NCBI GenBank assembly: GCA_949422915.1
Contig: CASPLF010000004.1
Span: 1 to 39,975, forward strand
Reading direction: 5' to 3'
DNA length: 39,975 bases
Source: an uncultured Mycoplasmatales bacterium
GTDB lineage: Bacteria > Bacillota_I > Bacilli_A > Mycoplasmatales > Mycoplasmoidaceae
This document shows positions 1 to 39,975 of this stretch, piece by piece. How positions within the stretch are numbered: position 1 is the first letter of the stretch; the number at the start of each line of letters is the position of its first letter. The notes beneath the pieces were generated by a model, which made no database searches, was not told the DNA's origin, and worked only from the letters and a program-made list of their open reading frames with translations. Both the position numbers and the translations under genes were made by a program.

Positions 1-2
1 TG

Positions 3-341
3 CAAAACAATATAGATGTTTGCATTAATTTATATGAAAATTTAATTAATTTAAAACATCAACCAACCGAAATCATTCAAATAATGGCTACTCAATTATT
101 TAAGATAAAACTTTTTAAAAAAGCAATCACCGCTTCTTCTAATGTTGATGCTACAGTAAAGGAATTAAAAATTACACCATACCAAGCTAAACAATTAGCT
201 TATGTTTACAAAATACCTTTATCTAAAATAGAAAAAATTGAAGATGCTTTCTTTGATTTAGATTGCAATATTAAAAAAGGTTTAATTGATCCTTATCAAG
301 GTTTAAAGTATTTAATCTCATCTGTAAATTTAATTAAATAA
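3..341 (+). CDS. holA: DNA polymerase III subunit delta, C-terminal part (5' truncated by window edge)
   Basis: Frame open from position 3 to TAA at 339-341; C-terminal pattern KIKLFKKA...TPYQAKQLAYVYK...FFDLDCNIKKGLIDPYQGLKYLI resembles HolA delta C-termini. Confidence 0.7.
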   Translation, partial: QNNIDVCINLYENLINLKHQPTEIIQIMATQLFKIKLFKKAITASSNVDATVKELKITPYQAKQLAYVYKIPLSKIEKIEDAFFDLDCNIKKGLIDPYQGLKYLISSVNLIK

Positions 342-368
342 TTCCTTAGACACTTATAATATAGAAAT

Positions 369-1493
369 ATGGATTTTGACCCAAAAATTTGTGAGACGAA
401 ATTATTAGATGAGCTAGATATTGTTTTACATACAAAAAGACAAGATGTTTTAAGCAAAATTAGTTCAGATGAACAATTCAAAAATGTTATTAAAAAAGAA
501 TTAAATATTCTTTTCTATTTAAAAAAGAAGAATAAATCTTCTGAGACATTGCCTAATAAATTGTTGAATCGTTTTAATGAATTATCAAAATCTAACTTTG
601 TTGTTGATGAAACAATCAATTATTCTGACAAATTCCAATTATTAGATGATATTAATTATTTATCTATTTACATAAAAAATATTTTTAAAGTAGATATTTC
701 TGATTTAAACAAATTAGATAGTTCTAAAGCAGAAGAAGTTAAAACAGAAGATGTAAACCCTAGACAAACTAATAATACTTATTCAAACCCTTTTGGTAAA
801 TTTTCAGGAACAAGTGGTATTAACAATCCGTTTTTACAAATGTCTGCTCAAGTCAAGTTAAAAGATGATATAAGAAACGGAAGAGTTTATGTTTATGATT
901 CTAAACCAAAAATTATTCCTATCATAAAGAAGATTTTCTTCTTTTGTTTACTAGCTTTAGGAACATTTGTGTTCTTGACTGGAATTTTTGGATTAGCTAT
1001 AGGTCAGTTTAAAAACGGTGGTATTGTTGATGGTAAAGAAACATACACATACTTGTCTTGAACTGCGAGTTTGTACATATTGCTAGGAGCAGGTTTCTAT
1101 TACTATGCATATGTATGCTATAAAAATGTATTTGTAAATGGAAAGAAAAATTTAAATGAAAATCTCTTATATAGGTTTGAATTTATGGGAGTATATTTTA
1201 TAATCTTTTTCTTTGTTTTTTGATACATATTTGGTTGTTTTAATATCAAATATGCTTCTCATGCTTGCATATTTGATAGTTTGAATGATTTGATTAATGC
1301 TAACCAAAATATTAAAGCAGAACTATACGGATTCTTTTCTTGTGAAGTATTATCCATGGTGACTTTCTTTATCACATTAGTTGTAATTATTTGTGGTAAT
1401 GTTTTCAATCCAAAAGTTGATAAAGTAAAAGTTAATCAATTAATTCAACAATATATGGATGACATGTCTAGAGGAACTGGTTTTGGTTGTTAA
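369..1493 (+). CDS. Conserved mycoplasma membrane protein, unknown function
   Basis: ORFs 369-1061 and 1281-1493 are in the same frame and joined through TGA=Trp; charged N-terminal half, then several hydrophobic segments. Confidence 0.8.
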
Positions 1494-1495
1494 CT

Positions 1496-2419
1496 ATGGA
1501 AATAAAACAAGGCGGATTTAATGCTATTAAAAAACACACAGTTTGAAACTTTTTATTTCCACTTTATCCACTAAGTGTTTTTAAAAATACTAAACTAATG
1601 GCTTATTTAGCAATCTTAATTTCATTAAGATTGATTTTTAGTATTGTAAGTATTCCGATACCTGGTTTTGTTCAAAATATTTCTTTTTCTTGAGTTCCAC
1701 TTATGGTAGCAGGATGATATTTTGGTCCGGTAGTTGGTTTCTTCTTTGGATGAGTTACAGATACATTGTGTTATTTAATATTCACAAGTGGTATTTGATT
1801 TTGAATGTATGCAATTCAAGAATCTTGTGTATGTGTAATATCAGGAATTTTTGGATTTGTTTATAGAACAAGAAGTCAATCAAAACATTTAAAAATTTGA
1901 ATTGACTTACTTGCGCAACAAATCATTTATTTCTTGTTTGGTGCTATTTGTTTAGGGGCGTTATTGTCGTGAGCAGATCCTGGAAATGTTGCAGGTAAAT
2001 TTGATGGAAAATATGATTTTTATAAAGTATTAGCATTATGTTTGATGGCTCTATTCATCATCATTATGGAGTTTGTAACTGTATACCAATACCATACGTA
2101 TAAAGAGAATAAATCTCATTTATTACTCTTCATTTATGGGACAACATTAGTTGTTTTGCTTATGGAAATTTTTTCGTTTGCAATAGGACCTATTGCAACA
2201 GTTGAATATTTGAGAGCATTGAATGGTAAACTTCCTGCAAAATTTGAACAATATGGTCTTATAGTTTATTTGATACCAAAAGTTATTATTCAATCAGTAA
2301 AAGACCCGTTTGAAAGTTTTTTATTCGTAGGAATAATTTGGGCTCTTACACCTTCATTTGATAATATGTTAAACGGTTTAAATTCTCGTTGAGATGTTAA
2401 TAAATGATTTTCTAATTAA
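1496..2419 (+). CDS. ECF-type transporter S component (folate/vitamin family-like), multi-pass membrane protein
   Basis: Frame merged through TGA codons; SLRLIFSIVSIPIPGFVQNISFSWVPLMVAGWYFGPVVGFFFGWVTDTL resembles ECF S components; ends TAA 2417-2419. Confidence 0.7.
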
Positions 2420-3036
2420 CAAGCCAACTTACGTCCGTGGAATTGATTAATTCCAGTTTTCTTATTAATTATTAAATAGTTGTCATCAGAAACTTTACCA
2501 CCAACAACTAATTCAATCTTTTCATGAGCATATTTCTTTAATGCAATTAAAGATTTAATGTTGTTTATTGCTATATCATTTCCACCTTTAGTTAGAATTC
2601 TTCTAACTTCCAATTGAGTTAATTGATCAATAGCTTCTTTCTTGTCTTCAATTAAGTCAAAAGCCATATGAAAAACTACGTATTTGTTAGCAGGAACATA
2701 GCTCATTAATTTTTTCATATTCTCAACATCAACTTTATTTTCTTTTGTTAATAAACCAAAAACATAACCTTTAATTTTACTTTTTGCAAAAGTTTTAATA
2801 TCTTTTATTAATTTTGCCATGTCTTTTTTGTTAGTAACAAAATTATCATCTTTTCTTCTGATCATAATCAACACATTGCTATTCTTAAAACTAGTTGAGT
2901 ACTTAACAAGGCTAGGAGTAGGGGTATAACCTCCATGATCTAGATGACTACACAATTCAATTCTTTCAGCATTTTTTGCATATGCTGAATCTATTTCTTT
3001 TTTTGTTTCTACACAAGCTTCTCTAATGATTCTCAT
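2416..3036 (-). CDS. cutC: CutC family copper homeostasis protein
   Basis: MRIIREACVETKKEIDSAYAKNAERIELCSHLDHGGYTPTPSLVKYS matches the CutC N-terminal pattern. Confidence 0.85.
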   Translation of the reverse strand: MRIIREACVETKKEIDSAYAKNAERIELCSHLDHGGYTPTPSLVKYSTSFKNSNVLIMIRRKDDNFVTNKKDMAKLIKDIKTFAKSKIKGYVFGLLTKENKVDVENMKKLMSYVPANKYVVFHMAFDLIEDKKEAIDQLTQLEVRRILTKGGNDIAINNIKSLIALKKYAHEKIELVVGGKVSDDNYLIINKKTGINQFHGRKLAC

Positions 3037-3076
3037 AGTTATTAATTATTATATATGTTAACTTTATAATAAAGAT

Positions 3077-4006
3077 ATGTGTAATAAATCAATAGTTTTT
3101 ATTGGAACACCACAAATAGCAGCAGATTGTTTGCAAGCATTAATTGATGTTAATGCAAACATTGTTGCTGTTATCACACGGAGTGATAAACCTTCTGGTA
3201 GAAACAATAAGATTATTTACAGTCCTGTTAAAGAATTAGCACTTAAAAATAATCTTAAATTATTTCAACCAGAGCATCTATCTGATATTTATGAAGAACT
3301 TAAATCAATGAATATTGATTTGATTTTTACATGTGCCTATGGAAAAATAATTCCGAATTCAATTTTAGAATTACCTAAATATAAATCAGTTAATGTTCAT
3401 CCATCATTATTACCAAAATATAGAGGAGCATCTCCTATTCAAAGCGCATTAATTAACGGAGAAAATAAAACTGGAGTAAGTTTTATTTATGTCACTGACA
3501 AATTAGATGCAGGAGATATTTTATTTCAAGAAGAAATAAAAATAGATGCTTCTGATAACTATTTATCTTTGTATGATAAACTAAGTCAATTATCTGTGAA
3601 GATGATTAAAAATAATTTTGATAAATTATTTAACCCATCTAATGTAATTAAACAAGATGATACTAAAGCTACATTTTGTAGAACAATCTCTCATCAAGAT
3701 GAGAAGATTGATTGAACAAAAGATGCTTTGTCAATTAATAATCTATTGCGTGGTTTATATGATAAACCAGCAGCTTTTACAACATATGAAAATCTTAATG
3801 TGAAGATTTACAAATCAGAAGTTGTAGAACAGACTATAACTAGTCCTGGAAAAATAGTTAAGATTGATAAACAAGGAATTTTAGTAGAAACAGGTAAGAA
3901 TTGTTTATTACTAAAAGAGATTCAATTACCTGGTAAAAAAAGAATGCAAGTTTCTCAATTAATTAATGGTAATCATATATTTAAGCCTCTAAGTTTCTTT
4001 AAATAG
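3077..4006 (+). CDS. fmt: Methionyl-tRNA formyltransferase
   Basis: Two ORFs joined through TGA at 3713-3715; VFIGTPQIAADCLQAL, NVHPSLLPKYRGASPIQSALINGENKTGVS. Confidence 0.93.
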
Positions 4007-4026
4007 TAAATATAATAAATACTTAT

Positions 4027-6732
4027 ATGGATAAACTATCTGCTCAACAAATAAGAGAAATATGAATTGATTTTTTTAAAGAAAAAAATCATTTATTTGT
4101 AGAGCCTAAGTCATTAATTCCAGTAAACGATCCTTCATTGCTATGAATTAACTCTGGAGTAGCTACTCTTAAAGATTATTTTTCAGGAAAATCAAATCCA
4201 CCTAGCCAAAGATTAGTTAATGTTCAAAAGTCAATTAGAACTAACGATATTTTCAATGTTGGTGTAACTGCAAGACATCATACTTTCTTTGAAATGATGG
4301 GTAACTTCTCTATTGGAGATTATTTCAAACCAGAAGCTATTGAATTCGCTTTTGAATTGTTAACTAAACGTTTTGAGATTCCATTATCAAAACTATATTT
4401 TACTATTTTTGAAGATGATGAAATTGCTTTTAATAAATGAGTTTCATTAGGTGTACCACCTAATAGAATTATCAAAGGCAATCGTGATCGTAATTTTTGA
4501 GATGTAGGTCAAGGGCCTTGTGGTCCTTGCACTGAAATTTATTTTGATCGTGGTGAAAAATACGATCCAAATAAACTTGGAGAAAAATTAATCTTTGAAG
4601 ATATTGAAAATGATCGTTATGTAGAAATTTGAAATATTGTGTTTAGCCAATTCAATAATGACGGAACTAATCATTACACTGAATTAGCTAGAAAGAATAT
4701 AGATACTGGAGCAGGTTTAGAAAGATTTGCGTGTATCTTCCAAGATGTCCCAACTAATTATGATACCAATGAATTCCAAAGTGTTATTAGAGCAATTGGT
4801 AAATTGACTAACAAGCAATACGATATGAATGCTTATTTTGGAAATGATTTAACTCAAAAGTTAATTAATCATGATTACATAGTAATTGTTGATCATATCA
4901 AGGCAAATATGTTTGCTATTTCAGATGGTGCTTTACCATCTGCGAAAGATCGTGGTTCTGTATTAAGAAAATTAATCAGACGTGCTATGGTGTGTGCACG
5001 TAGACTTGAAATCAAAGAATCATTTATTTCAATTACAGTTGATGCTTTGATTGAGATTAATAAAGAATTTTATCCTTATTTAACTCAAACAAGAGACAAA
5101 GTTATTAAAGTTTTACAAGAAGAAGAAGTTTTATTTAATAAAACTCTTGACAATGGTTTTGAATTATTTAATAAGGCATTAAATAGTAAAAACTTTGATG
5201 CTAAAACAGCTTTTAAATTAACAGAAACATATGGTTTCCCATATGAATTAGTTGAAGAGATGATGAACTATCATCATATCAAAATTGATAAAGAAGAATA
5301 TGCAAAGATGATTAAAACTCATCAAGAAGTTTCTAAATCTAGAAAAGATGTGAAAGGAATGATGCAACAAAATGCAACATTGCTTAACTATAAAGAGACT
5401 TCAACATTTGATTATGATTCAACAAAGTTGAATAACGCATTAGTTATTGGTTTGTTTGATGAAGATTTTAATCGAGTTAATTCATTAAATGGTAATGGAT
5501 GAGTAGTATTCGATAACACTGTATTTTATGCCACAAGTGGTGGTCAAATTTGCGATACAGGAATTATTACTATCAACAATAATCAAGTTAAAGTTGATGA
5601 TGTAATTAAAGGTCCTAACGGTCAACATTTTCATCATGTAGTTAATGCAAGCATTAAACTTAATGATCACGCTGATTTACAAATTAATGAACACAATCGT
5701 TCATTAGTTACTAAAAACCATTCAACAGAACATTTATTACATAAAGCTTTAAGAACTTTAATCGATCAAAATATTAACCAAGAAGGTGCATTTAAATCTC
5801 CTGAAAAAGTTACTTTCGATTTTTCATGTGATCATCATTTATCAAATGATGAATTAATGAAAATTGAAGATGAAGTAAATAGCTACATTCAAGCTAATAA
5901 ACCTGTTTGCATAAACATGTTAACATTAGAAGAAGCTAAACAAGAAAATGCAGTAGGACACTTTGAAGACGTATATAAGAAGATTGGTGGCAAATTAAGG
6001 GTTGTTAAGATGCAAGACATTACAACTGATATATGTGGTGGTACTCATGTTAAAAATACTAAAGATATTGAAAAGTTTATGATTACTAAACTTTTCTCAG
6101 TAGGTGGCGGATTATACAGAATCGAAGCTATCACTTCAAACGAAACTGTTTCTAAATATTTAGATGAACAAATTAACAAAATTCAACAAAAGATCAATTT
6201 AATGAATGAAGATTTATCTTCAAAGAACATTAAAGATAATCAATACACTAAATTATTGTCTATAGTTTCATACAAAAATGATTTAGCAGAATATCATGAT
6301 TTAGTAAATAAGTTTAATGAGTTAAATGGTATTTACAATAAATTAATTTTGTCTTATAACAAGCAAAACGCTTCTAATAACATTAGGATGATTAAAGAAG
6401 AATATAAATCTATGGATCAGTCTCCTAAAATTTTAATTAATAAATTTACTAATTTAGATTTAAAAACAATTTCATCAGCATTAACTGAATTGATTAATGA
6501 GGATAAACAACACGCTTATGTTGCTTTAAGTTTATTAGACACTAAAACTCAATATGTTTGTATGGCTAACAAACAATTTTGTCAAGAAAATAACTTTAAT
6601 GCAGGTGAACTAGTTAAAAAACTTAATGTAATTACTAAGGGAAGCGGTGGTGGAAGAGACACTTTTGCTCAAGGTGGATGCAATGGAACAATTGATTTTG
6701 AGTCGGTTTTAAATTCCATTAAAGACCAATAG
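4027..6732 (+). CDS. alaS: Alanyl-tRNA synthetase
   Basis: ATG 4027 in frame with ORFs 4639-5502 and 5857-6732; [27 protein letters not shown]-like motif, [11 protein letters not shown]. Confidence 0.95.
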
Positions 6733-6789
6733 TCTTTTAATATATTATTTAAGTATTTAATATATAATAATTTTTATTAAATAACCCTT

Positions 6790-7920
6790 ATGCTAAAAAA
6801 TGTACAATACGGAAGAACATTTGGTGATGTTCTATTAATTCCTAATTATTCAGATGTAATACCACGTGATGTTAACGTTAAAACTAAATTAACTAAAAAA
6901 ATCTCATTAAATATTCCTATCATTTCTGCTGCAATGGATACAGTTAGTGAAAAAGATATGGGAATAGCAATGGCGCTAGCTGGTGGAATAGCGTTTATTC
7001 ATAAAAACTTATCTATTGAAGAACAAGCCGAAATGATTAAAGCTGTTAAACACTTCAAGTTTGATAAGAAAAAATATCCAGATGCAAACGTAGACAATAA
7101 GGGTAAATTAATTGTTGGTGCAGCAATTAGTATTGCTGCTAATTGTATTACGAGAGTTACTGCATTAGTTTCTGCTGGGGTTGATGTAGTTTCTTTAGAT
7201 AGTGCACATGGTGATTCTTACAATGTTATTTCTAGAGTAAAAGAAATTAAGGCTAAATTTCCAGAATTACAATTAATTGCTGGAAACATTGCAACAGTAT
7301 CTGGTGCAAAGCATTTAATTAAAGCAGGTGTTGATGGTTTAAAAGTTGGTATTGGTCCAGGATCTATTTGTACTACAAGAATTGTATCAGGTGTAGGTGT
7401 GCCTCAATTGACAGCGGTTGCTAAAGTGTATTCATATGCAAAAAGAAAACACATTCCAGTAATTGCAGATGGTGGTATTAAATATTCTGGTGATATTACA
7501 AAAGCTATTGGAGCAGGTGCAGATTCAGTTATGCTAGGAGAAATGCTAGCAGCAACAGATGAAGCTCCAGGAAAGATTATTACGATTGGTGGTAAAAAAT
7601 TTAAATCATATGTTGGTATGGGTTCTATGGCCGCTATGAAAAGAGGTTCATCTGATCGTTACTTCCAAAACAACCAAGATGTTTCTAAATTAGTACCTGA
7701 AGGTGTAGAAGCTAAATTAGCTTACAAAGGACCAGTTGGTAAAATCCTTTACCAATTAGTAGGAGGATTAAGAAGTGGTATGGGTTATTCTGGTGCTCGT
7801 ACTATTGAAGAATTAAAGAAGAAGGCTAAATTCGTGAAGATTACTATTTCTGGTTACAATGAATCTCATGTTCACGATTTAGACATTGTTGAAAAAGCAC
7901 CTAACTACCATGGAAAATAA
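6790..7920 (+). CDS. guaB: IMP dehydrogenase lacking the CBS (Bateman) insertion
   Basis: [52 protein letters not shown]; 376 aa with a short linker where the CBS pair normally sits. Confidence 0.93.
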
Positions 7921-9442
7921 TAAAATTATTGTTGTTGATTTTGGTAGTCAATACAACCAATTAATTGTTAGAAGAATAAGAGATCTAGGTGTTTATAGTG
8001 AATTAGTTCCTAATTCAATTAAGCCTGCAGATATCAAAAAAGACAAATCAATTGTTGGCATTGTTTTTTCTGGTGGACCAAATTCTGTATTTGCAAAAGG
8101 TGCTCCTAAAATTGATAAGGGAATTTTTAAGTTAGGTTTACCTATTTTAGGAATTTGTTATGGTGTTCAATTAACAACCCACATGAATGGTGGTAAAGTA
8201 GTTGCGTGTTCTAAAAAAGAATATGGTAAAACCAATATTAACATTATTAAACAATGTGCTTTAACCAAAGGTTTAAATAAATCTGAACAAGTATGAATGT
8301 CTCATGGTACACAAATTGAAAAACTTCCTATAGGGTTTGTTAATAATGCAAAATCATCTACTTGTAAATATGCTATTATTTCTAATGAAAAGCAAAAAAT
8401 TTATGGTGTACAATTTCACCCTGAAGTAGTTCATACATTGAAAGGCAATACTTTATTAAGTAACTTTATCTTTAATATTTGCAAAGCAAAAAAATGATGA
8501 AATATGAATTCTTTCATCAAACAAGAAGTTGCTAAAATTAAAGCTACAGTAGGTAAAGATAAAGTAATTTGTGCATTATCTGGTGGAGTGGATTCTGCAG
8601 TAACTGCTGCTATAATTGCAAAAGCAATAGGTAAACAATTAAGTTGTTTATTTGTAGATCATGGGTTGTTAAGATATCGTGAAGCACAAGATGTTGTTGA
8701 TGCATTCAGCAATTTTGGTGTCAAGTTCACGAAGATTGATGCTCAAAAGATTTTTTTAACTCAATTAAAAGGTGTAACCGAACCAGAAAGAAAAAGAAAA
8801 ATAATTGGTAAATTATTTATTGACATGTTTGATTCTTATGCTAATAAACAAAAAGGAATTAAATGATTAGCACAAGGTACACTTTACACTGATGTTATCG
8901 AATCAGGCACAAGCACAGCTCAAACAATTAAATCTCATCATAACGTTGGTGGATTACCAAAAGATATGAAGTTCAAGTTGATTGAACCTTTAAATATCTT
9001 ATTTAAAGATGAGGTTCGTGAACTAGGAAGGAAACTAGGATTACCTGAAAAAATGGTTAGTCGTCAACCTTTTCCAGGGCCTGGTTTAGCAATTAGAACT
9101 CTTGGAGAAATTACTAATGAAAAATTAGAATTAGTAAGACAATCTGATAGGATTCTTCAAGAAGAAATTGCAAAAGCAGGTTTAAATAAATCAATTTGAC
9201 AATACTTTACTGTTTTACCAAACGTAAAAACTGTTGGTGTTAAAGGTGATGAACGAAGTTATGAAAATGTTATTGTTATTCGTGCAGTAACTTCAATTGA
9301 TGGTATGACTGCAGATTTTGCAAAAATTCCTTATGATATTTTACAAAAAATATCAACTCGAATTACAAATGAAATTAGAGACATTAATCGTGTAGTTTAT
9401 GATATTACTCAAAAACCACCAGGCACAATAGAATGAGAATAG
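7910..9442 (+). CDS. guaA: GMP synthase (glutamine-hydrolysing)
   Basis: Four in-frame ORFs joined through [11 protein letters not shown] amidotransferase, [10 protein letters not shown]-loop, [10 protein letters not shown]; overlaps guaB by 11 nt. Confidence 0.95.
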
Positions 9443-9445
9443 AAT

Positions 9446-11266
9446 ATGAAACAAACAAAAAATGTTATTAAAGAAAAAAAATATTGAAATAAGATTATTT
9501 GATCAAATTTATTTTTTACATATGCATTATTATTTTTAATATTGTGTTGCACATGTTGAAGTAGTGCATTTAATGGAGATAAAAATAAATTTTACGCTAA
9601 TTTAGTTTTTGGATGTTTTTTGTTAATTGTTTCATTTGTGTTAATTGTTACATTCACTATATTGAATGTAAAGAAAAACAAAAACATTTTAAAAAATTCA
9701 AAATTTATTGCATATTTGTATACAACATGAATACCAATTGCTGGTGCAATAACCTCTTATATTTATAAATTTAAAGAAAATAAATTAGTTAAAAATAAAA
9801 AAGCGTATGCACCAAGTGCATACACTATTCTTTTTTTCTTAACATTAGCTATTGCATTAATCATATGAATTATTTATTTAACTAAGGGTGTAATCACATA
9901 TGAAGTAGATGGTGAAACTGTAACTGGTGTTGTCCCTGGAATCCTTGACGTTTTAATGTCACCATTAAAAGGATTTGTTGATGCTGGTGAATTAATTATT
10001 TTCTTATTAATTATTGGAGCATTTTTACAAATAGTAAATGCATCTAAATCTATAGAAGCTGGAATATCAGCAATCATTAAGAAAATGAATGGCAAAGAAA
10101 TATACCTTATTCCTGTTCTAATGCTTTGTTTTTCTATTGGTGGAACAACATTTGGTATGTGTGAAGAAACTTTACCATTCTATTTAATTCTTACTCCAAT
10201 AATGCTTGCAGCAGGATTTGATGCATTAACTTCGTTATTTACTATTTTATTTGGAGCTGGTTTAGGAGTTGCTGGTTCAATTCTTAACCCATTTTTAATT
10301 GCACCTGCAGTTTCAGCAGCTGGTGTAGAAGGTTTGACAACAACTACTGGTATTGCATGAAGAATAATAACATATGCATTATTGGTTATTATTGGAATTG
10401 CTTGTGTAACTTATCATGCATATAGAGTTAAAAAAGACCCTAAAAAATCAATAGTTTATGAACAATTTGAAGATCATCATAAACACTTTAAAATTGGAAA
10501 TACTGAACAATACCAATTAACTACAAAAAGAAAAGCAATTTTGTGAATCTTTGGATTTACTTTTCTTTTAATGATATTAATGGTTATTGACTGAGAAGGA
10601 TTAATACCAGGTTTTACTGGGTTTACTTGATTCAATAATTGGTTAAGAGAAAACTTACCATTTATTTGATCAGGTGAACACGGTATTGGTGGATGATCAT
10701 TAATTGAAATGTCTTTCTTATTCTTTACTTCTGCATTAATAATTGGTATTATTACATGAAAAAGTGAAGAAGACTTTTTACAAAACATATTCACTGGTGC
10801 AAGAGACTTTATAGGTGTTGCATTCATCATTGCTATTGCAAGAGGATTATCAATGATGTTAACTTCTTCTGGAGTTAATAGTATATTAGTTAGCGGTTTA
10901 TCAAATATGATGAATAATATTAATGCTCAATTAGGAATATTAATAATATTTGTTATCTTTATTATTCTTTCATTCTTGATTCCATCTACAAGTGGATTTG
11001 CATCAACTGTGTTCCCTGTAATGGGTCCAGCAATTGCAACTTCTACTTCTGGATTGACAGTTAGTGGTGCAATTACAACGTTCTCATTGGCAAACGGATT
11101 TGTTAATCTATTCTCACCAACAGCAGGTCCATTTGTTGCCGGATGTTCATTATGTAAAGTTTCATTAAATGATTTCTATAAAGGTGCTTGAAAAACATTA
11201 GGTATTATCTTGCTAACAATGATTACCCTAATTTTAATTGGAACTACTGTTCCTAAATTATTTTAA
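9446..11266 (+). CDS. YfcC-family membrane transporter (putative basic amino acid/peptide permease)
   Basis: In-frame ORFs merged through TGA; GELIIFLLIIGAFLQIV, GGTTFGMCEETLPFYLILTPIMLAAGFD, FLIPSTSGFASTVFPVMGP typical of YfcC/AbgT-like permeases. Confidence 0.8.
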
Positions 11267-11274
11267 TTATTGAA

Positions 11275-12222
11275 TTATCATTCAATACCATTAAATACTT
11301 CTTTTAAAGTATTAGCTGATTTGTGTAAGTTTTGAATTTCTTCTTGGCTTAACTTAAGAATAATTTTTTCTTCTACACCCTTACTTGTTACAACAGTAGG
11401 AACACTTAAACATACATCATTCAAGCCATACTCACCATGTAACATACTTGAAACCGGTAAGATTGCTCTTTCATTAGAAAGAATTGCTTTGCATATTCTA
11501 TTAACTGCCATAGCAACACCATAATATGTTGCGTTCTTTCTAGTTAAGATTTCATAGCCACTTCTTCTTACCATTTCTTGAATTTTATCTTCTGCTTGTT
11601 TGTGTTCAAAATGACCTCTTAATTCACAGAAATCATTTAATGGTAATCCGGCTACAGTTGCAACACTTCATGTAGCGATTTCACTATCACCATGTTCACC
11701 AACAATATATACATGAACAGAACGAGGATCAATATTCAAGTGTTCACCAACATGGTATTTAAGTCTAGCTGTATCTAATACAGTTCCAGAACCTATTACT
11801 CTATGAGGTTCATAACCTGATAGTTTTAAAGTTACCATTGTTAAAATATCAACAGGGTTAGAAACAACTAATAAAATACCTTGAAAATTACGTTTAGTAA
11901 TTTCAGGAATAATCATTTTAAAAACATTAACGTTTCTTTGAACTAATTGCAATCTTGTTTCATTGCCATCTTTCTTTTGAGCAACTCCTGCAGTGATGAT
12001 GATCATACCAGCGTCCGCTAAATCGTCATAATAACCTGCATAAATTTTTATAGGTTTAACAAATGGGGCACCATGTGCAATATCTAATGCTTCACCAATT
12101 GCTTTTTCTTTATTAGCATCAATTAATACTATTTCATCAAATAAATCATTTTGCATTAATTCAAATGCAATTGTGGAACCAACAAATCCACATCCAATAA
12201 CACCAACTTTTCTCTTATTCAT
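11275..12222 (-). CDS. ldh: L-lactate dehydrogenase
   Basis: ORFs joined through [68 protein letters not shown]. The TGA at 11278-11280 is read as Trp and the stop is TAA at 11275-11277. Confidence 0.95.
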
Positions 12223-12245
12223 ATATAGATATTATAAAACCTCTA

Positions 12246-12881
12246 TTAAATCAAAGACACAATTATTTTCTTAATTTTTATACCTTGTTTTATAAATTTA
12301 TTTTCATATTCAGTCGGAATGTTATCTTTAAGCAAATCTGCATTTGAATACAGATCGTCTGTATATGCTTCTACTTTAAAATCTTTAGAATGCATTCATT
12401 GGTCTAATGTATATTCATATAACCCTTGGTTATCAGTTTTAAATTCAATAGTTTGTTTTGGCTTTAAAATCTGTTTATAGATATTCATGAAACCAATAGA
12501 TGTTAATCTTTTTGATTCATGTCTCTTTTTAGGCCATGGATCAGAAAAATTTAAAAATATCTTGTCCACTGATTTATTCTTAAATCAGTTCTTAAGGTTG
12601 TTAGCATCATCACAAATTATTTTTAAATTATGAAAATTATTTTCGTATACTTCTGTTTTCTTAATGGCTTTAAGAATTACAGTAGGATATTTCTCAATAC
12701 CAATGTAGTTTATGTTTTGGTATTTAATAGCGTTATTAATAATGAACAATCCTTTGCCCATTCCGATTTCTATATATAAAGGATTTTTGTTATCAAAATA
12801 TTTATTTGAAGCTTCAGACAAATAATATGGACTTAATTTTATTAAATTAATTGCTTCTGGGTTCGTTCTTAGTCTTCCCAT
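12246..12881 (-). CDS. trmB: tRNA (guanine-N7-)-methyltransferase
   Basis: [40 protein letters not shown]. Confidence 0.93.
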
Positions 12882-12882
12882 A

Positions 12883-13590
12883 TTATTTCTCTAGATCAAA
12901 CAAATAAACATATTTGTTAGCAACATTAAAAATAATTTCAGACATTAATTTGTTATCTTGGTTAACATTATTAGATCATTGTTTAGATGAACTTTCATTT
13001 GCATAAATTGAATCTGAAATAAATTTAACACAAGCAAATTCAATTTTCATCTTATTGCACACTTGTGCGATAGCAGTTGATTCCATATCAACAGCAATAC
13101 ATTTATCAACATTAAATTTATTTAAGTTTTCTTTTGAAACAAAAGAATCACTTGTACCACATGAACCATCAATAAAGTTTTCTTGATATTCTTTAATAAT
13201 TTCTAAAAATAATTGTCTAATGCGGTTTGATAATTCAAATGATTCTGGTTCGTGTGGAACTTGGTTTACTTTATAACCAAAACATGAAGCATCTACATCT
13301 ATGTAGTTTAATGATGAAGGAACAAAGAAAACATTAGGATTTAATTTTTTACTAATACTTCCCGCACTACCAATGTTGATGATACTTGAAACACTGAAAT
13401 TATTTATTAGTGACATAGTAGCACTAGCAGCATTAGCTTTCCCTACTCCGCAAAATAATAGAACAACATTTTTTTGCATTATTTCAAAAATATATCCAGA
13501 AAAACCATTAATAGATATTTTTTGGTTTTTCTCAAAATATTTTTCAATATTTGGGACTTCTGCTGGTAATGAAATAATGATGCCTAACAT
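12883..13590 (-). CDS. mtnN: 5'-methylthioadenosine/S-adenosylhomocysteine nucleosidase
   Basis: VVLLFCGVGKANAASATMSLINNF, INIGSAGSI, AVDMESTAIAQVC; extended through TGA to TAA at 12883-12885. Confidence 0.88.
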
Positions 13591-13591
13591 A

Positions 13592-14629
13592 CTATTTGTA
13601 TCTATTAATATTGTAATCCAAGATAAAGTTAAATACTTTATCTAAATTAGTAATTGATTCTTTTAATAATTTAGCACGGTTTGGAATATCTTTATTAGTT
13701 CTTGATGGTTCTAATTTATCAGCACAATATATAACTTTTGATAACATAGAACATTTTCTTAAAGGAATTACATGGTTGTAGATCGCATCTAATATTTCTT
13801 TATCTGTGACAAAAAAATGTTTTTTAACATAAGCTGCTGAAGCACAACCATGTAATGTGTGAGCTGTAGGGAAACGTTTAGAGTTATATTTATTGTCAAT
13901 CAATTCTAATATTTGTTCTCTATTAAATTCTTTTGCAACATCATGATACATTGCAGTAATATAAGCTTTTTTAATAAAAGCTTTTGACTTGTTTTTTGAA
14001 ATTTTAATAGCAGTGTCTGCTACTCTTAATGTATGTTGGTAACGATAGTCAGACATTAATGGTTTTATTTGTTGAGCACAATAAACACCATTATTTGCTA
14101 TGTATTTAATTATTTTTGGTGATAAATATTTTTTGTTAGGTTTAGATCTTAATTCAGCACTTGAAATATTTATTTCATTAGTATTTAACAAGATAGCATC
14201 TTGAAACTTAGATTTTTCATTATTACGTCCAGCAACTACTAAAGTAACATTCTTTAAGATTTGTTGATAGTTTTTTCATTGATTAAAATCATTTAAACGA
14301 TCCATACCAACTAAGAAATAAAATTTATAGTTCTTATAAATTTTTTTTAAATAGTTAATAGTAAGATATGTATATGATTTTTGATTAGATTTAGATTTAA
14401 TTTCGTAATCACACACTTTAACATTAGGGATGTTTTTAATTGCTAAATTAACCATATCTAAACGCGCCTTAATAGACGCCTTTGGGTTGCTATCTTTTAA
14501 TGGAGGGTTTTTATTAGGAATTAATAAAGTCAAGTTAGGTTTAACTTTGTTAATTGCAGCTTTTAACATTTTTATATGACCTAAATGAATAGGATCAAAT
14601 GTGCCTCCAAAAATTAATAACTTTTTCAT
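13592..14629 (-). CDS. nadD: Nicotinate-nucleotide adenylyltransferase fused to YqeK-like HD hydrolase
   Basis: MKKLLIFGGTFDPIHLGHIKM nucleotidyltransferase motif in the same frame (through TGA) as RYQHTLRVADTAIK...AMYHDVAKE HD domain. Confidence 0.9.
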
Positions 14630-14630
14630 A

Positions 14631-15209
14631 TTACACGACATCATAAAAATCAAAAGGATTTTTTTCTGATAAACCAGCACCCATATTATTTAAACTAATC
14701 TTTTTATAGATTTTATTTTCTATAAAACCTAAGATTTTATTTTTTTGAAATTTATATTTAACATTTGTTAAGGGAAAGACTAAAATACTTTTAGCATTAA
14801 ATCTGTTTGCACAGAAAACATCAATTAAGAATTGATCACCAATAAAAACTATTTCTTCAGGTTTAAAATTATATTTTTTTAGTATTTTATTAATCTTGTG
14901 TTTAAGAGGTTTTTTGCAGCTTCAAATAACATGATCAGGTTTAATTTTGTCTGCAAAAACTTTAACTCTTTTCTTAAAGTTATTTGAAGCTAAAATAAAT
15001 ACAATTCCTTGATTTTTAATTTTTTCACAAAAATTAATAGCAGTGTTAGTAGGCAACCTATTAAAGTGTGGAGCTAATGTGTTGTCTAAATCACAAACAA
15101 CTAGTTTAATATTGTTTTTTTTAAAAGACAAAACATCTATTTGTTCAATGTTTTCAACAAATGTATTAGGTTTAAAATAATTAATTAAGAAATGATTACT
15201 TTTTTTCAT
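14631..15209 (-). CDS. YqeG-family HAD phosphatase
   Basis: VVCDLDNTLAPHF motif I, ILASNN, EEIVFIGDQFLIDV; alternative start at 15233; overlaps parC 3' end. Confidence 0.83.
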
Positions 15210-17694
15210 TGCCAAACAATGATAATTGCTCATTTTGTTTTATTTCTGTTTGTTCTGCAGTTTGCTCAGATGCATTTTCATTAAGCAAAATAGAAACATC
15301 AGATCATTTTTTATTCTTTATAGATGATACTTTGGTAGTTTCATCACCAATTGGAATTTCGGTTGGTGTAAATACATTTCAAACTTTATCAGCATCTAAT
15401 CCATTAATAATCTTTTGATTATTAACTTCATAAGCATTAATTAATTTAATTGGATTAGATTTAATTGTAGTAATAATGTGTCTACCTACATTAGCACGGT
15501 TACCGATTTGAAATGCATCCATTTTAATTCTTTTCATTCCTTGGATTGCAGCAATTAAAACATAATCATTGTTATTAGATGCATTGAATACCGCTGCCAC
15601 TTCATCGTTGTCTTTTAATGACATTGATTTAACTCCAGCTGCATTCTTAGAAACAATACTAATTTGATCTGCGTTAAAGACTAATCCTAAACCATTTTTT
15701 GTAACAAATCCTAATTTAGTATTTTCATCATATTTATCTAGTAATACACATGATACTAATGTATCATCTTTATCTAGATTCATGCACATAGAAATCTTGG
15801 TTAGTTTAGAAATACCTAATGATTTTACTAACACTCTTTTAACCATTCCGTTCTTAGAAGCTAAAACTAAACAACGATTATCTTCTAAATTGTTTTTGTA
15901 GTTAAATGCATAAACAATTTTTTCGTTTGGATCACAAGTTACTAAATTATTAATGTGAATGCCCATTTCTTTTCATTTAGTAATATCAACTTTATAAGTA
16001 GGAATAGAAATGTAATTACCTAATGAGGTAATTAATACGATTTTATCTCTTTGGTTAGAGATGAATTTAGCAATAGGTAAATCATTTTCTTTTAATTTAA
16101 GTTGACTAAAGTCACTAGAAACATAAGATTTTTTAGAGATATTTTTAACATAACCATCACGAGTGACAACAACAATTTGTTCTTGATCTTTGATTGTATC
16201 AACTTGTTCAATAACAATTTGAGAATCTTCTTCACTAATTTGTGTTTTACGAGCAGTACCAAAAATCTTTTTGTATGAACGTAATTTATTTTTTAAGAAG
16301 TTATTTCTAACATTCTTATCATTAATTAATAAATTAAGTTCATTAATTTTATTGTTTAATTCTTCTAATTCATTATTAAGATCTGTAACATCGCTATTAG
16401 ATAAACGATATAGTCTTAAATTAGAAATTGCTTCTGCTTGACGTTCAGTAAACATTAAACGTTGCATCAATGCTTGTTTAGCTGTTTCTTTATTAGACGA
16501 ATGTCTAATAAGACTAATAACATCATCTAATATTCTAATTGCTTTAATTAAACCTTCAATAATCTCTTTACGTTGAGTGGCTTTATCTAAATCAAATTTA
16601 CATGATGATAACACTATGTGATCTGCATGTTCAATAAATGAATCAATCACAAATAAAATAGGCATTTGATATGGTTTAGCATTTTTAATAGCAACCATGT
16701 TAATGCTATAAGAAATTTGCAATTGAGTATTCTTGTATAAGAAGTTTTTGATGAAATCAAAGTTAGCGCCTTGTTTAGTCATTAAGGCAATACAAATACC
16801 ATTACGATCTGATTCATCTAAAACTTCAGACAAATGTAAAGTGTCATATTTATCAATTAGTTCACTAATGTTTTTAATAATTTGAGCCTTATTAGTTTCA
16901 TACGGAATTTCAGTAATGATAATTTTCTTAGCATCAACTTTTTCCATTTTAGCTCTAATGGTAATTTTACCTTTTCCTGTTTCATAAGCTTGCTTGATAC
17001 CATCAGTATTAAGGATAATGCCACCAGTTGGGAAATCAGGACCAGGCATCACTCTCATGATACTAGATAAGAAACAATTTGGTGAATCTATTCTTGTAAT
17101 AATAGCATCTATAACTTCATTGAAGTTAAATGTAGGGATGTTTGTAGCATAACCTGCTGCAATACCATTTGCACCATTAATTAATAAGTTAGGTAATAAT
17201 GTTGGTAATACCGAAGGTTCGTTTTCGCTGTCATCAAAGTTTGGAATAAACTTAACTGTATTTTTATTAATACCTTCTGCCATCAATTGTCCAAATTGAC
17301 TTAATCTACATTCGGTATAACGCATAGCAGCAGCGCTATCACCATCAATCGAACCATTGTTACCATGCATGTCTACTAAAGTAACATTGTTTTTTCAATT
17401 TTGACTCATTCTAACTAATGCTTCATAAATTGATGAATCACCATGTGGGTGGTATTTACCAATAACATCACCAACAACACGAGCTGATTTTTTATGAGAT
17501 CTATCATAGAATAACTGCAAGTTATTCATTGAGTAGATAATTCTACGTTGAACCGGTTTTAATCCATCACGAATATCTGGTAATGCACGATCTTGAATAA
17601 TGTACTTAGCATATCTACCATATCCTTCAGACATGATTTCTTCTAATGCTTTTGATATTCCTTTATTATTGTTCTTACTTTCCATACTATTCAT
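15196..17694 (-). CDS. parC: DNA topoisomerase IV subunit A
   Basis: Three in-frame ORFs joined through [75 protein letters not shown] (ParC-type HGNNGS). Confidence 0.92.
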
Positions 17695-19588
17695 CTAATG
17701 TAAAATCAACATTATTGTTGATTCATTCTTTTCTTACTTGTGAGTTATCACCCATAAGAATGTTAACTCTACGTTCTGCTAATACAGCATCTTGAATTGA
17801 TACTTTTAAGAAAAGTCTAGTGTCTGGGTTCATTGTGGTCTCTCATAGTTGTTCGGCAGACATTTCACCCAAACCTTTATATCTTTGAACTTCATAACTT
17901 TTGAAGTTATGTTTTTGTTCTTCAAGATCTTGTTCATTTCATGCATATGCTATTTTTTTATCTGCCAATTTAGAAGCAATTCTAAATAATGGAGGTAATG
18001 CAACATAAACATGACCTTTTTCAATTAACGGACGCATGAAACGATAGAAGAAAGTTAATAGTAACACTTGAATGTGAGCGCCATCTGTATCAGCATCTGT
18101 CATGATAACTACTTTATCATATTTAAGATTCTCAATCTTAAAGTCGTTTCCAATTCCTGCTCCTAATGAAGAAATGATTGTACAAATTTCTTCATTAGCT
18201 AATAAATCTCTTAAACGAGCTTTTTCAACGTTTAGGATTTTACCTTTAAGAGGTAAAATAGCTTGATGACGTTTATTACGTGCTAATTTTGCAGTACCAC
18301 CAGCTGAATCACCTTCGACCAAGAATAATTCATTTTCTGAATATTGTTTAGATTGAGCTGGAGTTAATTTACCAGATAACAACAATGTTTGATTAGTATT
18401 TTTAATTTTTTTAGTATCTTCACGAGCTTTCTTTGCTGCAATTCTAGCATCTCTAGAAAGCAAAGCTTTCTGAACAATTTTAATTGCATCTTTTTTATTT
18501 TCTTCTAATCAGAAAGTAAAACGCTCACCAAAGAATTTTTTAACCGATGCTACTGCTTCTTGAGTGAATAACTTATTTTTTGTTTGACCTTCATAAGCGA
18601 TAATTTTTTCTGGAACTCTTACAGAGATAACAGCAGTTAAACCTTCTCTTGCATCTTCTCCTTCAAAATTCTTATCTTTTTCTTTTAGTAAGTTTCACTT
18701 TCTACCATAGTTATTTAAACATTCTGTTAAAGCTGATTTAAATCCAGTTTCATGAGATCCACCTTCAGAGGTTTTAACAGAGTTAGCAAACGAAACAATG
18801 ATATCACTTGTATCATTTGTATATTGCAAAGCAATATCAATTTCAATGTTATCACTTCCTACTCCTGAAAAGCTTGCAATGTTAGTGATGGTAGTTTTAT
18901 TGTCATTAATAAAACTTACATATTCACTAATACCATGTGTTGAATAGTATTCAGTGGTTTCTTTGTTGATTTCATCTTCAAAGATAATCTTTAAATTTTT
19001 ATATAAGAAAGAAGATTCTCTAATTCTTTCTTTTATAACTGATGGATTAAATGTAGCATTTTTAAAGATTAATGGATCTGGTTTAAAGGTTACAGTTGTT
19101 CCAGTTCTGTTAGTTGTACCAATAACTTTTGTTGGTTGAACAATTTTTCCACCATGTTCATATTTAGATTCTACAATTTTATTGTCTCTGTTTACAGTGA
19201 CCACTAATCATTCACTTAAAGCATTTACTACAGACGCACCTACACCGTGTAAACCACCAGATGTTTTGTACGCATTGTCATCAAATTTACCACCAGCATG
19301 TAATACAGTGAATACTGTATCAATAGTAGATAATTTAGTGGTAGAGTTTATTCCGATTGGAATACCACGACCATTATCTTTAACAGTAATAGAGTTATCT
19401 TTATGTAAAGTAACTCTGATAGTATCAGCATTACCTGAGATAACTTCATCGATAGCATTATCAAATACTTCCCATACTAGATGGTGTAATCCGTGTATAT
19501 CGGTAGAACCGATATACATTCCAGGACGTTTTCTAACAGGTTCTAGACCTTCTAGAACCTTAATATTATCATCTTTATAGCCTTGCAT
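17687..19588 (-). CDS. parE: DNA topoisomerase IV subunit B
   Basis: [75 protein letters not shown]; overlaps parC by 8 nt. Confidence 0.92.
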
Positions 19589-19623
19589 AATTGTTAGAAA
19601 ATATTTCTATATATTATAAATAT

Positions 19624-20142
19624 TTAAATAATATTTATAAAAAGGTTTTTAAGAATTTTAAAAGTAGCTTCTTCAAGAGATTTATCGTTACTTGCCACTA
19701 ATTTTTTGTTAATAAAAATTTTAGTGTTTGGTTGGCAAGTTTGAGCAATAATGGTATTTACCATTACGCACATATTTGTTAATAGCCCACACACTTGAAT
19801 AGATTCAAATTTATGTTTAGTTAAATAATTTACTAATTTTAGTGAACCAAATGTAGGTTTACTAAAACAATTTGATTTAGTAGCATATTCATTTAAAGGT
19901 TCACAGATTTGTCAACCTTTTGATCCTTTAATAGTGTGTTCAATAGGAAGGTTTTTACCTTCTATTGATTGCAAATATTTTTTATCATGTGTGTCTTGTA
20001 AAAAGATTACTTGATCTTTGTTTTTAACATATTTTTGAATTTCTTTGTAGATAGGAGTTTTTATCTTCATTGCTTGTTTAGAGCCTAAAACTCCATTTAC
20101 AAAGTCATTCTGATAATCTACGATTATTAATAATTTTTTCAT
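19624..20142 (-). CDS. pncA: Nicotinamidase (isochorismatase-family hydrolase)
   Basis: LLIIVDYQNDFVNGVLGS, FLQDTHD, QVCGLLTNMCVMVNTI catalytic Cys motif; merged through TGA. Confidence 0.85.
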
Positions 20143-20181
20143 ATTATTATTTTACTAAATATATAATGAAGTTTATTAATT

Positions 20182-20925
20182 ATGATTTTCTTATATACTG
20201 TTATTTTTTGCATAATTGGATATTTACTTGGTAGTTTGATATTCGGTCAATTTATTGCTTGAGCAAAAAATAAAGATTTAACAAAAATTGGTAGTAGCAA
20301 TGTTGGTGCTACTAACGTAAGACGTGAATTTGGTTCAGGAATGGGTTTATTAGTTTCTGTATTAGATGCTCTTAAAGGAATGATTGCTATATTTATTTGT
20401 TGAGCAATTTATGGAGTAACAATCTTTAAAATTAATAGTTCAGCAAATTTATACCCATTGGTATACTTAGCTGGTGTATTTGCTGTTATTGGGCATTGTT
20501 ATCCTGTTCAATATTTATGTGCATTAGTTAAATATGGTGTTGATAAAGCCTTAATGTGAAAAGGTGGTAAGGGCGTATCTACATCAGGTGGAGTATTATT
20601 TTCTGTTAGTCCTTATTTAGGGCTAATTGCTTTTTTAATATGAATACTGATTGTCTTGATAGATAGACGTGTATCATTAGGATCATTATTTTGCATGACA
20701 ATTGCTACGTTGTTTATATTTGTTCCTCAAATAGGTAGTTTTTATCTATTTGATCACCATTGAGTTTATACAAACATCAATATAGATTTTGATCTATATA
20801 CAAAGGCTCCTTGATTAATTGGAGCTACATTTATCTTGTTAATGTTTAATAATTGTTTATTAACATTTAAACACAAGTCTAATATTCAAAAAATAATCAA
20901 TCATCAAGAAAGTAAAGCATTTTAA
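20182..20925 (+). CDS. plsY: Glycerol-3-phosphate acyltransferase PlsY
   Basis: LGSLIFGQFIA, GSSNVGATNVRREFG, GHCYPVQY, WKGGKGVSTSGGV; many TGA codons hide it from the ORF track. Confidence 0.92.
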
Positions 20926-20926
20926 T

Positions 20927-21991
20927 ATGTCTTCTAAATTTAATTTTAAATTTAACAAACAATTATTAAATAAAGGGTTTTATACAGCAAATTATTTTAT
21001 TAAGACTAGTAAATTAATTAGAAAATATAAATCTAATGAAATTGTTTGTATGCAATTTACTCACTTTTCTAAAGAACCAGTTATGGTTTGTGGAATAGAA
21101 GAATCTGTTGAATTGATTAAATCTTGTTTAACTAAACAAGAGTTAAAAGATATTGAGATTTATGGGCAACAAGATGGAGACATTGTTAGTCCTAAAAATC
21201 CTATTTTATTAATTTTTGGTAAATACCATGTGTTTGGCAAATTTGAAAATGTTATTGATGGTATATTGGCAAGACGTAGTTCTGTAGCTAATAATTGTAG
21301 AAAAGTTTTATCTTTGATTGATGCTAATAAATTAATTTATATGGCAGATAGAACTGATGATTATTTAGTTCAACCATATGATGGTTATGCTGCATATGTT
21401 GGTGGAATTAGAAGGTTTGTTACTGATGCATCTGTAAGTTTATTAAAAGATAAATCTGATGTTAGTGTTGGCGGAACCATTCCACATGCGTTAATTCAAG
21501 AATTTGATGGTAATCTTAATGAGGCATTAAAAGCATATTCAAATGAATATGGTAGAAAAGGTTTGGTAGCATTAATTGACTACCACAATGACATTAGAAG
21601 AGATATCAAAAATATTTCTAAAGATTTTAATGATTGCTTTGCAATAAGAATTGATACAAGCAAGAATGTTTGTGATAAATCATTAAAACCAATTAAAGCT
21701 AATTATGGAGTAAGTGATAGTTTAATTAAGTTTGCAAGACATACTCTTGATCAGTACGGAATGAAACAAACAAAGATTGTTGTTTCATCTGGAATTGACT
21801 ATGACAGGGTTAAACAGATTGTAGATAAAAAATTACCTGTTGATTTTTATGGAATTGGTAGTAATTTAATAACTCGTAATGTGCATGTTACAGCAGATCT
21901 AGTATTGAAAAACGGCCATCATGAGGCTAAATTTGGAAGAAAATTATTTATTAATATAAATAAGAAAAATAGTTTAAAAAAATATATTTAA
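20927..21991 (+). CDS. pncB: Nicotinate phosphoribosyltransferase
   Basis: FYTANYFIKTSKLI, GIRRFVTDASVSLL, GTIPHALIQEF, VVSSGIDYDRVKQI, VDFYGIGSNL. Confidence 0.9.
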   Translation: MSSKFNFKFNKQLLNKGFYTANYFIKTSKLIRKYKSNEIVCMQFTHFSKEPVMVCGIEESVELIKSCLTKQELKDIEIYGQQDGDIVSPKNPILLIFGKYHVFGKFENVIDGILARRSSVANNCRKVLSLIDANKLIYMADRTDDYLVQPYDGYAAYVGGIRRFVTDASVSLLKDKSDVSVGGTIPHALIQEFDGNLNEALKAYSNEYGRKGLVALIDYHNDIRRDIKNISKDFNDCFAIRIDTSKNVCDKSLKPIKANYGVSDSLIKFARHTLDQYGMKQTKIVVSSGIDYDRVKQIVDKKLPVDFYGIGSNLITRNVHVTADLVLKNGHHEAKFGRKLFININKKNSLKKYI

Positions 21992-22012
21992 CAGACTTAT
22001 AAATAAATTACT

Positions 22013-22930
22013 ATGGAAGAGTTTGTTACAAAATATATCAACATCGATCGCTCAAATGAAACTGCAGCGTCAAGTTTTAATGATCAACCAAGAATGAATT
22101 CAGTAAAGATTCATTTAAACACTCAAAATACTAGCTATGATGCAATCAATAGCCAAATTTTAACTACAAAAAAACAAAAGGAAGAAAATCCTTACAAAAT
22201 TTATTTCCCAACATTTTACAAGAAGGAATTAAGAAATAGCTATGCTACTTTAATTGCTTGAATTATAATCTTGACATTAGCAACTGCTGGTTGCTGCTGA
22301 ATGATTACAAACATTGTAACTTCTCCTATTGTAAATAACTGAACTATCTTAGCGCTTGTTCCATTGTATGGATTAGCTGTTGGATTGTTTATCTTCTATT
22401 TAATTAAGTATCTTAACTTTAAATCTGAGTCAAAAACAATTAATTTCAAGGATGAGAAAGTCATTTCTATTAATGTATCAAAACTTTACAAATCTTTAAA
22501 AGTAGGATACATTAATATCAATTGAATGTCTTTATTGTCTTACACAATTTCATTGATCACATTATTTGTAACATGCATTATATGTTACATTGAATATCCA
22601 ACATATTTTGGAGATGTAATCACTCCAATTACTCTTCATAATAACTATGCTTTTGCTGTAATATTTTGAGGATGTGTAGCAGTTGTTATTGGCACATTTA
22701 TCATGCAAGTTTGCATGTTATTAGGTAACTATATAAGATATACAAGAATTGAAAATTTCTATAACTTTGTTATTATTAATGAAGAAGAAATTACAAATCT
22801 TAAAAAGAAAACAAATAGAAGAGATGCATTAATTTATTTTGCTATTTCTTTCACTCTAATTTTAATCGTTTGATTAATTGTTAAATTGTTTAAAAGAAAC
22901 AAGAAAACCAAAGTAGTAGTTAACGCTTAA
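22013..22930 (+). CDS. Membrane protein, unknown function (about 80-residue hydrophilic N-terminus then several TM segments)
   Basis: Frame continues through several TGA codons to TAA 22928-22930; hydrophobic segments IIILTLATAGCCWMI, LVPLYGLAVGLFIFYLI etc. Confidence 0.75.
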
Positions 22931-22984
22931 TTACTTGCTTAGTAACCATTTTTTAATAATATAATGTATTTATATAAATACATT

Positions 22985-24457
22985 ATGAATAATATTGAAA
23001 AACAAAATCTTAATTTAGCTTCTAAATTAGAACCAAAGTCAGTCTTTACTTACTTTGCCCATCTATGTAATATTCCTCATCCATCTGGTAATAACAAACA
23101 GATTTCTGATTATTTAGTTTCTGTATTAAAACCAGTTGCTGAAACTATTACTGTATATTCAAACCACACAGTATTAGCTAGAATAAAAGCTACTAAAGGT
23201 TGTGAAAAGAGAACTAGTGTTTGTTTACAAGCGCACTGTGATATGGTGCCAGCTAAAGGTTATTCTTCAAAGCATAACTTTGAAAAAGATCCTATCCAAA
23301 TAGTTCAAAAGAAGGGTTTTTTATATGCTAATGATACTACATTAGGAGCAGATAACGGTATTGGTGTTGCATATGCATTAGCAATTGCTACAGACAAGAA
23401 AATTAAACATGGTCCATTAGAAATACTAATTACTACTAATGAAGAAACTAATATGCAAGGAGCGAAAGATTTCCCAGCAAGAACATTAAAATCTAAGTAT
23501 CTAATTAACTTAGACAATGAAGAAACAGACACTTGTTGTTTAGGATGTAATGGTGGTACACAAATTGAATTTACTACCAAGTTTACTAGAAAAGCAGATA
23601 AGAATTTGAATTCTTATCTAACAATTAGTTTAGAGCACGGTGCTGGCGGACATTCTGGAAACCAAATTAGATGAAAGATCATTAATGCTATTAAGATGAT
23701 GTTTTCATTATTTAAATTTGTTCAAGAAAAAACAAACATTGCTTTAGTTGATATTAATGCTGGACATGTTTCAAATGCAATTTCTAGTGAATGTGTTGCA
23801 ACTATTGCACTAAATAAAAAAGATGTTAAGATTGCAACAAAAATTTTAAATGACATGTTTGCATTAATTAAAAAAGAATTTTTCCAAAGAGAAGCAAATA
23901 TGATTATGACTATTAAGTCAGCAAAACCAAAATATTTACCAATATCATTAAAAGATTCTAATAGCATTATTGATGCTATTAACTGTTCGTTTAATGGAGT
24001 TTACTCTTTAGATGAAAATTACAAAATAGCTAATGGTTCAAGTAATTTAGGTATCATTGAAACACAACAAGGATTTATACGTAGTACTTATTTGTTAAGA
24101 AGTGCTTTTGAAGTATGTAAAAGAAGAATTAGAAGTCAGTTAATTTCTGCTTTTTATGGAACAAAAACAACTCACAAAATTACTGATGATTATCCAGAAT
24201 GAACACCAGTAATTGGTAATAGTGTTCTTCAAGCAAAATATTCAAAGATCTTTAAAAAGTTTTTCAACAAAAATTTAACTTTCAGTGTAACTGAAGGTGG
24301 CTTAGAAACAGGTGTATTAACTAAAAAACATCCTGGTATGGAAGCGATTTCAATTGGCCCAGACATTGCTGCTTGCCATTCTAATACTGAACATGTAGAT
24401 ATTAAGGGTGTTGGTTTAATTTACAAAGTATTGTTAGAAACTCTTAAAAATATATAA
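22985..24457 (+). CDS. pepD: M20-family aminoacyl-histidine dipeptidase (PepD-like)
   Basis: VCLQAHCDMVPAKG, LGADNGIGVAYALAIA, EILITTNEETNMQGA, LEHGAGGHSGNQI; alternative in-frame ATG at 22964. Confidence 0.9.
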
Positions 24458-24483
24458 AATTAATATATAGATACTAAATAAAT

Positions 24484-25053
24484 ATGGCAGAGATATATCA
24501 TGCAAAAGATTTAAGAAGTGGTAACACTTTCTTAAGAAACGGAAATATTTACATGGTTTTAGAAAACTCATTTAACAAAACTGCAATGCGTGAAGGTATT
24601 GTTAAATGTAAATGTAAAAATTTGAGAACAGGTTCAATTACTGTTGAAGTTTTAACAGGTGAAAAATTAGAAAAAGCTAATGTTGAAACAACTAAAATGA
24701 CATTTTCATATGATGATGGAAATAATTTTGTTTTTATGGACAATGAGACATATGAAACAATCGAAATTCCTAAATCAAAAATGGAATGAGAAAAAAATTT
24801 CTTAAATGAAAACACTGAAGTTCGTGTTCAAAAATATGGCGAAGAAATCTTGGGTGTTCAACTACCAGACCAAGTAGTTTGCGAAGTTGCTGATGCTGAA
24901 GAAGCAGTTCAAGGTAACACTGTTCAATCTGTTCAAAAGAAAGCTTGAATTTCATCAGGATATGAAATCCAAGTTCCTCAATTTATTAAAAAAGGTGATA
25001 AAGTAATCATCAACACCTTAACAGGTGAATACTCTGGTAGAGAAAATAAATAA
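24484..25053 (+). CDS. efp: Translation elongation factor P
   Basis: [44 protein letters not shown] ... [19 protein letters not shown]; merged through TGA. Confidence 0.94.
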
Positions 25054-25337
25054 TGACTTGTAAATTTGAAAACAAACACGGGACTATTACAATTCCTAAA
25101 AAAGTAATTGAAAACACTATCACAAATATTGTTAGTTCTTTAAGTTTATATCCAGTAAAAGAAGTTAAATTTACTGAGGATACAAAAGATGTTTTAACAT
25201 TTTATGTAATGTTAAAAAACGATGGTTCATTAACAAACTATATTAACTATATTTCTTTATTGCAAAAAAGTCTTAAAAAAGCAATTTGTTCTTCTTTAAA
25301 TATTACAAACTTTTTCTCAATAATTATTTTTGAATAA
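25053..25337 (+). CDS. Small Asp23/Gls24-like (MMB_0454 family) protein
   Basis: Position between efp and nusB and the pattern GTITIPKKVIENTITNIVSS; overlaps the efp stop codon. Confidence 0.55.
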   Translation: MTCKFENKHGTITIPKKVIENTITNIVSSLSLYPVKEVKFTEDTKDVLTFYVMLKNDGSLTNYINYISLLQKSLKKAICSSLNITNFFSIIIFE

Positions 25338-25338
25338 T

Positions 25339-25725
25339 ATGTCTAAAAATCAGTGAGAAAAAAGAGTAGAAGTATTTCATTATGTTTATTCAACATTAAT
25401 GTCAGATGTTAAGGATAAAGATATTATTAAAAATGCCTTTGAACAATTTACATTTTCTGCTGATCAAATGAAGATTATTGAATATTACGCTAATAATAAA
25501 CAAGAAATTATTAATTTAATTTCAACTAGATTACAAAACAACTGGACTTGAGAACGTATTTCTGCAGTAACTCAAGCAATATTATTAACTTCTTACAGTG
25601 AATCACAAGCATTAACTATTGATAAAAAAATAGTGATTGATCAAGCATTAATAACAGCTGACAAGTATTGTGAACCAAATGAAAAAAAGTTCATAAATGC
25701 TATTTTAGATAAGATAATTAAATAA
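25339..25725 (+). CDS. nusB: Transcription antitermination factor NusB
   Basis: ATG 25339 frame through TGA; ERISAVTQAILLTSYSESQA...DKKIVIDQALITADKYCEPNEKKFINAILDKI. Confidence 0.85.
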
Positions 25726-25727
25726 AT

Positions 25728-26339
25728 ATGTCTGATTTAACAAAGAAAGTAAAAACTGATAAAAAACAAACAGAAATAGAAAATAATGAAAATGAGGATT
25801 CATTTTTATTAAATTGAACTTGGTATGTTTTATTAGGTTTTTGTTTCTTGTTGTTACTTGGATTTGCTTTAACATGAATCATGAGTAGTAAAGAGATTAC
25901 TACAATATCAAATTACTACATTCCTAGTCTTATTTGTAGTTTGATAGCCATAGTATTATTAGGGTTATTTTTTTATTACGATACTAAAGACTTTAATTTA
26001 ATTAAATTTCATGTTCCAAGAAAACTATTTAAATTTTACTATAGTAGTTTAATTGTGTTCATGGTTGGAATTCTATTTGCTATTGTTTATTTATTCTGTT
26101 ATCCAAGTAGCATTTCTACGATAAGCAACACTACATTCTATGTAATAGGATTAGTGATTTTGTGTTTAATCACTTTAGTAGGTATTGGTTTATACCGTTA
26201 TGCAAGATACAAAATTGATCTTGCAATCTATTTAAGAAAACATGGTAAAACTGTTAGTGAAGCAAAAGTAAGTGAAACTAACAATTCTTCATCAAGTGAA
26301 AAAGCCTCTTCTGGATTAACAGATGCAGCTAAAAAATAA
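25728..26339 (+). CDS. Membrane protein, unknown function
   Basis: In-frame with ORF 25881-26339; four hydrophobic segments; low-complexity C-terminus. Confidence 0.7.
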
Positions 26340-27615
26340 AAAGTTTATTACTATTAATTTAGGATGCAGAGCTAATGCATATGAAACTAATTGTATTAGT
26401 TCAGATTTTATTGCTTGTGGTGCAATCAAGATTAATAGTATAAAAGATGCTGATATTTGCTTAATTAATACTTGTAGTGTCACTAATAAAGCTGATAGTA
26501 AATCTAAATATTTTATCAATAAAGTATTGAGAGAAAATAAAAATATATTATTGGTGGTGATGGGATGCTTTAGTCAAACAAATCCTGATTATTTTAAAGA
26601 TTTTAAGAATGCTATTATCATTGGTAACAAATATAAGAATAAAGTTGTAGATTTAATAAAAGAATATAAAAAGAAATCTATTATTAAAGTTGAAAACTTT
26701 AGCAACATTACTAAATTTGAAAAATTTAACAATATTAGTTTTATAGATAACACACGTCCGTTTTTAAAAATTCAAGATGGTTGCAATTATATGTGTAGTT
26801 ATTGCATAATTCCATTTAGCAGGGGTAGACAACGCTCTTTAGATCATAAAATTATCTTAGATGAAATCAAAGAGCTTTCTAAATCTCATAAAGAAATAGT
26901 ATTAACAGGGATTAACACAGCAGGTTATTTAGATGATTCTAAAGTAGATTTTTTTAATTTATTAAAAAAAATTAGTGAAATCAAAGGAGATTTTAGAATT
27001 AGAATTTCATCTATTGAGCCTTTTCAAATAAATCATCAGATTATTGATTTAATTGCTAATAATCCAAGATTTTGTCAGCATATTCATTTATGTTTACAAT
27101 CAGGAAGCAACCAAGTTTTACATTCTATGAATAGAAAATATTCAACTGATGAATTTTATTCATTAGTCAAATATATTAGAAGTAAAAATAAAAATATATC
27201 AATTACTACAGATTACATTGTTGGATTTAACAATGAAACTGATGAATATTTTAATGAATCATTAAAATTTTTAAATAAAGCAAAGTTTGCTAATATGCAT
27301 ATCTTTCCTTACTCTCCTCGTAGGTATACAGCCGCTAATAGGATTGAAAATCCTGTTAATGAATCAGTAAAGACAAATCGTTTTAAAATTGTCAATGAAA
27401 TTAATAACAAATACACTAATGAATATTTAAAACAATTTATTAACAAATCTGTTAATGTTTTATTTGAAAAACCAAAACAAAAAAATGTTCAAACAGGACA
27501 TTCTGAATATTTTTTCAAAGTTAATGTAAATACTTGCAAGCCTTTACACAACCAAATTCTAAAAATTAAAATAAGACAAGTCGTTAATAATAATGTGTTT
27601 GGCATTATTAAATAA
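26323..27615 (+). CDS. mtaB: MiaB-like tRNA methylthiotransferase (MtaB type)
   Basis: INLGCRANAYETNCI, INTCSVTNKADSKSKY, QDGCNYMCSYCIIPFSRGRQRS radical SAM CxxxCxxC. Confidence 0.9.
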   Translation: MQLKNKKFITINLGCRANAYETNCISSDFIACGAIKINSIKDADICLINTCSVTNKADSKSKYFINKVLRENKNILLVVMGCFSQTNPDYFKDFKNAIIIGNKYKNKVVDLIKEYKKKSIIKVENFSNITKFEKFNNISFIDNTRPFLKIQDGCNYMCSYCIIPFSRGRQRSLDHKIILDEIKELSKSHKEIVLTGINTAGYLDDSKVDFFNLLKKISEIKGDFRIRISSIEPFQINHQIIDLIANNPRFCQHIHLCLQSGSNQVLHSMNRKYSTDEFYSLVKYIRSKNKNISITTDYIVGFNNETDEYFNESLKFLNKAKFANMHIFPYSPRRYTAANRIENPVNESVKTNRFKIVNEINNKYTNEYLKQFINKSVNVLFEKPKQKNVQTGHSEYFFKVNVNTCKPLHNQILKIKIRQVVNNNVFGIIK

Positions 27616-27640
27616 TTTATAATATGTGTATTAAAACACT

Positions 27641-29140
27641 ATGATAAGTTATTACAAAAGAACTAAAATAATTGCTACTTTAGGTCCAGCAATTACTCAA
27701 AAATTATGGGATCTTGATATGCTAAACAATCCTAAAAATGCTAAGAGCAGAGAATTAGCATATCAAACAATGGAAGACATCATTAAATCTGGTGTTAACT
27801 GCGTTAGACTTAATTTTTCTCATGGTTCTCATGAAGAACAAATTATGAGAATTAAAATTGCTAGAGAAGTTGCTAAGAAATTAAAAAGAAACATCTCTAT
27901 CATGTTAGATACAAAAGGCCCTGAAATTCGTTTAGGAAAATTTGAATCTGACTTTGTTACAATTCAACAAGATGACAAATTGATTATCCATACTACAAAA
28001 GAAATAGTAGGAAATAACAAAGAATTTTACGTTACCGATTCTACTGGTAGATATAACATGGCAAATGATGTTAAGGTAGGCGGATTAATCCTAATTAATG
28101 ATGGTAAGTTCCAAGTTAGAGTAAATAAAGTAAATAAGAAAGATGGTCTTATTTACTGTACCGCTTTAAATAAAGCAGATATTTCTGAAAAGAAGAGAAT
28201 TAACTTACCTAATGCTACTTACTCTATGCCTTTTATGTCTGAAAAGGATAAAAAAGACGTTCAATTTGCTTGCGATCATAATTTAGACTATATTGCTGCA
28301 AGTTTTGCTAATTCTAAAGAAAATGTAGAAGAAATTAGAGCAATTTTAAAGAAAAACAAGAACACTCATATTCAAATTATTTCTAAAATTGAAACTACAC
28401 ATGCTATCAATAATATTGACCAGATTATTGATGCATCTGATGGTATCATGGTAGCTCGTGGAGATTTAGGATTAGAAATTCCTTACTATGATGTTCCTTA
28501 TTGAGAAAAATACATGATTAGAAAATGTCGTTATGTAGGCAAACCAGTAATTGTAGCTACTCAAATGCTAGACTCATTAGAAAGAAACATTCAACCAACA
28601 CGTGCTGAAGTTACTGATGTATTCTTTGCAGTAGAACGTGGTGCTGACTCTACAATGTTATCTGGTGAATCTGCACAAGGTTTATTCCCGGTTCGTGCTG
28701 TAAGCACTATGGCTGAAATTGATGTTAAATCAGAATTATTATTTGACTACAACCGTGCATTTACATTCTATTTTCCTAAAGCTAAGCTTCCTGCAAAAGC
28801 AAAAACTGTTGCTAAAGCAATTGCTAAAAAACTATTACCTTATGGTTCAGATGTAGCTCCTAGCTTCCCATATGAATTTGTAACATTATTTACAAATGAT
28901 ATTAACACTATTAAAGCTATATCTAACATCAGACCTGCAGCTACAATAGTTGTAATAACTGATCGTAAAGAATTATTAACAGCATTTGGTATTAGCTATG
29001 CTATTCAAACATACTATGTTAATGACTTAGCAAAAGCTAAAAAAGAATACAATAAAGTATCTAAAGCTGCTGTGAAAACATTTAAATCTAAACCCGGTAA
29101 GACTATTGCTTACATAGATGGATTTAAAGCAGTTAAATAG
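27641..29140 (+). CDS. pyk: Pyruvate kinase
   Basis: TKIIATLGPAIT, VNCVRLNFSHGSHEEQ, MLDTKGPEIRLG, GIMVARGDLGLEIPYYDVPYWEK, VIVATQMLDSL. Confidence 0.96.
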
Positions 29141-29165
29141 ATAAATATATTTATTCTTATTTATT

Positions 29166-29193
29166 AATGTACTCATTATGAGTACATTTTATT
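29166..29193 (+). terminator. Rho-independent terminator downstream of pyk
   Basis: Inverted repeat AATGTACTCAT/ATGAGTACATT followed by TTATTTTT. Confidence 0.7.
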
Positions 29194-29201
29194 TTTATTG
29201 C

Positions 29202-29218
29202 AAAAAAAAAAAAAAAAA
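29202..29218 (+). repeat. Homopolymeric A tract (17 A) upstream of lipoprotein gene
   Basis: TTGC followed by 17 consecutive A. Confidence 0.95.
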
Positions 29219-29247
29219 GACAACCACAATGAGTAGAATATAAGAAT

Positions 29248-30699
29248 ATGAATAAAAAACTAATTAAAACTATTTCAAGTATCGTTTGTGGACTTGGCAT
29301 TCTAACATCAATTCCTTTTGTTACTAGCTGTAATAGTCAAAAAAAACAAGGGTTAACAGTTATGTATGATAATTCATTGACTGGTAACTTTTATCAATTA
29401 TCATTTGAGGCCGGAAATACAGCTGATGATAAAGCGGTTGGTCGATATACTCATTTATTTTCTGTAAAAGATAACCAACAAAACCCAATTAAGATTAAAA
29501 ATCTTAAATGGATCTTTTTTGATGCTTCTACAGGTAAAAAAATAAATTGATTATCAATGGAAAATGACTCTAGTGATGAATATTCAGGAAGGCTAGTTTG
29601 TAACGCTTCTGATTTACCTGTAACAATGGATAAAAAAACAAGACGTCAAATTCGTATAGAAGTACAAAACTCTTCTTATTATGGTAGACTTAATAATCCT
29701 TTAAGTTTCTCATTTACTCAACCAGAACCTGCATCAATTCTTGTTACTACAGATTTAACAAAAGTAGAAATTGATCCATTTTCACAAGGACAATACGATG
29801 GAGCATTAATTAATGCAGCAGTGTCGCCTTGACAAGCAAATCAATCAGTTAATTGAACTATAAGATCTGATGCTGCACCTGCTCCTGGTTGATTACATAT
29901 CAAACCATTTGATAATGCTTATGAACTATCATGAGATGTCGCTCGAACAGCAGATGGCACTCAAACAGCAAAAATCTCTGGTGAATACAATTATAAAATA
30001 ACAGCGACAACGACGGCTACATCAGGCAACATAGTTTCGAATGAGGTTAATTTTTCATTAAAAGTTAAAAATGGTACCATAATTCCTGAAACCTATTTAA
30101 ATGTTGATGACACTGATTGTTATGGAGTTAGAGAAGATTTAACTGATGTACAAATTAATAACCTTAAACAAGATGGATATACCGAAATCGAGGTTCCCGA
30201 TTTTGTTACAGATTTGCAATATGGTGCATTCTCATCTGCTAACAATCCATCATTTTTAACACAAAAATGGAATTTTGTTAAAAAATTATCATTTGAAACT
30301 AATTCTAAATTAACTACAATTGGTCAATTTGCTTTATGTGGCCACCAAAACGGTGATTCACAACCGTTTAATGATTATGATTTTTCAAATTGTCAAAAAT
30401 TGACAACTATTAACAATTCTTTTCATGACAATGTAATTTTTAAACTTTATCTTCCTGCATCGATAAAAAAAATCGATGATGGTGCTTTTGCAAGAACAAA
30501 AATTAATGAAATATGATTTACCGATATTCCAACTTTTTATTCATATTGAACAACACAAGCATTTGCTAATTTAATAGATGATGAAGCAAAACACTATATT
30601 TACTTTATGAATGGTCACCCCGAAGGATATGAAGAATTTATTACCTACTTACATGAAAAATGTGGATTGTCAGATAAATGACAAGCCGCTACTGACTAA
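29248..30699 (+). CDS. Surface lipoprotein with BspA-like LRR C-terminal region
   Basis: Lipobox FVTSC after signal peptide MNKKLIKTISSIVCGLGILTSIP; merged through TGA; C-terminal KLTTIGQFAL, LPASIKKIDDGAF LRR_5-type repeats. Confidence 0.85.
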
Positions 30700-30739
30700 A
30701 AAAATAATATTTATATTAAAAATGTGTTAATATTAATAC

Positions 30740-30866
30740 TATATAAAGAAAGTAGTTTACACTCACCTGATATCTGTTAGTAGATTTGGGTTAATAGCTT
30801 TAGATTAATTAATCTAAATATTTGTAGTGCATTTACTTTCAAGTAATGCACTATTTTCTTTATATA
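30740..30866 (+). promoter_or_regulatory. Structured infC leader, putative ribosomal protein L20-type leader
   Basis: TATATAAAGAAAGTAGT (30740-30756) complementary to ACTATTTTCTTTATATA (30850-30866); internal palindrome 30799-30818 and hairpin 30825-30853; upstream of infC-rpmI-rplT. Confidence 0.6.
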
Positions 30867-30893
30867 AAAGCAATATACAAAAAAAGGAAATAA

Positions 30894-31412
30894 ATGGAAT
30901 ATAGACCTGTTAATGAAAAGATAAGAGATCCAAAGTTGTTAGTAATTGATGAAGATGGATCTAAAATCGGACAAATGAACCGATTAGATGCTATTAATTA
31001 CGCTAAAGATAAAGATCTAGACTTAGTTTTATTTGTTCCGGCAAATAAAACAGGAGGATTACCAATTGCTAAAATTTTAGATTATGGTAAATTTACTTAC
31101 AATGAAAAAGTAAAAGCTAGACAATCTAAAAAGAAACAAACTGTAATTAAAGTTAAAGAAATTAAAGTAAGACCTCAAACCGGTATTCATGATCTTGAAT
31201 GACGTGCAAAAAACGTAATCGAATGATTAGAAGACGGATGTCAAGTTAAATTCAAGATTAGAGCAGCTGGTCGTGTTGGTTTTAAACAAGAACTAATTGA
31301 TGAAACATACAACAAGTTTATTAATCTTTTACAAAATAAAGGTAAAGTTATTCAACCTTTAAAAAAGATTACCCCAATTATGTACGAATGTACTATTGCT
31401 AAAAATAAATAA
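30894..31412 (+). CDS. infC: Translation initiation factor IF-3
   Basis: VNEKIRDPKLLVIDEDGSKIGQM, PPVAKILDYGKF-like PIAKILDYGKFTYNEKVK, VKEIKVRPQTGIHDLEWRAKN; AAGGAA SD. Confidence 0.95.
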
Positions 31413-31423
31413 AGGAGAATCAT

Positions 31424-31624
31424 ATGGCAAAAATTAAAATGAAAACTAAGAAATCTGTTTCTAAAAGAGTTAAGGTAACAGCTAGTGGAAAATTAAAGAG
31501 AAAACAAACAAACCGTTCTCACATGGCTCACTCTAAAACAACTAAACAAAAAAGACAACTAAAGAAAGATGCTTTAGTATCTAAAGCAAACTATAAGCGT
31601 CTTAAATATACATTACAAGATTAA
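31424..31624 (+). CDS. rpmI: 50S ribosomal protein L35
   Basis: KIKMKTKKSVSKRVKVTASGKLKRKQTNRSHMAHSKTTKQKRQLKK; AAAGGAGAA SD. Confidence 0.95.
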   Translation: MAKIKMKTKKSVSKRVKVTASGKLKRKQTNRSHMAHSKTTKQKRQLKKDALVSKANYKRLKYTLQD

Positions 31625-31640
31625 TTAAAGGAGAACAAAT

Positions 31641-31985
31641 ATGAGAGTAAAAGGTGGATATACAACAAGACAACGTCGTAATAAAATTAAAAAACAAGCC
31701 TCTGGTGCTTGAGGTACAAAGCATACTTCTTACAAAATTGCTCACCAAACAGTAATTGAAGCAAGTGGTTACGCTTATAGAGACAGACGTAATAAAAAAC
31801 GTGACTTTAGAAAGTTATGAATTTCTAGAATTAATGCTGGATTAAAACCGTTAGGTTATTCATACTCTAAATTCATTGCTCAATTAAACAAGAAAAACAT
31901 TAAAATCAATCGTAAAATGTTATCTGAATTAGCTGTTAATAATCCTGAAGAATTTAAAAAACTAGCTACAGAAGCAATGAAATAA
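31641..31985 (+). CDS. rplT: 50S ribosomal protein L20
   Basis: [36 protein letters not shown]...[23 protein letters not shown] (through TGA). Confidence 0.96.
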
Positions 31986-31987
31986 TT

Positions 31988-32013
31988 AAAACCCACCTAG
32001 TGGGTTTTTTTAT
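31988..32013 (+). terminator. Rho-independent terminator of infC-rpmI-rplT operon
   Basis: AAACCCAC-CTA-GTGGGTTTTTTTATTTTTT. Confidence 0.85.
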
Positions 32014-32023
32014 TTTTTGTTGC

Positions 32024-32033
32024 AAAAAAAAAA
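32024..32033 (+). repeat. Homopolymeric A tract (10 A) upstream of lipoprotein gene
   Basis: TTGTTGC-A10-CAG-TATAAA. Confidence 0.9.
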
Positions 32034-32063
32034 CAGTATAAATATTACAAATTAGGAGAAAAT

Positions 32064-32927
32064 ATGAACAAGAAGTTATTTAAAATTGCAATTTGTGGAA
32101 TACCTGTATTATTAGGATGCATTACTGCATGCAGCACTATTTCATCCATTAAGACAAACGATACTTCCCCTTCATCAAAACCACATTATTCAATGTATGA
32201 TTTCAATTCAATAGATGACTTATTGAATTTTGATGCAGTAAATTATGGTACTTTTTGTTTTGATCCAAATACTGATTACACAAACGGCAATAGAGAAGTT
32301 TATTTTACTAATCCTGAAGAATACATACCATATTTAAATAACATTACTGCTGACATGTTTAACCCAGAAAATATTGAAAAAACTAAAGATTTTTTGGCTT
32401 TTTCATTACTTGGAGATTGTTTATTTAATTTACTTTGTTTTATTTTTAATGATCACTTTATACCCGTTGAAATGTTTGTTGATTATATACATAATAATGT
32501 AAAAAGTTTTTCATTACATATAGATCAAATAACTAATCTTAAATTAGAAGAAAAAGCCGCTGATGGGCGTGATACATTTAGTTTTAGCGGAGGTTGACAA
32601 ATGAAACTTGTTGCTAAGAATTACAAAGACAATGAATATCATAAAATTCAGGCTTCTGTTACTTATACGAATAAGAAAGTATGATTTACACAATTTGGAG
32701 GTGTTTTTATAGAAGATGAAATAGATGGTGTTTTATGTCATGCTGGATTTCTAGTAGTTGAGTTGCAATCTGAATCTGATCAATTTGTAACAGTTAAAGC
32801 AAAATTGGATGATGGAGAAGAAGAAACAGACTATCGAGACCATATGCAATCCTTAGGTGTTTATCCATCTGTTTTATTTTATGAATACATAAAAGATTTA
32901 CAAATTTCTAACAACCCTAATGCATAG
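32064..32927 (+). CDS. Putative lipoprotein, unknown function
   Basis: Signal peptide MNKKLFKIAICGIPVLLGCITAC with lipobox; merged through TGA to TAG 32925-32927; AGGAGA SD. Confidence 0.78.
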
Positions 32928-32981
32928 TTGTTAATTAGTATTAACTTAATTAAAAAATAATTTATTATTTTACTTTATAGA

Positions 32982-33055
32982 TATAATACCATTACACTTA
33001 TTACTAGGTTATGAAAACCTTCCATTCATTACTTGGTAATCAGTAATAGCCAAAG
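32982..33055 (+). promoter_or_regulatory. Promoter and structured leader of rpsO, candidate S15 autoregulatory site
   Basis: TATAAT 32982-32987; hairpin AGGTT-ATGAA-AACCT 33006-33020; AGTAAT 33042-33047 can pair with either ATTACT 33000-33005 or ATTACT 33028-33033. Confidence 0.5.
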
Positions 33056-33072
33056 AAAGGAAGTAAAAAGAA

Positions 33073-33342
33073 ATGGCAGTAACTACAAAAGCTAAAAAAG
33101 AAGCTATCAAGAAATTTGGTGGTAGTGAGTTGAACACAGGAAGTGTTCAAACACAAGTTGCTTTATTAACTCTTGAAATTAACGAATTAACTAAACATTT
33201 AGTTAAGAATCCAAAAGACAATTCATCTAAAAGAGGTTTGTTTCAAAAAGTTAGTAAACGTAAATCTTTATTAAGATATTTAGAAAATAAAGATATTGAA
33301 GCTTATCGTAAACTTGTTAAAGAATTAAACTTAAGAAATTAA
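33073..33342 (+). CDS. rpsO: 30S ribosomal protein S15
   Basis: FGGSELNTGSVQTQVALLTLEINELTKHLVKNPKDNSSKRGLFQKVSKRKSLLRYL. Confidence 0.96.
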   Translation: MAVTTKAKKEAIKKFGGSELNTGSVQTQVALLTLEINELTKHLVKNPKDNSSKRGLFQKVSKRKSLLRYLENKDIEAYRKLVKELNLRN

Positions 33343-33347
33343 TTAAT

Positions 33348-33375
33348 AATGCAATTAGTCTCTAATTGCATTTTG
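33348..33375 (+). terminator. Terminator of rpsO
   Basis: AATGCAATTAG-TCT-CTAATTGCATT followed by TTG. Confidence 0.65.
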
Positions 33376-33445
33376 TATTAATGAATAATCAAATAATACT
33401 TAATTAATAACTGTAATTAATATAATTTATATATTCATTAATATT

Positions 33446-33522
33446 CGGGAAGTAGCTTAGCTTGGTAGAGCACTTGGTTTGGGACCAAGGGGTCGCAGGT
33501 TCAAATCCTGTCTTCCCGACCA
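33446..33522 (+). tRNA. tRNA-Pro(TGG)
   Basis: CGGGAAG/CTTCCCG acceptor stem, anticodon loop TTTGGGA, encoded CCA. Confidence 0.95.
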
Positions 33523-33527
33523 TTTAC

Positions 33528-33604
33528 GGCAGGGTATCTCAGTTGGTTAGAGAACTCGGCTCATACCCGGGGTGTCGTGAGTTCGAATCTCACCCCTGCC
33601 ACCA
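33528..33604 (+). tRNA. tRNA-Met(CAT), elongator
   Basis: GGCAGGG/CCCTGCC acceptor stem, anticodon loop CTCATAC, encoded CCA. Confidence 0.88.
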
Positions 33605-33609
33605 TATTA

Positions 33610-33686
33610 GGAGCTTTAGCTCAATTGGTTAGAGCCCCCGACTCATAATCGGTCGGTTGCAGGTTCGAGTCCTGCAAGCTCCACCA
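33610..33686 (+). tRNA. tRNA-Ile(CAT), probably the lysidine-modified isoacceptor
   Basis: GGAGCTT/AAGCTCC acceptor stem, loop CTCATAA; third CAT tRNA in conserved Pro-Met-Ile-Ser-fMet-Asp-Phe order. Confidence 0.78.
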
Positions 33687-33732
33687 ATAACAATATTTTT
33701 ATTCATTAATTTTTTTATAATTAATGAAATAC

Positions 33733-33825
33733 GGATGATTACCCAAGCCCGGTTGAAGGGATCGGTCTTGAAAACCGAAAGGTGCAGCAATGCACGCGGG
33801 GGTTCGAATCCCTCATCATCCGCCA
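33733..33825 (+). tRNA. tRNA-Ser(TGA)
   Basis: GGATGAT/ATCATCC acceptor stem, anticodon loop CTTGAAA, long variable arm, CCA encoded. Confidence 0.94.
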
Positions 33826-33829
33826 TTAT

Positions 33830-33906
33830 CGCGGGATAGAGCAGCTTGGTAGCTCGTCAGGCTCATAATCTGAAGGTCGTTGGTTCAAATCCATCTCCCG
33901 CAACCA
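33830..33906 (+). tRNA. Initiator tRNA-fMet(CAT)
   Basis: CGCGGGA with C1-A72 mismatch, loop CTCATAA, CCA encoded. Confidence 0.93.
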
Positions 33907-33909
33907 TTT

Positions 33910-33985
33910 GGTCCAGTGGTGTACCGGTTAACATGCCTCTCTGTCACAGAGGAGATTGCGAGTTCGATTCTCGTCTGGACCGCCA
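33910..33985 (+). tRNA. tRNA-Asp(GTC)
   Basis: GGTCCAG/CTGGACC acceptor stem, loop CTGTCAC, CCA encoded. Confidence 0.94.
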
Positions 33986-33986
33986 T

Positions 33987-34062
<76 letters not shown>

Positions 34063-34076
34063 TTTAAACAAAATAT

Positions 34077-34106
34077 AACTACTAGCAAATTGCTAGTAGT
34101 TTTTTA
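34077..34106 (+). terminator. Terminator of tRNA cluster
   Basis: AACTACTAGCAA/TTGCTAGTAGTT stem followed by TTTTT. Confidence 0.85.
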
Positions 34107-34208
34107 ATTAATTACACTGTAAAAAAACAAACCATATCTTGTTTTTAATAAGTTATGTTCTCTTATTTAGAACTTTATAGTTTTAAGTTTGATTTTCTTA
34201 TATTCAAA

Positions 34209-34577
34209 CTATTGTGTTAATAAATTATTTACTTTAACAATTAAATCAACTTTGTTATTAATTTGTTTATCTAGATTATCAATCTTTTTATTAATACGTT
34301 TTTCTAGATCATCAATTTTAGCATTAAGTCGTTTATCTAAATTATCAATTTTAGTATTAACCTGTTTATCTAAATTATCAATTCTATTATTAATACGTTC
34401 TTCCATGGCAAGTGCTCATGCTGGTGCCTTTGGTTTTGATGTTTTTACTTTAACGCCTTGTGCCATAATCTTGTTATCTTTAATGATTATATGATAATTT
34501 TCATAGCACTTATTTTTAGTAATACAATTTCACTTAACGATTGTATCTAAAATAATATTTTCAATTTTATCATTCAT
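34209..34577 (-). CDS. Short coiled-coil protein with 11-residue repeats (DUF16-like organisation)
   Basis: Frame through TGA from ATG 34577: MNDKIENIILDTIVKWNC...MAQGVKVKTSKPKAPAWALAMEERINNR then IDNLDKQVNTK-IDNLDKRLNAK-IDDLEKRINKK-IDNLDKQINNK. Confidence 0.7.
34234..34398 (-). repeat. Tandem about 33-bp coding repeat (about 5 copies) encoding coiled-coil hendecads
   Basis: Units at 34267, 34300, 34333, 34366 share TTATCTA.ATTATCAAT.TTA.TATTAA.ACGT with 33-nt period; a diverged copy precedes. Confidence 0.85.
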
Positions 34578-34720
34578 ATATTTCTTGCTTTGTATCTAAT
34601 ATGATAGTGCAAAACTAATTAAAAACTGTCTTGAATTTGTTCAAAATTTGTTTAATTTTTTTCTAGAAAATTTTTAAAAAATAAAATTGAACTTTTTACA
34701 ATCTACAAAGAATTGATGAA

Positions 34721-35329
34721 TTATTTTTTAGAAACAATTACTAATGTAGGAACGATAACCCGATCATGTAATTTGTAACCTTTTTTAATAATTTTAACGA
34801 CATGGTTATCATTAACGTTTGGATTATTTTCAACTTCAAAACATTCCATGGTATTAGGATCAAATTCATCATTAACATTAACCATTACCTCAGTAACATC
34901 AATGTTATTAAGAATTGTTTTTAACATGGTTAAAAACATGTTAAAACCTTTTTGATAATTTTGAATCTTAGGATCATTAGGCGTGTGAGATAATGCGATT
35001 TCAAATTGGTTAGTAATATTAATAATTTCTATTGCAATAGATTCTGTAGCATACTTTGCTTTGTTAGTAAATTCTGCTTGAAGTTTTTGTTTGATTTCAT
35101 TAGTTTGTTGTTCAATTAATAAAGAAGCTTGTTTAGCTTTTTCAGTTAGTTTAGTAACATATTCTTTATTAATCTCATCAATTTGCGCTTCATAAGAATT
35201 AACTTTTTTTTGAAGAGAAGAAACTTCTGATTTTAATTGTTCAATTAAAATCTTGTCTTCATTTTCTTTTTTAGGTTCTTCAATTTTTGATTCTTGTTTT
35301 TGATCTTCTATTTTTTTATCTTTACTCAT
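34721..35329 (-). CDS. grpE: Nucleotide exchange factor GrpE
   Basis: Acidic/coiled-coil N-terminus then [32 protein letters not shown]...[23 protein letters not shown]...[16 protein letters not shown]. Confidence 0.9.
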
Positions 35330-36530
35330 TTTCTAACTCCTTTTCTACTTGTTTGTAATATTTTTCTACTTCAGGGTTATCCATATTTGCTAATTTTTTT
35401 AACTCTTTAATTTGATCTGAAGAATATTTATTTGGAGAAGCATAAACAATATTAACTACAAGATCACCATTGTTTCTGTTGAATAAACCTTTCTTAGTTG
35501 ATTTAATACCAAAGCCATTAAGAGTTATTTGTTCATTGTTCTTTGTTCCAGGTCTTAATTGGATTTCTTTGATTCCGTAAGGAGTATTAACTTTAATGTT
35601 GCCTCCAACAATGGCTTTCATAGGATCAACTAAGACACTGGTATAAATAGTGTTTTTTTGTCTTTGGAAGACTTTAGAGTCTTGAACAAAGATAGTCAAA
35701 TATAAATCACCTGTTCTAGTTTTAATAGAGTTACCGTGTCCTTTAAAGACGATTGTTTCTCCATTAAGGATACCTGGTTCTATATCAAACTCAATTTCTT
35801 TTTCAGCCTCTAAATATCTTGCTCCGCCACAAGTGTTACATTTCTTATGAATAATCTTACCTTGTCCGTGACATTTAGGACAAACTCCTTGAGTTTGCAT
35901 TACACCAAACGGTGTACGTTGTTGTTTAATAACCATTCCAGACCCATGGCACATATCACATACTTCTGTTGCTCCTGGTTCGTTACTTGCACCTGTACCA
36001 TTACATTCAGGACAAGTCTTTTTAATTTTAAATTTAATTTTTTTATGAGAACCTAAGATTGATTCTAAAAATGTAATACCAAATCTTGCTTTAATATTGA
36101 TGTCATACAATTGTTCTTCAGTGTTTCTGTTGCTTCTGGTTCTAGATGAACGATTGCCACCAAAGATATTACCAAAGATATCATCAAAAGGACTACCACC
36201 TTCATCTCCACCAAAACTAAAGTGAACATTAGAGGCGTTGCCTCTACCGCCAAAGAATTGGTTGAAGATATCAAAAGGATTACCCCCACTAAAACCTTGA
36301 GAATTTAAACCATCAAAACCAAATTGGTCATAAGTCTTACGTTTTTGGTCATCACTTAAAACTTCATAAGCTTCATTGATTTCTTTAAATTTAGCTTCAG
36401 CATCGGGTGCTTTATTACGGTCTGGGTGGTATTTCATAGCGAGCTTTCTAAAAGCACGCTTGATTTCATCGGCAGTAGCGTTTTTAGAAATGCCTAATAC
36501 TTCATAGTAGTCTCTTTTATTACTAGCCAT
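35322..36530 (-). CDS. dnaJ: Chaperone DnaJ
   Basis: [34 protein letters not shown], four CxxCxGxG zinc motifs, C-terminal domain. Confidence 0.96.
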
Positions 36531-36556
36531 AATAATGTAATTATTATAAAGATAAT

Positions 36557-36583
36557 TTAGCAATTAAAACAATAAAGTGCTAA
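36557..36583 (-). promoter_or_regulatory. Degenerate CIRCE/HrcA operator upstream of dnaJ, overlapping clpB stop
   Basis: TTAGCAATT-N9-AAGTGCTAA versus consensus TTAGCACTC-N9-GAGTGCTAA; TATAAT nearby on minus strand. Confidence 0.65.
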
Positions 36584-38703
36584 TTCTTGTCATTAACTAA
36601 TTTAAATTTGTTATCCACTACTTTAACTGAATATTTAATGTTTTTCTTAATTTTGTTCTCTACTATTTCTGATGCTAAGAAATTTTCAATATTCTTTTGA
36701 ATATAACGTTTAATTGGTCTAGCACCATATAGTGGATCGTAAGATTCTTTTTTAATCTTAGTGATAGTAGATTTATCAAATCCGATTAAGATATCTTGTT
36801 GTTTTAATCTATAAGACAATTCGTTTAATAATTTGTCCACAATCTTTTCTACAACAGATTCTGATAATTTATTAAAAATAATTATTTCATCAATTCTGTT
36901 AATAAATTCAGGCCTTAAAGCTTTCTTTAATTCTTCAATAGCTTTATCTTTTTTATCATTTAGAACTTCAGCGCCACCAATATTGCTTGTTAAAATGATG
37001 ATTGTATTTTTAAAGTTTACTTTTCTGCCTTGTGAGTCAGTAAGTTCACCATCATCTAAAACTTGTAGTAACAAGTTTAAAACATCAGGGTGTGCTTTTT
37101 CTATTTCATCAAATAAAATAACTGAATAAGGTCTACGTCTGATTGCTTCAGTTAATTCTCCGGCTTGTTCATAGCCTACATAACCTGGAGGGGCTCCAAT
37201 TAATTTTGAAACTGAGTGTTTTTCCATATATTCACTCATATCAAATCTAATCATTGATTTTTCACTATCAAATAACGCACGAGCTAATGATTTAGCAAGT
37301 TCAGTTTTACCGACACCTGTTGGTCCCATAAATAGAAATGAACCAATAGGACGATTTGGATCATTGATGCCTACACGTCCTCTTAGAATTGCGTTAGAAA
37401 CTAATGTAATAGCTTCATCTTGTCCTTTGACATATTTTTCTAATTCTGGTTTTAAATTAACTAATTTATTTTTTTCAGATTCCATGATTTTGTTTAAAGG
37501 AATACCGGTAGCTTTTGAAATAACTTCTGATATTTCATTAGCTGTTACAGAATCAGAAATATAAGAATCTGGATCGCTATTAATCTTTTGCTCTAAATCA
37601 TCAATCTTTTTTTGAGTAGCAGGAATAGTTTCATAAAGTAACTTTGATGCTTTTTCAAATTCTCCATCAGATTGATATCTATCAATCTTTGATTTAAAAG
37701 TTTCTAAGTCTTTCTTTAAATTATTTAATTGATCGTGTTCAGATTTTTGTTTTTGTCATTTTTTGTTTTCTTTCTCTTGAGATTTTTTTAAGTCTTGTAA
37801 TTCTTTTTCAATTGAAACTAATCTCTTTTTAGATTTATCATCAGTTTCGTTCATTAAAGCCGCACGTTCAGTTTCAACGTGAATGATTTGTCTATTAATT
37901 CGATCTAATTCAGGTGGTAATGAGTGAATTTCGGTTTTTACTTTAGCGGCTGCTTCATCAATTAAATCAATTGCTTTATCTGGAAGATACCTATCAGAGA
38001 TATATCTATCAGAAAGATTAACAGCAGCTACTAAAGCAGAGTCATGAATTTTTACTTTATGAAATAATTCTCATCTATCTTTTAATCCTCTCATGATAGT
38101 AATAGCTTCTTGTTTAGATGGTTCTTTAACATAAATTTTTTGTAATCTACGTTCAAGAGCAGCATCTTTTTCAATGTATTGACGATATTCGTTTAATGTA
38201 GTAGCCCCAATAATTTTAATTTCTCCACGTGCCATCATTGGTTTAAAAATGTTAGCGGCATCCATCCCTCCTTGGCCAGTTCGTCCAGCACCTACTAATT
38301 GATGCAATTCATCAATAAACAAGATAATGTTACCATTATCTTTTACTGCTTTTATAACTGAGTTAATACGTTGTTCAAATTGTCCTTGATAGCTAGCTCC
38401 AGCTATTAATGAAGGTAATGATAATTCAATAATAGTTTTGTTAGCCAACTCTTCTGGAACATCATTATTGATAATACGTTGAGCTAGTCCTTCTACAATT
38501 GCAGTCTTACCAACACCTGGTTCTCCAATAAGAACAGGGTTATTTTTAGATTTACGTGACATGATTTCGATAAGTCTTTTAATTTCGTCATCACGTCCAA
38601 TTACAGGATCTAACTTATTATCTTTAGCATCCTGTGTTAGATTTCTACCAAATTGTTGTAATGGGTTTTGATTGTTATCCCCTGGTGTAAAATTAAAGTC
38701 CAT
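36580..38703 (-). CDS. clpB: ATP-dependent chaperone ClpB, short form without N-terminal domain
   Basis: [49 protein letters not shown] and [21 protein letters not shown] in one frame through TGA. Confidence 0.95.
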
Positions 38704-38747
38704 AATATTCTCCTTGTTTTGTTAAACAATCATATTATAGCACAAAA

Positions 38748-38774
38748 TTAGCACTCTTCACATTAAAGTGCTAA
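38748..38774 (-). promoter_or_regulatory. CIRCE/HrcA operator upstream of clpB
   Basis: TTAGCACTC-TTCACATTA-AAGTGCTAA (one mismatch to consensus) with minus-strand TATAAT between it and the clpB start. Confidence 0.9.
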
Positions 38775-38815
38775 TTATTTACTTCAATGTGTTTTATCAA
38801 ACAAATATAACTTTG

Positions 38816-38844
38816 TTGAAAAAAAAAAAAAAACGAGTATACTT
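38816..38844 (+). promoter_or_regulatory. Promoter with poly(A) spacer upstream of BspA-like gene
   Basis: TTGAAA (38816-38821), 17-nt spacer mostly from the 16-A tract (38819-38834), TATACT (38839-38844). Confidence 0.65.
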
Positions 38845-38865
38845 ATTAAATATATAAAGACTAAT

Positions 38866-39975
38866 ATGAATAAGAAGTTAAATAAGAAATTATTGAATTT
38901 AATTGCATTATGTAGCGGATTAACTGCCACAGTTGCTCTTGGAGTAGGTGGAGTAGTTTACTCACTTAGACAAGAAAAAGATGGTGGTGATGAACCTGTT
39001 GATCAAAACGTTTTACCAGATAGTGTTTACATTATTAAAAATAATGTTTTGATGGGTTTCACTAAAGAATTTTTGGCCGATCCAACTGCTTATGACATGT
39101 GCGATACTATGGAAATTCCAGCAAGAGTAACAGAAATTGCTAGTTATGCTTTTTTTGATATTCCTCAATCTGGTGATCCAGGCTCAAGAATCCCATCATT
39201 TATTACAAAATTAACTTTTGCTGAAGGGTCTCATTGTTCTTCAATTGGTAAAGGTGCTTTTACTGAATCAGGATTAACTTCTGTAGATTTCCCTAGTACT
39301 TTACAATCAATTGGTTATGGTGCTTTTCATAATTGTTTAGCATTAACTTCTGTAAATTTATTAAATTGTACTAATCTAACAAAACTTGATGCTTTTAGCA
39401 GTTGTAAAGCGTTAACTTCTGTAGTTTTACCAAATAGTCTTACTGAAATCGGTAGGTATGCTTTTGATAGTTGTTCAAAATTAACTTCTATAAATTTTCC
39501 TAGTAGTTTACAATCAATTGGTAATGATGCTTTTTACGACTGTTCATCATTAACTTCTGTTGACTTATCAGAATGCATTAATTTAAATTCAATTTCTAAT
39601 ATGTGTTTTAGAAGATGTTCATCATTAACTTCTGTAAGTTTTCCAAGCAATTTACAAACAATTGGTGAAAATGCTTTTGATGATTGTTCAAAATTAAATA
39701 GTGTTGCATGAGATGCATGAAATGGTAGCATAGCATTACAAAGTAATACATTTAGTGGTGTTTGTCCTGATGGTGGAACAGTTACTGTCACTAACCCTAG
39801 TGGACATGATAGTGATGAATTACTTCAATATTTACTTGATAATGGTGGTTTACCACAAAGTTGAGCTAAAGATGTTGGTCCGGAATTACCAGACAGTGTT
39901 TATGATATAGATGATAATGGTGTTTTATTAGGATTTAAAGATGAATTTTTAAACGATTCAACTTCTCCTATTTAT
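38866..39975 (+). CDS. BspA-like leucine-rich-repeat surface protein, 5' part (runs off window)
   Basis: N-terminal hydrophobic segment, then LRR_5/TpLRR-type repeats (SFPSNLQTIGENAFDDCSKLTSV etc.); frame open through TGA codons to window end; a second module begins at 39886. Confidence 0.9.
39272..39710 (+). repeat. Tandem LRR-coding repeats (about 69-nt units)
   Basis: Recurrent TTAACTTCTGTA...TTTCCTAGTAGTTTACAATCAATTGGTAATGATGCTTTT blocks. Confidence 0.8.

Follow-up and report, generated by a model that had tools for sequence, protein, structure and literature searches.

The window, a stretch of 39,975 nucleotides of an uncultured Mycoplasmatales bacterium, is the entire contig C4 of a draft genome (724 kb in 56 contigs, 27% GC, TGA read as tryptophan). 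The gene at 32064 encodes a putative surface lipoprotein for which no Pfam match was found, and is preceded by rplT and the intrinsic terminator of this upstream gene (Table 1). Names of neighboring genes rest on reading their translations, without a family search in the case of rplT. At the DNA level, rplT is 98% identical in the sister genome G049. The T-rich tail of the terminator adjoins the element studied here (positions 32017–32063). Its reading as TTGTTGC-A10-CAG-TATAAA, given in a preliminary description of the window, was borne out letter by letter over 32017–32042, and the accompanying arithmetic is right: TATAAA lies 11 nt from TTGCAA and 14 nt from TTGTTG, the former distance becoming 17 nt with 16 A.

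Table 1. Features of the 32064 locus and the two sibling elements of the window.
Feature	Position	Strand	Remarks
Sibling TTGC-A17	29198..29247	+	before lipoprotein gene at 29248; absent from the preliminary description
rplT (ribosomal protein L20), upstream neighbor	31641..31985	+	ORF; named from translation and gene order
Intrinsic terminator of upstream gene	31988..32008	+	9-bp stem, then T run
TTGTTGC block	32017..32023	+	from sequence; also present in siblings and in sister species
Putative −35 TTGCAA	32020–32025	+	inside the TTGTTGC-A10 stretch
A10 homopolymer tract	32024..32033	+	short-class allele
CAG linker	32034–32036	+
−10 element TATAAA	32037–32042	+	one mismatch to TATAAT
Shine-Dalgarno AGGAG	32054–32058	+	good; from sequence
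Start codon ATG	32064	+
Putative surface lipoprotein gene	32064..32927	+	287 aa, intact; start of protein MNKKLFKIAICGIPVLLGCITAC
Sibling TTGTTG-A15-CGAG-TATACT	38813..38843	+	TTGAAA spacer 16; before LRR surface-protein gene at 38866

A genome-wide set of poly-A tracts upstream of surface-protein genes

A match to the sigma-70 consensus was rejected as sole evidence for a promoter at this locus: a scan of the window gave no more sigma-70-like sites than its shuffles, and such a match alone is therefore worthless here. Words of nine A show no excess within the window alone (18 seen versus 19.5 expected from shuffles). Counts over the whole genome, with contig 12 covered up to its final 1,136 bases, gave 125 A/T runs of eight nucleotides and only 18 of nine or more, where Markov models (orders 5 to 1) predict 105–188 of the latter. 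Thirteen runs reach at least 14 nucleotides versus 0.5–2 expected, and only five runs measure 9–11. Sixteen of the 18 runs share the layout T-rich/TTG-(C)-An-short linker-TATAWW and closely precede the start of a gene. Long homopolymers are thus avoided outside this one setting.

Three further copies with A7 or A8 (C10:1337, C2:49048, C26:67) and an interrupted sibling (C8:18615), its tract split by TTT with the spacer still at 16 nt, bring the family to about 20 loci in one genome. In its members a −35-like block and the −10 element are separated by a long A tract, mostly of 15–18 A compared to 10 here, and in many copies conservation reaches upstream of the TTG (CAAATTTGTTGC). The downstream genes code mostly for secreted or lipoprotein-like proteins starting with MNKKL; one of them, C17:11262, codes for a 540-aa membrane protein. 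Because these elements are related by descent, their common layout and −10 type are not independent observations, and neither are the counts.

The window holds three copies, at 29202 (A17), 32024 (A10) and 38819 (A15). The kinship with the 38816 element proposed in the preliminary description is confirmed by common membership of the poly-A spacer promoter family. Its guess of about 16 A for a functional spacing agrees with the family mode of A16–A17 (spacer 17–18), from which A10 is far off. At 29202–29247 the A17 tract is followed by an odd 15-nt linker (GACAACCACAATGAG) and TAGAAT, a spacing outside the family rule. The contig end (39890–39975) falls in an LRR surface-protein gene at the module VLLGFKDEFLNDSTSPIY, the same module at which contig C5 ends; shared repeat modules of this kind break the assembly and may recombine.

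Tract length within the genus

Tract lengths of the curated elements of the genus, all read from draft assemblies and with unrelated A7–A8 matches set aside, fall into two classes defined after the data were seen, A7–A11 and A14–A22, no tract having 12 or 13 A. In the long class the TTG hexamer mostly lies 16–21 nt from the −10 (mode 18, a few at 22–24); in the short class, which includes the A10 copy, it lies 8–11 nt away. Compensation of tract length by linker length, holding the spacer constant, was tried as an explanation and rejected (rho = −0.14, p = 0.44). The view that the two classes are separate lineages was also discarded: a tree built from 28 downstream regions, itself poorly resolved, shows no clear clustering, and the class switches on it about seven times, at least three of them forced by well-supported branches. 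The tracts have thus contracted or expanded repeatedly. The preliminary description saw in the A10 element the opposite state of the 38816 promoter. The two are indeed siblings, but A10 falls in the separate 7–11 class and does not lie a single step away from A15/A16.

Of 36 genomes of the genus, five (G000, G047–G050) carry the TTGTTGC block followed by at least nine A; among 298 genomes sampled across the order, the only further carriers (G078, G182) belong to a second genus, from another family. The sister genome G049 was compared almost whole. Orthologous promoters either differ little or not at all (lengths here/G049 of 17/16 at C5:249, 15/14 at C17:11262 and 16/16 at C7:8441) or are short in G049 (17/8 at 29202, 15/7 at 38819 and 9/7 at C8:19667). 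In ortholog pairs tract length thus differs between species while the flanks are similar, and differences such as 17/16 and 15/14, or 17/8 and 15/7, indicate that the tracts evolve fast. The G049 ortholog of the 38866 gene has an A7 promoter and has lost its gene start. The rplT-rpsO site carries T16-GTTTC-A7-GCGATA-TATAAT in G049 and an A22 promoter in G050; the gene is absent from this site in G047 and G011, and seemingly in G048. A search for same-species variants returned three matches in viral contigs. An A25 tract outside the TTGTTGC layout is found in G049 (C1:123522) upstream of a possible surface protein.

The ortholog of the 32064 gene in the sister species is intact and 72% identical, with a dN/dS of 0.39 between the pair. 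Since the tract is short in both species, this value suggests that the gene is useful while the tract is short and is not simply dead.

Expected state of the A10 promoter

We consider it fairly probable that 32017–32063 is one of about 20 poly-A spacer contingency promoters whose tract, contracted to A10, is parked in a state that is most likely off or weak. Replication slippage would alter the number of A between the TTG block and the −10, thereby shifting promoter strength. The long copies (A14–A22) would hover near a favorable spacing (16–18 nt at A15–A17), where slippage may displace the elements by one or two bases about the optimum. No match to a MutS gene was found in the genome, with which unstable repeats would fit. 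The A10 copy would be a contracted short-class allele, its TTG block lying 11 nt from a non-consensus −10. Tracts of 7–11 A are likely much more stable than one of 16 A; because a short tract slips little and 5–7 A would have to be regained, the locus looks parked and not like a fast switch.

The preliminary description judged the element too short for a standard promoter. Its 11 nt do fail the 16–18 nt spacer of standard sigma-70 promoters; no such rule is apparent here, where ordinary promoters lack a −35 signal. None was detected in 103 of them aligned on the −10 (under 0.06 bit of information from −20 to −30), a TTG at 16–18 nt occurs in 4 of 101, and TATAAT is enriched 10–30 nt before starts in this genome. 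The promoters of Mycoplasma pneumoniae are likewise without a strong −35 (PMC5573727). The spacing rules of Escherichia coli can therefore not be assumed. The exact TATAAT is found in 0 of 14 long-class promoters (two genomes) versus 42 of 101 ordinary ones (Fisher p = 0.002, for a comparison defined after the data were seen); its absence from all 14 suggests that long-class promoters may rely to a greater extent on contacts upstream. In its non-consensus −10 (TATAAA) the A10 promoter resembles this class. Together with a spacing outside the family range and the interrupted sibling that holds a 16-nt spacer, this points toward an OFF state, while the short promoter in two species in spite of purifying selection on the gene points against it, being as compatible with a working promoter as with a parked one. 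On these sequence features we find it plausible, by a small balance of probability, that the A10 promoter is off or weak. Read-through from the rplT operon past the modest terminator could also feed the 32064 transcript at any tract length.

The lack of a −35 in ordinary promoters, here and in M. pneumoniae, lends some weight to an alternative in which the short-class promoters (A7–A11) are steady, driven by the −10 and ON, the short tract being locked and only the long class switching. It would account for the several short-class genes that are intact, for the conservation of the 32064 gene behind a short promoter in two species and for the perfect TATAAT of some short-class promoters of G049. 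The −10 of the A10 promoter is, however, TATAAA, and fragments or lost starts accompany short-class promoters at C10:1300, C2:49087, G049 C5:26698, C5:39887 and the G049 ortholog of the 38866 gene. The excess of broken genes in the short class over the long class (about 6 of 13 versus 3–4 of 14) is not significant, a hand count devised after the data were seen and suggestive only. We hold a steady ON state of the short class to be rather unlikely. The tract might instead position an upstream protein-binding or bent-DNA element against the core promoter and not act as a −35/−10 spacer; such positioning has been proposed in other mycoplasmas for repeats that lie upstream of the core. The conserved block upstream of the TTG, the T16 homopolymer upstream of the TATAAT core in the G049 ortholog, and the range of long-class spacers (16 to 24), too wide for a simple −35/−10 rule, speak for such a role; it appears improbable, as the TTG block abuts the tract directly and occupies the place of a −35 for A15–A17. 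Hardly credible is an origin of the A10 tract as chance A-rich sequence or as an assembly error. Nothing in an assembly is less reliable than the length of a homopolymer, and this is a draft in 56 contigs, but the element belongs to a family, the enrichment goes far past chance and the layout recurs in the sister species. Moreover, an error of 5–6 bases in an A tract exceeds the usual slippage errors of short reads.

Extending the contingency-promoter interpretation to the whole family, one may envisage a two-tier system in which long tracts (A14–A22) switch quickly while stable short ones (A7–A11), entered by large contractions, are parked or constitutive, TTGTTGC-poly-A providing length-sensitive control in a genome without −35 elsewhere. 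We put this forward as a speculation that is unlikely to hold.

Relation to described switching systems

The nearest described system is vlp of Mycoplasma (Mesomycoplasma) hyorhinis in which, as far as the work of Citti and Wise (1995) is related in PMC10502178, transcription is reported to go ON or OFF along with indels in the poly-A tract of each promoter. Both systems place an A tract in the promoters of a surface-lipoprotein family. The one described here differs in belonging to another, uncultured genus, in its unrelated lipoproteins, many of them with BspA-type LRR repeats, and in its dispersal over about 20 scattered loci. Judged from its sequences, the family combines a vlp-type layout, multiple paralogous loci and changes of length between lineages with flanks kept. 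In vmm of Mycoplasma mycoides SC the length of a repeat in the spacer of a lipoprotein promoter sets the ON/OFF state (Persson et al. 2002, as cited in PMC10502178), the repeat being a dinucleotide in place of poly-A. Variable GAA repeats also lie upstream of the vlhA lipoprotein family of Mycoplasma gallisepticum, at about −40 and thus upstream of the core promoter (PMC6258824), whereas here the tract is found between the TTG block and the −10. The same core (TTGTTGC-A16..20-G-TATAAT) precedes surface-protein genes in G078, of a Mesomycoplasma-type genus, and in Mycoplasma sp. ‘Moose RK’ (locus L120); these elements differ in their long leader (100–170 nt) and belong to another family of the order. 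By eye, the downstream proteins of G078, G182 and ‘Moose RK’ mostly resemble P97/P102-type adhesins.

The poly-A promoter switch of vlp type would thereby be extended to an uncultured genus, where it would comprise about 20 surface-protein genes spread over the genome. It poses the question of how spacer length might govern promoter activity where ordinary promoters of the same organism lack a visible −35 box. Tract lengths are readable in existing metagenome reads, so that the distribution of ON and OFF states in the population would be measurable for each locus without culture.

Other homopolymers were noted in the course of this work. Poly-G tracts (G8 and G11) occupy signal-peptide codons of two paralogous lipoproteins of G000 (C3:23699, L021, and C2:7362, L017); the sister genome retains the G8, and the C3 gene also carries an A18 promoter tract. 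These poly-G tracts look like a second contingency mechanism, acting on the reading frame. In the uncultured alphaproteobacterium RGIG8504 from water deer caecum, TTTTTTGTTGC-A12/13-TGRCTTAGTATAGATAG or a close variant is present at five loci (L106, L114, L119, L121, L122), at least two of which precede open frames of secreted look.
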